Assembly (NCBI GenBank): GCA_030426685.1
Contig: JAUHYC010000002.1
Coordinates: 1-64,000, forward strand
Source: Alphaproteobacteria bacterium
Lineage (GTDB): Bacteria > Pseudomonadota > Alphaproteobacteria > Rhodobacterales > Rhodobacteraceae
DNA: 64,000 bases
Reading direction: 5' to 3'
Part shown: one piece after another, positions 1 through 64,000 of the stretch
Layout: each line of letters opens with the position of its first letter
How positions within the stretch are numbered: position 1 is the stretch's first letter
Position numbers and translations under genes: made by a program
The notes under the pieces: generated by a model
What the model saw: only the letters and a program-made list of their open reading frames with translations
Told to the model about the DNA's origin: nothing
Database searches by the model: none

Positions 1-43
1 CCCGCCGCCCGAGGGGCCATAAAGCCCCCCGGATTCAGCCCGC

Positions 44-1222
44 TTAGGCGGTGCCGAATTTCACCAGCTTGATCGCAGCAAAATCGCTCACGTCGCCGCC
101 GACGCGCTTGGTCGCGTAGAACAGGACATGCGGCTTGGCGCTGAACGGATCGCGCAGCACGCGCAGATCGGGACGTTCGGCGATGGTGTAGCCCGCCTGG
201 AAGTCACCAAAGGCAATCGAGTAACTGTCGGTCGCTGCATCCGGCATGTCCTCGGCGATCAGCACCGGATAGCCCATCAGACGCGCGGGCTCACCAGCGG
301 CCAGACCGTCTGACCACAGGAAGCGGCCATCGCTGTCCTTCAGCTTGCGGATCAGACCGGCGGTTTTCGAGTTCATCACAAAGCTGCCGTTGACCCGGTA
401 CTGCGCACCCAGCGCATAAACCACATCGACAATCGCATCCGCATCGACACCGCCATCAATACCGGTCGGCACATAGCCCAGATTGCCCCAGGCCCAGACG
501 TCATTGTCCACCTTGGCATGGTTCAGAATACCCTTCGGCTTGTCCGCACCGTCACCCGCGATAAACGCCGCCGCCTCGGCGCGCGCGAACTTGTCGGCAA
601 TACGACCGGCCAGCCAGCCCTCGACATCAAACGCGCTGTCATCCAGCAGACGCTGCGAGGCCTTGGGCAACGCGCTCAGCTCGTGCAGCGCGATGGAAAT
701 GCGATCAATCGACGGCGTCGATGTTTCTGAGGTCGCGGTATTTTCATCCGCCCAGCCCGCGCCCAGATCGGTATGGTCAACCAATACATCGAACGAGTTC
801 GCCTCGACATTCACCACCGACGCAATCGAGCGGATCGAAGCGGTCGAGTTCAGCACCGACTTGATCATCTCAGCCGTCTGCGGATCAACCAAATAGCCGC
901 CATCGCTGTTGACCGCTGTGGAAAGCGACTTGGCCTCCATCTCCAGCCCGCGCAGCCCGTCATCCTCACCCGAACGCACATAAGCGTCGAATGCCTTCTG
1001 GTGCGGGGCTCCGTCCAGGGTCGAGGCCGCAAGATGCGGGCGCGCCGCGATGGTTGATTTACGATCCAGCATGGTCAGTCGCTCTTCTGTCTGTTGCAGT
1101 TGGGTTTTAACTTCGGCCTTCAGGCCCCTGAATTCATTCACGAAGCCAGCCATCGCCTGCTTCACCTCCTGAACCAGGGGCACACCCTCTCCGGTCAAGG
1201 CCGGGATCTCGGTCTTGCTCAT
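44..1222 (-). CDS. GTA major capsid protein (g5, HK97 fold)
   Basis: Builds the head shell of the Rhodobacterales gene transfer agent, a phage-derived particle that carries random host DNA. The 392-residue product has the HK97-type layout: an N-terminal coiled, charged delta-like region (residues 1-105) followed by the shell domain beginning near the GGYLVDPQ motif. It lies directly downstream of the prohead protease, as in tailed phages, and that protease would remove the N-terminal part. ATG at 1222 is preferred because AGGA lies 9 nt upstream; an in-frame ATG at 1228 is closer to that site (3 nt). Later GTA genes (adaptor, tail) would continue beyond the left edge. Family assignment is by recognition of the protein and its neighbours. 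Confidence 0.9.
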   Translation of the reverse strand: MSKTEIPALTGEGVPLVQEVKQAMAGFVNEFRGLKAEVKTQLQQTEERLTMLDRKSTIAARPHLAASTLDGAPHQKAFDAYVRSGEDDGLRGLEMEAKSLSTAVNSDGGYLVDPQTAEMIKSVLNSTASIRSIASVVNVEANSFDVLVDHTDLGAGWADENTATSETSTPSIDRISIALHELSALPKASQRLLDDSAFDVEGWLAGRIADKFARAEAAAFIAGDGADKPKGILNHAKVDNDVWAWGNLGYVPTGIDGGVDADAIVDVVYALGAQYRVNGSFVMNSKTAGLIRKLKDSDGRFLWSDGLAAGEPARLMGYPVLIAEDMPDAATDSYSIAFGDFQAGYTIAERPDLRVLRDPFSAKPHVLFYATKRVGGDVSDFAAIKLVKFGTA

Positions 1223-1257
1223 CAGCATGTCCTGTTTTTGGGTGGGTTTGAGGCGCG

Positions 1258-1833
1258 CTAGGTCCGCGCCAGCTCCTGCCGGGCGTCGTTGAACACCTCG
1301 GCAATACTGCGCCAGGTGTTCTCGGCCTCAGGGTCGCTCCCCTTTGCCGCCACCCGCGCACTGGGCAGCATCGGGAAGGTCACCAAAGACACCTCCCACA
1401 GCTCCAGTTCCGTCAGGACCCGCTGGCCCTTGTCATTCTTCACAGCCCGTTTGGTACGATAGCCAATCGACAGACCATCCATCGCACCTGCCCGGATCAG
1501 TTCTGCCGCTTCACGACCCTTTTGCGTGCTCTCCAGCAGACGCCCCTTGACCCACAGGCCCCGGTCGTCCTCGCGCACCTCGTCCCAGACGCCGATGGGC
1601 TGTGCCGGATCATGCTGCCACAGCATCTTGACCCGCTGACCCGCCTTGGCCAGCCCCGCGAGCGAGCCGCGATACGCGCCGCGCTGCACCACGTCGCTGC
1701 CCTGATCGACCTGACCGAACAGGCTGGCATAGCCCTCGATCACCGCATCCTCAGACACGGAAAGCCCATCGCCAAACCGCGCGAATTTATGTTCCAAATC
1801 CATGAACTTCTCCATGTAACTTACTGAACTCAT
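1258..1833 (-). CDS. GTA prohead protease (g4, HK97 family)
   Basis: Serine protease of the phage prohead type that matures the GTA capsid. The recognisable core runs from DAVIEGYASLFGQVD through the HDPAQPIGVW segment, which carries the catalytic His, to GLSIGYRTK, where the family serine lies, and LWEVSLVTFPMLPSA near the end. Length (about 190 residues) suits the family. The chosen ATG at 1833 overlaps the g3.5 stop as ATGA, suggesting translational coupling; another ATG at 1803 has a better Shine-Dalgarno (GGAGAAG) and begins right before the conserved part, so either may be used. It sits between g3.5 and the capsid gene as in other GTA clusters. Confidence 0.87.
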   Translation of the reverse strand: MSSVSYMEKFMDLEHKFARFGDGLSVSEDAVIEGYASLFGQVDQGSDVVQRGAYRGSLAGLAKAGQRVKMLWQHDPAQPIGVWDEVREDDRGLWVKGRLLESTQKGREAAELIRAGAMDGLSIGYRTKRAVKNDKGQRVLTELELWEVSLVTFPMLPSARVAAKGSDPEAENTWRSIAEVFNDARQELART

Positions 1834-2048
1834 GGCGTTACTACCAGAAATGACTGGAATGCCTGCGCCAGGATCACCGCCGCCACGCCATAGACTGTCA
1901 GCCATAACCGTTTCTCCAGCCGCTCCATCATCTCTTCGATCTGATCCAGCCGCCTGCACAAATGCGCATGCTGGATCTCGGCCACCCGCTCATGCGCGGC
2001 CAGACGCAGACCCGGCGCGCAATCGAACGGAGGATACCCCTCACCCAT
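1830..2048 (-). CDS. GTA small membrane-like protein (g3.5)
   Basis: A 72-residue protein between portal and protease, the place of orfg3.5 in Rhodobacter-type GTA clusters. The N-terminal half is charged and probably helical (DQIEEMMERLEKRL), and the C-terminal third is a single hydrophobic helix ending at the C-terminus. Its start overlaps the portal stop by 8 nt and its stop overlaps the protease start as ATGA, so the three genes look translationally coupled. Function is not known to me; a short coiled-coil plus transmembrane helix would fit a membrane-associated accessory protein. Confidence 0.75.
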   Translation of the reverse strand: MGEGYPPFDCAPGLRLAAHERVAEIQHAHLCRRLDQIEEMMERLEKRLWLTVYGVAAVILAQAFQSFLVVTP

Positions 2049-3201
2049 CGGCCCGCTCCGGCAGTCCCAGCAATGCGCGTTTCTCGGCGTCCGTCAGAAA
2101 CTCAGCCCCATTGACCCGCGCCCATTGCGCGTCGCGTTCTGCCGACAGCGCGGGCACCTGATCCAGATCGGGCTTCAGCACCAAATCCTCACCCGAGAAC
2201 CCCGCCAGCCATTCAGACAGCGCCGCCGCCACCCGCGTCACCAGGGGCAGCACGGTCAGGCGATAAAACGCCCGGTTGGCCTCCTGATAGTTCGAATAGG
2301 TCGCGTCGCCCTGGATCCCCAGCAGCATCGGTGGGACCCCAAAGGCCAGCGCGATCTCGCGGGCGGCGGCTTCCTTGGTCTTTTGAAACTCCATGTCGGA
2401 CGGAGAGAACCCCATCGGCTTCCAATCCAGCCCCCCCTCCAGAACCATCGGCCGGCCAGCATTGCGCGCCCCGCGATAGTTCTGCTCTATCTCATCCGAC
2501 AGACGCCGGAACTGATCCTCGGCCATCACCCCATGGCCATCGCCCTTCCACACCAGCGCCCCCGAAGGCCGCGCCGCATTGTCCAGCAGCGATTTCGACC
2601 ACCGGGACGCGCTGTTATGCACATCAATCGCCATCGCCGCCGCCTGCATCGGCGAGAACCCGTAATGGTCATCCTGAGGGTGGAACGATTTGATATGACA
2701 GATATTTTCCGCCGCAAACCGGTGCTTCTTGCCGCCCACAGCGTAATCATACGCCTTGGGCCAGCCGTCAGCCCCTGGCACCACGCTCATCCGGTCGGAG
2801 CGCAACACATGCAGCTCAACCGGAAAATCGTCCTCGGCCTGCACCGCCTCGACATAAGCATTGCCCGACAGCAACAACTGCCCGAACAGCGCCTCCATCA
2901 ACTCCGCTTGCCCCTGCGCCGCATTCGGACGGCGCATCAACGACAGGATCGGATGCGCATCAAAGCGCTGCGCCTGATCCTGCAGCACCAAGGGCAAAGC
3001 CGCCGCCGCCTCGGCAATCAGCTTGACCGAGCGGAACCCCACCGGATTCCCCGAAAACCCCGTCCGCGTCAGCGACACCGCATCCCGAGGGCTCCACGCC
3101 ACGCGCTCGCCCGTCTGCCACGCCACCACAGGCCCCGCCGCGCTCGCCTTCGCCTCGGGCGCTGTCTCAGCCGATCCACGACGCAAGAAATCGAATACCA
3201 T
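2041..3201 (-). CDS. GTA portal protein (g3, HK97-type)
   Basis: Forms the dodecameric ring at the head vertex through which the terminase pumps DNA. At 386 residues it has the normal size of HK97-family portals. Recognisable segments are the N-terminal DAVSLTRTGFSGNPVGFRSV region, LFGQLLLSGNAYVE, the GFSPMQAAA stretch, and FGVPPMLLGI near the C-terminus, all typical of this family. The start has a clean AAGGAG 6 nt upstream. Normally this gene follows TerL closely; here about 1.1 kb of unrelated, plus-strand DNA separates them, so its expression must depend on read-through of that insertion or on a local promoter. Confidence 0.92.
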   Translation of the reverse strand: MVFDFLRRGSAETAPEAKASAAGPVVAWQTGERVAWSPRDAVSLTRTGFSGNPVGFRSVKLIAEAAAALPLVLQDQAQRFDAHPILSLMRRPNAAQGQAELMEALFGQLLLSGNAYVEAVQAEDDFPVELHVLRSDRMSVVPGADGWPKAYDYAVGGKKHRFAAENICHIKSFHPQDDHYGFSPMQAAAMAIDVHNSASRWSKSLLDNAARPSGALVWKGDGHGVMAEDQFRRLSDEIEQNYRGARNAGRPMVLEGGLDWKPMGFSPSDMEFQKTKEAAAREIALAFGVPPMLLGIQGDATYSNYQEANRAFYRLTVLPLVTRVAAALSEWLAGFSGEDLVLKPDLDQVPALSAERDAQWARVNGAEFLTDAEKRALLGLPERADG

Positions 3202-3510
3202 CTGTGCTCCTTTCTGCCGCCGCTCTGCCCGGCTTGTTGAAAGGAGTTATGACGGAAAGAAGTTTAAGGCTTTGAAATGGGGCGTGCGGGGGTTGGGCAA
3301 CGGTGAACCAATGCTCGTGTATTGAATACAACCAGTTAGCGCTGGCACAGTCTCAGATTGTGATCTCGTCAGTCGAACAAGAAAACACGCTTCACTAAAG
3401 GTGAAGTTTGACCTATTCACCGAGTCAAATTCGATCTTCCTTGATCGCCTTGTGAAAGCTCAACAAAACTGATTTATCCGACACTGTCAAAAGAGAGAAA
3501 GTAGGAACAA
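3202..3510. other. Gap between portal start and inserted methyltransferase
   Basis: About 309 nt without a convincing gene. The first 50-100 nt next to the portal gene are GC-rich and carry its AAGGAG; the rest is clearly AT-richer and holds the upstream region of the plus-strand methyltransferase. Two overlapping alternative dyads are visible around 3399-3421 (CTTCAC/GTGAAG and GGTGAA/TTCACC). AGGA precedes the methyltransferase ATG. No promoter could be assigned with confidence on either strand. Confidence 0.5.
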
Positions 3511-4164
3511 ATGTCGGCAGGTTTTCTTCATAGGTACTTCCTAAACAACGCCAACAAGCGCCTGCACAAATGGATGCACTACTTCGATATCTACGAACGC
3601 CATCTAGAGAGGTTTAGAAACAATTCTCCGGTAATGCTGGAAATTGGTGTTTTTGGTGGTGGGTCACTTCAGATGTGGAAAGAATACCTCGGACCCGGCT
3701 GTAGAATAGTTGGTCTTGACATAAACCCCAAGTGCAAACAGCACGAAGATGAAGACATTGAAATCTTCATTGGAAGCCAAGACGATCCTAAGGTCTTAGA
3801 CGAAATTCTGCAGAAATACCCTGAGATTGACATCATACTTGATGATGGTAGCCATATGATGCAGCACATGATAGCAACGTTTAAACTGCTCTATCACAAA
3901 ATGCCAAGTAATGGATGTTACATAGTCGAGGACACTCACACTTGCTATTGGCCCCAGTATGAAGGAGGCTTGAAAGCGGATGGCAGTTTCATGGAATTCG
4001 TTAAGGACAAGCTCGACGAAATAAATGCCTTCCACTCAAGAGGGGCGATGCCAGTTTCGGACTTCACCCGCACGACAGACAGCATTAGCTGCTACGATAG
4101 TGTCGTCGTTTTTGAACGCAGAGCACAAGGCGAGCGTCAAGCTCCTATAACCGCACCGATGTAG
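3511..4164 (+). CDS. Class I SAM-dependent methyltransferase inserted in GTA cluster
   Basis: Predicted sugar O-methyltransferase-like enzyme, 217 residues. Motif I is LEIGVFGGGS (43-52), the acidic end of strand 2 is D70, and DDGSH (111-115) with the pair E140-D141 (VEDTHT) matches the layout of the MycE/ElmM-like family, where such acids bind Mg2+ next to SAM. The C-terminal SCYDSVVVFE is also typical. The gene lies on the strand opposite to all GTA genes, between TerL and portal, and is AT-richer in base and codon use (AGA, TTA present), all signs of horizontal entry. It could modify surface glycans or a particle component, but this is inference. Start chosen for AGGA 5 nt upstream. Confidence 0.82.
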   Translation: MSAGFLHRYFLNNANKRLHKWMHYFDIYERHLERFRNNSPVMLEIGVFGGGSLQMWKEYLGPGCRIVGLDINPKCKQHEDEDIEIFIGSQDDPKVLDEILQKYPEIDIILDDGSHMMQHMIATFKLLYHKMPSNGCYIVEDTHTCYWPQYEGGLKADGSFMEFVKDKLDEINAFHSRGAMPVSDFTRTTDSISCYDSVVVFERRAQGERQAPITAPM

Positions 4165-4344
4165 TCGAATCTTCACATTCCTCGAAAGAAATTGAGGCAG
4201 CTTAGTAGCAAGGTTGTCGATCTCTTCTGTAGAATCTTGTTTTTGTATTGGCCCTACTGGCTGTATTCTAATCATTCTTAGCTGGCTTTCTGGTGCCTCA
4301 AGCAGTACTTCGATTTTAGGGTTCGAAGGAACATAACACGTCAC
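4036..4344 (-). CDS. Doubtful small ORF coupled to TerL stop
   Basis: A possible 102-codon frame starting with GTG that overlaps the TerL stop as GTGA, the same style of overlap seen elsewhere in this GTA cluster. Its first ~57 codons fill the space between TerL and the inserted methyltransferase; the rest runs antisense through that gene. I do not recognise the product, which is basic and has no clear motif. It may be chance, or the 5' part of a gene cut off by the insertion. Low confidence as a real gene. Confidence 0.2.
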   Translation of the reverse strand: MTCYVPSNPKIEVLLEAPESQLRMIRIQPVGPIQKQDSTEEIDNLATKLPQFLSRNVKIRLHRCGYRSLTLALCSAFKNDDTIVAANAVCRAGEVRNWHRPS

Positions 4345-5756
4345 AGACTCCGCACCCTCGGCCTTCTAAACACCCCCGCAGACCCCACGACCAGCTCATG
4401 CAACGCCCAGACCAGCGCATCGACCCGGTCGGGCGAGCCCTGACCCTCGAACCCGCGCGCGGTCATCTGGCACATCTGCTCCTCCAGCGCGTCCAGCCCG
4501 GCCACATGGCTTACCCGCCCCTGCTCGTACAGCGCCGCCACGGGCTCCGCCCGCGCGACCTTGCCGCGCGACGCCCGCACCGCGCGATAAGGGACCAGAG
4601 GGTTCACCTGCCGCACGACCTCTTCCACCAGTTGCCCGCCCTGATTGACCTCGGCCACCAGCCGTTCGGCCCCGAATTCATCCATCGCGTCAATCGCCGC
4701 CTGCGCCCATCCCGCAGGACCAACGCCCTGCACCGTCCGGTCAGCCAGCACGAACGCCCGCCACTCCTCAGGCGGCCCCTGAACCTTCGCGCCAACGACC
4801 ACGATCCCGCAGGCATCCGCATCCGCCCCCGCCGTCACAGCCGGGTCCAGCGCCACGACAACCCGGTCCAATGCGGGCACCTGCGCACAGCGCGCCGCCT
4901 CCAGCATCGAACCCGTCCACAACGCGCCCTCAGCATCCGACAGCAACACCCCGTCTAATTCCTGCCGCCCCAGCCGCGTGCCGGCATAGCGCGCGCGTAC
5001 CTCTTCCAAAAAGGAACCCGCCAGATTGGCCCGGTTCGCCTCGGTCGGCGCGTGGGTCTGTACCGTGGACGGAGACGCCAGCAACTCCTTCAAAACCTTC
5101 ACATTGCGCGGCGTCGTGGTCACACAGACCCGCGGCCGTTCCCCCAGCCGCAGCGCAAATTGCAACATATCCCAGGTCTCGCCCGCCTTCTTCCACTTGG
5201 CCAGCTCATCCACCCAGGCCGCATCAAACTGCGGCCCCCGCAGCCCCTCGGGATCATGCGCCGAAAACGCTTGCGCCTCGGACCCGTTAGGCCAAACCAG
5301 CTTGCGTTCAGACGCCTTCCAAACAGGCCGCCGATCCGGCGGTGAACACTGCAATATCCCGCTATCCCCAAAGATCATCACATCGCGCACCTGATCAAAT
5401 GTCTCACCGACCAGAGCCACACGACACGCCTGCCCCCGATCCAGAGGCAATGACCCCTCGACCACCGACCGCACCCACTCGGCCCCCGCCCGCGTCTTAC
5501 CGGCCCCGCGCCCGCCCATGATCACCCACGACCGCCAGTCGCCCTCGGGCGGCAACTGATGCGGCAGCGCCCAGAACTCGAACAGGAAAGGGAGGGCACA
5601 CAGCCCCCCCTCCCCGATCTCACTCAGAAATCTGTCCTGCACCGCAGCAGGCGCGGAGGCGAGCCAGCCTGCACCCGATCTCAGATCGTGCCCGATCAAG
5701 GTCGAGCGCATAGCCCCCTTGGGCAATTCCGGCTTGTCTGTGATGTTGTTCGACAA
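4341..5756 (-). CDS. GTA terminase large subunit (g2, TerL)
   Basis: Packaging motor that cuts DNA and drives it into the GTA head by ATP hydrolysis. Walker A is GGRGAGKT (residues 81-88), preceded by the LPHQLPPEGDWRSWVI segment typical of GTA terminases; the Walker B-like region is in FDAAWVDELAKW, and the C-terminal nuclease domain contains VVVALDPAVTAG and the acidic LVAEVNQGG region. The 471-residue length is normal. The start is TTG at 5756 with GGAG 8 nt upstream; an in-frame ATG at 5711 with AAGGGG is possible. Either way the 5' end overlaps the small terminase gene by about 90-137 nt. It should be followed closely by the portal gene, but an insertion intervenes. Confidence 0.93.
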   Translation of the reverse strand: MSNNITDKPELPKGAMRSTLIGHDLRSGAGWLASAPAAVQDRFLSEIGEGGLCALPFLFEFWALPHQLPPEGDWRSWVIMGGRGAGKTRAGAEWVRSVVEGSLPLDRGQACRVALVGETFDQVRDVMIFGDSGILQCSPPDRRPVWKASERKLVWPNGSEAQAFSAHDPEGLRGPQFDAAWVDELAKWKKAGETWDMLQFALRLGERPRVCVTTTPRNVKVLKELLASPSTVQTHAPTEANRANLAGSFLEEVRARYAGTRLGRQELDGVLLSDAEGALWTGSMLEAARCAQVPALDRVVVALDPAVTAGADADACGIVVVGAKVQGPPEEWRAFVLADRTVQGVGPAGWAQAAIDAMDEFGAERLVAEVNQGGQLVEEVVRQVNPLVPYRAVRASRGKVARAEPVAALYEQGRVSHVAGLDALEEQMCQMTARGFEGQGSPDRVDALVWALHELVVGSAGVFRRPRVRSL

Positions 5757-5964
5757 AGCTTGTCTCCACTTTCTGGCAACTGCGGATCAACCCCTCTAGC
5801 TGACCCAGTTGCTTGCCTGTTCCGGCAAGGTCTGCATCCTCCCCGGCACCGATCTGTTTTCGCAGTTCTTCCGCTGCCTGGCGCAGATCGCGAATGGACC
5901 TTTCAAGGGACTGCAACAAATCAGCCGTCTGAGAAATCCGCTCTTCCGGGGTAATCAAAGTCAT
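5620..5964 (-). CDS. GTA small terminase-like protein (g1, TerS)
   Basis: First gene of the GTA operon, 114 residues. Residues 10-50 form a charged, heptad-like coiled coil (LQSLERSIRDLRQAAEELRK), and the C-terminal part holds ALDLDRARSEIGCRLARLR, a segment conserved in GTA g1 proteins. In Rhodobacter capsulatus g1 acts as a small terminase subunit with reduced DNA specificity, in line with random packaging. The ATG at 5964 has AGG 7 nt upstream and starts with MTLITPEERI; an upstream ATG at 5982 is less well placed. The long overlap with TerL indicates coupled translation. Confidence 0.8.
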   Translation of the reverse strand: MTLITPEERISQTADLLQSLERSIRDLRQAAEELRKQIGAGEDADLAGTGKQLGQLEGLIRSCQKVETSFVEQHHRQAGIAQGGYALDLDRARSEIGCRLARLRACCGAGQISE

Positions 5965-6012
5965 GTTTGCCTGTGACCTCATGCGTGAGTTTTCTCCGCA
6001 CGAGAGAAACGA

Positions 6013-6044
6013 AAAACGGCCACCGGGTCACCCCGGGGCCGTTG
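6013..6044 (-). terminator. Intrinsic terminator or attenuator in the GTA leader
   Basis: AACGGCC (6015-6021) pairs with GGCCGTT (6037-6043), and inside it CCGGG (6023-6027) pairs with CCCGG (6032-6036) around a tetraloop, with one bulged base. On the minus strand the stem is followed by TTTTTCGTTT. It lies downstream of the VOC gene and upstream of g1, so it could end VOC transcription, but it also lies after the good promoter at 6069-6097 and so inside the GTA leader. Confidence 0.8.
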
Positions 6045-6068
6045 CCCACTTCTTCTAGCATGACATAA

Positions 6069-6097
6069 GTGATACGCAATTAAGTGCGCAAAGTCAA
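6069..6097 (-). promoter_or_regulatory. Sigma70-like promoter facing GTA g1
   Basis: On the minus strand TTGACT (6097-6092) and TATCAC (6074-6069) are separated by exactly 17 nt, giving a start site near 6062 and a leader of about 100 nt before the g1 ATG. Several TTGCG repeats lie in and just upstream of it (6080-6125), a possible binding region for a GTA activator such as GafA; that role is inference. Confidence 0.5.
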
Positions 6098-6138
6098 TAC
6101 GTTACGCAACAACGGCGCAACAGGTACCGGGCGCTGTG

Positions 6139-6519
6139 TTAAGACTGACCACCTGTCAGATCCTGCGCCAACATCATGGCATTCCGGTCCGGATCATAGA
6201 ATGTGGCCGTGCTGACCATCCCTTCGATCGTTTCCGTCGGGCCATCGAACGCCACCCCTGCAGCCTCCAGCGCGCCACGCGCATCGCCAATATCGGCGAC
6301 CTCAAATACCGGCACGCAATTGCCCGGTGTTGGCTCCGCCTGCTCTCCGAGGCCCAATGTCACGCCATTCACGTTGGTGCGCATCTCGCTCCACCCAGCT
6401 TCGTCCATATGATGGTTCAGCTCAAACCCGAGCGTATCGCGATACCAGTCCGCACTGGCATGACGATCCCGAACCGAAATCGCAAAAGTGATGGTGTTCT
6501 TCAAAGAAACAAGCGGCAT
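6139..6519 (-). CDS. VOC family (glyoxalase/bleomycin resistance-like) protein
   Basis: Small metal-dependent VOC-fold protein of 126 residues with two beta-alpha-beta-beta-beta modules: ITFAISVRDRHASADWYRDTLGFEL at the start and VFEVADIGDARGALEAAGVAF to TATFYDPDRNAMMLAQ in the second half. Such proteins catalyse isomerisation or dioxygenation, or bind toxic compounds; the substrate cannot be told. AAAGGAAAG lies 6 nt upstream of its ATG. It is divergent from an HxlR regulator with only about 40 nt between starts, so it is probably the regulator's target. Confidence 0.8.
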   Translation of the reverse strand: MPLVSLKNTITFAISVRDRHASADWYRDTLGFELNHHMDEAGWSEMRTNVNGVTLGLGEQAEPTPGNCVPVFEVADIGDARGALEAAGVAFDGPTETIEGMVSTATFYDPDRNAMMLAQDLTGGQS

Positions 6520-6542
6520 TGATCTTTCCTTTTGTCTTTAAA

Positions 6543-6555
6543 TATAGTAACTATA
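6543..6555. promoter_or_regulatory. Perfect 13-bp palindrome between VOC and HxlR genes
   Basis: TATAGTAACTATA is a perfect dyad around a central A. It resembles the TACTAT/ATAGTA half-sites of HxlR/YodB-type regulators, and each half (TATAGT) could also be the -10 box of one divergent gene. It therefore looks like the operator of the adjacent HxlR protein; binding itself is inferred. Confidence 0.6.
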
Positions 6556-6559
6556 CTTT

Positions 6560-7102
6560 ATGGACATAATGACACTTGTCAAGCTCACATCCCGCGCATG
6601 GTCGCTGAACATCCTCGCCCTTATGCACGCAGGTGTTCCCGCCCGTCAGGCCCCTTTGCTTGCCGCAACCAGCGCAAGCCGGACGGCTTTCGCGGCAAGT
6701 CTCAACCACCTCCTCCAGCTGGGCCTGATCGAGCGGAACCCCGGCCATGGCCACCCCCTGCGACCTGAATTCCGTTTAACCCCCGCCGGCACCCAAGCCG
6801 CCAGGATCGCCAGCGCGATCATCGAGGTCGTTCCGGATGACGCCACGCACAAGCTCATTCGAAAATCCTGGACCGTGCCGATCCTGGCTCTGACCGGCAC
6901 GCCGTATCGGTTTTCGGCCATCAAGTCGAACCTGATAACCATCACCGACCGCGCCCTGTCGTCCTCCCTGCATCAGTTGGAGGATCAGGACTGGATCCGG
7001 CGCGATATCGAGACCTCGGGGCGGATGCCCTTTCCGACCTATTGCGCGACCAATACAGGTTTTGCGATCCATCAGGCGGTCGGACTGGGTCGGCAAAAGT
7101 AG
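6560..7102 (+). CDS. HxlR-like winged-helix regulator (tandem domains)
   Basis: DNA-binding protein of 180 residues. Two winged-helix segments can be seen: an N-terminal one (RAWSLNILALMHAGVPARQAPLLAAT, then RTAFAASLNHLLQLGLIERN) and a C-terminal HxlR-type one (SWTVPILALTGTPYRFSAIK with ALSSSLHQLEDQDWIRRD). That tandem arrangement is unusual for HxlR proteins, which normally have one domain and dimerise. No Shine-Dalgarno precedes ATG 6560 or the in-frame ATG at 6569, so the message may be leaderless. It probably represses itself and the divergent VOC gene through the palindrome at 6543-6555. Confidence 0.75.
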   Translation: MDIMTLVKLTSRAWSLNILALMHAGVPARQAPLLAATSASRTAFAASLNHLLQLGLIERNPGHGHPLRPEFRLTPAGTQAARIASAIIEVVPDDATHKLIRKSWTVPILALTGTPYRFSAIKSNLITITDRALSSSLHQLEDQDWIRRDIETSGRMPFPTYCATNTGFAIHQAVGLGRQK

Positions 7103-7403
7103 CCCGCAAAGCCGCAACACCTCCTGCCGCCGCACAGAAAACCCCACCCTACAGCTTGACATTCTCCCTCGTAACCCGCATGTGCCCCTCAAACAGCGCT
7201 GAAGCGTGAGCATTCGGGCCATCCGCCCGCCAGCGCCCGATCTACCCCATAGTTCCCCATCACGCAGGGTTCTTGACGCGACGACCAGATGCTGCAGGAG
7301 ACGCCTGCGCGTCCTGAGGTCTCGCACAACCCCTGCCGGTCGCGGATGCGACCCATCACGACTTGTCCGTGGGCCATTGCCTCGGGCTGTAAAGGATAGT
7401 TAT
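7103..7403 (+). other. Long leader upstream of DEAD-box helicase
   Basis: About 300 nt without a gene I can support. A TTGACA at 7156-7161 could be a -35 box but lacks a good -10 partner. An imperfect hairpin near 7292-7315 (CAGG..ACGC with GCGTCCTG) lies in the likely 5' leader. Long structured leaders are common for RNA helicase genes, often with temperature control, but nothing here proves that. Confidence 0.4.
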
Positions 7404-8666
7404 TTGTTCGACTTTGATATGCTGGGCCTCGCGCCCGCCCTGAACGACGCACTGAAACAGGCGAAATTCACCCAACCCACACCGATCCAGAACCAAGCCA
7501 TTCCACTGGCGCTGAACGGGCACGATATCCTGGGCCTTGCTCAGACCGGCACCGGCAAGACGCTCGCTTTTGGCCTCCCCCTGATTGACCACCTACTGGC
7601 CCAACCCGGCAAGCCCGATCCCAAAACCGCCAAGGCGCTGATCCTCGCGCCCACCCGCGAACTGGTGAACCAGATCGCCGACAGCCTGCGGGGTCTCACC
7701 AAAAAGACCAAACTGCGCGTGGCCACCGTGGTTGGCGGCCAGTCGATCAACAAACAGATCATGTTCCTCTCGCGCGGCACTGACATCCTTGTCGCCACAC
7801 CCGGCCGCCTGATCGACCTGATGGATCGTGGCGCGGTCAATCTCGGCTCGGTGCGCCATCTGGTGCTGGACGAGGCCGACCAGATGCTCGACATGGGTTT
7901 CATCCATGCGTTGCGCCGCATCGCGCCCGAACTGGGCACGCCGCGCCAGACCATGCTGTTCTCGGCCACCATGCCAAAACAGATGGAAGAGCTCAGCCGC
8001 GCCTACCTGACCAACCCGCAACGGGTACAGGTCTCGCCTCCGGGCAAGGCCGCCGACAAGATCACCCAGTCGATCCATTTCGTCAGCAAACCCGAAAAAC
8101 CCGCCAAACTGCGCCAGATTCTCTCGGCGGACACAGACGCCCTCACCCTGGTGTTTTCACGCACCAAACACGGGGCCGAAAAGCTGATGAAGGGCCTTGT
8201 CGCGGACGGGTTTAACGCGGCCTCCATCCACGGCAACAAAAGCCAGGGCCAGCGCGACCGCGCCATCAAGGCCTTCCGCGCGGGCGAGATCAACGTCCTC
8301 GTCGCCACCGATGTCGCCGCGCGCGGCATCGACATCCCCGGCGTGGCCTATGTCATCAACTACGACCTGCCCGAAGTGCCCGACAACTATGTCCACCGCA
8401 TCGGTCGCACCGCCCGCGCCGGGCGCGAGGGTGAGGCCATCGCCTTCTGCGCGGCGGAAGAGGTCGACCTGCTGCGCCAGATCCAGAAACTGATGAAGAT
8501 CGAGATTCCGGTTGCCAGCGGTGAGATGCCGGAATTTATCGAGACGAAGAAACCTGCCCGCCGTCAGGCTAATCGCCCCCGCCGCAGCCAGCGTCCAAAC
8601 GCCAATGCCGGCGCACCCAAGCCCGCCAACAAGCGGCGCCGTCCCCGTCGCAAACCGGCTGCCTGA
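7404..8666 (+). CDS. rhlE: DEAD-box ATP-dependent RNA helicase (RhlE-like)
   Basis: Unwinds RNA in ribosome assembly and mRNA turnover. All core motifs are present: Q motif (FTQPTPIQNQAIP), motif I AQTGTGKT, Ia PTRELVNQI, Ib TPGRLIDL, II DEAD (LVLDEADQMLDMGF), III SAT, IV LVFSRTKH, V VATDVAARGIDIPG and VI HRIGRTARAGREG. A basic, disordered tail (residues about 370-420, rich in R, K, P, N) follows, as in RhlE proteins, and probably binds RNA. The start is TTG at 7404 with AAAGGA upstream; the longer frame to 7206 lacks family similarity. 420 residues. Confidence 0.93.
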   Translation: MFDFDMLGLAPALNDALKQAKFTQPTPIQNQAIPLALNGHDILGLAQTGTGKTLAFGLPLIDHLLAQPGKPDPKTAKALILAPTRELVNQIADSLRGLTKKTKLRVATVVGGQSINKQIMFLSRGTDILVATPGRLIDLMDRGAVNLGSVRHLVLDEADQMLDMGFIHALRRIAPELGTPRQTMLFSATMPKQMEELSRAYLTNPQRVQVSPPGKAADKITQSIHFVSKPEKPAKLRQILSADTDALTLVFSRTKHGAEKLMKGLVADGFNAASIHGNKSQGQRDRAIKAFRAGEINVLVATDVAARGIDIPGVAYVINYDLPEVPDNYVHRIGRTARAGREGEAIAFCAAEEVDLLRQIQKLMKIEIPVASGEMPEFIETKKPARRQANRPRRSQRPNANAGAPKPANKRRRPRRKPAA

Positions 8667-8690
8667 CGCTCAACCGCGCTATTAATAAAC

Positions 8691-8762
8691 AGCCCGTTCA
8701 GTGAATTGACGGGCTACAGCCCATACAAATTCAGCGGCCTCGGTAAAGCCGGAGGCCGCTGA
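8691..8762 (+). terminator. Two hairpins after rhlE
   Basis: AGCCCGT (8691-8697) pairs with ACGGGCT (8709-8715), and a stronger stem TCAGCGGCCTC (8731-8741) pairs with GAGGCCGCTGA (8752-8762). Neither is followed by a run of T, so termination may be incomplete or the stems may protect the 3' end. Confidence 0.5.
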
Positions 8763-8929
8763 GCACGCCAATCGGATTCGCACATCTTTGCTCAGAACCT
8801 GCGCAGCTCGCGGATACCGGAAGGGGGTCGATACGGCATTCCCACTTGTTTTCAGCCAAACAAAAAGCTGGTCTCCATCCCGCGGCGGTTTACTCTGGTC
8901 GGAATTTCACGACCGACAGGAACAACACG

Positions 8930-9715
8930 ATGGAACTCAAGGCAAAGCTGTTGGACAAGGCGCGCCTGTTGTCAGCCGAGATGTGCATTATTCCCTCTGC
9001 AACGCTGGCTCAGGCCGTTGCGTCGACAGGGATTGACCTTATCATCATCGATCGAGAGCATGCCGCAACCAACACCGAGACCCTGCACGCCATGATCATG
9101 GCCACTCAGGGCACCGATTGCGCGGCTTTGGTACGCGTGATCGATCACAACCCCGCAAATGTAAAGCTCACGCTCGATCTGGGGGCCGAGGGGATTGTGT
9201 TTCCGCTGATCCGAACCGCCCAGGATGCCGCTACCTGTGTTGCGTCGCTGCGGTATCCGCCAAAAGGGATCAGAGGCTGGGGTGCCTTTGTTGCGCATTC
9301 CCGATGGGGTGTTCAACCGATGGAGTATCTTCCCAGATTTGGAGACAGGACCGTTTGCTGCCTGCTCATCGAAACCGCGGAAGCTGTGGAAAACATCGAC
9401 GCCATCTTTGCGGTCGAGGGTGTCGATATGGCAATTGTCGCCCCTTTTGATCTGTCAACATCGCTTGGCATATCCGGTCAGTTTGATCACCCGGATTTTC
9501 TCGATGCCGTCAACAAGATCGAAGTGTCCGCGAAGGCCGCCGAAATTCCGTTGGGTGGTGGACCCGCCAATACCGAGGCCGAAGTCGATGCGCTGCTCGC
9601 CCGGGGATACCGTGTCTTTGGTGGGTTTGACATCTTTCAGATCAAACGCGCTGTTGGTGAATTGGTCGACGTTGTCAAAGCCCGGTCCAAGTCCAGATCG
9701 GACGGACGCGCTTGA
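8930..9715 (+). CDS. HpcH/HpaI family aldolase/lyase
   Basis: Class II (metal-dependent) aldolase of the HpcH/HpaI family, which splits 2-keto-3-deoxy acids or related hydroxy-dicarboxylates to pyruvate or glyoxylate plus an aldehyde. Diagnostic segments are IDLIIIDREHAATNTETL, LDLGAEGIVFPLIRTAQDA, the RYPPKGIRGWG loop, LLIETAEAVENIDAI (metal Glu) and VDMAIVAPFDLSTSLG (metal Asp region). The 261-residue product starts at 8930, after CAGGAAC and at the point where homology begins. The exact substrate cannot be told, and no pathway genes are adjacent. Confidence 0.85.
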   Translation: MELKAKLLDKARLLSAEMCIIPSATLAQAVASTGIDLIIIDREHAATNTETLHAMIMATQGTDCAALVRVIDHNPANVKLTLDLGAEGIVFPLIRTAQDAATCVASLRYPPKGIRGWGAFVAHSRWGVQPMEYLPRFGDRTVCCLLIETAEAVENIDAIFAVEGVDMAIVAPFDLSTSLGISGQFDHPDFLDAVNKIEVSAKAAEIPLGGGPANTEAEVDALLARGYRVFGGFDIFQIKRAVGELVDVVKARSKSRSDGRA

Positions 9716-9821
9716 TCACCGGCGCCAACGCTCCAATAGTTTGAGATCGGGGTAACCGACGATCCCATGACCGGTCCTTCCGACCGGTCTGGAAAACGGT
9801 GTCACAGGCTGATTTCCGTTT

Positions 9822-9880
9822 TGTACAACACGAACAATTCGCGCCTGGAACCATGTACAACTCAGACAATTCGCCTGAAC
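9822..9880. repeat. Two-copy imperfect 32-nt tandem repeat
   Basis: TGTACAAC...ACAATTCGC...CCTG.AACC occurs at 9822 and again 32 nt later at 9854, with small differences between copies. It lies between the aldolase stop and the mltG stop (convergent genes). No function is evident. Confidence 0.6.
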
Positions 9881-9884
9881 CGGC

Positions 9885-11042
9885 TCAGTTCCCCGAATTC
9901 CGCTCCGCCTCGATCTCGCGCCACTTGGCGACGTTTCGATTATGCTCCTCCAGCGTCTCGGCAAAAGCGTGACCGCCTGTTCCATCCGCGACGAAGAACA
10001 CATATCCCGTATCATCGGGGGCCACGGCAGCCTCAAGACTTGCAAGCCCCGGATTGGCAATTGGAGTGGGTGGCAAACCGTCAATAACATATGTATTCCA
10101 GGGCGTTACGCGGCGAAGCTCGCTCCTCCGCAGGCCACGACCCAAAGTACCTTGCCCCTTCGTGACGCCATAAATCACCGTCGGGTCCGTCTGCAGTTTC
10201 ATACCCTGATTCAGACGGTTTACAAACACGCTGGCGACCTGTCCGCGCTCCTCAGGAAGGCCGGTCTCTTTTTCGATGATCGACGCCAGAATCAGCATCT
10301 CTTCGGGGCTGTTCAGCGGCAACCCATCCTGACGTTTCTCCCACGCAGCATCTATTCTAAGCTTCTGTTTTTCCTTCATTTCTTCCAGAATTACATTGCG
10401 GTCAGCGCCCGGCGCCACCTCATAGCTATCCGGTGCCAACATCCCCTCGGCAGGCAGCTCAGCCACCTCTCCGGTCAAAAGGTCCATCGACTTCAGCGCT
10501 TCGACAACCTGCCAGCTTGTGACGCCTTCAGCCAGGGAAACGCGATAGCGCGTATCCGCTTCACCACGCTTTTCTTCATATATTTCAGGAACTTCCCCCT
10601 CGTCGACCTCAAAGGCCGCGACTTCGATAAAGTCCAGCGTTGAGGGGTCAAGTTCGCGCACGCGGGTCTGTGTTCGCGTCACACCGATCCGATATTCGAT
10701 CTCTGTCCCGCAGGTGCTGGCACCACTGCTGGTGATCTCGTCGATGATCTGTTCCATCGACGAGCCTTCACGCACCAGAAAACTGCCCGCTTTCAACTGC
10801 TGAGCTTTCTCCGTATAGTCCGCAGCCAGCCGAAAGATTAGACCGCTGCTGATCGCGCCCTGATCTTCCAGATCACGGCTGACACGGGTCATGTTTGAAC
10901 CGCTTTTGACCTGCAGGCAAATCGCGGTTTCCAGCGGGCCTTCGGATTTGTATTGCGACTGTCCCCACAGGACGACACCGCCCAACAGGAATAGGCCAAC
11001 CACAAGGATGGTCAGCGCATTCGACGCTAAGGCCCGCCACAT
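9885..11042 (-). CDS. mltG: Endolytic murein transglycosylase MltG
   Basis: Inner-membrane enzyme that cuts nascent peptidoglycan strands and so ends glycan polymerisation. The 385-residue protein has an N-terminal membrane anchor (residues about 7-30, ALTILVVGLFLLGGVVLWGQ) and the YceG domain with LASIIEKETGLPEERGQVASVFVNRL (catalytic Glu), LQTDPTVIYG, NTYVIDGLPPTPIANPG and the final YVFFVADGTGGHAF. It directly abuts fabF (stop at 11043 and start at 11042), so the two are co-transcribed, the usual order in Rhodobacterales. Confidence 0.93.
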   Translation of the reverse strand: MWRALASNALTILVVGLFLLGGVVLWGQSQYKSEGPLETAICLQVKSGSNMTRVSRDLEDQGAISSGLIFRLAADYTEKAQQLKAGSFLVREGSSMEQIIDEITSSGASTCGTEIEYRIGVTRTQTRVRELDPSTLDFIEVAAFEVDEGEVPEIYEEKRGEADTRYRVSLAEGVTSWQVVEALKSMDLLTGEVAELPAEGMLAPDSYEVAPGADRNVILEEMKEKQKLRIDAAWEKRQDGLPLNSPEEMLILASIIEKETGLPEERGQVASVFVNRLNQGMKLQTDPTVIYGVTKGQGTLGRGLRRSELRRVTPWNTYVIDGLPPTPIANPGLASLEAAVAPDDTGYVFFVADGTGGHAFAETLEEHNRNVAKWREIEAERNSGN

Positions 11043-12308
11043 TTAGCTGACCTTTCCGAAGATCACGCTCGCATTGGTGCCACCAAACCCGAATGAATTC
11101 GACAGTGCCACGTTGATCTCACGTTCACGCTTGGCGTTCGGCGCCAAATCAATCGGCGTCTCGACCGCAGGATTGTCCAGATTGATCGTCGGAGGAGCAA
11201 CCTGGTCGCGGATTGCCAAGATTGAGAAGATCGCCTCAATCGCCCCAGCAGCCCCAAGCAGGTGACCCGTGGCTGATTTGGTCGAAGTCATGGTCGCGTT
11301 GCTGGCGTGATCGCCTAACAGGCGCTCAACAGCACCAAGTTCAATAGTGTCTGCCATGGTCGAAGTACCATGCGCGTTGATGTAATCCAGATCCTTCGGC
11401 TCAAGCCCGGCGCTGCGCAGCGCGGCCTTCATCGAACGCTCAGCCCCGTCGCCATCTTCGGACGGCGCAGTGATGTGATAGGCGTCGCCAGACATACCAT
11501 AGCCCAGAACTTCGGCATAGATCTTGGCGCCACGCGCCTTGGCGTGTTCGTAATCCTCAAGCACCACGATGCCCGCACCCTCACCCATAACAAAGCCGTC
11601 GCGGTCAATGTCATAAGGGCGGCTGGCCTTTTTCGGATCATCTGCATATTTGGTCGACAGCGCCTTACAGGCGTTGAATCCAGCAATGCCGATTTCACAG
11701 ATACAGCCTTCACCGCCGCCCGCGATCATGACATCCGCGTCTCCGGCACGAATGATCCGGCTGGCGTCGCCAATCGCATGTGCACCGGTCGAACAGGCGG
11801 TCACGACCGAGTGATTGGGCCCCTTGAACCCATGGCGGATCGACACCTGCCCCGAGGCCAGATTGATCAACGCACCGGGGATAAAGAACGGGGATACACG
11901 ACGCGGACCTTTGTCGCGGATCAGATTTGCCGTATCGGCAATCGACCCCAGCCCACCAATACCGGAGCCGATCAGAACACCTGTGCGCAGGCGGTCTTCT
12001 TCGTCTTCGGGCAACCAGTCAGCGTCTTTGCAAGCCATTTCAGCGGCAGCGATGGAATAGAGGATGAAATCCTCAATCTTGCGCTGCTCTTTGGGCGGCA
12101 TCCAGTCGTCAGGATTGAATGTCCCGTTGGTGCCATCTCCGCGCGGCACTTCGCAGGCATAGGTCGTGGTGACCCCGCTTGCCTCGGCATCGAACTGCGT
12201 AATCGGGCCCGCGCCGGATTCTCCGTCCAGCAGCCGTGACCATGTTTCCTCGACCCCACTGGCCAAAGGAGTGACCAATCCAAGACCGGTTACAACGACT
12301 CTGCGCAT
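11043..12308 (-). CDS. fabF: 3-oxoacyl-ACP synthase II (FabF)
   Basis: Condensing enzyme that elongates acyl-ACP with malonyl-ACP, in the cytosol. The thiolase-fold protein of 421 residues carries the Cys-His-His triad: C172 in VTACSTGAH, H313 in NAHGTSTMADTIE and H349 in KSATGHLLGAAG, with the C-terminal FGFGGTNAS loop. It follows the fabD-fabG-acpP genes on the same strand but is separated from acpP by two unrelated genes, whereas acpP and fabF are usually neighbours. The GC-rich region upstream and the hisA-like terminator at 12452-12497 imply its own promoter between 12309 and 12450. Confidence 0.96.
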   Translation of the reverse strand: MRRVVVTGLGLVTPLASGVEETWSRLLDGESGAGPITQFDAEASGVTTTYACEVPRGDGTNGTFNPDDWMPPKEQRKIEDFILYSIAAAEMACKDADWLPEDEEDRLRTGVLIGSGIGGLGSIADTANLIRDKGPRRVSPFFIPGALINLASGQVSIRHGFKGPNHSVVTACSTGAHAIGDASRIIRAGDADVMIAGGGEGCICEIGIAGFNACKALSTKYADDPKKASRPYDIDRDGFVMGEGAGIVVLEDYEHAKARGAKIYAEVLGYGMSGDAYHITAPSEDGDGAERSMKAALRSAGLEPKDLDYINAHGTSTMADTIELGAVERLLGDHASNATMTSTKSATGHLLGAAGAIEAIFSILAIRDQVAPPTINLDNPAVETPIDLAPNAKREREINVALSNSFGFGGTNASVIFGKVS

Positions 12309-12451
12309 GAAGTGCCTCTTGCCTGCTTCCTGTTATGAGAACCGCTCATACCCCGGCCCGGGGTGCGGGGGCAAGAGCAACGGCGAATTCTGAACCGGCA
12401 TCTTATTGCCATGACCGGAACAAATGATCAGCAAACCGGACTGAAAATGAT

Positions 12452-12497
12452 TGAAAAACAAATATCCGCCCCCTCCGTTGGCATGGAAAGGGCGGAT
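12452..12497 (-). terminator. Intrinsic terminator after hisA-like gene
   Basis: On the minus strand ATCCGCCC (12497-12490) pairs with GGGCGGAT (12471-12464) over an 18-nt loop and is followed by a T-rich stretch (ATTTGTTTTTC). It separates the hisA-like gene from fabF. Confidence 0.8.
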
Positions 12498-12516
12498 TTT
12501 CAGCAACCCGAGAGTG

Positions 12517-13260
12517 TTACTGGAATTCAGCGACCGGCTCATGCGCCAATTTGGCAACTTCCAGAGCCTCGGACAGGTCAACCGTCTTGCGGAACAGAGC
12601 GCGGCCAACAAGTGCGCCCGAGATGTTCGGAATGTAGGCGAGACGGGAAATGTCATCGGTCGTGCGCACCACTCCGCTTGCGATGATCGGTGTGCGCGAT
12701 TTTTCCGCCAGGCCTGAAATCAGACCCAGCTGCGCCTCGACATCTTCCATGTCGCTGTCGATATCGGTGACCAGAATGCCCGCAAAGGGCGTATCGGCAA
12801 ATGCTTCGATAAAGGCCTCGGGCGTAAAGGCGCTTTCGCTGCGCCAGCCTTCGGTCATCACATGACCTTGCCAGACATCCACTGCCAACACGATCTGATC
12901 GGGATGCAACTTAGCCAGTTCCTTTACCAGGCTGGGGTCCCAGGCCGCCAGCGTACCGATCACGATTCGACCGGCGCCCTTGTTGATCCAGTACTCGACC
13001 TGCTCGCGCGTACGCATACCACCGGCGAGTTGCACGGGCATCTCGGCGGTCCGAATGATCTCCTCGACCAGCTCGGAATTGGTGTCGCGCCCTTCGATCG
13101 CATCGAAATCCGTCAGATGCATCCATTCGGCACCTGCCGCAGCCCAGCTAAGCGCGGTCTCGGTCGGATTCACGTGCCAGATCATCGCCTCGTCCAGGCG
13201 GCCCTTATCCAGCGTAACGCAACGACCGTTCTGCAATTCCATTGTAGGGTAAATTCTCAT
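12517..13260 (-). CDS. HisA-like TIM-barrel protein (paralogue)
   Basis: Resembles HisA, the ProFAR isomerase of histidine synthesis: it has the HisA/HisF (beta-alpha)8 barrel with phosphate-binding segments (PVQLAGGMRTREQVEYWI, GRIVIGTLA, IASGVVRTTDDI, GALVGRALF). However the first catalytic Asp, normally in a PAIDLKDG-type motif, is Glu here (PTMELQNG), while the second is kept (AVDVWQGHV). It is away from other his genes and lies within the fab cluster. It may be a second isomerase or may have a new substrate. ATG 13260 is chosen for GGAGG upstream. 247 residues. Confidence 0.78.
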   Translation of the reverse strand: MRIYPTMELQNGRCVTLDKGRLDEAMIWHVNPTETALSWAAAGAEWMHLTDFDAIEGRDTNSELVEEIIRTAEMPVQLAGGMRTREQVEYWINKGAGRIVIGTLAAWDPSLVKELAKLHPDQIVLAVDVWQGHVMTEGWRSESAFTPEAFIEAFADTPFAGILVTDIDSDMEDVEAQLGLISGLAEKSRTPIIASGVVRTTDDISRLAYIPNISGALVGRALFRKTVDLSEALEVAKLAHEPVAEFQ

Positions 13261-13382
13261 GAGCCATTTCCTCCGCTCAATCAAATGGGATTCGATGGTA
13301 CCATAGCGCTGGCAACGAACCCATCATTTCTCAGGATCGGCAAAGTGAATGCTGTTTGCGGCATCGCAGCGCAGGATGCGTT

Positions 13383-13922
13383 TCACACCCGCGTCGGAGG
13401 GCCGTCCCGGCGAAACAAGTGGACAGGCGTCTCCCGGTATTTCGCCTCGCGCAGCAGCTTGTAGCCTAGTTTCTCGGCCAATCGCTGTGACGCGGAATGA
13501 TCCGCATCGATCAATGCAACCAGGGGGCCTGGAATGACCCTGTCGAACCAGTCATGCGCTGCCTGAGCTGCCTCTTGCGCGTATCCCTGCCCTTGCATTT
13601 CAGGCGTTAGCACCCAACCGGCCTCGGGGAAGCCATCAAAGTCTTCCCCCAATGAGCGATTGCCATAGAAGAATCCGGCCTGCCCGATCAGGGTTCGATT
13701 CGATTGCAACACCACGCCCCATTGGCCAAACCCCGTCATTTGCCAATGCCCGGAATTGCGTAGAAACGAATCCCAGGCCTCACCCCGCGTCTTGGGTGTT
13801 CCGCCGATATGGCGCACCACTTCGGGGTCGCGCCATATCTCGGCGAAACGGTTGAAATCCTCTGGGCGCATCGCACACAAGGTCAGGCGCGCCGTGTTGA
13901 TCATCGGGGTGGATCTTATCAT
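13383..13922 (-). CDS. GNAT family N-acetyltransferase (RimJ-like)
   Basis: Acetyl-CoA-dependent transferase of 179 residues of the Acetyltransf_3/RimJ type: INTARLTLCAMRPEDFNRFAEIWRDPEVVRHIGG at the start, GQAGFF in the middle, VLTPEMQGQGYAQEAAQAAHDW (the acetyl-CoA R/Q-X-X-G-X-A-like loop, here QGQGYA), and VALIDADHSASQRLAEKLGYKL at the end. Target unknown. Starts at 13922 or at 13904; neither has a strong Shine-Dalgarno. It is upstream of the hisA-like gene on the same strand. Confidence 0.82.
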   Translation of the reverse strand: MIRSTPMINTARLTLCAMRPEDFNRFAEIWRDPEVVRHIGGTPKTRGEAWDSFLRNSGHWQMTGFGQWGVVLQSNRTLIGQAGFFYGNRSLGEDFDGFPEAGWVLTPEMQGQGYAQEAAQAAHDWFDRVIPGPLVALIDADHSASQRLAEKLGYKLLREAKYRETPVHLFRRDGPPTRV

Positions 13923-14005
13923 GCCCTTGCCCGCTCAAAATTTTGCCTCAGGGGTCAGAGTGCGAACTGACGCGCCCTTATGGCAAGACCGAATTGGGGC
14001 GGGCA

Positions 14006-14040
14006 CAAAAAAACGGCGCTTCCGTTGCCCGGAAGCGCCG
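14006..14040 (-). terminator. Strong intrinsic terminator of acpP
   Basis: CGGCGCTTCCG (14014-14024) pairs perfectly with CGGAAGCGCCG (14030-14040) over a 5-nt loop; on the minus strand seven T follow. It lies 23 nt after the acpP stop. Confidence 0.93.
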
Positions 14041-14062
14041 CTTTTCTATCAGTCAGGTAAGC

Positions 14063-14296
14063 TTAGGAAGCTTCGCTGATGAATTTGACCGCGTCGCCAA
14101 ATGTCTGGATGGTTTCGGCAGCGTCGTCCGGGATTTCGATACCGAACTCTTCTTCGAAGGCCATTACCAGCTCAACGGTGTCCAGGCTGTCTGCGCCCAG
14201 ATCGTCGATGAACGAGGCGTTTTCAGCAACCTTATCCTCTTCAACACCCAGGTGCTCAACAACGATCTTCTTAACGCGATCTGCGACGTCGCTCAT
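14063..14296 (-). CDS. acpP: Acyl carrier protein
   Basis: Carries growing acyl chains on a phosphopantetheine arm. The 77-residue acidic four-helix protein has the attachment serine S37 in the [18 protein letters not shown] motif. Its strong terminator and close upstream leader with GAGGAAT near the ATG fit a highly expressed gene. It follows fabG, with a 209-nt GC-rich gap containing several short dyads that may serve as an internal promoter or processing region. Confidence 0.97.
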
Positions 14297-14505
14297 GTCT
14301 ATTCCTCATTTCATTTCAGGGCGGTCCGCCCGGTTCTGCCCTTGCCCGTTCGGGGTGGACTTGTTTTGCCCATTCCGGGCGGTTTGGGTCCCGGGTCCCC
14401 GGGAAATCAGAGAACCGGCCTTCCGACCGGTCCCTGCGCATACGCGCCGCCTATAGCACAGACAACGCGCAAGGCAAACGCTTTCGCATCCGCCCCGAAT
14501 TGCGA

Positions 14506-15243
14506 TTACAACATGGCCATACCGCCATTCACATGCAAGGTGCTTCCGGTAACATATCCTGCTTCTGGGCTTGCAAGGTACAGAACGGCAGCAGCGATTT
14601 CCTGCGGATCGCCCATGCGGCCTGCCGGAACCTTGAGCAGCAGACCTTTCTTTTGCTCATCTGTCAGCTTCTCGGTCATGGCAGTGGTGATAAAGCCCGG
14701 AGCCACCGCGTTAACGGTGATACCACGGGTCGCTACTTCATGCGCCAGCGCCTTGGAGAAGCCGATCATACCAGCCTTGGAGGCAGCATAGTTCGCCTGA
14801 CCCGGATTCCCGATTGCGGCCACAACGGACGAGACATTCACGATCCGGCCCCAGCGCGCCTTCATCATGCCCCGGATCACACCCTTGCACAGCTTCATGG
14901 TGGCCGTCATGTTCACATCAATCACGGCCTGCCATTCCTCGTCCGACATGCGCATGAACAGATTATCGCGCGTAATACCCGCGTTGTTGACCAGTATGTC
15001 GACCGAGCCCATCGCCTCGGCGGCCTGTTTCGGCAGCGCTTCGACCGCCTCGAAATCGCTCAGGTTGCACGGCAGGACATGCGCGCGGTCTCCCAAGCTT
15101 TCGGCCAGGGCCTTCAGCGGCTCAACCCGCGTTCCGGACAACCCGACAGTCGCGCCAGCGTCATAAAGAGCGCGAGCAATTTCGCCGCCAATACCACCCG
15201 AAGCGCCAGTGATCAGCGCGTTCTTACCCGTCAAATCAAACAT
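14506..15243 (-). CDS. fabG: 3-oxoacyl-ACP reductase FabG
   Basis: NADPH-dependent reductase of fatty acid elongation; short-chain dehydrogenase of 245 residues. The cofactor loop is TGASGGIGG (12-20), NNAG is at 86-89, and the catalytic set is N111, S138/S139, Y152 and K156 (in NYAASKAG). The C-terminal GYVTGSTLHVNGGMAML is typical of true FabG. ATG 15243 is used because a GAGAGGAA Shine-Dalgarno precedes it; the longer frame to 15291 overlaps fabD. It lies between fabD and acpP, the standard order. Confidence 0.96.
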   Translation of the reverse strand: MFDLTGKNALITGASGGIGGEIARALYDAGATVGLSGTRVEPLKALAESLGDRAHVLPCNLSDFEAVEALPKQAAEAMGSVDILVNNAGITRDNLFMRMSDEEWQAVIDVNMTATMKLCKGVIRGMMKARWGRIVNVSSVVAAIGNPGQANYAASKAGMIGFSKALAHEVATRGITVNAVAPGFITTAMTEKLTDEQKKGLLLKVPAGRMGDPQEIAAAVLYLASPEAGYVTGSTLHVNGGMAML

Positions 15244-15287
15244 CAGTAGTTCCTCTCTGGCCGCCGAAACCGGCGGTTGTTCTTTAT

Positions 15288-16226
15288 TCACTCGCCAGCG
15301 TTAATGGCTTTCTGCACATCCTCAGGTGTTCCGACCGCCTGACATGCAAGGGCGCGATCAATCTTGCGGATCATGCCCGACAGCGCCTTGCCCGCACCAA
15401 TCTCCCACGCTTCGGTCACACCTTGCGCAACCATATACTGCACGCTTTCGCGCCACCGCACCGAGCCCGTGACCTGTTCCACCAGCAACTGCCGGATGAC
15501 GTCCGGATCAGTAACAGCCTCTGCGCGGACATTGGCGACCAACGGTACTGCAGGGGTCTTGATCTCAACTTCGGACAAGGCTTCGGCCATCACATCGGCC
15601 GCCGGCTGCATCAGGGCGCAGTGGAACGGGGCACTCACCGGCAGCATCACGGCCCGCTTAGCGCCCTTTTCCTTGGCGATCTCGGCGGCACGTTCAACAG
15701 CAGCCTTCGCCCCTGAGACCACGACCTGCGTCGGGTCGTTGTCGTTTGCGGCCTGACAAACCTCACCCTGCGCGGCCTCCTCGGCCACGGCGCGCACGGC
15801 ATCAAGGTCGAGCCCCAAAATGGCGGCCATCGCACCTTCACCCACGGGCACAGCACTTTGCATCGCCTGTCCGCGCGTACGAAGCAAACGTGCAGTATCA
15901 GCAATCGACAAAGCACCGGCAGCGGCCAGCGCCGAATACTCGCCTAGCGAATGCCCGGCCACGAAGGACGCCATCGAGATGGACGCCCCCTCCGCCTCAA
16001 GTGCGCGCATTGCCGCCATCGAGGTCGCCATCAGCGCGGGCTGTGCGTTCTGCGTCAATGTCAGGTCGGCGATATCGCCTTCCCAGATCAGGTTGCTCAG
16101 CTTTTCGCCCAGAGCCTCATCTACCTCATCGAAAACGGCACGAGCAGCCGGATATGCCTCGGCCAGAGCTTTGCCCATTCCGATTGTCTGGGCACCCTGC
16201 CCCGGGAAAACAAACGCGCGTGTCAT
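15288..16226 (-). CDS. fabD: Malonyl-CoA:ACP transacylase FabD
   Basis: Loads malonyl groups onto ACP. The 312-residue product begins MTRAFVFPGQGAQ and carries the nucleophile S93 in GHSLGEYSA, the partner His in SAPFHCALMQPA, and the QVTGSVRWRESVQYM region near the end, all typical. The start at 16226 coincides with the family start; the 63-codon upstream extension is not similar to the family. First gene of the minus-strand fab run; its promoter should lie in the 170-nt region shared with the divergent cytochrome b561 gene. Confidence 0.95.
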   Translation of the reverse strand: MTRAFVFPGQGAQTIGMGKALAEAYPAARAVFDEVDEALGEKLSNLIWEGDIADLTLTQNAQPALMATSMAAMRALEAEGASISMASFVAGHSLGEYSALAAAGALSIADTARLLRTRGQAMQSAVPVGEGAMAAILGLDLDAVRAVAEEAAQGEVCQAANDNDPTQVVVSGAKAAVERAAEIAKEKGAKRAVMLPVSAPFHCALMQPAADVMAEALSEVEIKTPAVPLVANVRAEAVTDPDVIRQLLVEQVTGSVRWRESVQYMVAQGVTEAWEIGAGKALSGMIRKIDRALACQAVGTPEDVQKAINAGE

Positions 16227-16398
16227 TATTGCCTCTTGCGTGACGTCAGGTTGCGGCGGGGTGTAAACTGACAGACCGCGCGGCACAAGCATTGCCTTCG
16301 ATCTGCATTCGGACACCATTGCTGTGCATTTCTCTGCCTTGTGTCCAATCGCCATCCCTTTACCTTGTGCTCTATCCACCAATCGGAGAGCTTCATCG

Positions 16399-17625
16399 AT
16401 GGCCCTGACGAACACCCAATCCAGCTATGGCGGTGTGACCAAGACATTTCACTGGCTGACCGCGTTGCTGATCCTGACGGCGTTACCTCTGGGATGGCTT
16501 GCCAACAACCTCGCTCACGCGATCTATGATCCGAATATCCCCACGACCGAGGCCGACATTGCCCGCGCCGTCCGGCTGTTCTCGCTGCACAAAACCGTTG
16601 GCATAACCGTTTTCTTCGTCGCTCTGGCGCGAATCCTGTGGGCGGCGTCACAAACCAAGCCCGGACTTCTGAATGCCGAAAACAAGCCCGAAGCTTTTGC
16701 GGCAGAGACTGTTCACTGGCTTCTCTATGGATCTCTGGTTCTGGTCCCACTGACCGGCTGGCTTCACCATGCAGCGGCCGAGGGTTTTGCGCCGATCCTT
16801 TGGCCGCTTGGCCAAAACCTGCCTTTGGTTCCAAAATCCGCATCTCTGGCCGAGTTCACAGCAAGTTTGCATTGGCTGTTCATTCTAATTCTGGCCGGAG
16901 CGCTGGTTTTACACATCCTCGGGGCCTTGAAGCATCACGTCGTGGACAAGGACAGTACCCTGCGGCGTATGCTTCCGGGAGATGCGAATGTCCCCACCCC
17001 ACCCGCACAGCAGCATTCAGCTGTTCCGGCCTTTGCGGCGCTCGCCGTTTGGGTCGCTGTGTTGGTCGGTGGCTGGTCGCTCGGGGTGTTCTCACATCAA
17101 TCAGCTGCTGCCACCGACACTGCCGAACTGACCGAAGTTCAATCGGACTGGCAGGTACAGGACGGATCTCTGTCGATCACGATCAACCAACTCGGCAGCC
17201 CGGTCACCGGTAATTTCGCGGACTGGACGGCTGCGATTGCCTTTGACGAGCCTGTTGAACCCGGGCTGGCCGGATCCGTTGACGTGACAATCGCCATCGG
17301 GTCCCTCAGCATCGGCACAGTGACCGAGCAAGCGATGGGCGCGGATTTCTTTGACAACACGCAGTTTCCCACTGCTCAATTCAAAGCCGACCTTTTCAAA
17401 ACCAACGATGGATATGAAGCGCGGGGCCCGCTGACTATCCGCGACAAGACGCTGGATATCGTACTGCCCTTCACACTTGATATGCAAAACGAGACTGCGC
17501 AGGTCGCAGGGTCGATCGTATTGGACCGGCTGGATTTCGATATCGGTACATCACAGCCCAAAGAGGATTCGCTGGGATTTGCCGTCACGGTCACGATCGA
17601 ACTGACGGCAACCCGCGCGGAGTAA
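16399..17625 (+). CDS. Cytochrome b561-YceI fusion protein
   Basis: Two-domain protein of 408 residues. Residues about 10-185 form a bacterial cytochrome b561: four membrane helices with conserved histidines (TKTFHWLTALLILT, LFSLHKTVGI, PLTGWLHHAA, LHWLFILILAGALVLHILGALKHH). A further membrane helix lies near 215-240. Residues about 255-408 form a periplasmic YceI (lipocalin-like) domain with AIAFDEPVEPGLAGSVDVTI, FPTAQFKADLF and TIRDKTLDIVLPFTLD. YceI proteins bind isoprenoid lipids such as quinones, so the fusion suggests quinone-linked electron transfer. ATG 16399 fits the family start. It faces a second, stand-alone YceI gene. Confidence 0.88.
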   Translation: MALTNTQSSYGGVTKTFHWLTALLILTALPLGWLANNLAHAIYDPNIPTTEADIARAVRLFSLHKTVGITVFFVALARILWAASQTKPGLLNAENKPEAFAAETVHWLLYGSLVLVPLTGWLHHAAAEGFAPILWPLGQNLPLVPKSASLAEFTASLHWLFILILAGALVLHILGALKHHVVDKDSTLRRMLPGDANVPTPPAQQHSAVPAFAALAVWVAVLVGGWSLGVFSHQSAAATDTAELTEVQSDWQVQDGSLSITINQLGSPVTGNFADWTAAIAFDEPVEPGLAGSVDVTIAIGSLSIGTVTEQAMGADFFDNTQFPTAQFKADLFKTNDGYEARGPLTIRDKTLDIVLPFTLDMQNETAQVAGSIVLDRLDFDIGTSQPKEDSLGFAVTVTIELTATRAE

Positions 17626-17643
17626 CAACAGACCTCAAAATGA

Positions 17644-17676
17644 AAACCGCCAGAGGTGACATACCTCTGGCGGTTT
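17644..17676. terminator. Bidirectional terminator between two YceI genes
   Basis: AAACCGCCAGAGGT (17644-17657) pairs perfectly with ACCTCTGGCGGTTT (17663-17676) over a 5-nt loop; it lies between convergent genes and is T-rich on the plus side and A-flanked on the other. Confidence 0.88.
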
Positions 17677-17698
17677 CTAGTTTCTGATTGACGTGGCT

Positions 17699-18271
17699 TT
17701 ATTCAGCTTTCTGAGCTTCCACCGAAATCCGGACCTCAACCTCGTCACCGACGAACGGTGCGAACTGGCCGAGATCAAAGTCGCTACGAACCAGAGTGGT
17801 CGTCGCATCGAACCCGGCCCAGGGCTTGTTGGCCATCGGGTGTTCACCCACCTGGTTCAGCTTGGCATCCAGAACGACCGATTTGGTGACGCCGTTCATG
17901 GTCAGGTCGCCGGTGATGTTGGCCGTGTTCTCGCCGGTCACTTCGATTCCGGTGGAGGTGAAAGTGATCATATCACCTTCGGTTACCCCAAAAAAATCTT
18001 CGGTCATGAAGTGATCTTCGCGCGGCTTCCAACCGGTGATCATCTCGACAACCGGCATCGATACGGTGACGCTCGATTCAGCAGGGTTTTCCTGATCAAA
18101 CATGATCTCACCCTCGAAACCCGAGAACATGCCGGTTGTGGTCGAGAAACCAAGGTGGTTGTAGCTGAAGACAACCTGGCTGTGGCTGGAATCCAGAACG
18201 TACTTTTCAGCGCTGGCAAATGCAGTGGTTGCCGTCATGGCCAGTGCAGCAGCAAGAAGGGTAGATTTCAT
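17699..18271 (-). CDS. Periplasmic YceI family protein
   Basis: Lipocalin-like protein of 190 residues with a Sec signal peptide (KSTLLAAALAMTATTAFASAEK, cleavage after ASA). The mature part has the YceI pattern: YVLDSSHSQVVFSYNHLGFSTTTGMFSGFEG, the FMTEDFFGV segment, and ITGDLTMNGVTKSVVLDA. The family binds polyisoprenoid chains. ATG 18271 starts a perfect signal peptide; the longer frame does not. Its neighbour is a b561-YceI fusion, so both may handle the same lipid or quinone in the periplasm. Confidence 0.9.
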   Translation of the reverse strand: MKSTLLAAALAMTATTAFASAEKYVLDSSHSQVVFSYNHLGFSTTTGMFSGFEGEIMFDQENPAESSVTVSMPVVEMITGWKPREDHFMTEDFFGVTEGDMITFTSTGIEVTGENTANITGDLTMNGVTKSVVLDAKLNQVGEHPMANKPWAGFDATTTLVRSDFDLGQFAPFVGDEVEVRISVEAQKAE

Positions 18272-18320
18272 AACAATCTCCGAATGTTTTGGGTTCGTAA
18301 ACCAGTTGGGTTGCTCACAA

Positions 18321-18360
18321 ACTAAAATGTGCCGCCCAAGGGCGGCACACAAGTATTTTT
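18321..18360. terminator. Terminator upstream of yceI
   Basis: TGTGCCGCCC (18328-18337) pairs with GGGCGGCACA (18340-18349) over two bases; minus-strand ATTTTAGT follows and plus-strand GTATTTTT follows on the other side. It ends the upstream minus-strand gene before the yceI promoter. Confidence 0.75.
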
Positions 18361-18398
18361 GATTCACAAACCCTGTTCCTATTTGAACAGAATAAATC

Positions 18399-18908
18399 TC
18401 AGGCGAAAATTGTTACGTTCTGGCTGAGTTGCCCCTTGAGCGCTGAGCTGACATCCGCCGATTCCAGCGGCAGCTTCATCAAAATGCTGCCGTCCACGTC
18501 GAACAACTCCACCTGATTTTCGGCAAATCGCGCACCGCCCAGCGAGTCGTAGCTGCGGCGCAGAACCGTCTGGGGGCGGCCGTTCTCATTTTTCTGAAGA
18601 ATGCGGACTTCGCGGCGGATCGGGTCAAAATAGGCATCGGGGCGCGCGTCCATGACCTCGATGGTCAGCAGACTGACACCAACGATCAGGAACATCAGCG
18701 ACGCAACCAGTTTGATGGGCCATACCTCAGTACCCATGACAGAGCCGGGCAATAGCCACATCGAAAAGGCCGACAGTACCAGAAAGGCACCCATGACGCG
18801 CACAAGCACCAAACGGGCACGCCAATTCGGCGCGAAGGTAATCAGTACGGGTACGGATTTCTCAAATGCCGCGCGTGGCGCCGATTGTTTAAATGTGTTT
18901 GTGTTCAT
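18399..18908 (-). CDS. Small inner-membrane protein of unknown function
   Basis: I do not recognise a named family. The 169-residue product has two predicted membrane helices (LVLVRVMGAFLVLSAFSMWLLPGS and LVASLMFLIVGVSLLTIEVM) separated by a short loop, then a soluble C-terminal half (AYFDPIRREVRILQKNENG to KLPLESADVSSALKGQLSQNV) that reads like a small beta-rich domain. Start may be 18908 (MNTNTF) or 18917 (MAVMNT); neither has a strong Shine-Dalgarno. Upstream frames run into rpsF and are not real. The plus-strand rpsF leader begins just beyond it. Confidence 0.65.
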   Translation of the reverse strand: MNTNTFKQSAPRAAFEKSVPVLITFAPNWRARLVLVRVMGAFLVLSAFSMWLLPGSVMGTEVWPIKLVASLMFLIVGVSLLTIEVMDARPDAYFDPIRREVRILQKNENGRPQTVLRRSYDSLGGARFAENQVELFDVDGSILMKLPLESADVSSALKGQLSQNVTIFA

Positions 18909-19077
18909 GACGGCCATTCTCTTGCCCTGTCTGTGGTTTTCCAATTGTCCGGGTGTTCCCGACTTCATGAACAACCTCGCGGCGAAAAAAGTCAGGAATT
19001 GGGCACACCAGTGGAAATAGGGCGACTTCACAAGGGCATATGTGGCAGGGCTTGCCCCGCCCTCATAAACGTGTATA

Positions 19078-19151
19078 CGGGGCCATCCTTCGCAGGAGTT
19101 ATGAATCGCGCAGCCTCTCGTGGCAGGGTCGCGAAGGACCAATTGGCCCCG
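19078..19151 (+). promoter_or_regulatory. Structured rpsF leader, candidate S6:S18 binding site
   Basis: Outer stem CGGGGCCA (19078-19085) pairs with TGGCCCCG (19144-19151); inner stem TCCTTCGC (19086-19093) pairs with GCGAAGGA (19131-19138); a 5-nt bulge CCAAT lies on the 3' side, and a 37-nt loop on top. Sixteen perfect pairs with a 3'-side C-rich bulge is the layout known for S6:S18 autoregulatory leaders, whose bulge holds CCG. It ends 26 nt before the rpsF Shine-Dalgarno. Function is inferred. Confidence 0.6.
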
Positions 19152-19175
19152 CCTTTGAAATGCGCCTTGATATAA
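19101..19175 (+). CDS. Possible 24-codon leader ORF before rpsF
   Basis: ATG at 19101 with CAGGAG just upstream opens a 24-residue frame (MNRAASRG... ending ...LKCALI) whose TAA lies directly before the rpsF Shine-Dalgarno. It starts within the loop of the leader hairpin, so its translation would open or close that structure. Could equally be chance. Confidence 0.25.
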   Translation: MNRAASRGRVAKDQLAPPLKCALI

Positions 19176-19187
19176 ACAGGAGTGCAC

Positions 19188-19541
19188 ATGCCACTGTATG
19201 AGCATGTAATGATCGCGCGTCAGGATCTGTCCAACGCGCAGGCAGAAAGCCTTGTCGAACATTTCGGCACCGTTCTGGCTGACAACGGCGGCAGCGTCGT
19301 CGACAGCGAGTACTGGGGCGTCAAGACGATGGCTTACAAGATCAACAAGAACCGCAAGGGTCACTATTCCTTCCTGAAGACTGACGCCCCCGCTGGCGCG
19401 GTGCAGGAAATGGAGCGCCTGATGCGCCTGCATGACGACGTTATGCGCGTTCTGACCATCAAGGTCGACGAGCATGCCGAGGGCCCCTCGGTCCAGATGC
19501 AGAAGCGCGATGAGCGCGAAGGCCGCCGCGAGCGCCGTTGA
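19188..19541 (+). CDS. rpsF: 30S ribosomal protein S6
   Basis: Small-subunit platform protein that forms a dimer with S18. The 117-residue protein starts MPLYEHVMIARQDL and carries the family core QVESL..YWGVKTMAYKINKN and the ...HYSFLKTDAP region, with a charged, arginine-rich tail (QKRDEREGRRERR). ATG 19188 is preceded by CAGGAG. First gene of the rpsF-rpsR-rplI operon, with a long hairpin leader that is a candidate for S6:S18 feedback control. Confidence 0.98.
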   Translation: MPLYEHVMIARQDLSNAQAESLVEHFGTVLADNGGSVVDSEYWGVKTMAYKINKNRKGHYSFLKTDAPAGAVQEMERLMRLHDDVMRVLTIKVDEHAEGPSVQMQKRDEREGRRERR

Positions 19542-19568
19542 TCAACGCCTGACGAAAGGACATAAACC

Positions 19569-19796
19569 ATGGCCGCAAAACCATTTTTCCGCCGCCGCAA
19601 GGTCTGCCCGTTCTCGGGTGAGAACGCGCCGAAAATCGACTACAAAGACACCCGTCTGCTGCAGCGCTACATCTCGGAGCGTGGCAAGATCGTACCTTCG
19701 CGCATCACCGCCGTTTCGGCGAAAAAGCAGCGAGAGCTGGCCCGTGCGATCAAGCGCGCCCGCTTCCTCGCCCTGCTGCCATACGCCGTGAAGTAA
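19569..19796 (+). CDS. rpsR: 30S ribosomal protein S18
   Basis: Primary partner of S6 in the 30S platform. The 75-residue basic protein has the diagnostic [13 protein letters not shown] start, [50 protein letters not shown] layout in shortened form seen here in full. GAAAGGA precedes its ATG and it lies 27 nt after rpsF. Confidence 0.98.
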
Positions 19797-19808
19797 GGAG
19801 AGACTGAC

Positions 19809-20429
19809 ATGCAAGTTATCCTGCTGGAACGCGTTGCGAAACTGGGTCAGATGGGCGACGTCGTTGACGTCAAGCCCGGCTTTGCCCGCAACTTCCTGCT
19901 GCCCCAGGGCAAAGCGCTGAGCGCGTCCGAGGCCAACATCGCCTCGTTCGAAGCCCAGAAAGCACAGCTTGAGGCCCGCAACCTGGAAACCAAGAAAGAA
20001 GCTGAAGCGCTGGCCGAAAAGCTGGACGGTCAGCAGTTCATCGTGATTCGCTCGGCATCGGATGCCGGCGCGCTGTACGGCTCGGTCACCCCGCGCGACG
20101 CAGCAGACGCCGCCACCGAAGCAGGCTTCACCGTCGACAAAAAACAGGTCATCCTGCTCGCTCCGATCAAGGAACTGGGCCTGCACTCGGTCGCGGTCAA
20201 ACTGCACCCTGAGGTCGAGGTCGAGATCAAGATGAACGTGGCCCGTTCGGAAGAAGAAGCCGAACTCCAAGCTTCGGGCAAATCGATCCAGGAACTGGCA
20301 GCCGAAGAAGAAGCTGCCGCTGAGTTCGAAATCGCAGAACTGTTCGACGACATCGGCTCGGCCGCGTCGGAAGACGAAGAGCTGGTTGCCGAAGAGGCAC
20401 CGGCAGAAGAAGACGAAGCCAAAGCCTGA
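19809..20429 (+). CDS. rplI: 50S ribosomal protein L9 with acidic C-terminal tail
   Basis: Binds 23S rRNA at the base of the L1 stalk. The N-terminal domain ([32 protein letters not shown]), the long connecting helix (residues about 40-75) and the C-terminal domain ([27 protein letters not shown]) are all standard. The product is 206 residues, against about 150 in Escherichia coli: the last 45-50 residues are very acidic and alanine-rich. Similar extensions occur in Rhodobacterales as far as I recall. AAGGAGAG precedes the ATG. Confidence 0.97.
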
Positions 20430-20453
20430 TCTGACAGAGCTTGGGTGAATCAA

Positions 20454-20481
20454 GGGTCGCGCAGCCGCGCGACCCTTTTTT
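20454..20481 (+). terminator. Terminator of the rpsF-rpsR-rplI operon
   Basis: GGGTCGCGC (20454-20462) pairs with GCGCGACCC (20467-20475) over a 4-nt loop and is followed by six T. Confidence 0.95.
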
Positions 20482-20574
20482 GTGGTCCAAGCAATATTTG
20501 GCCGGAGGTCCAGCCTCCTCTTGCGGTCTGGTTACCGATTCATATCATCCGCCATAGCAACCAGGAGGATATGC

Positions 20575-21060
20575 ATGACCCCAAATTTCCGACGCTGCAT
20601 ACTAGCTTTCCTGCTTGTTGCGCCGCTGGCCGCTTGCGGTGGGCCGAACAAAGCAGACCCGAAGGATGCGTTCGACCCGCCTCTTTATCCCAATGAAACA
20701 CCCGAGTTGCGCGCGTCGATCAACGAATGGGCCGACCACTACGAAGTGCCGCGTGAACTGGTGCATAAGCTGGCGATCCGCGAAAGCACGCATCGTCCAT
20801 GGGCTGTGAATCGGCCCTACTATGGGTTGCTGCAGATTCTTCCTGCGACCGCCCGTTCAATGGGATATTCTGGCAATCCCAAGGGTCTGCTCGACGCCGA
20901 TACCAATCTGGAGTTTGCCGGGAAATACCTGCGGGGTGCATGGCTTTTGGCGGACGGGGATCAGCAACGTGCAATCTTCCTTTATGCAAAGGGATACTAC
21001 CCTGAGGCGAAGGCACGCGGGATGTTGGTTGAAACTGGTCTGGTTTCTGCCACAGAATAG
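20575..21060 (+). CDS. SLT-domain lipoprotein (lytic transglycosylase-like)
   Basis: Predicted outer-membrane or periplasmic lipoprotein of 161 residues: signal peptide ending in the lipobox LAAC (RCILAFLLVAPLAACGG). The mature part is a single SLT domain: VPRELVHKLAIRESTHRPWAVN holds the catalytic Glu-Ser pair, YYGLLQILPATARSMGY the substrate-binding segment, and NLEFAGKYLRGAW with IFLYAKGYY the end of the fold. It would cleave peptidoglycan glycan strands. ATG 20575 is 6 nt after AGGAGG. Next gene is luxR after a dyad-rich gap. Confidence 0.9.
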   Translation: MTPNFRRCILAFLLVAPLAACGGPNKADPKDAFDPPLYPNETPELRASINEWADHYEVPRELVHKLAIRESTHRPWAVNRPYYGLLQILPATARSMGYSGNPKGLLDADTNLEFAGKYLRGAWLLADGDQQRAIFLYAKGYYPEAKARGMLVETGLVSATE

Positions 21061-21340
21061 GCTTCTTTATTGCGCAATCTCTTTATAAAGCTCACACATA
21101 ACCACTCCAATCCAACAGCGGATTCCGCGACCAACACAGCAGTATTCACTGATATGGCCATAAAGAATGCCCAATGTATGTGCGCTAAAAGCACATTTGC
21201 CCCAAAAAAGCAGACATTTCCCACATCTTCTTGTCATGATATGGGAAATGTGGTGTGTTGGCTGACGTCAGGGAAGTCAGTACCTTTTTCCTGGCCAAAG
21301 GGATCCGCCCGCTCACTCGGGTCTAGCTGGTCGTTACCGT
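21061..21340 (+). promoter_or_regulatory. Dyad-rich promoter region upstream of luxR
   Basis: This AT-richer 280-nt gap holds several inverted repeats: ATTGCGCAAT (21069-21078), ATGTGC/GCACAT with a 7-nt spacer (21178-21196), a 14-nt near-perfect pair ACATTTCCCACATC (21214-21227) and GATATGGGAAATGT (21238-21251), and CTGACGTCAG (21262-21271). At least the last two are well placed to act as operators for luxR expression. Confidence 0.6.
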
Positions 21341-22042
21341 ATGGATATTGTTGATCTCAGCACCCTACCCGAACAGGATACTCGCTATGACGAGTTCCTG
21401 CGGCAGGTGTGTGACAAATACGAAATGGACCATGCAGCCTATGCGGGTATGAACCCTGCGGCGGGCACGATCCATGGCCATGTCACCTATGGCGACGACT
21501 GGAAAAACCACTATCAGGAGCAGGGCCTGCACCTGATCGACCCGACCCTGCATATGAGCCAACGCAGTATCGCCCCGGTGGACTGGAGCCGCCTTGAACG
21601 CGGCAAAGACTTTCAGCGCGTTTTCCGTGATGCACATGATTTTGGCATTCCCGATCAGGGCGTTACCATTCCCGTACGTGGCCCCTATGGCGACATTGGT
21701 CTGCTAAGCGCCACACGTGACTGCAGCCGGGAGGAATGGAAAAAGCTGGTTCCCAACGTGATCAGCGACCTGCAATCACTGGCCGTGCACATCCATGACA
21801 ATGTCATGACCTCCGACACGATCAGCCGGATGCTGTATCATCCAACGCTCTCAAGCCGCGAGCTTGAGATTCTGCAATGGGCTGCAGCTGGAAAATCGCA
21901 ACAGGATATCGGCGATATCCTGTCGATTTCACATCGTACCGTTGAGGTCCACTTGCGCTCTTCACGTGAAAAGCTTAATGCACTGACGACCCCACAGGCC
22001 GTCGGCCGCGCGATTGGAATCGGGCTAATCTACCCAGGATAA
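21341..22042 (+). CDS. luxR: LuxR-type quorum-sensing regulator
   Basis: Acyl-homoserine lactone receptor and transcription factor, 233 residues. The N-terminal autoinducer domain shows the family's conserved residues W54, Y58, D67, P68 and W82 plus the GIPDQGVTIPVRGPYG strand. The C-terminal GerE helix-turn-helix spans about 165-230 (LSSRELEILQWAAAGKSQQDIGDILSISHRTVEVHLRSSREKL). It lies 119 nt upstream of luxI on the same strand, the typical cognate arrangement. Its promoter region contains several dyads. Which lactone it senses cannot be read from the sequence. Confidence 0.93.
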   Translation: MDIVDLSTLPEQDTRYDEFLRQVCDKYEMDHAAYAGMNPAAGTIHGHVTYGDDWKNHYQEQGLHLIDPTLHMSQRSIAPVDWSRLERGKDFQRVFRDAHDFGIPDQGVTIPVRGPYGDIGLLSATRDCSREEWKKLVPNVISDLQSLAVHIHDNVMTSDTISRMLYHPTLSSRELEILQWAAAGKSQQDIGDILSISHRTVEVHLRSSREKLNALTTPQAVGRAIGIGLIYPG

Positions 22043-22100
22043 AGCCAAAAACTCCCCAAATCGGGCGAAAAAAAGCCGATATTACGGGAAACCCCCAATA

Positions 22101-22116
22101 GATTCGCCCTCGAATC
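22101..22116 (+). promoter_or_regulatory. Candidate lux-box-like dyad upstream of luxI
   Basis: GATTCG (22101-22106) and CGAATC (22111-22116) form a perfect 6-bp inverted repeat with a 4-nt spacer, 46 nt before the luxI start. Spacing and position suit a LuxR-family operator, although the bases differ from the classical lux box. A second, weaker dyad (ATCGG/CCGAT, 22060-22080) lies further upstream. Confidence 0.5.
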
Positions 22117-22161
22117 CGAGTAACGTCTTATCCACAGACAGATTACTCGAAGGGGGTTAAT

Positions 22162-23016
22162 ATGATCTTGGTAGTTGATGGGCTGAACAGACATCTGTTC
22201 ACCGAAGTTCTTGACGATATGTTCGAACTGCGTGCTCGGGTTTTTGGCGGGCGACTTGGTTGGGATGTGAATATTGAAGACGGCAAGGAAATCGACCAGT
22301 TCGATCACCTGGACCCGGCGTATGTGATTGGTCTCGACGATGAGGGGAACGTCGTGGCCGCAGTACGCGCACTCCAGACCACCGGACCGCATATGCTTTC
22401 GGATGTGTTCTCGGACATCTTGTGCGGTGAGGCACCGATGCGCAGCGCGACGATGTGGGAATCCACGCGTTTCTGTGTTGACACGCAGCGGCTGACACGC
22501 GGCAAGGAAAAGAACTCGGTATCTTATGCGACCTGCGAGTTGATGATCGGCTCATTGGAGTACTGCCGAAGCGCGGGCATTCAGGACATCATCACTGTGA
22601 TCGATCCGGTTATGAACCGTGTCCTGAAACGGTCGAACTGCGCACCATACGACTATGTGGGCGAAACAGTTCCGATGGGCAAAGTTCCAGCTATGGCCGC
22701 CCTGTTGGACTGCAGCGAAGAAAGAATCTCGGGTCTTCGCGAATTCGCAGACATCCACCACGATGTGTTTATCGAGGAAGAAAAAGCGCTGGAGATGTTC
22801 GAAGCCAAAAAAGCCGAAAAACCCAGCCCGGCGAATCGCGATCACAAACCACTGACTGATCTAGAGAAATACTTTGCCGAACAGATGAGTGCGGCAAGGA
22901 CGGAGCAGGAACGTCAGGATGTTTTGAAACTGATCGAAGCCCTGTCCGACACTTTCACCCCAGAGCAAAAGACCGCTCTGTTACAGACCCCCCGTGCTTT
23001 TGCTCATGAGGCCTGA
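22162..23016 (+). CDS. luxI: Acyl-homoserine lactone synthase (LuxI) with long C-terminal tail
   Basis: Makes acyl-homoserine lactone signals from acyl-ACP and S-adenosylmethionine. All conserved catalytic-site residues are present at canonical places: R24, F28, W34, D45, D48, R69, E100 and R103. The 284-residue product is 70-80 residues longer than usual LuxI proteins; the extra C-terminal part (from about 205) is charged, lysine/glutamate-rich and probably helical. AGGGGG lies 8 nt before the ATG. It follows luxR, and a strong terminator lies downstream. Confidence 0.94.
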   Translation: MILVVDGLNRHLFTEVLDDMFELRARVFGGRLGWDVNIEDGKEIDQFDHLDPAYVIGLDDEGNVVAAVRALQTTGPHMLSDVFSDILCGEAPMRSATMWESTRFCVDTQRLTRGKEKNSVSYATCELMIGSLEYCRSAGIQDIITVIDPVMNRVLKRSNCAPYDYVGETVPMGKVPAMAALLDCSEERISGLREFADIHHDVFIEEEKALEMFEAKKAEKPSPANRDHKPLTDLEKYFAEQMSAARTEQERQDVLKLIEALSDTFTPEQKTALLQTPRAFAHEA

Positions 23017-23047
23017 CCCCCTCACCTCATCAGTTTAAGCCACCCAC

Positions 23048-23084
23048 GCGGAGCCGTCTTATATCAGACGGCTCCGCTTTATTG
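23048..23084 (+). terminator. Terminator after luxI
   Basis: GCGGAGCCGTCT (23048-23059) pairs perfectly with AGACGGCTCCGC (23066-23077) over six bases, followed by TTTATT. It lies between convergent luxI and tig. Confidence 0.88.
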
Positions 23085-23113
23085 GTGCTCTGTAGATTGG
23101 GAAAGGAAGAGGA

Positions 23114-24445
23114 TTATTCCTCTTCCAGTGCCTCAACGGCTTTCTGCAGGTCATCTTTGCTGACTTCTTTGTCTTCGACTTGCGCCAGCTCGACGATGTA
23201 ATCGACAACCTTGTCTTCGAAGATCGGCGCGCGCAGTTGCTGCTGCATCTGAGCATTCTGTTGCACAAACTCAAAGAATTGGCGTTCCTGGCCCGGATAC
23301 TGACGCGCCTGGTTCATGATCGCCTGAGTCATTTCGGCGTCAGTCACCTCAACCTCGGCCTTCTGGCCCAACTCGGCCAGCAGCAGGCCCAGACGCACGC
23401 GGCGCTCGGCCAGTTTGGTGTGCTCGTCGGTGGGCTCGATCGGATCGTGATCGTGTCCTTCAACGTCAGGATTTTCTTCGTGCCACAGCTGATGTGCGAT
23501 TTGCTTGGCTTCGGCGTCAACCAGCGACGGCGGCAGGTCGAACGAGACCTTCTTGTCCAGCGCATCCAGCAAAGCACGCTTCATGACCGCGCGTGAGGCG
23601 CCGGCGTATTCTGCTTCCAGACGCTCAGCGATCTGAGCCTTCAGCGCGGCCAGATCCTCGGCGCCGAATTTCTTGGCCAGTTCGTCGTCGACCTCGGCCG
23701 CAACCGGCTCCTTCACCTCTTTGATGGTGCAGGTGAACACGGCGTCTTTACCGGCCAGATGCTCGGCGCCGTATTCCTCCGGGAAGGTGACGTTGACGTC
23801 TTTTTCTTCCTCGGCCTTCACACCAACCAGCTGCTCTTCGAAGCCGGGGATAAAGCTGTCCGAGCCCAGAACCAGCGGGTAGTCTTCGGCCGAACCGCCT
23901 TCGAACTCTTCGCCATCAACCTTGCCGACGAAATCGAATACGATCTGGTCGCCATCCTTGGCCTTCGAGCCCTTGCGGCGCGCTTTGAAGTTCTGCGCGG
24001 TCTCGGCCAGATTGTTCAGCGCCTCTTCGACAGCTGCGTCATCCGCTTTGACAACCAGCTTTTCCAGCTCGACCGATTTCAGGTCGACTTCGGGAATCTC
24101 GGGCAGCGCTTCATAGGACATCGCGACCTCAACGTCGTCGCCCTCTTTCCAGTCCTCGTTGGTCATTTTAACTTCGGGCTGCAGCGCCGGGCGTTCACCA
24201 CTGTCCTCAAAGTGCTTGTTCATCGCACCGTCGATGGATTCCTGCATCGCTTCGCCCAGCAGGCGCTGGCCAAACTGCTTCTTCAGCAGCGCCATCGGCA
24301 CCTTACCTTTGCGGAAGCCCTTCATCTCGACTTCGGGCTGCGCTTCGGTCAACTTTTCGTTGACCTTGTCGTCCAGCTCGGCGGCGGTCACAACGATGTT
24401 GTAGCCGCGTTTCAGACCTTCGTTCAGCGTCTCGGTAACCTGCAT
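23114..24445 (-). CDS. tig: Trigger factor
   Basis: Ribosome-bound chaperone and prolyl isomerase. The 443-residue protein has the N-terminal ribosome-binding domain with [19 protein letters not shown] (the GFRxGxxP signature), a central FKBP-type PPIase domain ([44 protein letters not shown] in outline, residues about 160-240) and a helical C-terminal arm ending in an acidic tail. ATG 24445 matches the family start (MQVTETL). Convergent with luxI. Confidence 0.96.
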
Positions 24446-24576
24446 TATGGTAGTCCCCATAGGATTCGGGGCGCGCAACACGGGCGCGCCGGGCAAATTT
24501 GTCGCCTTCTATTTGCCCTGCCGCCTACGTGCAAGAGGCAATGGCCCAATCCGCCCGGTTTTACCCATGTCACAGA

Positions 24577-24607
24577 CAAAAAAACGCCCCGGTACAGGCC
24601 GGGGCGT
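24577..24607 (-). terminator. Porin gene terminator
   Basis: ACGCCCCGG (24584-24592) pairs with CCGGGGCGT (24599-24607) over a 6-nt loop; seven T follow on the minus strand. Lies 23 nt after the porin stop. Confidence 0.9.
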
Positions 24608-24630
24608 CAGGGCTTCACTTCATTTCAGGT

Positions 24631-25767
24631 TCAGAACTTCCAGCGCGCGCCCAAGACCCAGGCTTCGTTGTTGTCAAAGGAGTCACTGTCGCTGAAATCG
24701 TGATTGCGGTACTTGAGATAGGCATCTGTATTGATTTTGTCGATCCGCTGTACAATCGCAATGCCCCAGGCATCGGTACTGGACCCGTCAGTCACGAAAT
24801 CCGACCCGTTATAATAATCGATCCCGATCCCGGTCTGCCCCCAGGAAATCCAATTATCCTGATAGGCGATCTTGCCGTAAAAATAGTTGGGATCAGACGC
24901 GCCGGATGCATCATCATCCCTTGTCCCTGCCGCTATTGTAAAGCTCAGTGTATCCCGGATCAGGACGGAAGCAGACCCGATCGTGTCCTTCCGATCCCCA
25001 CCGCCACCGTCTCTTGAACGTACCGCATAGGCCAGCGCCGCCTTGAATTTGACATCGCTGCCAAAGGTGCTCTCATACCGCACGCCAACGTCATAATAAT
25101 CATCGTCGTCACTGCTGGAGAGAATATTTTGACCCCACGCAATTCCTGCAGAAAAGCCGCTAAAATCAGGCGTATCATAGCGAACACGACCGCGCCGCGC
25201 CCCGTCAAAGTTACTGCTGGAATCGCCAATCGTGATGTCGCTCAGTACACCATCGGTACCGCGATAGAAGAAGCTGCTGTTTTCATCGTTAGTGTATGAA
25301 TATAGCGCCGTTCCCACATAGGACAGATCCACCTCGGCGGCTCCATCCGACACCATACTACCCTGACCGGCCGAGAATTTACCCCAACCTCCGGCCAGCG
25401 CAAAATCAACATGACGGATGTCTTCGCGGGTCCAACCGCTGAAATCCGTTCCATCCTGATTCCACTCTGTCGAGTTTGGCAAGCCCAGTGCGGTTTCAAG
25501 CCGGAAAGAGAATGTGTTGTCCCCAAAGGGTTGCATCAGCTCCAGCCCCACGCGGCTGTTCGACAGGTCATTGTCCAGCACGCGGGTGTCGGTTTCCTGC
25601 CCGTCATCGACCGAGATCAAGGCTGGGTGCAACTGTCCATAGAGCAGCACATAGCCACCGGTATTGTTTTCGTATTTCAATTCAGCAGCGGCCGGGATCG
25701 CGGTTGTCGCGGCCAACACTGCAGCGATTGAGGTCAGCCTGAAATTCACTGTCATATCATTCACCAT
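24631..25767 (-). CDS. Outer-membrane porin (general porin family)
   Basis: Beta-barrel pore of the outer membrane, 378 residues from the likely start. A Sec signal peptide (FRLTSIAAVLAATTAIPAAAE) is followed by alternating beta-strand sequence, an acidic constriction-loop region (FFYRGTDGVLSDITIGDSS), and the final WVLGARWKF, whose C-terminal Phe is the outer-membrane targeting signature. ATG 25767 or 25755 may be used; no clear Shine-Dalgarno is seen. Related porins of Rhodobacterales are trimeric. A perfect dyad lies about 130 nt upstream. Confidence 0.88.
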   Translation of the reverse strand: MVNDMTVNFRLTSIAAVLAATTAIPAAAELKYENNTGGYVLLYGQLHPALISVDDGQETDTRVLDNDLSNSRVGLELMQPFGDNTFSFRLETALGLPNSTEWNQDGTDFSGWTREDIRHVDFALAGGWGKFSAGQGSMVSDGAAEVDLSYVGTALYSYTNDENSSFFYRGTDGVLSDITIGDSSSNFDGARRGRVRYDTPDFSGFSAGIAWGQNILSSSDDDDYYDVGVRYESTFGSDVKFKAALAYAVRSRDGGGGDRKDTIGSASVLIRDTLSFTIAAGTRDDDASGASDPNYFYGKIAYQDNWISWGQTGIGIDYYNGSDFVTDGSSTDAWGIAIVQRIDKINTDAYLKYRNHDFSDSDSFDNNEAWVLGARWKF

Positions 25768-25900
25768 GATTGGTTCTGGCTTCAGATCCTGTGTTTTGCA
25801 TCTGAAACGCAGAGTTTTCACCATATGCGGCCCCTTGCCTGGCCAGCATGGCAATTCTGCTAGGGGGTGACGTCGAAAGCTACGGTTAAACGATATTGAT

Positions 25901-25918
25901 ATCAAATCCTTATTTGAT
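25901..25918. promoter_or_regulatory. Perfect 7-bp dyad upstream of porin
   Basis: ATCAAATCCTTATTTGAT has 7-bp arms and a 4-nt spacer and lies in a local AT-rich patch, about 135 nt before the porin start. It may be a regulator site. The rest of 25768-26060 shows nothing else I can support. Confidence 0.4.
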
Positions 25919-26060
25919 CCTGAAAAGGTAGCCGACGCACCTCCAAATCAATTCTGGCGCTGCGTCACCATCTTGCAAACACCCGCAACACCCCCGCTAC
26001 GATTAACCGGCGAAACATCGCCAATCTGGCGTCCGATCGGCCATTCCTTGCTTATGCCCC

Positions 26061-27596
26061 CTAGACGCCGAACAGGTCAAAAACCGCTGGCAACTGGTCT
26101 GGCAGATCTTCGGCGATCAAACCCGGGCCGAACTGACGCGCACATTCCACATGTAGCCATGCGGCGATTTCAGCCGCCCGCATCGGAGGAAAGTCGCGCG
26201 CCAACAGGCCGGTCACAAATCCGGCCAGCACATCGCCTGAACCCGCCGTCGCCAACCACGGAGCGGCGCGATCATACAGCGCCGAATTGATCGAACAGCG
26301 CCCATCCGGTGCCGCAATCACCGTGTCCGGCCCCTTGAACAAAACCACGCATCCCACACGCGCCGCCGCCTCACGGGTCGCATCGACCTTGGAATAAGCC
26401 GGACCAGCATCCGGCGTCGTGGTCAGTTTTACTGCAATATCCGGGAACAACCGCGTGAATTCGCCCCAATGAGGCGTCAGAATACAGTTTTCATGAAGCT
26501 GAGCGAACAAAGATTCCGGATCATCCGCATAAGCCGTCAGCGCGTCTGCATCCAATACGGTTGCGCGCTTGGCGCTCAGCGCTTCCGGTACCAAATTTCG
26601 CGCACGATCCAAACCCATGCCGGGCCCCAGGCACAAGGCGTTCAGACGTTCATCTCGCAGTATCTGCCTGAATTCCTGATCACCCTCTACGCGCCGCAAC
26701 ATGAGGGCGGTGATCTGGCTCGCGACCTCCAACTGCGCCGAAGGTGGCACGCCCAGCGTCACCAGCCCGGCCCCTATTCGCAACGCGCCCCGCCCGGCCA
26801 GACGTGCAGCACCGGTTTTACCGAAGCCACCAGATAGGATCAGGGCATGACCATGAGAGTACTTGTGATCATCCCCCGCCTTCGCCAACTCGACCGCCGC
26901 TGGTCGCTCTGTCAGCTTAACGGCATCGCTGCCCGCGCCACTCAAACCGATATCGACAAGCCGCAAACTGCCGCAATACAGCGGGCCGTCCTGCAGAAAC
27001 TGCCCCGGTCGCTGGCGATGAAACGTAACTGTGAGGAAGCCGTGAACCGCACCAAACTCACCGCATAATGCGCGTCCACTATCCATACAGAGGCCTGTCG
27101 GTGCGTCCACACAAACCATCCGCCCGAAGGTTTCACCTGACACATGCAATTGCACCAAGGGCTCCAAAATTTCTGCGGCAGGCGCGCGCGTCAAACCCGC
27201 ACCGAATATTGCGTCCACATACATATCATACCCGGTCAGCCCCGCGATTGTCGAAGCAGACCAGGCCTTCACATCGGTAACCGGCGCGACACGCTCGTAA
27301 TTTGCGCGCGCATCCGGCGGTAGTTTTTCGGGATCGCCATATAGGAAAACCTCGACCTCCCAACCACGTGCGAGCAACAGCCGAGCCACGACGAACCCGT
27401 CGCCGCCATTGTTGCCGGGCCCACAGAACACCACTGAACGGCCGGCCTTTTTCGCCATCTCGGGCCACTTTTCGAAACTGGCGTCGACAACACCGCGCCC
27501 GGCGCGCTCCATCAGCTCAAGGCCCGCCACCTGGCCGGACCCGATCGCTGCCCGTTCGATAGTCTGCATCTGTGCAGCCGTCAGCAATTCCGTCAT
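26061..27596 (-). CDS. nnr: Bifunctional NAD(P)H-hydrate epimerase/dehydratase
   Basis: Repairs damaged NADH and NADPH. N-terminal YjeF_N epimerase (residues about 1-215; GPGNNGGDGFVVARLL loop and VDAIFGAGL) interconverts R and S hydrates, and the C-terminal ribokinase-like domain (about 225-511; ALILSGGFGKTGAARLAGRGALRIGAGLV, ILTPHWGEFTRLFP, and TAGSGDVLAGFVTGLLA with the catalytic Asp) dehydrates the S form using ADP. Length (511) and both motifs are normal. Next gene on the other strand is glnB, about 170 nt away. Confidence 0.94.
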   Translation of the reverse strand: MTELLTAAQMQTIERAAIGSGQVAGLELMERAGRGVVDASFEKWPEMAKKAGRSVVFCGPGNNGGDGFVVARLLLARGWEVEVFLYGDPEKLPPDARANYERVAPVTDVKAWSASTIAGLTGYDMYVDAIFGAGLTRAPAAEILEPLVQLHVSGETFGRMVCVDAPTGLCMDSGRALCGEFGAVHGFLTVTFHRQRPGQFLQDGPLYCGSLRLVDIGLSGAGSDAVKLTERPAAVELAKAGDDHKYSHGHALILSGGFGKTGAARLAGRGALRIGAGLVTLGVPPSAQLEVASQITALMLRRVEGDQEFRQILRDERLNALCLGPGMGLDRARNLVPEALSAKRATVLDADALTAYADDPESLFAQLHENCILTPHWGEFTRLFPDIAVKLTTTPDAGPAYSKVDATREAAARVGCVVLFKGPDTVIAAPDGRCSINSALYDRAAPWLATAGSGDVLAGFVTGLLARDFPPMRAAEIAAWLHVECARQFGPGLIAEDLPDQLPAVFDLFGV

Positions 27597-27759
27597 CTCA
27601 AACCCTCGCGCGATTCACGTTCGATTACTTTTTGTGCAAGTGGATCAAAAATTCATCCATCGTCCAATTTCCAGGCATCGGAACCCGGTCTATCCAGCAA
27701 TCGGATTGCCGCCTGATCTTAGACGTGATCACTGCCATCGTGACAACCATGCAAGGTGA

Positions 27760-28104
<345 letters not shown>

Positions 28105-28140
28105 CCAAATACCTGAATTCTCAAACAGAGGACCAAGAGA

Positions 28141-29547
28141 ATGAGCAAGGACGCAGTTCTTAAGCTGATCAAGGATGAAGGCGCCGAATATGTCGACGTT
28201 CGCTTCACCGACCCGCGCGGCAAGCTTCAGCACGTAACCCTGATGGCAGATCAGGTCGACGAAGACTTTCTGGACGAAGGCTTCATGTTCGACGGTTCGT
28301 CCATCGCGGGCTGGAAGTCGATCGAGGCATCCGACATGAAATTGATGGTCGACACTGAAAGCGCCTATGTCGATCCGTTCTACGCCGAAAAAACCATCTG
28401 CGTGCATTGCTCGGTTGTTGAGCCCGACACCGGTGAAGCCTATGAGCGCGATCCGCGCGGCACCGCTCAGAAGGCCGAAGCCTACCTGAAAGCTTCCGGT
28501 ATCGGTGATGTTGCCTATATGGGTCCCGAAGCCGAATTCTTCCTGTTCGATGACGTGCGTTTCTCGAACAGCATCAACAAGGTATCCTACGAAGTTGATG
28601 CAACCGACGCGTCGTGGAACACCGACACCGAGTACGAAATGGGCAACATGGGCCACCGTCCGGGCGTCAAGGGCGGCTACTTCCCGGTCAACCCGATCGA
28701 CGAAGCACAGGATCTGCGTTCGGAAATGCTGTCGACCATGAAGCGTCTGGGCATGAAAGTTGACAAGCACCACCACGAGGTTGCGTCCTGTCAGCACGAG
28801 CTGGGCCTGATCTTCGACAGCCTGACCAAGCAGGCCGACGAGTTGCAGAAGTACAAGTACATCATCCACAACGTCGCGCACGCCTACGGTAAATCGGCCA
28901 CTTTCATGCCGAAACCGATCGCAGGTGACAACGGCACCGGCATGCACGTGAACATGTCGATCTGGAAAGACGGAAAGCCGCTGTTCGCCGGTGACAAATA
29001 CGCCGACCTGTCGGACGAAGCGCTGTACTTCATCGGCGGCATCCTGAAGCACGCGAAGACCCTGAACGCCTTCACCAACCCGGCGACCAACAGCTACAAG
29101 CGTCTGATCCCCGGATTTGAAGCCCCCGTTCTGCGCGCCTACTCGGCACGTAACCGTTCGGGGTGTGTCCGTATTCCGTGGACCGAAAGCCCGAAAGCCA
29201 AGCGTGTCGAGGCCCGCTTCCCCGATCCGGCCGCAAACCCCTATCTGGCGTTTGCCGCTCTGCTGATGGCCGGTCTGGACGGCATCAAGAACAAGATCGA
29301 TCCGGGCGAAGCCATGGACAAGAACCTGTACGATCTGCCTGCCGAAGAACTGGCCGACATCCCGACCGTTTGCGGCTCGCTGCGTGAGGCTCTGGAAGCT
29401 CTGGCATCCGATCACGACTTCCTGCTGCAGGGCGACGTGTTCACCAAAGACCAGATCGACGGCTACATCGCACTGAAGATGGAAGAGGTCGAAACCTACG
29501 AGCACACGCCGCACCCGGTTGAATACGGCATGTACTACAGCTGCTGA
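28141..29547 (+). CDS. glnA: Glutamine synthetase type I
   Basis: Makes glutamine from glutamate, ammonia and ATP. The 468-residue GSI subunit carries [11 protein letters not shown] near the start, AEFFLFDD metal site, [10 protein letters not shown], the ATP/glutamate region [18 protein letters not shown], and the adenylylation tyrosine Y397 in KNLYDLP, so it belongs to the regulated GSI-beta class. Co-transcribed with glnB; a hairpin with a following T run ends the unit. Confidence 0.98.
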
Positions 29548-29569
29548 TCCGGTTCAGGTTTTACAGCGG

Positions 29570-29603
29570 CAAGGGCGTCCCTTCGGGCGCCCTTGTTTCG
29601 TTT
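29570..29603 (+). terminator. glnBA terminator
   Basis: CAAGGGCG (29570-29577) pairs with CGCCCTTG (29588-29595), with CCC/GGG pairing inside; TTTCGTTT follows. Confidence 0.88.
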
Positions 29604-29653
29604 GGCATGATCTTCCACACTTTCAGGACTGTTCCCGGTTCGGAGGAAAGCGC

Positions 29654-30301
29654 ATGCCTGCTACTGCTTCACCTTTTTCCAAATACTCAAATCTCATAAC
29701 CACCGCGGATGAACTGGGGCAGATATGCGGACAGCCCCTGCCCCAGATCATCGCCAAGGAATTGTCTGCGCTGGATCAGATGTGCCGCGATTTCATTGCG
29801 ACCTCACCTTTCTGCCTGATCGCTTCGGCCAATCCGCAGGGGTATCTCGATATCTCGCCACGCGGTGATCCGGTGGGATTCGTCCAAGTACTGTCCGACA
29901 CATTGATCGCGATCCCCGATCGCCCTGGCAACAAACGGGTCGATACCTTTCATAATGTGCTGGAAGACCCGCGTGCCAGCGTGATCTTCTTTGTCCCCGG
30001 CAAGATGGAAACGCTGCGTCTGCGTGGTAGTGCCCGCATCTGCGCAGACCCGGATCTGTTGAAAAGCATGGCAATTCAAGACCATCCACCCAAGTTGGCC
30101 CTGTTGATCCATGTCGACACGGTATTTGCGCATTGCCCGAAATGCGTCATCCGCGCGAAACTATGGCAACCTGAGGCTTGGCCGGATTCCTCCCGCTTGC
30201 CAAACATGAACGCGATGATGGTGAAACACGCCCGGATCAATCAAACCCCGGATGAATGGTTTGAAAGCCTGAAAGACACCGGGGAACTGGACCTCTATTA
30301 A
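29654..30301 (+). CDS. PPOX-class FMN-binding protein (MSMEG_1061-like)
   Basis: Split-barrel flavoprotein of the pyridoxamine 5'-phosphate oxidase superfamily, 215 residues. Segments typical of the MSMEG_1061/DR_2398 subgroup are LITTADELGQICGQPLPQIIAKE, SPFCLIASANPQGYLDISPRGDPVGFV (FMN site) and IPDRPGNKRVDTFHNVLEDPRASVIFFVPGKMETLRLRGSARI in outline. Reaction unknown; related proteins bind FMN or F420. ATG 29654 has GGAGG 7 nt upstream and begins the conserved part. Confidence 0.88.
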   Translation: MPATASPFSKYSNLITTADELGQICGQPLPQIIAKELSALDQMCRDFIATSPFCLIASANPQGYLDISPRGDPVGFVQVLSDTLIAIPDRPGNKRVDTFHNVLEDPRASVIFFVPGKMETLRLRGSARICADPDLLKSMAIQDHPPKLALLIHVDTVFAHCPKCVIRAKLWQPEAWPDSSRLPNMNAMMVKHARINQTPDEWFESLKDTGELDLY

Positions 30302-30366
30302 CCCCTTTTCGCGGAGGGAAGCGCAGCTTACGCTCGGTTTCAGATTTCAGCTTATTGGATTGTCCC

Positions 30367-31158
30367 ATGCTTCGCATTTTCTGTCTGACACTTGCCCTGA
30401 CCTTCCCCGGATATTCCTTGTCCGCCCCCTGCGGCAATACAAGCGCAGGATTTGAGGCCTGGAAACAGGATTTCGCAATTCAGGCAAAGCGCGCGGGTGT
30501 TAAAAAGAAAGGTCTGCAGGCACTGGCGCAAACACGGTACGCCACCGGAACCATTGCGGCCGACCGTAATCAGCGCAGCTTCAAATACTCGCTCGACAAG
30601 TTCATGCAAGTGCGCGGAGCGGACACCATTGTTGCCCAAGGGCGCAAACGCAAAGCCCGAAATCCGCAATTCTACGCCACGCTGGAGCGCCAATACGGTG
30701 TGCCCCCCGGCGTATTGATCGCCATTCATGGCATGGAAACAGGGTTCGGAAATTTCATGGGTGACAGCCCGGTGGTGTCAGCAATCACCACTCTGGCCTA
30801 TGATTGTCGCCGATCCGAGTTCTTTATTCCTCATGCCATCGGGGCGCTCAAACTGGTCGATCAGGGCAGCATCACAGTGGCGACAAAAGGGGCAAAACAT
30901 GGCGAGCTGGGGCATACGCAGTTCCTTCCCGGCAACGCCTTGGCCTATGGGGTCGACGCCACCGGCGACCGGCAGGTCGACTTCTACAACATGACCGACG
31001 CGCTGGCCTCGACCGCGAATTTTCTTCGTAAGAAAGGGTGGAAACCGGGCAAAGGTTATCAACCGGGTGAGCCGAACTTCAGGGTCATTCAGCAGTGGAA
31101 CGCGGCCTCGGTCTATCAGCAATCCATCGCGATCATGGCGTGGCGAATCGATAACTGA
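30367..31158 (+). CDS. Lytic murein transglycosylase (MltB-like, SLT_2)
   Basis: Periplasmic enzyme that cleaves peptidoglycan to 1,6-anhydromuropeptides. 263 residues with a signal peptide (LRIFCLTLALTFPGYSLSAP). The SLT_2 domain shows AIHGMETGFGNFMGDSPVVSAITTL, with the catalytic Glu in HGMETGFG, ELGHTQFLPGNALAYGVD and LASTANFLRKKGW. It lacks a peptidoglycan-binding domain. ATG 30367 is chosen over 30355 because it starts the signal peptide directly. Confidence 0.88.
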   Translation: MLRIFCLTLALTFPGYSLSAPCGNTSAGFEAWKQDFAIQAKRAGVKKKGLQALAQTRYATGTIAADRNQRSFKYSLDKFMQVRGADTIVAQGRKRKARNPQFYATLERQYGVPPGVLIAIHGMETGFGNFMGDSPVVSAITTLAYDCRRSEFFIPHAIGALKLVDQGSITVATKGAKHGELGHTQFLPGNALAYGVDATGDRQVDFYNMTDALASTANFLRKKGWKPGKGYQPGEPNFRVIQQWNAASVYQQSIAIMAWRIDN

Positions 31159-31355
31159 GCTGGCCCCAGGGTCGACAAGCTGCAACCCGAATTCGGCCAC
31201 ATTTTCGCCACAGACGATTAAACCACCCCTTAGTTTCTTGGTTTCCAATGCGTAATCAATGTTGGAAATTTCTGACCTTTTTCCCATTTCGTCAAAATTT
31301 GCCCCACATCCTTGGTTAACTTGTCCTGAGTTTTCTTACAGCAAAGGAACACGCT

Positions 31356-32264
31356 GTGACCGCAAAGCACATCTACCATGGTGGTCTGCAATTCGATGGC
31401 AGCGCAGACGGCGCGCTTGAGCGGTTCTGCAATGTTGTGTCGACCACGCTTGAGGATTACGGGCATCTGGTCGAGCGTCAGACACTGCTCAGCCAATCTG
31501 AGGCCAGCATTGTTACCAGCCAGTATCTCGTGCGAATGACCCTGGATACTACGCCTGTCAAAATGGATCACTCACATCACGAAAGGTTGGATCGCGCCGC
31601 TGGTCTCAAGACCAAAGCCCGTCCCGTGGTGTCATTGCCGGGCAGCCGCCTGACAATCACGATCTGTCCGGTATCGAAACTGCTGGATGACAGCGAGATT
31701 TCCGAGTTGATGCTGGTTGTGATCCTCTACCGTATGGTCGACATCTGCTCGACCCGGCGTGTTGAGTGGCTGTCGCCGAAAACGGTGCTGACTGTCGAAC
31801 AGTTCATGGGCGCCTTTGATTCAATTGCGCCGCGCAGATCCCGAGACCGCAAGCAGATATTCGAGGCCGTAAGCGGGCCGTTTGCTGGCCTCGACCTGCC
31901 GGAAACCGATGAAGCGGATATCGGGGTCAACAAGCCGAACCCCCGCCCCATTCAACTGAGTGATGAGCAACTGCTCAGCATCGCCTTCCGGACCGAAGCA
32001 GAGGCTCCGCGGCCTTCCGACGAACCCGAACATGTCGCGGAAGAAGCCGAGCGTCCAAGCGATATTCTTCGGCTGACGAGCTGGGGGATGACTGGCGCAG
32101 TTGCCAGCGTCTCGGCCCCGGTTGCGATTTCGATGGCCGCCGTCAACCTGATCCGGGGTGAGGATTTCCGCCTGAACACTCAGGTTCTGGCCTTCACCAC
32201 GGCCATTTTCGGCCTGAGTTCAACCAACGCCTTTGCCGAGGTCGCCAGCGTCCTTGGCCTGTAA
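31356..32264 (+). CDS. Hypothetical protein with C-terminal hydrophobic helices
   Basis: A 302-residue protein I do not recognise. GTG start at 31356 with AAAGGA 8 nt upstream. The first ~200 residues look soluble and globular (MTAKHIYHGGLQFDGSADG, LTITICPVSKLLDDSEISELMLVVILYRM), then a proline- and acid-rich linker (about 180-235), then two hydrophobic stretches (WGMTGAVASVSAPVAISMAAVNLI and VLAFTTAIFGLSS...). That layout suggests a membrane-anchored cytoplasmic domain. A terminator hairpin follows at once. Seems native in base use. Confidence 0.72.
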   Translation: MTAKHIYHGGLQFDGSADGALERFCNVVSTTLEDYGHLVERQTLLSQSEASIVTSQYLVRMTLDTTPVKMDHSHHERLDRAAGLKTKARPVVSLPGSRLTITICPVSKLLDDSEISELMLVVILYRMVDICSTRRVEWLSPKTVLTVEQFMGAFDSIAPRRSRDRKQIFEAVSGPFAGLDLPETDEADIGVNKPNPRPIQLSDEQLLSIAFRTEAEAPRPSDEPEHVAEEAERPSDILRLTSWGMTGAVASVSAPVAISMAAVNLIRGEDFRLNTQVLAFTTAIFGLSSTNAFAEVASVLGL

Positions 32265-32292
32265 CCGAATTACCCAAGACCCTCCTTGGAGG

Positions 32293-32321
32293 CCCCGCCG
32301 TCAGGCGGGGTTTTCCGTTTT
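32293..32321 (+). terminator. Terminator between convergent genes
   Basis: CCCCGCC (32293-32299) pairs with GGCGGGG (32304-32310) over a 4-nt loop; TTTTCCGTTTT follows on the plus strand. The loop contains the stop codon of the minus-strand DUF3445-like gene. Confidence 0.88.
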
Positions 32322-33044
32322 GGGGAATTGGTCGGCTGACAGCACGTAGGTGTGGATTGCAAAGACAACCGCGTTGGTCTGTGGCAGGCGCAAGAGCGTC
32401 TGACGCTCGCTGCGCAGAAACCGGCCCGAGCCATGATCCTGTGGCGCGCGCCGCTGATCGGCTCGCCGCGGCTGAAACAGTTCGGCGTCCCGGTACCACA
32501 GCACATTGTAGCGCCATATGGGGCGTCCCGGCTGGATGCCGTCGAAAAGCCGCTGAACTCTGCGGGCGATATTGGCGTCATAGGCATCCACCGGCGCATG
32601 GATGGATGTCAGCGGTCGCATGAATTTTTCCGATAGAGTCCAGCTTGCGGGAAAGCACAGGATCGCGCCGGTCAGAACATGCTCGTCCCCGTGTTTTTGA
32701 AGGATGCAGAAATCTTCCTGCACCAGTTGGCAGAGCGTCTCAAGCGGACGTGACCGGTCGACCCTGATGGTCACCCCATCGGGTCGCGTCACCTGGTCTG
32801 TTGCACCCGGACATGCCTGCGCCAGCACCAGATCCAGCAACTCCTGCGCAGGTTCCAACGCTTCAACGCTTTGCATCAGCACGTCGGACCTGTGCTGCGT
32901 CAAAAGCTCAGAACGCCGCTGCATCTGCGCTGCAAATGCATCGTCGCGGTGCAGCCAGTTCTCGGGGTCGGCGGGACGGATGCCAGGCAACGGATTCGGC
33001 GCCAGTGGATCATAAGGAATATCGCGCTGCAAAATGACCGTCAT
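32301..33044 (-). CDS. DUF3445 / haem-dependent oxidative N-demethylase-like protein
   Basis: Member of the DUF3445 family, of which some are alpha subunits of haem-dependent oxidative N-demethylases that oxidise secondary or tertiary amines. 247 residues; recognisable pieces are NPLPGIRPADPENWLHRDDAFAAQM, VQEDFCILQ, LTGAILCFPASWTLSEKFMRPLTSIHAPVDAYD and WRYNVLWYRDAELFQP. Start is ATG 33044. It is divergent from the DMSP lyase gene dddP with 125 nt between. No beta or gamma demethylase subunits are nearby, so the exact role is open. Confidence 0.8.
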   Translation of the reverse strand: MTVILQRDIPYDPLAPNPLPGIRPADPENWLHRDDAFAAQMQRRSELLTQHRSDVLMQSVEALEPAQELLDLVLAQACPGATDQVTRPDGVTIRVDRSRPLETLCQLVQEDFCILQKHGDEHVLTGAILCFPASWTLSEKFMRPLTSIHAPVDAYDANIARRVQRLFDGIQPGRPIWRYNVLWYRDAELFQPRRADQRRAPQDHGSGRFLRSERQTLLRLPQTNAVVFAIHTYVLSADQFPKTENPA

Positions 33045-33063
33045 GCCCAAGCCATAGCACCCT

Positions 33064-33105
33064 ACAGGATCCCTGTCGGCCTAAAAGCGACCCGATTGCA
33101 GTCGC
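33064..33105. promoter_or_regulatory. Two dyads in the dddP / DUF3445 divergent promoter region
   Basis: ACAGG/CCTGT with a 3-nt spacer (33064-33076) and GCGAC/GTCGC with a 9-nt spacer (33087-33105) lie in the 124-nt gap between the two divergent starts. They are short and may be chance, but their position suits shared regulation. Confidence 0.35.
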
Positions 33106-33168
33106 AAATTTTCAAGACGCCTTGTCAGCGGTTTTGCAGGGTGAGTGTGAAAACTGAAAGGGCCTTTC

Positions 33169-34512
33169 GTGAACACCCCTTACCGTGACACCCGCAAGAT
33201 TGATCCGACCAAGGGCGCTACACTTGGTGATGGCACCCCCAACGACAATGACCGGATTGAAATCGGTCCGACCCAGCTGGCCTTTGATGAATGGGCCGCC
33301 GCCGGGCTGAACCTGCCAAACCTGGAGCGCATGCGGGAATATCGCTGGAAACGGCTGACCAAGGGAATTGTGGACCGTGACTGGGGCGGTGTCCTGCTAT
33401 TCGACCCGCTTAATATCCGCTATGTGACCGACAGCACGAATATGCAGTTGTGGAACACACATAACCCGTTCCGGGCCGTTCTGGTCTGTGCAGACGGGTA
33501 CATGGTGATCTGGGACTACAAGAACTCTCCCTTCCTGTCCAAATTCAACCCGCTGGTTCGGGAACAGCGTTCAGGTGCGGACCTGTTCTATTTCGACCGG
33601 GGCGACAAGATCGACATCGCGGCCGATGTTTTCTCGAATGAGGTACGTGCGCTGATCGAGGAGCATGGCGGCGGCAACAAGCGCCTTGGCGTGGACAAGA
33701 TCATGCTACACGGCTTGCGCGCGCTAGAGGCGCAGGGTTTCGAGGTCACGGAAGGTGAAGAACTTACCGAGAAAACCCGCGCCATCAAAGGCCCGGACGA
33801 GATTCTGGCGATGCGCTGTGCCAGCCGCGCCTGTGAAACAGCCGTCGCCGAAATGGAGCGGTTTGCAAGGGCCAATGTAGGGGATGGAAAAACGACCGAG
33901 GATGACATCTGGGCCGTCCTGCACGCCGAAAACATCCGGCGCGGAGGCGAGTGGATCGAAACCCGCCTGCTCGCCTCGGGCCAGCGCACCAACCCGTGGT
34001 TTCAGGAATGCGGTCCCCGGGTCACGCGCCAGAATGAAATCATCGCATTTGATACGGACCTGATCGGGTCTTACGGCATTTGCGTCGATATCTCGCGCAC
34101 GTGGTGGATCGGGGATCAAAAACCACGCCCAGATATGATCTATGCGATGCAGCATGCACATGAACACATCATGACCAACATGGAGATGCTGAAACCCGGT
34201 GTCATGATCCCGGAACTGACCGCGAATGCACACAGGTTGGACGACAAGTTTCAGGCGCAGAAATACGGGTGCCTGATGCATGGCGTGGGTCTGTGCGATG
34301 AATGGCCCCTGGTGGCCTATCCGGACAAGGCGGTCGAGGGCGCCTATGACTATCCGCTTGAGCCGGGCATGGTGCTGTGCGTCGAAGCCGCGGTCGGCGA
34401 GGTTGGCGGCGACTTCTCGATCAAGCTGGAAGATCAGGTTCTTATAACCGAAGACGGTTTTGAAAACCTGACCAGATATCCGTTCGACGAACAGCTCATG
34501 GGCCGGGCTTAG
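33169..34512 (+). CDS. dddP: DMSP lyase DddP
   Basis: Cleaves dimethylsulfoniopropionate to dimethyl sulfide and acrylate in the cytosol. DddP is a metallopeptidase-M24-fold protein that has lost peptidase activity and holds two metal ions. The 447-residue product keeps all residues reported for the Ruegeria enzyme at the same numbers: metal ligands D295, D297, D307, H371, E406, E421, and the catalytic D377 and Y366. GTG start at 33169 with AAAGGG upstream. It is divergent from a DUF3445 gene and followed by a small membrane protein on the other strand. No acrylate genes (acuR/acuI) or DMSP transporter are adjacent. Confidence 0.95.
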   Translation: MNTPYRDTRKIDPTKGATLGDGTPNDNDRIEIGPTQLAFDEWAAAGLNLPNLERMREYRWKRLTKGIVDRDWGGVLLFDPLNIRYVTDSTNMQLWNTHNPFRAVLVCADGYMVIWDYKNSPFLSKFNPLVREQRSGADLFYFDRGDKIDIAADVFSNEVRALIEEHGGGNKRLGVDKIMLHGLRALEAQGFEVTEGEELTEKTRAIKGPDEILAMRCASRACETAVAEMERFARANVGDGKTTEDDIWAVLHAENIRRGGEWIETRLLASGQRTNPWFQECGPRVTRQNEIIAFDTDLIGSYGICVDISRTWWIGDQKPRPDMIYAMQHAHEHIMTNMEMLKPGVMIPELTANAHRLDDKFQAQKYGCLMHGVGLCDEWPLVAYPDKAVEGAYDYPLEPGMVLCVEAAVGEVGGDFSIKLEDQVLITEDGFENLTRYPFDEQLMGRA

Positions 34513-34709
34513 CGCTTTTCGAGTGGCTCCCAATTCGACCTTTTGACATTGCCGTGCCAGTCCTCCGGCACGGCGGCCGAATGTTGGGAAAGATCGCTCA
34601 GCGGCCAGTTTTGTCCAAGGGCAAAGCCAATCGCCCCGGTCAGCAGGATTGCAAGCAGCATTCCCGGGCGCATTGACGGTTTCATCGGGACAGAAGGTGC
34701 ATGTGCCAT
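34509..34709 (-). CDS. Small single-helix membrane protein
   Basis: A 66-residue frame with one hydrophobic helix (GMLLAILLTGAIGFALGQNW) and a short polar tail. It overlaps the dddP stop by 4 nt in convergent orientation. Not recognised; the coding-like composition and clear helix make it plausible. Alternative start at residue 9 or 12 (MKPSMRPGM). Confidence 0.5.
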   Translation of the reverse strand: MAHAPSVPMKPSMRPGMLLAILLTGAIGFALGQNWPLSDLSQHSAAVPEDWHGNVKRSNWEPLEKR

Positions 34710-34958
34710 GTGTGCTTCCTATTATGTTGTTGATAGGTGCAAGGTGGGCCTTGCATAGAAATAAGTAAAATGAATGTTTTTTTCGTAATGCATCACAGTT
34801 AATGATGTAATTCCTGTGCCTGCCATCCCGGCCGTTTACGCATGCGAGCAAACCTTGATGCCAGATCCTCACCTTCCCGTGACGCTTTTGACATAAGGGT
34901 TGAGGGATGGGGCCGCAGCACACACTATTGTGCGAAACCCCAAAACCAAGGAATATCC

Positions 34959-36173
34959 ATGCCCACCGAACGCATCACATTTGCCGGTCATGACGGCAGT
35001 CAATTGGCCGCGCGCCTTGATCTGCCGGATGGGCCAGTTCTGGCAACCGCACTGTTTGCGCATTGCTTTACATGCTCAAAAGACATCCCGGCGGCCCGGC
35101 GCATTTCGGCACGATTGGCTGCGATGGGTATTGCAGTGTTGCGCTTTGACTTTACCGGTTTGGGTCATTCGGGCGGAGAGTTCGCCAACACAACCTTCAC
35201 GTCGAATATCGAAGATCTGATTGCAGCTGCGCAATATCTGGCCGGGCGCGACATGGCCCCGGCCCTGCTGATCGGCCATTCGCTGGGGGGTGCTGCGGTG
35301 TTGCGTGCGCGGGCGGGCATCCCATCGGTCAAGGCTGTCGTCACGTTGGGCGCACCCTCCGATCCGGGCCATGTCTCGCACCATTTCGAGGCTGCCCTGC
35401 CCGAGATTGAGACCCAAGGCAGCGCCGAGGTCTCGCTGGGTGGTCGGCCGTTCCGCATCGGCAAGGCGTTCGTTGAGGATATCTCGGAAACTGCTTTGAG
35501 CCCGGCCATTGCCGATCTCAAGGCGGCGCTCCTGATCCTGCACGCACCCCGCGATGAAACCGTAAGCGTCGACAATGCCAGCACCATCTTTTTGGCTGCG
35601 AAACACCCCAAAAGCTTCGTTACACTCGACGATGCCGATCACCTGATCACCCGGGCATCGGATGCGGAATACGCCGCTGACGTGATCGCGGCCTGGGTGT
35701 CAAGATACGTCAAACTCCGTCCACCGGCACCACCACCGGGTGCGCCAGAAGGTGTCGTTCGCGTGACTGAGGCCGATCCGTCAGGCTTTCTGCAGGACAT
35801 CCAGTCAGGGCCGCGCCATCATTCGGTGGCGGATGAACCCGCCTCATATGGCGGCACGGACCGGGGAATGTCGCCCTATGGGTTCGTGGCTTCGGGGCTG
35901 GGCGCCTGCACCTCGATGACGATCCGCATGTATGCGCGCCGCAAACAGTGGCCGCTCACCGGGATCACAGTGGATGTCTGCCACGACAAGGTTCATGCGC
36001 AGGATGCCGACCTCGCCAATGACGGCAAGGTCGACCTGTTTCGCCGCAAAATCCGGCTGGAAGGCACCCTCGACCCGGAACAAAGGGCCAAGCTGCTTGA
36101 GATCGCCGACAAATGCCCCGTGCACCGGACTCTGGAAGGTTCGGCCCGGATCACGACAGAACTGATCACTTAG
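34959..36173 (+). CDS. Bifunctional alpha/beta hydrolase-OsmC family protein
   Basis: Two-domain protein of 404 residues. Residues 1-250 are an alpha/beta hydrolase: TALFAHCFTCSKD oxyanion region, LIGHSLGGAAVL nucleophile elbow (Ser), and LDDADHLI with the catalytic His. Residues about 260-404 form an OsmC-like peroxide-reducing domain: SPYGFVASGLGACTSMTIRMYARR with the reactive Cys, and LEIADKCPVHRTLEG with the second Cys. OsmC proteins reduce organic hydroperoxides with thiols. This fusion is known in proteobacteria. ATG 34959 has AAGGA upstream. Confidence 0.9.
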   Translation: MPTERITFAGHDGSQLAARLDLPDGPVLATALFAHCFTCSKDIPAARRISARLAAMGIAVLRFDFTGLGHSGGEFANTTFTSNIEDLIAAAQYLAGRDMAPALLIGHSLGGAAVLRARAGIPSVKAVVTLGAPSDPGHVSHHFEAALPEIETQGSAEVSLGGRPFRIGKAFVEDISETALSPAIADLKAALLILHAPRDETVSVDNASTIFLAAKHPKSFVTLDDADHLITRASDAEYAADVIAAWVSRYVKLRPPAPPPGAPEGVVRVTEADPSGFLQDIQSGPRHHSVADEPASYGGTDRGMSPYGFVASGLGACTSMTIRMYARRKQWPLTGITVDVCHDKVHAQDADLANDGKVDLFRRKIRLEGTLDPEQRAKLLEIADKCPVHRTLEGSARITTELIT

Positions 36174-36502
36174 CGCCGCCGCGGTGCCGGGCGATGGATC
36201 GGCGGCCGCGCCGCCGGAGGGCGCGCAACCGGTGGACGCGGCCGCGCTGGCGGTTTGGCAATGGGAGGCTTTGGTCGTGCAGGCGGTTTCGATACGGGCG
36301 GTCTCGGGCGATCCGGACGGTCGATGTCCACGTCCACATTCACGTCGCGATCATAGTAGTAGTCATTCCACAGCATTGAGTCGTAGAACGGATCATACCC
36401 GTAGCCAACACCGACCGTGACACCATCACAGGCTGACAGGGTAAAACTCGCCGCGCCGATTCCCAGCGCCAGAACAGACCGTTTAATCAGTTTGCGAGTC
36501 AT
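36170..36502 (-). CDS. Proline/arginine-rich lipoprotein
   Basis: A 110-residue predicted lipoprotein: signal peptide ending in the lipobox LSAC (LIKRSVLALGIGAASFTLSACDG), then an aromatic and acidic piece (YGYDPFYDSMLWNDYYYDRDVNVDVDI), then 50 residues of K/R-P-P repeats (units like RPPVSKPPARPKPP). Such a basic polyproline tail may span to, or bind, the cell wall or acidic polysaccharide. Its stop overlaps the hydrolase-OsmC stop by 4 nt, convergent. Function unknown. Confidence 0.75.
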   Translation of the reverse strand: MTRKLIKRSVLALGIGAASFTLSACDGVTVGVGYGYDPFYDSMLWNDYYYDRDVNVDVDIDRPDRPRPPVSKPPARPKPPIAKPPARPRPPVARPPAARPPIHRPAPRRR

Positions 36503-36513
36503 TTCCGGCCTCC

Positions 36514-37071
36514 TTATTGTAAGGACTGGAACGACGCGAAAACGTCATTCAGATCGTCCACATAGGCCGGATCAGCCCCGTCCCGCAGGATCGCCACTGC
36601 AATAGCGATACGACCCTTTGGCAGGTCGATAACAGTTGCGGTGAAATTCACACCGCGCCCGTCTCGATGACCCGTGCCCCGGATAACGCGGGCGGGCAAC
36701 CCACCGATCCGAGTTTCGCTTGTGCTGGTAATGCTGGGCTCTTTGACCAGAAACTTGTCGATGTCTTCGAGGTATCGGATGCCGCCCTGAATATCGGATA
36801 CCCCAGTCGGTGAGACAAACCCCATCCAGACGGTTTCGTCGGTGACCGGCCTGATCCCCATGACCCGCGAAACAGCGCGCGCGTCGCCCAATTCGGTATC
36901 TTCAATCTCACGCGGGCCACCGGTGCGCAGCGCCCAAAAATCAGGGACGGCGAAGCGAAACAGCGCCTGGCCTGCATCCGTGTAAGTCACCGGCGTTTCA
37001 GCTTTGACTGGAATCGCGGCCAGCCAAATCGCCGCGCAAGCGGTGAGTGCTGAAAAAATTGGAATACGCAT
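36514..37071 (-). CDS. Secreted hypothetical protein
   Basis: 185 residues with a Sec signal peptide (RIPIFSALTACAAIWLAAIPVKAET). The mature part is a single small alpha/beta-looking domain with the segments FRFAVPDFWALRTGGPREIEDTE and GGLPARVIRGTGHRDGRGVNFTATVI, reminiscent of PsbP/DUF1795-like folds, but I cannot name the family. Lies just upstream of the proline-rich lipoprotein on the same strand (11 nt), so the two are probably co-transcribed. Confidence 0.7.
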   Translation of the reverse strand: MRIPIFSALTACAAIWLAAIPVKAETPVTYTDAGQALFRFAVPDFWALRTGGPREIEDTELGDARAVSRVMGIRPVTDETVWMGFVSPTGVSDIQGGIRYLEDIDKFLVKEPSITSTSETRIGGLPARVIRGTGHRDGRGVNFTATVIDLPKGRIAIAVAILRDGADPAYVDDLNDVFASFQSLQ

Positions 37072-37153
37072 AATTCAATAACCTGATGGTTTCTCAGGTC
37101 TCAAGTTGAACTACACCCACTGCTTTTGTCCAGTATGGCGTTGTCAGGGTAAC

Positions 37154-37190
37154 AAAAAACCCGCGTCCAGAGTGTTCTGGGCGCGGGTTT
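37154..37190 (-). terminator. bioY terminator
   Basis: AAACCCGCG (37157-37165) pairs with CGCGGGTTT (37182-37190), with TCCAGA/TCTGGG continuing the stem inside around GTGT; a run of T follows on the minus strand. Confidence 0.92.
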
Positions 37191-37213
37191 CGGTGTCAGA
37201 TGTCAGACCGGAA

Positions 37214-37801
37214 TCAGGTGCGGGCGTTGCCCACCAGCTTCCACAGGCCGGGAATCAGCAGAGCGGCCAGGGCCAGCTTGATCGCATCACCCACCAGGAA
37301 GGGTGTCAGACCCCATTCCAGGATCGGCTTGTCCCAGCCATAGAGCTGGCCCAGCCACAGCAGGCCAGGAACGTAGATCAGGACATTGGCCAGAACCAGC
37401 GCCAGGGCCAGTTTGCCAACCGAACGGTCCCAGCCGCGCGCGGCCAGAGCACCCAGAGTGAGCGTGGCCAGAACGTAGCCGACCAGATAGCCACCGGTCC
37501 CGCCCATCATGTAGGTCAGACCGAATTTCTCAGCCGAAGAGCCCGCAAAGACATCAAAGCCCAGCGCGCCGACCAGAAGGTAGCCCAGCATGGTGATCAG
37601 ACCCAGGCGCGCGCCATAAGCGGTGCCGATGGTCAATACGGCAAAGGTACCCATAGTGATCGGAACCGGCCACATCGGAACCTTGATCTTGGCAGCCACG
37701 GCCAAAGCAACAATGCCCAGAGCAACCAGAACAACCTGTTTGACGCGCAGCGCCGTCCCTTCACGCGGGCCAATCGCATTGGCCAGTACGTTCGCATTCA
37801 T
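37214..37801 (-). CDS. bioY: Biotin transporter BioY
   Basis: Membrane substrate-binding (S) component of an ECF-type or solitary biotin importer, 195 residues and six predicted helices. Conserved BioY pieces are VPMWPVPITMGTFAVLTIGTAYGARLGLITMLGYLLVGALG and GGTGGYLVGYVLATL. ATG 37801 has GGAG 8 nt upstream. No bioM/bioN energising genes are adjacent, so it may work alone, as reported for some bacteria, or use a distant ECF module. Ends in a strong terminator. Confidence 0.93.
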   Translation of the reverse strand: MNANVLANAIGPREGTALRVKQVVLVALGIVALAVAAKIKVPMWPVPITMGTFAVLTIGTAYGARLGLITMLGYLLVGALGFDVFAGSSAEKFGLTYMMGGTGGYLVGYVLATLTLGALAARGWDRSVGKLALALVLANVLIYVPGLLWLGQLYGWDKPILEWGLTPFLVGDAIKLALAALLIPGLWKLVGNART

Positions 37802-37877
37802 TTCGTTTTCTCCACTTGTGGACCAATTTGCACATGCAGCAATGCCTGTTCCGGGCCGTTGCCGCAAGATGATTACG

Positions 37878-38300
37878 CTATCGCCGCGTAAATTTGGTCT
37901 CCATTTCATAGGATTTGCGCGGTCCGGAGACCGTCCAACGGACCGTCCAGCGCGGCCATCCCGAGAAATCGTATGATGCATCATAGCTGTCGGGCGGGCA
38001 ATCGTGATGATCTTCTACCCGGCCCTGCCCCAGTTTGAGCGCGTGGAAATAGCGATCGTCATCGAAATAAATCGCGATTCGGTCACCCGCCCCGCGCCAT
38101 AGGTATCTACGTGTTCCCGTCATCTCGGGCTGCCCAAGTATACGCAGCGTGACGGTTTCGTCATAGATCAAACCATCACCCTCGCGACGCAGAATGGCGC
38201 AGCCGTCCGCTTGAACCACTTGTCCGGCACGTGCGTCACGGATCAGACGTTCAAGACGCCAGTCGCCTTCGAAATCTGTCAGGGTCTCGGGAAGGCTCAC
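37878..38300 (-). CDS. DUF6314 family protein
   Basis: 140-residue cytosolic protein with the DUF6314 pattern: DFEGDWRLERLI at the start, FYDET-like IYDETVTLRILGQPEM and RRYLWRGAGDRIAIYFDDDRYFH in the middle, and YDASYDFSGWPRWTVRWTVSGPRKSYEMETKF at the end, consistent with a small lipocalin-like beta barrel. Function unknown. Its start overlaps the stop of the next upstream gene as ATGA, so the pair is translationally coupled. Confidence 0.82.
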   Translation of the reverse strand: MSLPETLTDFEGDWRLERLIRDARAGQVVQADGCAILRREGDGLIYDETVTLRILGQPEMTGTRRYLWRGAGDRIAIYFDDDRYFHALKLGQGRVEDHHDCPPDSYDASYDFSGWPRWTVRWTVSGPRKSYEMETKFTRR

Positions 38301-38635
38301 TCAGAATATATCCCGTCCGTCATTGAACCCGAACCATCGATGAAACGGATCGTGCCACCGCTTTGATACACATCGTAACAAGACCAGGACAAGGAACCAG
38401 AATGCGGCCACGCCGAACAATACTGATCCTCTCGCACCGTCCATTTGCCCGCGCGTGGAGGGTCCGCGAAATATTGCGTCAGCATCGAAGTATCAAAAAT
38501 CTGCGAGACACCATCGCCATATTCGAGCGTTCTGCCAAGCAGCGCCTGTCCAATTTCTTCCCCAGTCAGCTTTTTGAATTCTTCCGCAGTTAGAATGCCC
38601 GGCCAGAGCATTAAAATCAGGGCAAACCGTCTCAT
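38297..38635 (-). CDS. Secreted hypothetical protein
   Basis: 112 residues with a short signal peptide (RRFALILMLWPGILTAEEF). The mature part (TGEEIGQALLGRTLEYGDGVSQIFDTSMLTQYF, EDQYCSAWPHSGSLSWSCYDVY) has two Cys that could pair. Not assigned to a named family. Coupled to the DUF6314 gene by a 4-nt overlap. Divergent from purB. Confidence 0.72.
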   Translation of the reverse strand: MRRFALILMLWPGILTAEEFKKLTGEEIGQALLGRTLEYGDGVSQIFDTSMLTQYFADPPRAGKWTVREDQYCSAWPHSGSLSWSCYDVYQSGGTIRFIDGSGSMTDGIYSE

Positions 38636-38723
38636 ACCGCCACTCGCGCCTTGTTCCTTTAGACATGCGCAGTTAAACCCCGCGCCAACGCCTCATCCCA
38701 ATCACAAAAAGGTGCTGCCGCCA

Positions 38724-40028
38724 ATGATTCCCCGTTATTCCCGCCCTGAAATGGTTGCCATCTGGTCGCCCGAGACCAAGTTCCGCATCTGGTACGAGAT
38801 CGAGGCCCATGCCTGCGACGCCATGGCCGATCTGGGCGTGATCCCGCGCGAAAACGCGCAGGCGGTGTGGAAAGCCAAGGATGTGGAGTTTGATGTCGCC
38901 CGTATCGACGAGATCGAGGCCGTCACCAAACACGACGTCATCGCCTTCCTGACCCATCTGGCCGAGCATGTGGGCAGCGAAGAGGCGCGGTTCGTGCATC
39001 AGGGCATGACCTCATCAGACGTGCTGGACACCTGCCTCAACGTGCAACTGACCCGCGCCGCCGACATCCTGATCGCCGATCTCGAAGGCCTGCTGGCCGC
39101 GCTGAAGCGCCGCGCGATCGAGCACAAAAACACCATCCGCATCGGCCGCAGCCACGGCATCCATGCCGAGCCCACAACCATGGGCCTGACCTTCGCGCGC
39201 TTCTATGCCGAGATGGACCGCAACCTCTCGCGCATGCGCGACGCCCGCGCGGAAATCGCCACCGGCGCGATCAGCGGCGCGGTTGGGACCTTCGCGAACA
39301 TCGACCCTCAGGTCGAGGAACATGTCTGCGACAAGCTGGGTCTGGTGCCTGAACCGATCAGCACGCAGGTCATTCCGCGAGACCGCCACGCGGCTTTCTT
39401 TGCCACGCTGGGCGTCGTCGCCAGCAGCATCGAGAACATCGCCATCGAAATCCGCCATATGCAGCGGACCGAGGTGCTGGAAGGGGCTGAGTTCTTCTCG
39501 ATGGGTCAAAAAGGCTCCTCGGCGATGCCGCACAAGAAAAACCCGGTGCTGACCGAAAACCTCACCGGACTGGCGCGCATGGTCCGTGCTGCAGTGGTCC
39601 CGGCGATGGAGAACGTAGCGCTCTGGCACGAGCGCGATATCTCGCACTCCTCTGTCGAACGCATGATCGGGCCGGACGCCACAATCACGCTGGATTTTGC
39701 TTTGGCCCGCCTGACAGGCGTGATCGACAAGATGCTGATCTTTCCCGAAAACATGCTTGAGAATATGAACAAGTTCCCCGGCCTTGTGATGAGTCAACGC
39801 GTGCTGCTGGCGCTGACACAGGCAGGGGTCAGCCGCGAAGATGCCTATGCCATGGTTCAACGCAATGCACTGAAGGTCTGGGAACATCGCACCGACTTCA
39901 AAGAGGAACTTCTGGCCGACGCCGATGTCACCGCCGCGCTGAGCCCGGAAGAGATCGAAGAAAAATTCGACCTCGGCTATCACACCAAACACGTTGACAC
40001 GATTTTTGCGCGCGTGTTCGGCGAATAA
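38724..40028 (+). CDS. purB: Adenylosuccinate lyase
   Basis: Acts twice in purine synthesis, splitting SAICAR and adenylosuccinate to release fumarate. 434 residues with the fumarase-superfamily regions: HDVIAFLTHLAE, the TSSDVLDT catalytic His-adjacent region, RSHGIHAEPTT, and the signature GSSAMPHKKNPV. ATG 38724 is the family start (MIPRYSRPEM); the longer frame overlaps the divergent genes and is not real. Confidence 0.96.
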   Translation: MIPRYSRPEMVAIWSPETKFRIWYEIEAHACDAMADLGVIPRENAQAVWKAKDVEFDVARIDEIEAVTKHDVIAFLTHLAEHVGSEEARFVHQGMTSSDVLDTCLNVQLTRAADILIADLEGLLAALKRRAIEHKNTIRIGRSHGIHAEPTTMGLTFARFYAEMDRNLSRMRDARAEIATGAISGAVGTFANIDPQVEEHVCDKLGLVPEPISTQVIPRDRHAAFFATLGVVASSIENIAIEIRHMQRTEVLEGAEFFSMGQKGSSAMPHKKNPVLTENLTGLARMVRAAVVPAMENVALWHERDISHSSVERMIGPDATITLDFALARLTGVIDKMLIFPENMLENMNKFPGLVMSQRVLLALTQAGVSREDAYAMVQRNALKVWEHRTDFKEELLADADVTAALSPEEIEEKFDLGYHTKHVDTIFARVFGE

Positions 40029-40150
40029 TCCAGCCGGTACAAAACAGTCCAGACGGCCCGGCTGCAGGACGCAGGCCGGGCCGTTCTTCTTTGCCAGATT
40101 GGCAAAAATCCTGTATCCTGCGCGCGCATTTTCCGCGAAAGGGAAACACT

Positions 40151-40303
40151 ATGGTACGAACGGCTCTCTGCGCGATTGCGCTTGTATTTGTGGCTTCTGC
40201 GGGCCTTGCCTGTAGCGGGCATTCCAAACAGACCCAGTCCTGCGCTGCAGGTACAGTTTGGGACGTGGACTCACAAAGCTGCATCAAAATCGTCAATAGC
40301 TGA
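40151..40303 (+). CDS. Small secreted Cys-rich protein
   Basis: A 50-residue predicted secreted peptide: signal (VRTALCAIALVFVASAGLA) then a 30-residue mature part with Cys at three spaced positions (ACSGHS, QSCAAGTVWD, QSCIKIV). The C-x-x-G-x-x-W-D-x-x-x-x-x-C pattern recalls small carbohydrate-binding (chitin-binding-like) peptides. GAAAGGG lies upstream. Not recognised further. It follows purB, perhaps from its own promoter. Confidence 0.6.
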   Translation: MVRTALCAIALVFVASAGLACSGHSKQTQSCAAGTVWDVDSQSCIKIVNS

Positions 40304-40406
40304 CATTTTCTTTCCTACTTGTGAATAAAAGCAATCAGTCAAATGTTAGCTTTTCTGAAGATCACGCTATGATTTTGACAGATTGCTTTGATAACGGAGT
40401 AGGAAT

Positions 40407-40949
40407 ATGCGTCTCGTACTAGCCTCGGCCATCGCCCTTCAGGCCTTTGCGTTTACCCCCATGGCCATTGCAGCGGGTGGTGGCGATAGCAGCCCACCCA
40501 AGCCGACGAACACGACCAAGAAATGTCTGTTTGGCCGCGTCTACGACGAAGCTCGCGGGCGCTGCGTGAAGCCAAACAAGACCAATTTTACCGAAGATCA
40601 ATTGTATGACGCCGTGCGTGAACTGGCCTATGACGCACAGTACGAGAACGCTCAAAGCATTTTGCGCATGATGGATCAGACGGATGACCGGGTTCAGACT
40701 TATTGGGGCTTTACCTATCGCAAGATGGGTGAGCTGGAATTGGCCAACGCATTCTATCAGAAAGCAATCGCGTCAAACCCCGACAACATCCTTGCCCGCA
40801 GCTACATGGGTCAGGGCTTTGTCGCCGAGGGCAAGACCGAACTTGCCATAGCGCAGTGGCGCGAGATCAAGGCCCGCGGTGGAGAAGGCACTTGGGCCGA
40901 GGAGTCCCTACGCGAGGCAATCCGTACCGGCCTGACCTACAGCTACTGA
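40407..40949 (+). CDS. Secreted tetratricopeptide-repeat protein
   Basis: 180 residues: signal peptide (RLVLASAIALQAFAFTPMAIAAGG), a Cys-containing segment KKCLFGRVYDEARGRCVKP resembling the mature part of the preceding small protein, and two to three TPR units (AYDAQYENAQSILRMM, TYWGFTYRKMGELELANAFYQKAIASNPDNILARSYMGQGFVAEGKTELAI in outline). Probably a periplasmic protein-protein interaction factor. GGAGTAGGA precedes the ATG. Confidence 0.8.
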   Translation: MRLVLASAIALQAFAFTPMAIAAGGGDSSPPKPTNTTKKCLFGRVYDEARGRCVKPNKTNFTEDQLYDAVRELAYDAQYENAQSILRMMDQTDDRVQTYWGFTYRKMGELELANAFYQKAIASNPDNILARSYMGQGFVAEGKTELAIAQWREIKARGGEGTWAEESLREAIRTGLTYSY

Positions 40950-41015
40950 GTTTCAGGGTTTCTTTACCCGACTCTCCTTATTCTGCCTGCAACGCGAACT
41001 TGGCATTGCAGGCAG

Positions 41016-42110
41016 ATGCAGGACACAAACGCATTGGTACAAATGGCACCGGGCCCAGAGGCTGCAGTTGCCGAACAGGATGACGGGGCACCGAAGGTGG
41101 TCCCCCGGCGGCTTAGCAATCGGGAAAAGGCGGCGGTTGTCGTGCGGTTGCTGCTGAACGAGGGCGCGGATATCCCGCTTGAGGAGCTGCCAGACCCCCT
41201 GCAGGAAAAACTGACGCATCAATTGGGCCAGATGGGTCTTGTTGACAGGGTAACCCTGGCTGCTGTGGCGCAGGAATTCGCGGACGCGCTGGAGGGCGTG
41301 GGCCTGTCCTTCCCGCATGGCCTGGCCGGGGCGTTGGATGCGGTGAACGACAAAATCGCCCCGGCGACGGCGGCACGGCTGCGCAAGGTGGCAGGTGTGC
41401 GCCAGATCGGGGATCCTTGGCAACGCCTGCGCGAGGTACCACCAGAAGAGCTTGCTGAAATGGCCAGGGCCGAAAGTACCGAAGTGGCTGCTGTGATGCT
41501 GTCGAAACTTGAAACTGCTACAGCCGCACAGTTGCTGGGTCACCTTCCCGGCCCAACCGCACGCCGGATCACCTATGCCGTCTCAAAAACCGCCAATGTA
41601 ACGCCCGAGGCGGTGGAACGCATTGGCTGGTCATTGGCCGCGCAGTTGGATCAACGCCCGACACCGGCGTTTCGCGACGACCCTGGTGCGCGGGTCGGCG
41701 CGATCCTTAACCAATCCGCCGCCGCTACGCGTGACGGTCTGCTGACTGCGTTGGACGAGGAAGATGCCGAGTTTGCCACTGCGGTAAGACGGTCGATCTT
41801 CATATTCGCCCATATTCCCGAACGCATCCAAACGCGGGATGTACCTGCGATCCTGCGAGGGGTTGAGCAGCCCGTTCTTGTGACCGCCCTTGCGGGCGCG
41901 CGCACCGACGATGACCTTGCGACGGTGGAGTTTCTGCTGACCAATATGTCGTCCCGCATGGCGGATAACCTGCGAGAGGAGATGTCGGATCGGGGCAATG
42001 TCAAGCAATCCGAGACCGAAGAGGCGATGTCACAAATCGTAGCCGCCATACGGGCGCTGCTTGACGCGGGCGCCATCACTCTGATCGAACCGAACGAGAC
42101 TGAGGGCTAA
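41016..42110 (+). CDS. DUF2336 family protein
   Basis: 364-residue cytosolic protein, helical and rich in Ala, Glu and Arg, with HEAT-like repeats (EVAAVMLSKLETATAAQLLGHLPGPTARRITYAVSKT) and a C-terminal segment typical of DUF2336 proteins (LATVEFLLTNMSSRMADNLREEM, EAMSQIVAAIRALLDAGAI). DUF2336 proteins are found in alphaproteobacteria and some link to signalling or motility; the function here is unknown. An alternative start 9 codons downstream (MAPGPEAAV) is possible. Confidence 0.72.
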   Translation: MQDTNALVQMAPGPEAAVAEQDDGAPKVVPRRLSNREKAAVVVRLLLNEGADIPLEELPDPLQEKLTHQLGQMGLVDRVTLAAVAQEFADALEGVGLSFPHGLAGALDAVNDKIAPATAARLRKVAGVRQIGDPWQRLREVPPEELAEMARAESTEVAAVMLSKLETATAAQLLGHLPGPTARRITYAVSKTANVTPEAVERIGWSLAAQLDQRPTPAFRDDPGARVGAILNQSAAATRDGLLTALDEEDAEFATAVRRSIFIFAHIPERIQTRDVPAILRGVEQPVLVTALAGARTDDDLATVEFLLTNMSSRMADNLREEMSDRGNVKQSETEEAMSQIVAAIRALLDAGAITLIEPNETEG

Positions 42111-42149
42111 GACCTCCACTGCCACTTGTGAACGAGTGAACGGGCCTGT

Positions 42150-43115
42150 ATGTCTGATCGCGCAATTCACAACACCCAGGTGTCCCTCCCCATGCCCGTT
42201 GAAAAGTCGGAACTGAGCCGATTTGAGCTTGGAAAATACTATGTCACCAACCTGTTCCTGAAAGGTGTGATCGGTGGCATGCGCCTATTACCTTACGACC
42301 GGCGCATCGGTGCGATGGGCGCCATCACACGCTGGATTGCCCCCGTGGTCGGGTTTCGCAGCCGCGTACGGCGCAACCTGAAACTCACCTGTCCTGACCT
42401 GCCCGAGGACGAGGTCAGGCGCATTTGCCGCGCTGTTCCGGACAATGCCGGCCGCGCAATCATGGAGCATTTCTCGGCCGATGGATTCATCGAACGGCAA
42501 AGCATGGCAAAGGTGTCAGGCTCTGGGGTCGAGGCCTTCGACAAGGCGGTTACCGAAGGACGGCCGGTGATGATGATCACCGCACATTTCGGGCACTACC
42601 TGGCGGCGCGCGTCGCTCTGCAGGCGCGCAGCGGTCAGCCAATCGGCTGCCTTTATCGCCGTATGGCCAACCCCTATTTCAACGAAATGTATGTCAAGGC
42701 CTTCTACGAGACCGGCGCACCCATGTTCGAACAGGGCCGTCGCGGCATGGTAGAGATGGTACGCGCGCTCAAAAAAGGCGGCATCATCGCCATTGTCTCC
42801 GACCTGCACGCCCATGGTGGCGAAGAGCTGACATTCTTCGGCAAACCCGCAGTCACTTCGGTGCTGAACGCCGAACTCGCGATCAAATACAAGGCCGAAC
42901 TGATCCCGTGCTATGCGGTGCGTCAACCCAACGGCATCGATTTTGAGATCGTGCTACACGACCCGGTGCCTCATACCGACCCCAAGACCATGACCCAGTT
43001 CACAAATGATGACCTGGAGGCGATGGTCCGGCAACATATGGGGCAATGGTTCTGGATTCACCGCCGCTGGAAGGCGTGGAAGGGTCTGGGCGTTCAGCCG
43101 CAGGACATGCCCTGA
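42150..43115 (+). CDS. LpxL-like lysophospholipid/lipid A acyltransferase, altered active site
   Basis: Inner-membrane-associated acyltransferase of the LpxL/HtrB superfamily, 321 residues. Family features: RRIGAMGAITRWIAPVVGFRSRVRRNLKLTCPDL, the region around ITAHFGHYLAARVALQA, GCLYRRMANPYFNEMY, VSDLHAHGGEELTFFGKPAVTSVLNAELA, and the C-terminal WFWIHRRWK. In LpxL-type enzymes the catalytic motif is H-x4-D/E; here the sixth position is Leu (HFGHYL), so the acid is missing. It may be inactive, or a nearby residue may substitute. The stop abuts a convergent gene with no spacing. Confidence 0.82.
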   Translation: MSDRAIHNTQVSLPMPVEKSELSRFELGKYYVTNLFLKGVIGGMRLLPYDRRIGAMGAITRWIAPVVGFRSRVRRNLKLTCPDLPEDEVRRICRAVPDNAGRAIMEHFSADGFIERQSMAKVSGSGVEAFDKAVTEGRPVMMITAHFGHYLAARVALQARSGQPIGCLYRRMANPYFNEMYVKAFYETGAPMFEQGRRGMVEMVRALKKGGIIAIVSDLHAHGGEELTFFGKPAVTSVLNAELAIKYKAELIPCYAVRQPNGIDFEIVLHDPVPHTDPKTMTQFTNDDLEAMVRQHMGQWFWIHRRWKAWKGLGVQPQDMP

Positions 43116-43817
43116 TCACTCTGCCCGTGTTGCGGCAACAATTGGCCCGTGTCCGGTGCGCTGGATCAGAACGACAGCCGGCAGGTCGAGTGAAAGCGCA
43201 GCTGTGAACTCCTGCGGTGCATTCCCGTCCCACTGACCGGCGATCTGCCAGTTTTCAACCACGTTTGCATAGTCCAGCTCGTGCCCGGCCAATTCACCGC
43301 GCCGGATCGAGGCATGACGCATCGGAGCGTATTGCACGATACGTACATCGTAGGTCTCACCAGCAGGCAGCTCGATCGGGGTGACCGAAACGACCACCTC
43401 ATCACCTGAGCGGGTGGCGCTGACCTCAGCCTCGGGTGCGGTGGTCAGGTGAGCATTGACCAGACGGTCCAACTCTCCCGCTTTGGCCCCGATTACATCC
43501 TGCTGCCCGTTAATGATCATCTGCGGCGTATAGATCATCGTGCGCCCACCCTCGCGCGCGTACGCACGCTGGCGCAGGGTGTGGCCGGGTTTGGCGTATT
43601 GGTCTTTCCAGCCGATGTAATCCCAATAGTCCACGTGCAGCGCCAACCCGATCACATCATCCCGCTGGGCCAGATCATGCATGATCCGATCCGCCGGCGG
43701 ACAGGATGAACATCCTTGCGAGGTGAACAGTTCAACCACGACCGGATCGCTTTCGGCATTGGCCGCAGCGGTGAGAAAAAGCGTGGCGATCGTGGTCAGG
43801 GTGAAGGATCTGAGCAT
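43116..43817 (-). CDS. DUF1223 secreted thioredoxin-like protein
   Basis: 233-residue periplasmic protein. Signal peptide LRSFTLTTIATLFLTAAANAES, then the DUF1223 domain: VVVELFTSQGCSSCPPADRIMHDLA with a CxxC motif in a thioredoxin-like fold, the conserved LHVDYWDYIGWKDQYA, and the YTPQMIINGQQDVIG segment. Likely redox-active or metal-binding; substrate unknown. ATG 43817 begins the signal peptide; the longer frame does not match. Its stop is directly next to the acyltransferase stop. Divergent from acnA. Confidence 0.87.
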   Translation of the reverse strand: MLRSFTLTTIATLFLTAAANAESDPVVVELFTSQGCSSCPPADRIMHDLAQRDDVIGLALHVDYWDYIGWKDQYAKPGHTLRQRAYAREGGRTMIYTPQMIINGQQDVIGAKAGELDRLVNAHLTTAPEAEVSATRSGDEVVVSVTPIELPAGETYDVRIVQYAPMRHASIRRGELAGHELDYANVVENWQIAGQWDGNAPQEFTAALSLDLPAVVLIQRTGHGPIVAATRAE

Positions 43818-43883
43818 AAGACCTCTGGTTCTGGGTGGGTGTGTCAAACGGTCTAAACCGGTTTTATGCAAACCACCAATCAA

Positions 43884-43897
43884 GGTTTCTTGAAACC
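43884..43897. promoter_or_regulatory. Perfect dyad in DUF1223/acnA divergent region
   Basis: GGTTTCTTGAAACC has perfect 6-bp arms with a 2-nt spacer in the shared upstream region of the DUF1223 gene and acnA. It may be an operator for either gene; no known consensus was recognised. Confidence 0.4.
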
Positions 43898-44043
43898 AGA
43901 TGAGCCGTTTTTCGCAAAAATGTGTGCAATGGTATACAAAAATTGCCGCAGGTGGCCTGTTGGACCTTGAACCAACGGCTAGGGTGATGCAGATACCCCT
44001 CAGCGAATCCCATATTCCACGTCATTTGAGAGGGAGGCCACAG

Positions 44044-46734
44044 ATGCCCATCAAAGTCGGACAGGACACCGCCAAGACACGCCGCAGCCTGAGCGTGAAT
44101 GGCAAATCCATTTCCTATTACTCGATCCCCGCCGCGCAAGAGGCCGGTCTGGGGGATTTCTCGAAGCTGCCAGCCGCACTGAAAGTTGTGCTGGAAAACA
44201 TGCTGCGGTTCGAGGATGACGGGTTTTCCGTTTCGGTCGACGACATCAAGGCGTTCGCTGAATGGGGCGCCAAAGGCGGTAAGAACCCGCGCGAGATCGC
44301 CTATCGCCCTGCCCGTGTTCTGATGCAGGACTTCACCGGTGTTCCGGCCGTTGTCGATCTGGCTGCGATGCGCGACGGCATCAAGGGCCTGGGCGGCGAC
44401 GCGCAAAAGATCAATCCGCTGAACCCGGTTGATCTGGTCATCGACCACTCGGTCATGATCGACGAGTTCGGCAATCCGCGCGCATTCCAGATGAACGTGG
44501 ACCGTGAATATGAACGCAATATGGAGCGGTACCAATTCCTGAAATGGGGTCAGAGCGCATTCAACAATTTCCGCGTTGTGCCCCCCGGTACCGGGATCTG
44601 CCACCAGGTGAACCTGGAATATCTGGCTCAGACCGTCTGGACCGACACCGACCAGAACGGGGATGAGGTCGCCTACCCCGACACGCTGGTCGGCACCGAC
44701 AGCCACACCACCATGGTCAACGGCATGGCCGTTCTGGGCTGGGGTGTTGGCGGGATCGAGGCCGAGGCCGCGATGCTGGGTCAGCCGATCTCAATGCTGA
44801 TCCCCGAGGTTGTGGGCTTTGAACTGACCGGAGATCTGGTCGAAGGCACAACCGGCACCGACCTCGTGTTGAAGGTCGTAGAAATGCTGCGCGAGAAAGG
44901 TGTGGTGGGCAAATTTGTCGAGTTCTACGGCGAGGGTCTGGACCGCCTGCCGCTGGCCGACCGCGCAACCATCGCCAACATGGCACCCGAATACGGCGCG
45001 ACCTGTGGCTTCTTCCCGATTGACAACGAAACATTGCGTTACCTGCGCAACACCGGCCGAGACGAAGACCGTATCGCGCTGGTCGAAGCCTATGCCAAGG
45101 AAAACGGTTTCTGGCGGGATTCGGATTATTCGCCCATCTACACCGATACCCTGTCGCTTGATATGGGCACCATCGTACCTGCGATCTCGGGCCCGAAACG
45201 CCCGCAGGACTATGTTGCGTTGACCGACGCCAAGGCCGCCTTCACCAAGGAAATGGCCGAGACGTTCAAGCGCCCCATGGGCAAGGAAGTCGCGGTCAAG
45301 GGCGAAGACTACACTATGGAATCGGGCAAGGTTGTGATCGCCTCGATCACCTCCTGCACCAACACGTCGAACCCCTATGTGATGATCGGTGCGGGACTGG
45401 TGGCGCGCAAGGCAGCAGCTCTGGGTCTGAACCGCAAGCCGTGGGTAAAAACTTCGTTGGCTCCGGGTTCGCAGGTGGTTTCGGCCTATCTCGAGGCCGC
45501 AGGCCTGCAGGAAGATTTGGACAAGATCGGCTTCAACCTCGTCGGTTATGGCTGCACCACCTGTATCGGCAACTCGGGTCCGATACAGGCGGAATTGTCC
45601 GATGCCATTGCCGAGGGTGATCTCGTCGCCACATCGGTCCTGTCGGGCAACCGGAATTTCGAAGGTCGCATTTCACCCGACGTGCGCGCCAACTACCTCG
45701 CCTCACCGCCGCTGGTCGTCGTCTACGCTCTGGCCGGAACCATGGATATCGATCTGACATCCGAGCCGGTTGGCACGGACAAAGACGGCAACGATGTGTT
45801 CATGAAGGATCTTTGGCCCACCCAACAGGAAGTTGCGGAACTGGTCGAACAAACCGTGACACGCGAAGCATTCCAATCGAAATATGCCGATGTCTTCAAA
45901 GGTGACGAGAAATGGCAGGCGGTCGAGACTACCGACGCCGAAACTTATGACTGGCCGCCGACATCGACCTATATTCAAAACCCACCCTACTTTCAGGGCA
46001 TGAGCCCTGAGCCGGGCACTATTTCCAACATAGAAGGCGCCAAGGTTTTGGCCATTTTGGGCGACATGGTCACCACCGACCACATCTCACCCGCCGGATC
46101 GTTTGCCACCACTACGCCCGCGGGCAAGTATCTGACGGACCGTCAAGTGCAGCCGCGCGAGTTCAACTCGTATGGCTCGCGCCGAGGCAACCACGAGGTC
46201 ATGATGCGTGGTACCTTCGCCAACATCCGGATCAAGAACGAGATGCTGGACGGTGTCGAAGGCGGTTACACCAAAGGCCCCGACGGCGAGCAGACCTCCA
46301 TCTATGACGCGTCGATGGCCCATCAGGCAAACGGCACACCGCTGGTTGTCTTTGGTGGTGAACAATATGGTGCGGGTTCCTCGCGTGACTGGGCGGCCAA
46401 GGGCACTGCATTGCTGGGCGTCAAGGCTGTGATCGCTGAAAGCTTTGAGCGTATCCACCGTTCGAACCTGGTTGGCATGGGCGTCATCCCGTTCGAATTC
46501 ACAGGTGGTGACACCCGCAAATCGCTGGGTCTGACAGGGGATGAAACCGTCTCGATCCACGGCCTGGACACCATTGAGCCGCTGCAGGAAGTGCCCTGCA
46601 CCATCACCTATGCCGATGGGGCTGAGACAACCATCCAGTTGAAATGCCGGATCGATACCGCGCCCGAGATCGAATACATCGAAAACGGTGGCGTGCTTCA
46701 CTACGTGCTGCGAAATCTGGCCAAGGCTGGATAA
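44044..46734 (+). CDS. acnA: Aconitate hydratase A
   Basis: TCA-cycle enzyme converting citrate to isocitrate with a [4Fe-4S] cluster. 896 residues, normal for AcnA. The cluster cysteines lie in SCTNTSNP and [11 protein letters not shown]; other conserved pieces are [30 protein letters not shown], the linker and [13 protein letters not shown] in the swivel domain. ATG 44044 follows GGGAGG. An upstream in-frame extension has no similarity. A strong terminator follows. Confidence 0.97.
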
Positions 46735-46756
46735 GGCCTGGCAACCGAAAAGTATG

Positions 46757-46787
46757 AAAGGACGCCTGCGGGCGTCCTTTGCTTTTT
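46757..46787 (+). terminator. acnA terminator
   Basis: AAAGGACGCC (46757-46766) pairs with GGCGTCCTTT (46771-46780) over a 4-nt loop, followed by GCTTTTT. Confidence 0.93.
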
Positions 46788-46878
46788 GGGAAGCTCGACC
46801 TCGCGCTCTGAGGCAATCTCAAACAGAAGTAGTTGAATCTGCGCGAGTTTACCGGTTTGGTACAGGTGAGAGGCTGAC

Positions 46879-47580
46879 ATGGAAAAAGTTGCATTGGTTA
46901 CAGGCGGTGCGCGCGGCATTGGACGTGCAATCGTTGAAGATCTGAGCCGCGATCATCGTGTCGCCTTCACCTGGCTGTCAACCGACCCCGAATCTGCTCT
47001 GGTGAACGGAGATAATCTCTCAATCCGCTCGGATCTGGCCGCGCAAGATCAACCGGCAGCGGTGATAAAACAGGTAATGGACCAGTTCGGGCAAATCGAT
47101 GTCATTGTGAACAACGCCGGCCTGGTACGAACAACACCGAAGGAAAGCTTTCAGGCAGAAGACCATCGTGCCATTCTGGACCTGAACCTGTTGGCCCCTG
47201 CAGCCCTGCTGGCCGCCGCTTTGCCTCATCTGAACCCTGGGGCCGCGATCGTCAGCATATCATCGATGAACGCAGTGCTGCCGCCCCAAGACGCGGTGAC
47301 CTACGGGGCCAGCAAGGCAGCCTTGAACCTGTGGACCCGCGCCATGGCGAAGGAGTTGGGGCCACAAGGTATACGCGTCAACGCCGTAGCACCCGGCGCG
47401 ATCAACATCCCCGAAGCACCCCGCTCGGAGGAGTTGACCGAATTATTCGTCAGGGACACTGCGCTGGGCCGGGCAGGAAAGCCCGAGGATATCGCCAAAG
47501 CTGTCAGGTTCCTGTCGTCTGACGCCGCAGACTTTATCACCGGTGAGGTTCTGACGGTTACCGGTGGATATCGGCTCTAG
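46879..47580 (+). CDS. SDR family oxidoreductase
   Basis: NAD(P)-dependent short-chain dehydrogenase of 233 residues: TGGARGIGRAIVED cofactor loop (8-21), NNAG (75-78), catalytic Ser in SISSMNAVLPPQDAVTYGASKAALNLW with Tyr and Lys (YGASK), and ITGEVLTVTGGYRL at the end. The cofactor region lacks an obvious Asp or Arg that would settle NADH or NADPH. Substrate not predictable. Stops 4 nt overlapping the convergent ccmG. Confidence 0.88.
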   Translation: MEKVALVTGGARGIGRAIVEDLSRDHRVAFTWLSTDPESALVNGDNLSIRSDLAAQDQPAAVIKQVMDQFGQIDVIVNNAGLVRTTPKESFQAEDHRAILDLNLLAPAALLAAALPHLNPGAAIVSISSMNAVLPPQDAVTYGASKAALNLWTRAMAKELGPQGIRVNAVAPGAINIPEAPRSEELTELFVRDTALGRAGKPEDIAKAVRFLSSDAADFITGEVLTVTGGYRL

Positions 47581-48116
47581 TTACCTGCCGCTTCTTCCAG
47601 CGCAGGGCGAATTGTGCTTTCGATGACCCGCTGCGTGATCGGCCCCGCAAATCGCAGGAGGATCGTGCCTTCTCCGTCGATCACATAAGTCTCGGGCACG
47701 CCGTAGACGCCCCAGTCCAGCCCCATGCGGCCCTGTTCGTCCCGGCCGATTCCCATGTAGGGGTCGCCCAGTTCGGTCAGGAATGCCTCAGCATTGTCGA
47801 GCCTGTCTTTGTAGTTGATGCCGTAAACCGGGATGCCTTCATCAGACAGCGCCTGAAGGTTGGGGTGCTCGACCCGGCAAGGCGCGCACCAGCTGGCCCA
47901 ATAGTTGACCAGCTTGACCTCACCATCGCGCAGGGTGGCATCGTCAAAGCCCGGTTTGCCCGCAAACTCTGTCAGAACAACGGGTGGTGCGGGCTGACCT
48001 TCGCGCGCAGATGGCAAGGCGTTGGGATCGTCACGAAACATACCGATGCCAGCGAGCACGGCAAATGCGCCAAAAATCAGCGGTGGCGCGATCATCAAGG
48101 GCGAGATTTTAGCCAT
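47577..48116 (-). CDS. ccmG: Cytochrome c maturation thiol oxidoreductase CcmG/DsbE
   Basis: Membrane-anchored periplasmic thioredoxin that reduces apocytochrome c before haem attachment. 179 residues: N-terminal anchor (PLMIAPPLIFGAFAVLAGIGMF), CxxC in YWASWCAPCRVEHPNLQAL, conserved acidic YGVPETYVIDGEG and RFAGPI. Last gene of the ccmABCDG run; overlaps ccmD by 8 nt. Confidence 0.96.
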   Translation of the reverse strand: MAKISPLMIAPPLIFGAFAVLAGIGMFRDDPNALPSAREGQPAPPVVLTEFAGKPGFDDATLRDGEVKLVNYWASWCAPCRVEHPNLQALSDEGIPVYGINYKDRLDNAEAFLTELGDPYMGIGRDEQGRMGLDWGVYGVPETYVIDGEGTILLRFAGPITQRVIESTIRPALEEAAGN

Positions 48117-48267
48117 GGCGCGACATCCTTTGTTCGACCTTCTCCATCTCGGCCCGCACTTTGCGGCCCCGGATCACGCTGAACACAACCAGCGCGACCA
48201 GCAGCAGAATTGAGGCCGCATAGGCCGACAAAACGGTGTCCGAATATTTACCCAGATCAGGGATCAT
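48109..48267 (-). CDS. ccmD: Haem exporter protein CcmD
   Basis: 52-residue single-helix membrane protein (KYSDTVLSAYAASILLLVALVVFSVIRGRKVRAEMEKVE) required for release of holo-CcmE from the CcmABC complex. Start 48267 overlaps the ccmC stop as ATGA; stop overlaps ccmG start. Length and helix plus basic tail fit the family. Confidence 0.9.
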   Translation of the reverse strand: MIPDLGKYSDTVLSAYAASILLLVALVVFSVIRGRKVRAEMEKVEQRMSRHG

Positions 48268-49037
48268 CCGCTTACCCTTTCCCGCGCCAGCAGCGCCTTG
48301 ATCCGGCGTGCGCGAATCTCTGTGCCCGTGCGATAGAACACCAGTGCGATGAACAGCAAAACAAAGCCAATGATGCACAAAAGCAGCGGATAGAAATAGA
48401 TGTTGCTGACCTTTTCCTCAGTATCAGCCCCAGTCACTGCGGCGGCCCGCATAACCGATGCGCCCTGATGCAGGCCCTGATTCCAGAAGTTTACCGCATA
48501 GCGGCTGAGCAGCGCAAAGACCGAGCCCACCATACACAGGACCGAAGTCAGATCGGCGGCGGTATCCGGATCCTCGATGGCTTCCCACAACGCGACATAG
48601 CCCAGATAGAACAGGAACAGGATCAGGAATGATGTCAGGCGCGGATCCCAGGCCCACCAGGTCCCCCACATGGGTTGACCCCAGATCGCGCCGGTGGCCA
48701 ATGCGATCAGGGTCATCACGATGCCGATCGGGGCTGCGGCACGCGCCGCCAGCGCACTGACATGATGGCGGCGCACCAGCCAGACCAGCGAGGTCGCCAG
48801 CATCATCAGCCAGCAATTGATCGCCATCAGCGCGGCGGGAACGTGCAGGTAAATGATCTTGACGGTCGAGCCCTGCTTGTAATCATCCGGCGTGAAGAAG
48901 AACCCCCAGACCAGTCCCACGACCAGACAGATGGCCGAGGTGATCCAGAAGAACGGCAGGACCCGTTCGCTGGTGGCGAGGAATTTGCGCGGATTGGCGT
49001 ATTCCCAGAGGGCGTTGGCTTTGGCTGCGATTGACAT
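48264..49037 (-). CDS. ccmC: Haem transporter/lyase CcmC
   Basis: Inner-membrane protein that loads haem on CcmE. 257 residues with six helices and the tryptophan-rich WWD-type motif WGQPMWGTWWAWDPRLTSFLILFLFY; conserved His lie in IIYLHVPAALMAINCW and further on. Coupled to ccmD by ATGA; 62 nt downstream of ccmB. Confidence 0.96.
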   Translation of the reverse strand: MSIAAKANALWEYANPRKFLATSERVLPFFWITSAICLVVGLVWGFFFTPDDYKQGSTVKIIYLHVPAALMAINCWLMMLATSLVWLVRRHHVSALAARAAAPIGIVMTLIALATGAIWGQPMWGTWWAWDPRLTSFLILFLFYLGYVALWEAIEDPDTAADLTSVLCMVGSVFALLSRYAVNFWNQGLHQGASVMRAAAVTGADTEEKVSNIYFYPLLLCIIGFVLLFIALVFYRTGTEIRARRIKALLARERVSG

Positions 49038-49099
49038 GGGCCCTATCTAGTCCGAGTCGGCGCGGTTCTCAATTGACCTCGGTCAATCTTTGTTCCCCG

Positions 49100-49756
49100 T
49101 CACCTAAGATTGATACGCAATACCGCAGCGCTGGCAAAGGGCAGCAGCGCGACCGTTGCGGCAGTGATCCCCGCCAGCATCAGCAGCGGAGTTTGAGTCT
49201 CCATCTCCGTGGCACCACGCCGGGCGACCTCGGCCCCGAAAATCAGTGTCGGAACGTAGAGTGGCAGTACCAAAAGCGATAGAAGCAGGCCGCCACGCTT
49301 CAGCCCGACTGTCAGGGCCGCACCAAAGGTGCCGATGACGCTCATCGCAGGGGTGCCGATCAGCAGTGAGATAACGAGCCAGGAAAAGCCGGGTACAGGC
49401 AGATTCAGCAACACGCCCAGAAACGGTGCGGCCAGAACCAACGGCAGGCCGGTGGTCAGCCAATGGGCCAACGCCTTGATCGTCACCACCGCCTCAAGCG
49501 GTAGAGGTGCGGTGGCGAGCAGGTCAAGCGATCCATCCTCCCAATCCAGCGCCAGCAGGCGGTCGAGCGACAGCAGGCAGGCAAGCAGCGCGCCCAGCCA
49601 CAAGATGCCCGGAGCGATGGTCGACAGAAGCGAGGATTGCGGACCCACAGAGAATGGCACCAGAACGGTGACGATTAGGAAAAAGGCCAGACCCAGACCA
49701 AAGCCGCCCCCGGCGCGGAAGGCCAGTTTCAAGTCGCGCAGTAAGAGGGCGATCAC
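49100..49756 (-). CDS. ccmB: Haem exporter permease CcmB
   Basis: Membrane subunit of the CcmAB ABC unit, 218 residues, six predicted helices. Segments LGAGIL-like [34 protein letters not shown] and [39 protein letters not shown] are diagnostic. ATG 49756 overlaps the ccmA stop as ATGA. Confidence 0.95.
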
Positions 49757-50367
49757 AGGAAACCTCCGTCGAAATCGTCGATCGGTTTGGGCTGCGCCTT
49801 GTTGGGGCCGACATCCAGCACCTCTCCGTCAAGGCCCAGATCGATATGAGTGGCGATCAGGGCTGATCCGCCCTGCCCCAGATGCGCCCGCACCGCGTCG
49901 GCAAACATCTGTACTGCGTTCCGGTCAAGCGAAACGGTGGGTTCATCCAGCATCCAGATCGGGCGACCCGTAACAAGCATCCTCGCGAGTCCGAGGCGGC
50001 GTTTTTGCCCGGCAGACAGGTTGCCCGCGTGACGGTCGGCAAGATCATTCAGCGCAAAGGCATCAAGAGCCGGTTGTATGTCATGAGTACCAAACACCGA
50101 GGCCCAGAAGCTAAGGTTTTCGACCACACTCAGCGTCGGCTTCAACCCGTCGGAATGCGATGCGTAGGCGATCTGGTCGTCTGCCCCTTCGATCTGCCCG
50201 GTCAGCGGCGGTTGCAGCCCGGCCAGAGTGCGCAGCAACGTGGTTTTGCCAATCCCATTGGGGCCACGCAGGATCAGCGCCCGCCCGGCCTCTAGCGCAA
50301 AGCTCAGCCCTTCGAGCACGGGAACGCCGCCGCGGGCGATGGCCAGATCGGTTACCGTCAGTGTCAT
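49753..50367 (-). CDS. ccmA: Haem exporter ATP-binding protein CcmA
   Basis: ABC ATPase of 204 residues that powers release of holo-CcmE. Walker [11 protein letters not shown] loop region, signature [14 protein letters not shown], Walker [14 protein letters not shown], and the switch His in IATHID. First gene of the ccm run on this strand; coupled to ccmB by ATGA. Confidence 0.96.
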
Positions 50368-50453
50368 GCAGCCCGCTTAACGGATTGTGGGTGCGTGCAA
50401 AAGGTCGGAATTGCCGCAGAGTGTTTAGGGGTTGTCCGTGTGGCAACGGCGGA

Positions 50454-50490
50454 GTGAGGGGCCAGCCCCTCACGCTCCCCGGAGTATTTC
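50454..50490. repeat. Palindromic intergenic element with conserved-looking tail
   Basis: GTGAGGGG (50454-50461) pairs with CCCCTCAC (50466-50473) and is followed by GCTCCCCGGAGTATTTCTGG. It resembles short palindromic repeats with a GAGTATTT tail that I recall from Roseobacter genomes. Only one copy is seen in this window. It could also act as a terminator. Confidence 0.45.
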
Positions 50491-50512
50491 TGGCCAGATG
50501 AAGATTGGATCC

Positions 50513-50866
50513 TCAGACAGGGATCAATGCCAGCGCGATACGGCGTCCCTCGGAGAGAAGAACGTTGTAGGTGCGGCAGGCGGCGGGAGAGTTCATGATC
50601 TCGACACCGATACCAGCCTCTTCCAAGCTGGACCGCAGCTGGGCCGGAATATGAACGAGGTCCTTGCCGGTTCCGAAAAACAGGACGTCGATATGCCCGG
50701 TCAGGCCGAGCAACGGCGCACTGTCCTCATACCCATCCCAAGGTTTTGTTCCGGTCGGGCCGGTCACAACTGCCCCCTGATGGAGCTCTCCTCCGATCCG
50801 GAAAAAGCCGGGGCCGTACCCGTCGACCGGGGCTGCGTTGGAATAGGTGATCTCATTTAGGCGCAT
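50513..50866 (-). CDS. Mth938-like (DUF498) domain protein
   Basis: 117-residue protein of the Mth938/NDUFAF3 family: YGPGFFRIGGELHQGAVVTGPTG, VLFFGTGKDLVHIPAQLRSSLEEAGIGVEIMNSPAACRTYNVLLSEGRRIALALIPV shortened here by key parts. In mitochondria NDUFAF3 helps assemble complex I; the bacterial role is unknown. Next to the secF-secD-yajC group, as in many alphaproteobacteria, with the TSUP permease gene between. Confidence 0.88.
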   Translation of the reverse strand: MRLNEITYSNAAPVDGYGPGFFRIGGELHQGAVVTGPTGTKPWDGYEDSAPLLGLTGHIDVLFFGTGKDLVHIPAQLRSSLEEAGIGVEIMNSPAACRTYNVLLSEGRRIALALIPV

Positions 50867-50875
50867 GGTGGGGTT

Positions 50876-51622
50876 CTATCCCCAAAGCGGCAGGCCCGAC
50901 AAGGCTGCAATGGCGATGACGCAGTAAGCCGCCGCACGATAATAGGCTTCGTATTCGGGTCGGAACATCCAGCCCCCAAACCAATTGCCGGCCATGTTTG
51001 GAATGGCAAGCATCAACCCAAGGCCCACGCCTGACAAAGTGACCCGGCCCATGCCCGTCAGATAGCCGAGGATCAGAAGGTCGAAAGCAAACAGAAACAG
51101 CAAGATCGTAGCGCGTATCACGGCAACCGGCAGGGGCCGTGACATATAAAACAGAATCACCGCGGGCCCTGGTATTCCGGCCACACCCCCAAGGAAACCC
51201 GCCGCACCGCCTATTGCCGTCACGAGGCCCTGCCCAATTTGTCCATTGTAACGCAGACCCAGAATCAGGGTCGCCAGCATCGACAGGGAAATAAGGCTGA
51301 CAACATAGCGAAACACGTCGGGTTCGGTCCGGGTCAACAGCCACAGCCCTACCGGCAGGATGAGCGCACATCCCAGCAGCAGGCGCATGAGGTCACCCTT
51401 GTTCACCGCCTCCCACGCCCGCCGCAGGTTGGGCAGCGGGCCGAAAATGTCCAAGATCGTCAGCGCGATGATGGCGCCAATTGGCCCCAGATAAGAGCTG
51501 GCGGTGGGTAAGAAGATCAACGCCGTTCCAAAGCCGGAAAAACCACGAACGATTCCACCGATCAGGGCGGCGAAAACGATAACGGCCAGCCCCGTGGGGG
51601 ACTGGCCGAACAAATCAGGCAT
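50876..51622 (-). CDS. TSUP family (TauE/SafE) permease
   Basis: Inner-membrane transporter of 248 residues, seven to eight helices, with the conserved GGIVRGFSGFGTALIFLP and IGGAAGFLGGVAGIPGPAVILFYMSR repeats of the TSUP (DUF81) family, which exports sulfite, sulfoacetate or similar anions. Start 51622 overlaps the secF stop by 8 nt, so translation is coupled to the sec genes although the functions differ. Substrate unknown. Confidence 0.9.
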   Translation of the reverse strand: MPDLFGQSPTGLAVIVFAALIGGIVRGFSGFGTALIFLPTASSYLGPIGAIIALTILDIFGPLPNLRRAWEAVNKGDLMRLLLGCALILPVGLWLLTRTEPDVFRYVVSLISLSMLATLILGLRYNGQIGQGLVTAIGGAAGFLGGVAGIPGPAVILFYMSRPLPVAVIRATILLFLFAFDLLILGYLTGMGRVTLSGVGLGLMLAIPNMAGNWFGGWMFRPEYEAYYRAAAYCVIAIAALSGLPLWG

Positions 51623-52583
51623 CGATATTGGCGAACTGATTGCCTGCCGTGTTCGACGGTTTGGACCAGTCGCGCTTGACCCCCAGCCAAAGCAGGATGG
51701 TCGAAGCCACAAAGACCGAGGAATAGGTCCCCACGATCACACCCCAGATCATCGCGAAGACAAAACCCCGGATCACGTCGCCGCCCAGAACGTAAAGCGA
51801 GATCAGCGCCAGCAGTGTGGTGACCGAGGTCATCACCGTCCGGCTGAGGGTTTCGTTAATCGAGATGTTCAGGACCTCTTTGAGGTCCTTTTTCTTGTAC
51901 TTCCTGAGGTTCTCACGCACACGGTCGAACACAACCACGGTATCGTTCAGCGAATACCCCACGATGGTCAGCAGTGCAGCGATAATGGCCAGATCGAAGC
52001 GGATCTGCAGCTCCGAGAAGATACCGATAGTCAGGATCACGTCATGCACCAATGCGGCCACCGCCCCGAGTGCGAACTGCCATTCGAACCGAAGCCAGAT
52101 ATAGACCAGTACTGCGCCAATGGCCAAGGCTACCGCGATAACAGCGGTTTGAATCAACTCGCCTGAAACCTTGGGGCCGACGGATTCGACCGAGACGAAT
52201 TGAATGTCGGGAACAGCCCCCTGCAAAGCCCCTTCTACCGCTGCAACGGTCGCCGCCGAGACGGCCTCGGCATCAGCCTGCGCTTGAATGCGGATCATTG
52301 CGACATTTTCGTCGTCACCGAAGGTTGGATCGAAGATTTCCGTGATCGTCACATCGCCCAGTTCAAGCGGTGCTATCGCGTCTCGGTAAGAACCGATATC
52401 AATCACCTGCGCGCTTTGGGTCCGGATCGTTGTGCCACCCCGAAAATCAATGCCGAAGTTCAGGCCCTGCAGCAGGAATGAGGTGAAAGCGATCACCATC
52501 ATCAGACCCGAGATGCCCAGCCAGATCTTCCAGCGGCTGAAGAAATCGAACGAGGTGTTTTGCGGTACGAGTTTCAGTCTCAT
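51615..52583 (-). CDS. secF: Protein translocase subunit SecF
   Basis: Works with SecD to drive protein export with the proton-motive force. 322 residues, six helices and a periplasmic domain: GLNFGIDFRGGTTI and SVGPKVSGELIQTAVIAVALAIGAVLVYIWLRFEW match the family, and the D-x-x-x-x-x-x-R/VVFDRVREN pattern is present. Directly follows secD with one base between. Confidence 0.97.
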   Translation of the reverse strand: MRLKLVPQNTSFDFFSRWKIWLGISGLMMVIAFTSFLLQGLNFGIDFRGGTTIRTQSAQVIDIGSYRDAIAPLELGDVTITEIFDPTFGDDENVAMIRIQAQADAEAVSAATVAAVEGALQGAVPDIQFVSVESVGPKVSGELIQTAVIAVALAIGAVLVYIWLRFEWQFALGAVAALVHDVILTIGIFSELQIRFDLAIIAALLTIVGYSLNDTVVVFDRVRENLRKYKKKDLKEVLNISINETLSRTVMTSVTTLLALISLYVLGGDVIRGFVFAMIWGVIVGTYSSVFVASTILLWLGVKRDWSKPSNTAGNQFANIDA

Positions 52584-52584
52584 G

Positions 52585-54246
52585 TCAAACCTCGATCATT
52601 TTCGGGCGGCGACGTTCGAACCACATCACCACCATCAGACGTGTGACGAAGATCGCGGTGAAGGCCGAGGTCAGAATGCCCAGACCCAGCGTAATCGCGA
52701 AACCGCGCACCGGACCGCTGCCCATGGCGAACAGAATCGTCGCGGTGATGAAAGTCGTCACGTTGGCGTCAACAATTGCCGACAGCGCTTTTTCGTAACC
52801 CAACTCAATCGCGCGCGCCGGGCCTTTGGCGGATTTCAGTTCCTCGCGGATACGCTCAAAGATCAGCACGTTGGCGTCCACCGCCATACCGACCGTCAGT
52901 ACGATGCCCGCGATCCCCGGCAGGGTCAGCGTGGCCCCGATCAGCGACAGCAGGCCAAACAGCAGACCGACATTCAGGATCAGAGCGATATTGGCGAAGA
53001 TGCCGAACAGGCCATAGCTGAGTGCCATGAACACCAGCACCGCAACAAAGGCCACGATGGTCGCGACCTTACCTGCGTCGATACTGTCCTGTCCCAGTTC
53101 CGGGCCGATTGTACGCTCTTCGAGGAATTCCAGCCCGGCAGGCAGCGCACCTGCGCGCAGCAGAACGGCCAGATTGGTGCTTTCTTCAACCGTGAAATTG
53201 CCGGTGATGATGCCGGAACCACCCGGGATATGGCTTTGGATCACTGGGGCCGAGATGACCTCGTCATCGAGTACGATTGCAAAAGGCGCGCCGATGTTTT
53301 CCAGTGTGTAGTCGCCGAATTTACGGGCACCTGAAGTGTTGAAGCGGAAGTTCACCGCCGGGCGTCCGTTCTGATCGAAGGCCGGCTGCGCGTCGACCAG
53401 CTCTTCGCCGGTCACGACGGGGGCAGCCTCCAGCGTGTAGTATATGCCACTTTCATCCAGCGACGGCACGACCTTTTCACCGACGCCCGGAATTGCGTCC
53501 GGATCTGATCCGCGTCCTACAACAGGGTTGAAGGTCAACTGCGCGGTTGTGCCGATGATCTCTTTCAATTCACCGGCGCTGCCGATCCCTGGCACCTGGA
53601 TCAGAATACGATCTGCTCCCTGACGTTGGATGGTCGGCTCACGCGTGCCCACCTCGTCAATCCGGCGGCGAATGATTTCAAGCGACTGGCGCACGGTGCG
53701 GTCATCTGAGGCCAGTTTCTCGGCCTCTGAAAGCTGCACAACGATCGTATCGCCATCTGCACGCGCTTCGATATCTGTTGCGCCTACGCCGGTCAAAGTC
53801 TGCACCTGACGGGCCAGACCGCGCACCACTTCGAGTGCTCGGGTCATGCCTTCGGGCTGGCTGATCTTTACGCGAATCTCATCCGGGGCCGATGGTTGCT
53901 TACGGATCGTCCCGACCGTCGCACGTTCATCGCGCAGGGCATCGCGGATCTCAGGCCACATCGCCTCCATCCGGGATTCGTAGACATCGCCCACCTGAAC
54001 CTCGGCCAGCAGATGCGCACCGCCGCGAAGATCAAGGCCCAGATTAACCAGCGAGGATGGCAGCCAGTTCGGCCACTGCCCGGCCTCGGTCTGCATTTCA
54101 GGGGTGTCGATGCCAAGCTCAATTGCGGCTTTGGCATCGTTCGATTGCTCGACACGCGTATAAAACGCATTCGGCAGAGCCATGAGCAGGCCGATCACGC
54201 AGACCGACCAGATCAGAACCCGCTTCCAGGTATCAATTTGCAGCAT
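52585..54246 (-). CDS. secD: Protein translocase subunit SecD
   Basis: Partner of SecF. 553 residues: short N-terminal helix, LGLDLRGGAHLL, the large periplasmic head (RRIDEVGTREPTIQRQGADRILIQVPG) and a six-helix C-terminal domain with TVGMAVDANVLIFERIREEL. Lies between yajC and secF in the standard order. Confidence 0.97.
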   Translation of the reverse strand: MLQIDTWKRVLIWSVCVIGLLMALPNAFYTRVEQSNDAKAAIELGIDTPEMQTEAGQWPNWLPSSLVNLGLDLRGGAHLLAEVQVGDVYESRMEAMWPEIRDALRDERATVGTIRKQPSAPDEIRVKISQPEGMTRALEVVRGLARQVQTLTGVGATDIEARADGDTIVVQLSEAEKLASDDRTVRQSLEIIRRRIDEVGTREPTIQRQGADRILIQVPGIGSAGELKEIIGTTAQLTFNPVVGRGSDPDAIPGVGEKVVPSLDESGIYYTLEAAPVVTGEELVDAQPAFDQNGRPAVNFRFNTSGARKFGDYTLENIGAPFAIVLDDEVISAPVIQSHIPGGSGIITGNFTVEESTNLAVLLRAGALPAGLEFLEERTIGPELGQDSIDAGKVATIVAFVAVLVFMALSYGLFGIFANIALILNVGLLFGLLSLIGATLTLPGIAGIVLTVGMAVDANVLIFERIREELKSAKGPARAIELGYEKALSAIVDANVTTFITATILFAMGSGPVRGFAITLGLGILTSAFTAIFVTRLMVVMWFERRRPKMIEV

Positions 54247-54279
54247 TACCCTGCCTTTTCAAGGAATTGTCGCGCGAAC

Positions 54280-54567
54280 TTATTTCGCAGGTTCGGTCTT
54301 GTTCAAAACCTGTGCGATGGTCGTCTTGACCACACGAACCTTGACGCCCTCGGCGATCTCGACCTCGATTTCGTTGTCGCCTTCCTTGACCTTGGACACT
54401 TTGCCGATCAGCCCACCCTGAGTGACAACCTGATCGCCGCGGCGCACGGCTTCGACCATGGCCTGATGTTCCTTTACCTTCTTCTGCTGCGGACGGATCA
54501 GCAGGAAATACATGATCGCGAAGATCAGGATCAGCGGGAGAAACTGGGCGATTGCGCCACCTTCCAT
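54280..54567 (-). CDS. yajC: Preprotein translocase subunit YajC
   Basis: Small accessory protein of SecDF. 95 residues with one helix (IAQFLPLILIFAIMYFLLIRPQQKK) then a conserved soluble part (GDQVVTQGGLIGKVSKV, EGVKVRVVKTTI). ATG 54567 chosen because it begins the conserved part and is followed by GAGGGG-like context; the longer frame is not similar. Confidence 0.95.
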   Translation of the reverse strand: MEGGAIAQFLPLILIFAIMYFLLIRPQQKKVKEHQAMVEAVRRGDQVVTQGGLIGKVSKVKEGDNEIEVEIAEGVKVRVVKTTIAQVLNKTEPAK

Positions 54568-54720
54568 GGGATATTCCTTTGTTTTGGTGATGCGGAGGGC
54601 TCTCCGCAAATTTGGCCGGAACCTATGCTTTGAAACCGGCGTTTGCAAGCGAAGGCGTCCTAGATCGAGAGAACAGACCCGCAGGTTTGCCCCGAGGCGT
54701 TGCAGATATGTTCTAGGCAG

Positions 54721-55344
54721 GTGGTCTCAGTTGAATTTGATCACCCGGAAGGAGGCCCAATATTTCAATTAATCCAAACCCTTGGCCGGTTTTCCTGTCT
54801 GTTTGCAGCGACTGTCTTGATGATCTTACTTGCAGCATCCGCCTGGGCGCAGAACACCCCCTCGGGTACTCCCACCACTGAAGAGACGCAATCGGGCACT
54901 TTCAGGGCACCCATCAACGTGGACGGTGATACGCTGCACCATCTGCGTGGCTCAAGCGCCTTGCCCGCCACCGAGCGGGTCGTGCCAGTGCAGAACAAGA
55001 TCATCGAAATCGTAGAAGCGTCCATTGCGGAGCAGGTTTCCATAACCCTCGAGGATTCGGAAATCGGCATTCGAATATTCGCCGACGGCACTCGGGTGTC
55101 GGTTGTCACCGATGTGGATCCCGATCTGGACCAGATGGACCTGAACGTTCTTAGAGTGTTGCACGGTGACGCGACCAAGCAATCCATCGAAAGTTATCGC
55201 ACAAACAGGCCCGAACAGGTCGGCGTGTCGGGTGCGATTGAAGCCGCGGCATGGACCATTGGTTTCGCGTTGTTCATCATGGTCACTAATTGGCTGCATC
55301 GCAACGGCGTTGCGGTGTTCATGAAAATGATGTGCAGATTATGA
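54721..55344 (+). pseudogene. Truncated MscS-type channel: N-terminal periplasmic domain only
   Basis: The frame encodes a signal-like hydrophobic stretch (CLFAATVLMILLAASAWAQ), then a roughly 130-residue periplasmic domain (PINVDGDTLHHLRGSSALPATERVVPVQNKI, ending SIESYR) that resembles the N-terminal domain in front of some MscS mechanosensitive channels, then one membrane helix, then a stop. The pore helix and the C-terminal vestibule are absent. A perfect Shine-Dalgarno GGAAGGAGG (54747-54755) is followed by ATA at 54760 instead of ATG, and the only upstream starts are GTG/TTG. A degenerate channel gene is the likeliest reading; a short functional membrane protein cannot be excluded. Confidence 0.55.
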
Positions 55345-55517
55345 CGCCTTCCTACATGGCAGACCCACCTAAGCCGAAAATCCCTGCGGAGGAGGGGAAT
55401 GGCCATCTGGCGCATGAAACACACGGGGACGCGGATAAGTCGTAACCGGTGCTACACCCTGCCTTTCATATGGTGCATAAGCGGTTTCAGTGATTCACGC
55501 ATTTAAGGATCTGAGAC

Positions 55518-56810
55518 ATGCACGACATCCGCGCCATTCGCGAAAACCCAGCCGCCTTCGACGCCGCCCTCGCGCGCCGTGGGGACGCGCCGGTGTCGTC
55601 AGACCTGCTGAGGCTGGATGAAAGCCGCCGCGCCAAGATTCTGGCCGCTGAAACGGCGCAGGCCGAACAGAACAAGGCTTCGAAGGAAGTTGGCGCCGCC
55701 AAAGCACGCGGGGATGAGGACGAGTTCCAGCGACTGCGCGCTTTGGTGGCCGAAAAAAAGGCCGAAATCGCCCGGATGCAGACCGAAGCCAAGGACCTGG
55801 ACGCGTTGCTGACCGATCAACTGATCGGTATTGCCAACCTGCCCGCTGAAGATGTGCCAGAGGGTGCCAACGAGAATGACAATGTCGAGGTCTCGCGCTG
55901 GGGAACGCCGCGCGAGCTGGATTTTGCACCCAAGGAGCATTTTGAGATCGAAGCCGTACAGAACGGCATGGATTTCGAGACCGCCGCGAAACTCTCTGGT
56001 TCGCGCTTCGTGCTGTTGTCTGGCGGTGTCGCCCGCATTCATCGTGCACTGGCGCAGTTCATGCTGGACACGCATATCAACGAAAACGGCCTGACCGAGG
56101 TGAACGGCCCGGTTCTGGTGCTGTCCGAGATGATGCAGGGCACCGGCCAGTTACCGAAATTCGGCGAGGACAGCTATCAGACCCGCGAAGGCTGGTGGCT
56201 TATCCCGACCTCCGAGGTCTCGCTGACCAATATCGTCAACGACACGATGATCGAGGAAAGCTACCTGCCCCGCCGCTATACAGCACATTCGCTGTGCTTC
56301 CGGTCTGAGGCCGGCAGCGCGGGCAAGGATACGCGCGGGATGCTGCGTCAGCACCAGTTCGAAAAGGTCGAGATGGTCTCGATCACCCATCCCGACAAAT
56401 CGGATGACGAACAAAAGCGCATGTTGCGCTGTGCCGAAGGGATTCTTGAAAAACTGGGCGTCCCTTACCGCACCGTGATCTTATGCACCGGCGACATGGG
56501 CTTTGGTGCGCGCCGCACCTTTGACATCGAGGCTTGGCTGCCCGGACAGGACACCTATCGCGAGATCAGCTCAGTCTCGACCTGCGGCGATTTTCAGGCC
56601 CGCCGCATGAACGCGCGATTCCGACCCGAAGGTGGCGGCAAACCGGAATATGTCCACACGCTGAATGGCTCGGGCCTGGCGGTCGGGCGTTGCCTGATCG
56701 CGGTGTTGGAAAACGGTCAGAACGCGGACGGGACAGTCACCCTGCCCGAGGTGCTGGCCCCCTATTTGGGCGGCAAGCTAACCCTGCAGACAGACGGCTC
56801 GCTGGCATAA
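55518..56810 (+). CDS. serS: Seryl-tRNA synthetase
   Basis: Charges tRNA-Ser with serine. 430 residues: N-terminal coiled-coil arm (residues about 30-105, [24 protein letters not shown]... [16 protein letters not shown]), class II motif 2 [26 protein letters not shown] and motif 3 near [25 protein letters not shown] lies before the ATG. Normal length. Confidence 0.97.
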
Positions 56811-56815
56811 AGAAA

Positions 56816-56835
56816 CCGGCGCAAACGGGCGCCGG
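56816..56835. terminator. Hairpin after serS
   Basis: CCGGCGC (56816-56822) pairs with GCGCCGG (56829-56835) over six bases just after the serS stop. It lacks a T run, so termination would be weak. Confidence 0.5.
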
Positions 56836-56862
56836 ATCCTGATCAGACAAGGCGGAGAGGTT

Positions 56863-57441
56863 TCACTTCTTCGCCTTTTTCTTATCCTTCTTCTTGCCGG
56901 ATTTCTTCTTACCGGACTTCTTGTCAGACTTCTTCTTCTCGTCCTTTTTGGGTTTCTTGTTTTTCTTACCCTTTTTGGACTTTTCCTTGACCTTTTCCTT
57001 GGCTTTGGAAAATACAGCCTCCATTTCGGATTTCTTCTTGGCCGCTTTTTCAGCCTTGGCCTTGGCCTTCGCCTTTTTCTTTGCCTTGGCCTCGGCAGCA
57101 GCCTGTTCTGCCGCCGCGCGCTCCTCTGCTGCCCTACGCTCGGCCTCGGCCTTGTTCGCAGCCGCATTGCTTTTGGCCGTTGCGCGCTGCACGACCGATT
57201 TCCGTTCCGCAGGCTTGCGGGTTGCGGCGCGCCGTGCGGGCGGCTTGGGCTTGGGCTTGGCTCCGATCACTTCATTCGCTGCCGCAATCAGCTGAGCTGC
57301 GCGGGCGGAACCGATGCGCGGGACACCGGACAGATCTTCCGGATTGGCCTTGGCGATCGCCTCGGCTGTTTTATAACCCTTTGCACTCAGTGCCTGTGCC
57401 AGCGCGGGCCCGACACCACGCACATCGCTAACTGCAGTCAT
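56863..57441 (-). CDS. Helix-hairpin-helix protein with long lysine-rich tail
   Basis: 192 residues. Residues 1-65 hold a helix-hairpin-helix pair (DVRGVGPALAQALSAKGYKTAEAIAKANPEDLSGVPRIGSARAAQLI), typical of sequence-independent DNA binding. Residues 70-192 are low in complexity: Ala/Arg then long Lys/Glu runs (KKKAKAKAKAEKAAKKK, DEKKKSDKKSGKKKSGKK), resembling histone H1-like tails. Probably a nucleoid-associated or DNA-binding protein. Whether the Lys tail is variable in length between strains is worth noting. Confidence 0.78.
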   Translation of the reverse strand: MTAVSDVRGVGPALAQALSAKGYKTAEAIAKANPEDLSGVPRIGSARAAQLIAAANEVIGAKPKPKPPARRAATRKPAERKSVVQRATAKSNAAANKAEAERRAAEERAAAEQAAAEAKAKKKAKAKAKAEKAAKKKSEMEAVFSKAKEKVKEKSKKGKKNKKPKKDEKKKSDKKSGKKKSGKKKDKKKAKK

Positions 57442-57530
57442 TTCCTATCCTTTCGTTATCTCGCTGAGATTGTACATGCACAGCATATACGTTCCAGAGA
57501 GCGCACTGGTTCAAGTACCAGATGAGGGGG

Positions 57531-58517
57531 TTACCCGCTTTCGGCCAGGCGATGGCCTGCGGTTCGGCTGGGAAATGGAACAAGCCTTTTGGCATCTTCA
57601 TCCCAGAGTTTCAGGTTCAGTGCTGCCACGGCCTCGGGAAACTTGATCCGTCGCGGCGTGTATTCTGGCGGCAGGTTATAGTGGCAAGCACGCAGCCGGT
57701 AAGACGGTATGCGGGCGTTGAAATGGTGAATATCGTGCAACGTGATGCAGGCCACCGCATTGTCGAACCACCATCCGAAATCTAGTGCAGAAGATCCTTC
57801 CAAAGCGGCCAGCTTAGGATCCAGATCCGGGCGGCGATCCCAATAGGTATCTTCGAAATTATGTTGAAGATACACCAAAAACACGCCGAGCATCCCGCCC
57901 AGCAGGGAAAACACCAGCCAGACCAGAATGCCCGTACTGCCCGCAATCAGGTAGAGCAGCCCCAAAAACACAACGATTGAAAGATTGTGCAGCAAAACGC
58001 CCATCACACCGAACCGAACCGTGTTTTTGGGCCAGCGATAGCGGATAAAATAGGTGAACAGCGCCCCTACAGGTACCAAAATGAACGGGTTCCGGTAAAG
58101 CCGGTAGAACAAACGCTTTTTCCAGTCGGCCTCGTTCCATTCGCGCAGCGTCATGGTGTGGATTTCACCTGTCTCGCGATGCTCGAGGTTACCGATACCG
58201 GCATGATGCAGATTGTGGTTCTGCTTCATCACCTCGAACGGGGCAAAGGTGAAAGGCGACAGCCCGTGGCCTGCCCACTCATTCTGCAGGCGTGTCTCGA
58301 ACAGTGAGTGGTGCCCGCAATCATGTTGTAGCACGTAAAGCCGCACGGCGGAAAACGCAAAAACGATCCCTGCCGGAACCATAATATACCAGCGATCGAC
58401 ATAGGTGATCGCCAGTGTCAGCGATGCAAAATACACCGCAAACGTTCCAAAATAACTGAGCGCGGCAAGCCGGTTATCCTGTACCGCGTATTGTCTCGTA
58501 TATTCCCTCAAATCCAT
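57531..58517 (-). CDS. Fatty acid desaturase
   Basis: Membrane di-iron oxygenase that adds a double bond to acyl chains; 328 residues. The three histidine boxes are HDCGHH (in YVLQHDCGHHSLFE), HNLHH (KQNHNLHHAGIGNL) and HDIHH (CITLHDIHHFNARIPSYRL). Several membrane helices surround them (YVDRWYIMVPAGIVFAFSAVRLYVL). ATG 58517 is preferred; upstream frame has no similarity. Regiospecificity cannot be told, and acyl carotenoid ketolase-like relatives also share these boxes. Confidence 0.88.
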   Translation of the reverse strand: MDLREYTRQYAVQDNRLAALSYFGTFAVYFASLTLAITYVDRWYIMVPAGIVFAFSAVRLYVLQHDCGHHSLFETRLQNEWAGHGLSPFTFAPFEVMKQNHNLHHAGIGNLEHRETGEIHTMTLREWNEADWKKRLFYRLYRNPFILVPVGALFTYFIRYRWPKNTVRFGVMGVLLHNLSIVVFLGLLYLIAGSTGILVWLVFSLLGGMLGVFLVYLQHNFEDTYWDRRPDLDPKLAALEGSSALDFGWWFDNAVACITLHDIHHFNARIPSYRLRACHYNLPPEYTPRRIKFPEAVAALNLKLWDEDAKRLVPFPSRTAGHRLAESG

Positions 58518-58631
58518 CACGCCCGCTCCCCAGGGTGGTCCGGTAAATAGCAGTTTCAAATTTATGCGCGGAGATCCCGCAAACAAGCCGCGCGCACTAA
58601 CAAATGCACGCGTTTGAATGCTAACGCGATC

Positions 58632-58652
58632 AAAAGGGGCTGTCACGCCCCC
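58632..58652 (-). terminator. der terminator
   Basis: On the minus strand GGGGC pairs with GCCCC (58651-58647 with 58640-58636) over 6 nt and is followed by TTTTGAT. Confidence 0.7.
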
Positions 58653-58680
58653 TGAATGAAAACGCTTAAAATTGGCGCAG

Positions 58681-60144
58681 TTACGCGCGGCCCTTGAGAT
58701 GCTTGGCCAAGGCGCCGGCGTTTTTCTTACGCCGTCCCTTGTAGGGGTTCTTGTCGCCCTGCCCGCGCAGGGTCAGGCGGATCGGCGTCCCGGGCATGTC
58801 GAAATCCTCGCGCAAGCCGTTGACCAGATAACGCGAATAGCTGTCAGGCATCTTGTCGGGATGCGAGCACATGACCACAAACCCTGGCGGGCGGGTCTTG
58901 GCCTGCGTCATATAGCGCAGCTTGATCCGGCGGCCCTGTGGGGCTGGTGGTGGGTGCTGCTCCAGCATGGCCGTCAGCCAGCGATTGAGCGCAGCAGTCG
59001 GAACGCGCCGGTTCCAGACGTCATGCGCACGCAGTATCGCAGCGCGTAAACGCTCTAGCCCGCGGCCCGTTTTGGCCGAAACCGTGATCAGAGGCGCACC
59101 GCGCAGTTGCGGCAAGAGGCGTTCGAAGGACTCTTTCAAGTCGCGCAGTTTTTCCTGCTTGTTGTCCTCGACATCCCATTTGTTGACAGCAACCACCACG
59201 GCACGGCCTTCACGCTCGGCCAGATCGGCGATGCGCAGATCTTGCTGTTCAAAGGGAATCGCCGCGTCGAGCAGGACGACGACCACCTCGGCAAACTTTA
59301 CCGCGCGCAAGCCATCCGAGACCGAGAGCTTTTCGAGCTTCTCCTGCACCTTAGCCTTCTTGCGCATTCCCGCCGTGTCGAAAATACGCATCGGAGTGCT
59401 GTCGCCATCCGGCCCAGCCCAGTCGACGCGCAAACTGATGGCGTCACGGGTGATCCCAGCCTCGGGTCCGGTTAGCAAGCGATCTTCGCCCATGATCTTG
59501 TTGATCAGAGTAGATTTTCCGGCATTCGGGCGGCCGACCACCGCCACCTGCAAAGGTTTGTCAGCCGTGATCAAAGGGGCTTCGCCCTCGCCATCCTCAT
59601 CCAGCTCGATATCAGTTTCAGGAGCGTCATCCTCGGCCTTCTCCGCAGCGGCATCAGCAAGTGGCATCAGCTGTGCATAAAGGTCGGTCATGCCCTCGCC
59701 ATGCTCGCCCGACAGGCGGACAGGTTCACCCAGCCCGAGGTTGTAGGCCTCCAGCACACCTGCGTCCGCTGCGTTCCCCTCAGCCTTATTGGCTGCAAGG
59801 ATCACGTGCTTGGAACGCTTGCGCAATATCTCGGCAAACATCTCATCGGTGGGTGTCAGGCCTACACGGGCGTCGATCATGAACAGGCAGACATCGGCCA
59901 TATCCACAGCGCGTTCAGTCAGGCGGCGCATACGGCCCTGCAGGCTGTCATCGGTCGCGTCCTCAAGACCCGCCGTGTCGATCACGGTGAAGCGCAGATC
60001 ACCCAGTCGTCCCTCGCCTTCGCGCAGGTCACGCGTTACACCGGGCTGGTCGTCGACCAGAGCCAGACGTTTGCCCACGAGGCGATTGAACAGGGTGGAT
60101 TTGCCCACATTCGGGCGCCCCACGATGGCGAGGGTCAGTGACAT
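58681..60144 (-). CDS. der: Ribosome-associated GTPase Der (EngA)
   Basis: GTPase with two tandem G domains and a C-terminal KH-like domain, needed for 50S assembly. 487 residues: first P-loop GRPNVGKST, switch [17 protein letters not shown]; second P-loop [35 protein letters not shown] region [29 protein letters not shown]. Between the domains is an acidic linker ([18 protein letters not shown]). ATG 60144 begins the family sequence; the TTG at 60153 is unlikely. Confidence 0.97.
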
Positions 60145-60193
60145 GATACTCAACTTTCAAGACTCAAGATGCGCCCTTTAACGCATCTTGTCG

Positions 60194-61516
60194 TCAACGG
60201 AAAGCGTGCAGTTCACCTTTGGTCGACACAACATAGAGCGTCTGCCCCGCCACCACCGGTGCGGTGGTCGCACCGCCGGGGACCTCGACCTGATGCACCA
60301 GTGCACCGTCGACAGGGTTGAAGAAGCGCAGGAACCCGTCATTCGACGCCACGACCAGCCACCCACCGGCCATGATCGGACCATAATGGGCAAAGATTGG
60401 ACCGCGGCGGCCCGGCTTGTCTTTCACAAAGCCCGGCAGGTCGATGGCCCAGACAATCGCGCCATCTGCTGCATCCAAACGCACCAGTTGGCTGCGGTCG
60501 CTGATCAGAAAGACGCTGTTTCCAACCGGCCACACCGTATCAACGGCTCCTTCCGGCGCGGTCCAGTTTCGCTCGCCGGAATCGACGTCGAACGAGACCG
60601 TGCGGCCGGAGTGGTTGCCGATCAGGATCGAATTGCCCGACACCATCGGACCGGCGGTCACGTCGACGATCTGAGCGGCAGCACGACCACGACGACCACC
60701 CGCGACCGAGGCGTTCCAGCGCAGGATGCCACCACGACGGAAGGTCGCCGCAATGTCGCCGGAGCCAAATGCAAACACCGAAAACTCCGATGCGATCACC
60801 GGTGCAGGGGCACCCAGCACATTGCCAACGCTGGGCGTTCCTTCGATCTGCCAGATAATGCGGCCATCTTTTGTGTTCACGGCCCAGCCGGTCTCATCAC
60901 CCGCAACCAGATAGAGGATTCCCCCACTCACCAAAGGCGCGCCACTTCCGGTCGCGTTCAGGCGTTTTTGCCATTTCTGTGCACCGGTCTTAGCGTCCAG
61001 CGCCGTAAGGCGGCCAAAGCCGGAAGAGACATAAAGCACCCCCTCTGCATAGGCGAGCCCGCCACCGGTTGCGTCAGCCTCTTTCTCGCTGGCCGGGATC
61101 AGGTTGGTGGTCCACGCCACCTGCCCCTGCGGCGTCACAGCCGAGACATTCGCACCGGAATCGAGCGTATAGATCAACCCGCCCGCGACAACGGGATCCG
61201 CAGTTATCCGCTGTTTGCGACCGTCACCGCTGCCGATTTTCGCCGACCAGATACGTTGAGGAGTTGCGCCGAGTGCGGCATTGGTGGTGCGAAACGCGGT
61301 CGTGCCGGGGCTTTGCGCCCAGCTTGCATTCCGGCTCTGGCCTGGAAGGCTGATCGGTTTTGCACCGCGGGTTTCGACGGTTTCATTGTCGATGGCAGCG
61401 CGGATATCTTCACGTTCGCCGGGCAAGATGACCTCGGGCTCGCGACAGGCGCTCAGAGTGACCAGGGCGATTGCCGCGACGGGCAAACCAAAGCGTGAGA
61501 AATAACGTGCTACCAT
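60194..61516 (-). CDS. bamB: Outer-membrane assembly lipoprotein BamB-like
   Basis: Eight-bladed PQQ-type beta-propeller lipoprotein of the BAM complex, 440 residues. Signal peptide with lipobox LSAC (VAAIALVTLSACRE). Repeated propeller motifs GxxxALDxxTGxxxW: LTALDAKTGAQKW, GWAVNTKDGRIIW, VSFDVDSGERNW, LVRLDAADGAIVWA, FFNPVDGALVHQVEV. It lies between yfgM-like and der, the order seen with bamB in other bacteria. Confidence 0.93.
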   Translation of the reverse strand: MVARYFSRFGLPVAAIALVTLSACREPEVILPGEREDIRAAIDNETVETRGAKPISLPGQSRNASWAQSPGTTAFRTTNAALGATPQRIWSAKIGSGDGRKQRITADPVVAGGLIYTLDSGANVSAVTPQGQVAWTTNLIPASEKEADATGGGLAYAEGVLYVSSGFGRLTALDAKTGAQKWQKRLNATGSGAPLVSGGILYLVAGDETGWAVNTKDGRIIWQIEGTPSVGNVLGAPAPVIASEFSVFAFGSGDIAATFRRGGILRWNASVAGGRRGRAAAQIVDVTAGPMVSGNSILIGNHSGRTVSFDVDSGERNWTAPEGAVDTVWPVGNSVFLISDRSQLVRLDAADGAIVWAIDLPGFVKDKPGRRGPIFAHYGPIMAGGWLVVASNDGFLRFFNPVDGALVHQVEVPGGATTAPVVAGQTLYVVSTKGELHAFR

Positions 61517-61556
61517 AATCTTACGAACTCGCCTGTATGTTCCGTTGGCCGCCGGG

Positions 61557-62228
61557 TCAGCCTTGTTGTGCTGCGACGGGGGCGGGTTCGCCCCCTAGCG
61601 CTATAATCAGCTGCGTCGCGCGCTGTTGTATATCAACGCTCGCTTCTGCGTCCTGACGCAAGGCCTGCAACCGGTCCAGCGCGGCCTGTGTGTTGCCTTC
61701 GGCCACATCAATCAGGGCCAACTGTTCCTCGGCCAGCAAACGCAGCGGAGCACCCGGCACAGCAAGCGCCTCAAACTGCTGACGGCGGTCGGCAACCGGC
61801 AGGGTTTCAGTTTGCAGCAGCAACGCCTTGAAACTGGCGATTGCGCGGTAGATCTCGGGCAGATCACCCTGTGTGGCGATGGCGTTCAGGCTATTGACGG
61901 CCTCTTGTTCGGACCCGGATTCAACCTGCGCAGCCGACAGCAGCATGTTCAGAACCGCGTCTCCTCCGGCAGATTGTGCCTCAACCGCTTGCAGGCTCGT
62001 TGCCCGCTCGTCCGATCCGTTTTCTGCCAATGCCGACAGAATCGCATCTCCCAGCGCCTCGGCCTGGCTGGCATCCCGCGCCTTGCGGTATTCGTTGAAC
62101 GCAGCCCCACCGACTATGGCAACCACGGCGACGACACCGACCCAGCCCCAACGCCGCAATAGCAGGTACATGCGATCGCGGCGCACCTCTTCGGTGACCT
62201 CATCAATAAAACTGTCGGCGTCGCTCAT
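61557..62228 (-). CDS. YfgM-like TPR membrane protein
   Basis: 223-residue protein with a cytoplasmic N-terminal segment, one helix (GWVGVVAVVAIVGGAAFNE) and a periplasmic tetratricopeptide region (SAAQVESGSEQEAVNSLNAIATQGDLPEIYRAIASFKALLLQT in outline). YfgM interacts with the Sec translocon and periplasmic chaperones in Escherichia coli. It is 40 nt upstream of bamB on the same strand, giving the yfgM-bamB-der run. Confidence 0.88.
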   Translation of the reverse strand: MSDADSFIDEVTEEVRRDRMYLLLRRWGWVGVVAVVAIVGGAAFNEYRKARDASQAEALGDAILSALAENGSDERATSLQAVEAQSAGGDAVLNMLLSAAQVESGSEQEAVNSLNAIATQGDLPEIYRAIASFKALLLQTETLPVADRRQQFEALAVPGAPLRLLAEEQLALIDVAEGNTQAALDRLQALRQDAEASVDIQQRATQLIIALGGEPAPVAAQQG

Positions 62229-62355
62229 CCCTGCCCCCAGGCTCGTGTGTCCGGTTTTCTAGCGCCATGTCATACCCCGGCGTTGGGGCCAAGCCAAGTG
62301 CTCGAATTCACACATTTGCACCGATGCCCCCGGGTCTTGCGTAAAATAATAAAGC

Positions 62356-62369
62356 GAACTATTCAGTTC
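62356..62369. promoter_or_regulatory. Dyad upstream of RND efflux operon
   Basis: GAACTATTCAGTTC has perfect 5-bp arms with a 4-nt spacer in an AT-rich patch, 86 nt before the membrane-fusion gene. Position and shape suit a TetR-type repressor site; no regulator gene lies in the window. Confidence 0.45.
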
Positions 62370-62454
62370 AGTATGGAAAAGCCATGAACCCGACCCCATT
62401 TCAAGGCATACACGCCGCAACCGGGTGGGCGATTTATTTTGGAGAAGACATCGC

Positions 62455-63684
62455 ATGCGTTTGATTTCAATCATCAACGCCGTATTGGTCGTTATCGCTC
62501 TGTATTTCCTCGTTTTCGAACGTGATGCGCTGTTTGCCTTTGCTGGCCGCGGCGACGATCAGGCAAGCGCTGAGTCTGACGTCACGGAAGCCACCCTGGC
62601 GCAATCAGCGGATGCGATCGGGGTTGTTGTCCTGCGCTCGACCGCGCGCGAAATCGGCAGTGCAGTGCAGCTACGCGGCCAGACAAAGGCAAACCGTCAG
62701 GTTGAAGTGCTGGCCGAGACCACCTCGACGGTGGTGTCCGAACCCAAGCGTAAAGGTGCTTTTGTCGAGGCTGGCGATCTGCTCTGCGAGCTTGACCCCG
62801 GCACCCGCCCCGCAAGCCTGGCCGAAGCTAAGGCCAGCAAGCTTGAGGCCGTAAGCCGTGTACCTGAGGCCGAGGCCCGCCTTCAGGAGGCCCACGCCCG
62901 CGTGGCCGAGGCTGAAATTAACCTGAAAGCCGCACGCAAACTGTCGGAAACCGGGTTCGGCTCGGAAACCCGGCGAATCTCGAGCGAAGCTGAGATGAGC
63001 ACGGCCAAGGCCGGGGTCAAATCCGCCGAAGCCGGTCTGGAGGCCACGCAAGCCGGGATCGAGGCCGCCACTGCTGCCGTTGCCGCGGCACAACGCGAGA
63101 TGGAACGCCTGACGATTGAAGCGCCGTTCAAAGGTCTGCTGGAAAGCGACACTGCCGAGCTGGGCAGCCTCATGCAGCCCGGATCGCTCTGTGCGACGGT
63201 AATCCAACTTGATCCGATCAAGCTGGTGGGCTTTGTGCCTGAAACCGAAGTGAACCGCATCGTCGTCGGCTCGATGGCGTCGGCGCAACTGGTCACTGGC
63301 CTGCAGGTTGAAGGACGCGTCACCTTCCTCAGCCGCTCGGCCGATGAAACAACGCGCACCTTTGAGGTTGAAATCACCGTTCCCAACCCCGAATTGCTGA
63401 TCCGTGATGGGCAGACGGCGAATATCCAGATCGCGGCCGAGGGCGTCAAGGCGCATCTGCTGCCGCAATCCGCACTGACCCTGAACAATGAGGGTCAGCT
63501 TGGCGTGCGCACAGTTGTCGCCGACAACGTGGTTGACTTCGTGCCAATCCAGCTGCTGCGCGACACCGCAGATGGCGTCTGGGTTGGCGGATTGCCGGAA
63601 ACCTCGGACATCATCGTGATCGGGCAAGAATTCGTCACGCGTGGTGTGACTGTCGCGCCAACCTATAGGGAAGCATCGCAATGA
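62455..63684 (+). CDS. RND efflux membrane fusion protein (HlyD family)
   Basis: Periplasmic adaptor of a tripartite efflux pump, 409 residues. N-terminal anchor helix (RLISIINAVLVVIALYFLVFE), lipoyl/barrel-sandwich halves (EVLAETTSTVVSEPKRKGAFVEAGDLLCELDPG and the later MERLTIEAPFKGLLES), a coiled-coil hairpin (residues about 115-215, EAEARLQEAHARVAEAEINLKAARK...) and beta-barrel segments (VGFVPETEVNRIVVGSMASAQLV). GGAGAAG precedes ATG 62455. Its stop overlaps the permease start as ATGA. Confidence 0.92.
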   Translation: MRLISIINAVLVVIALYFLVFERDALFAFAGRGDDQASAESDVTEATLAQSADAIGVVVLRSTAREIGSAVQLRGQTKANRQVEVLAETTSTVVSEPKRKGAFVEAGDLLCELDPGTRPASLAEAKASKLEAVSRVPEAEARLQEAHARVAEAEINLKAARKLSETGFGSETRRISSEAEMSTAKAGVKSAEAGLEATQAGIEAATAAVAAAQREMERLTIEAPFKGLLESDTAELGSLMQPGSLCATVIQLDPIKLVGFVPETEVNRIVVGSMASAQLVTGLQVEGRVTFLSRSADETTRTFEVEITVPNPELLIRDGQTANIQIAAEGVKAHLLPQSALTLNNEGQLGVRTVVADNVVDFVPIQLLRDTADGVWVGGLPETSDIIVIGQEFVTRGVTVAPTYREASQ

Positions 63685-64000
63685 CGGGTATCGTCAGTTG
63701 GGCCGCCGGCCGGGCCAGAATGGTTCTGGCCTTCATCGCGATCTCGCTGGTTATCGGCGGGTTCGCTTATGTCGGTCTGCCAAAAGAGGGTGAGCCGGAT
63801 ATCGAGATTCCGGCACTGTTTGTCTCGGTCTCATTTCCCGGCATCTCGGCTGAGGATTCCGAAAACCTGCTGATCAAGCCGATGGAAACCGAACTGGCGG
63901 ATCTGGACGGTCTCAAGGAAATGACTGCCACCGCCGCCGAGGGCTATGCCGGTATCGCGCTGGAGTTCGATTTCGGCTGGGACAAGACCGCCATCACTGC
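63681..64000 (+). CDS. RND efflux permease (AcrB-like), 5' part only
   Basis: The first 106 codons are present; the gene is cut by the right edge. MTGIVSWAAGRARMVLAFIAISLVIGGFAYV is the N-terminal helix of the RND family, followed by the periplasmic PN1 start LPKEGEPDIEIPALFVSVSFPGISAEDSENLLIKPMETELADLDGLKEM. ATG overlaps the adaptor stop as ATGA. Substrates unknown. Confidence 0.92.
   Translation, partial: MTGIVSWAAGRARMVLAFIAISLVIGGFAYVGLPKEGEPDIEIPALFVSVSFPGISAEDSENLLIKPMETELADLDGLKEMTATAAEGYAGIALEFDFGWDKTAIT

Follow-up and report, generated by a model that had tools for sequence, protein, structure and literature searches.

The region between yajC/secD and serS in the window analysed here (a stretch of 64,000 nt from a draft genome of the genus Ruegeria, Rhodobacteraceae) is very probably a pseudogene derived from an MscS-type mechanosensitive channel gene of Ruegeria. 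Comparison with its relatives shows a 978-bp in-frame deletion, a deletion of a single nucleotide, a change of the start codon from ATG to ATA and three changes in an upstream TATAGT element. A sequence-only reading of the same DNA had proposed either a decaying channel gene or a small protein kept as a sensor or inhibitor of other channels; the first proposal is supported by the several separate lesions and by the finding that 50 of 53 other genomes of the genus carry the channel intact and in synteny.

Conservation of the channel locus

A homologue of the channel, searched for with the N-terminal part, occupies this locus in 51 of the 53 other same-genus genomes (52 of 54 with the window genome). 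At all 51 loci yajC lies upstream on the opposite strand, and serS follows less than 200 bp downstream of the channel at 50 of them; the 51st is the broken locus L071 of genome G050, where serS is also found after the channel. One uninterrupted, ATG-initiated frame of 551-555 aa was read at 50 of the 51 loci, the remaining one being again L071, which was excluded from all counts of intact relatives. L034, where the exact C-terminal motif is absent yet the gene is full length, was counted among them. The comparison with the gene upstream of serS in relatives, which the sequence-only reading had suggested as a check, thus returned an intact channel at 50 of the 51 loci read. In terms of both sequence and position, the remnant in the window is orthologous to this intact gene.

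The MscS beta domain (PF00924, residues 362-428 of L002) and C-terminal domain (PF21082, residues 439-520 of L002) are both present in the two full-length relatives that were scanned, L002 and L051, and hydropathy analysis of two relatives, L002 and L008, revealed four helices after the signal peptide. A structure predicted for an intact relative from 3 aligned sequences had a mean pLDDT of 40.7 and was discarded. A flanking-gene tree places L002 as sister to the window sequence, with a support of only 0.84; this tree was built without 14 loci added later and without genomes G016 and G059. Among the intact Ruegeria channels, that of Ruegeria arenilitoris HKCCD9148 (L051, NZ_WPZO01000001.1) has the same yajC-serS position as the remnant and is 50% identical to it over residues 1-202. 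Intact relatives are 551-555 aa long, start with ATG and carry a TATAGT-like element, whereas the remnant shows none of these three features, and it likewise lacks both of the domains carried by L002 and L051.

Content and lesions of the remnant

The features of the remnant, all on the plus strand, are as follows.

54736..54741, plus strand: TTTGAT, replacing the TATAGT element (putative -10 box), from the alignment with 10 relatives
54747..54755, plus strand: relic Shine-Dalgarno sequence GGAAGGAGG, aligned with that of the relatives at equal spacing
54760..54762, plus strand: ATA where the start codon ATG has been lost (ATG in 10 of 10 aligned relatives)
54763..55301, plus strand: 5' part with signal peptide, putatively periplasmic domain and first membrane helix, from 65% identity to L002 residues 3-182 and from hydropathy
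55293..55304, plus strand: deletion scar CTGCATCGCAAC with 978 bp lost, between two CTGCAYCG-like sites
55302..55445, plus strand: 3' end with the C-terminal tail and TAA stop (55443-55445), frame-shifted, from alignment; 55320-55442 correspond to L002 residues 514-554 at 80% identity
55342..55344, plus strand: premature TGA produced by the 1-nt frameshift, from the open reading frame and alignment with relatives

When the window genome was searched with L002, the match at this locus fell into two pieces, residues 3-182 and 514-554, so that both ends of the remnant match the intact channel. The missing middle was not found elsewhere in the assembly, where the five other matches to L002 are only 18-24% identical. 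The gap between the two pieces is exactly 978 bp, i.e., 326 codons and in frame, in comparison with each of the 10 aligned relatives, and with it PF00924 has been lost entirely, together with most of PF21082 and three of the four membrane helices. About 20 bp downstream of the large deletion, a further deletion of 1 nt at approximately 55320-55322 shifts the frame and therefore leads to the premature TGA at 55342-55344. These disabling lesions, namely the 978-bp deletion, the frameshift and the change of ATG to ATA, are absent from the relatives, with 50 of 51 loci intact.

The ATA frame lies within a 214-codon open reading frame (54700-55344) that ends at the premature TGA. Hydropathy of the remnant showed two hydrophobic helices, the first of them signal-peptide-like, and the domain between them would be periplasmic. 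The order of signal peptide, domain, one helix and stop described by the sequence-only reading was accordingly recovered, as was the absence of the pore, with one helix and a signal peptide left where intact channels have four and a signal peptide. The interval that it had assigned to the gene, 54700-55345, holds a real frame, but the gene continues out of frame beyond it in the tail at 55302-55445. As to membership of the MscS family, which is marked by PF00924 together with PF21082, no Pfam family was matched by the remnant, and searches of NCBIfam and PDB sequences returned nothing of weight (best E-values 0.13 and 0.2). The helix that appears to line the pore, assigned from its place just before PF00924, is also missing.

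Slippage or recombination across a pair of short, similar sites may have produced the large deletion. Both CTGCAYCG-like sites encode Leu-His-Arg in most relatives (at residues 179 and 505 in L002), and they are spaced by 978 bp in all 48 relatives that could be parsed out of 50, L063 and L067 being the two unparsed ones. Around the two sites, L002 has an exact match of up to 8 nt; among the 48 relatives, this longest match reaches at least 7 nt in 10 and is at most 6 nt in the other 38. As a background, 1.2% of 28,122 equally spaced sites elsewhere in the gene have a match of at least 7 nt. The microhomology at the scar is thus suggestive, and only suggestive, of a deletion across a short repeat.

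The start region

The relic Shine-Dalgarno sequence GGAAGGAGG is followed by CCCA and then by ATA, with the same spacing as in intact relatives. Two statements of the sequence-only reading, that a perfect ribosome-binding sequence stands 4 nt before the ATA and that this ATA takes the place of an ATG, were therefore correct, and the start codon is ATG in all 50 intact relatives. The element further upstream reads TATAGT in 46 of these 50, TATATT in 3 and TATACT in 1, and the TTTGAT of the window differs from TATAGT at three positions. We infer that TATAGT serves the channel gene as its -10 box. A scan of 54560-55540 for promoters and terminators found none, a result that says little, as 0.6 and 0.8 hits, respectively, were expected by chance.

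Alternative starts at TTG 54700 and GTG 54721 were rejected, because the stretch upstream of the ATG is non-coding in relatives. One in-frame stop was observed in 15 of 51 same-genus matches to the 54700-55344 query, and since these loci are intact from the ATG onward, the stop lies upstream of the ATG.

The letters TTGCAGATATGTTCTAGGCA at 54700-54719, which include the TTG at 54700, belong to a conserved motif upstream of the gene. This motif, TTGCAGATATG, is present in 35 of the 50 intact relatives, with the whole 20 letters in 6, and may be a regulatory site in the interval that separates yajC from the channel gene.

Selection on the remnant

Codon models were fitted to 10 of the 11 aligned sequences, namely the window sequence and those of 9 relatives (L034 was left out), on a fixed tree simplified from the flanking-gene tree and with the signal peptide excluded. 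Over 151 codons, omega was 0.115 on the window branch and 0.077 elsewhere, a difference that is not significant (2dlnL 0.89), and over 184 codons including the tail the values were 0.122 and 0.094 (2dlnL 0.64). When five other terminal branches served as foreground, omega ranged from 0.052 to 0.145 (151 codons), and the intact L003, with 0.145 on its own branch, stands above the window branch. Because omega is low and omega = 1 over the whole window branch was rejected (2dlnL 24.9), most substitutions on this branch fell under purifying selection. Fixed omega values of 0.25 and above were also rejected (2dlnL at least 4.5), so that the neutral share of the branch would be no more than about a sixth, which points to either recent loss or continued constraint. 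The codon result fits recent inactivation without proving it, and it fits a kept short protein as well.

Changes at conserved positions were also counted. Of 66 near-invariant columns, defined as those in which at least 94% of the other sequences share a residue and counted without the first 32 alignment columns, 11 are changed in the remnant, the highest number among 51 sequences, followed by 7 of 66. At strictly invariant columns the difference is small, with 5 of 38 changed in the remnant and 4 of 37 in the next sequence, the intact L024. In the only helix after the signal peptide, ILWLH has become TNWLH, with Asn in place of a Leu that is found in all nine relatives compared.

Alternative explanations

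Three observations speak against decay: the Shine-Dalgarno sequence is intact, the N-terminal frame is free of stops and relaxation of selection is not significant. The same observations, along with a frame open to 55344 and the retention of the signal peptide and one helix, favour the alternative that the remnant is still translated (from ATA 54760 or GTG 54721) and kept as a membrane-anchored periplasmic sensor or inhibitor of channels. We consider this very unlikely, given that the start has been changed despite being ATG in every intact relative, and that the TATAGT-like element has been changed despite being kept in all 50 of them (46 exact, 4 with one-base variants). A polar Asn in the sole remaining helix downstream of the signal peptide, the 11 changed near-invariant columns and a second lesion, the 1-nt deletion, that removes the C-terminal tail also argue against it. 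Moreover, no short form was found in the relatives read, either among the 51 same-genus loci or in a family sample of 198 genomes, of which 10 gave a match, the window genome included, with the 9 other matches lying in open frames of at least 491 aa. A widespread short form was rejected on these grounds, and a short form with a conserved start in relatives, which by the sequence-only reading's own account would count against its interpretation, was looked for and not found. The proposal of a small protein kept as a sensor or inhibitor thus gained no positive support, in view of the missing short form and of the changed start and putative -10 box. A more specific variant, in which the pore-less domain and helix left by the deletion act as a small regulator of the remaining MscS channels, translated at a low level from ATA by virtue of the strong Shine-Dalgarno sequence, is less probable still.

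An assembly or sequencing error in a strain that has an intact channel is, in our estimate, the least probable explanation. The assembly is indeed a draft, with 103 contigs and a completeness of 95.9%, but the missing middle is absent from the rest of it, the lesions are several and of different types, and the sequence on either side of the scar diverges from relatives in its own way. Repeats of approximately 8 nt would not be long enough to make an assembly collapse.

Losses elsewhere in the genus

An intact copy of the channel is absent in 4 of 54 genomes, namely the window genome, G050, G016 and G059. In G050 (L071, G050:C1:2316800-2319600), the channel matches fall into three pieces in frames 0, 1 and 0. 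Like the remnant, L071 lies beside serS at this locus and holds the channel gene in broken form; unlike it, L071 is broken by frameshifts, and because its lesions differ from those of the window, it is probably an independent inactivation. No channel match was found between yajC and serS in G016, and none in G059, where neither yajC nor secD occurs in the stretch read around serS.

Between yajC and serS of G016 (L056, G016:C14:63500-69500), an open reading frame with a SET domain (PF00856, E 1.7e-10) was observed at 2443-2949 on the minus strand. In addition, a second and more distant copy of the channel (37-41% identity) is located elsewhere in 15 of the 54 genomes (L025-L030 and others). In G017 (L027), this copy has an open frame of only 334 aa and is separated from the neighbouring PF00924 match by approximately 2.8 kb, as compared with approximately 0.3 kb in G019; for both reasons, the G017 copy may be disrupted too.

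Implications

Judged from its sequence, the remnant would yield no channel and probably no stable protein, and its inactivation appears to be recent when set against the divergence from the closest species sampled. Other MscS-type channels still present in the genome presumably make the loss tolerable, with 6 PF00924 matches in the window genome and 5-11 across the 54 genomes. No paper in the library searched joined Ruegeria, mechanosensitive channels and pseudogene. The case is one of ordinary gene decay, a pseudogene of a known channel. The appropriate annotation is a pseudogene extending over the out-of-frame tail as far as 55445; neither a short MscS-domain protein nor a case of ATA initiation should be recorded here. 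Beyond annotation its importance is small: at most, together with the three other genomes of the 54 that are without an intact copy, it shows that the channel is dispensable in the genus.
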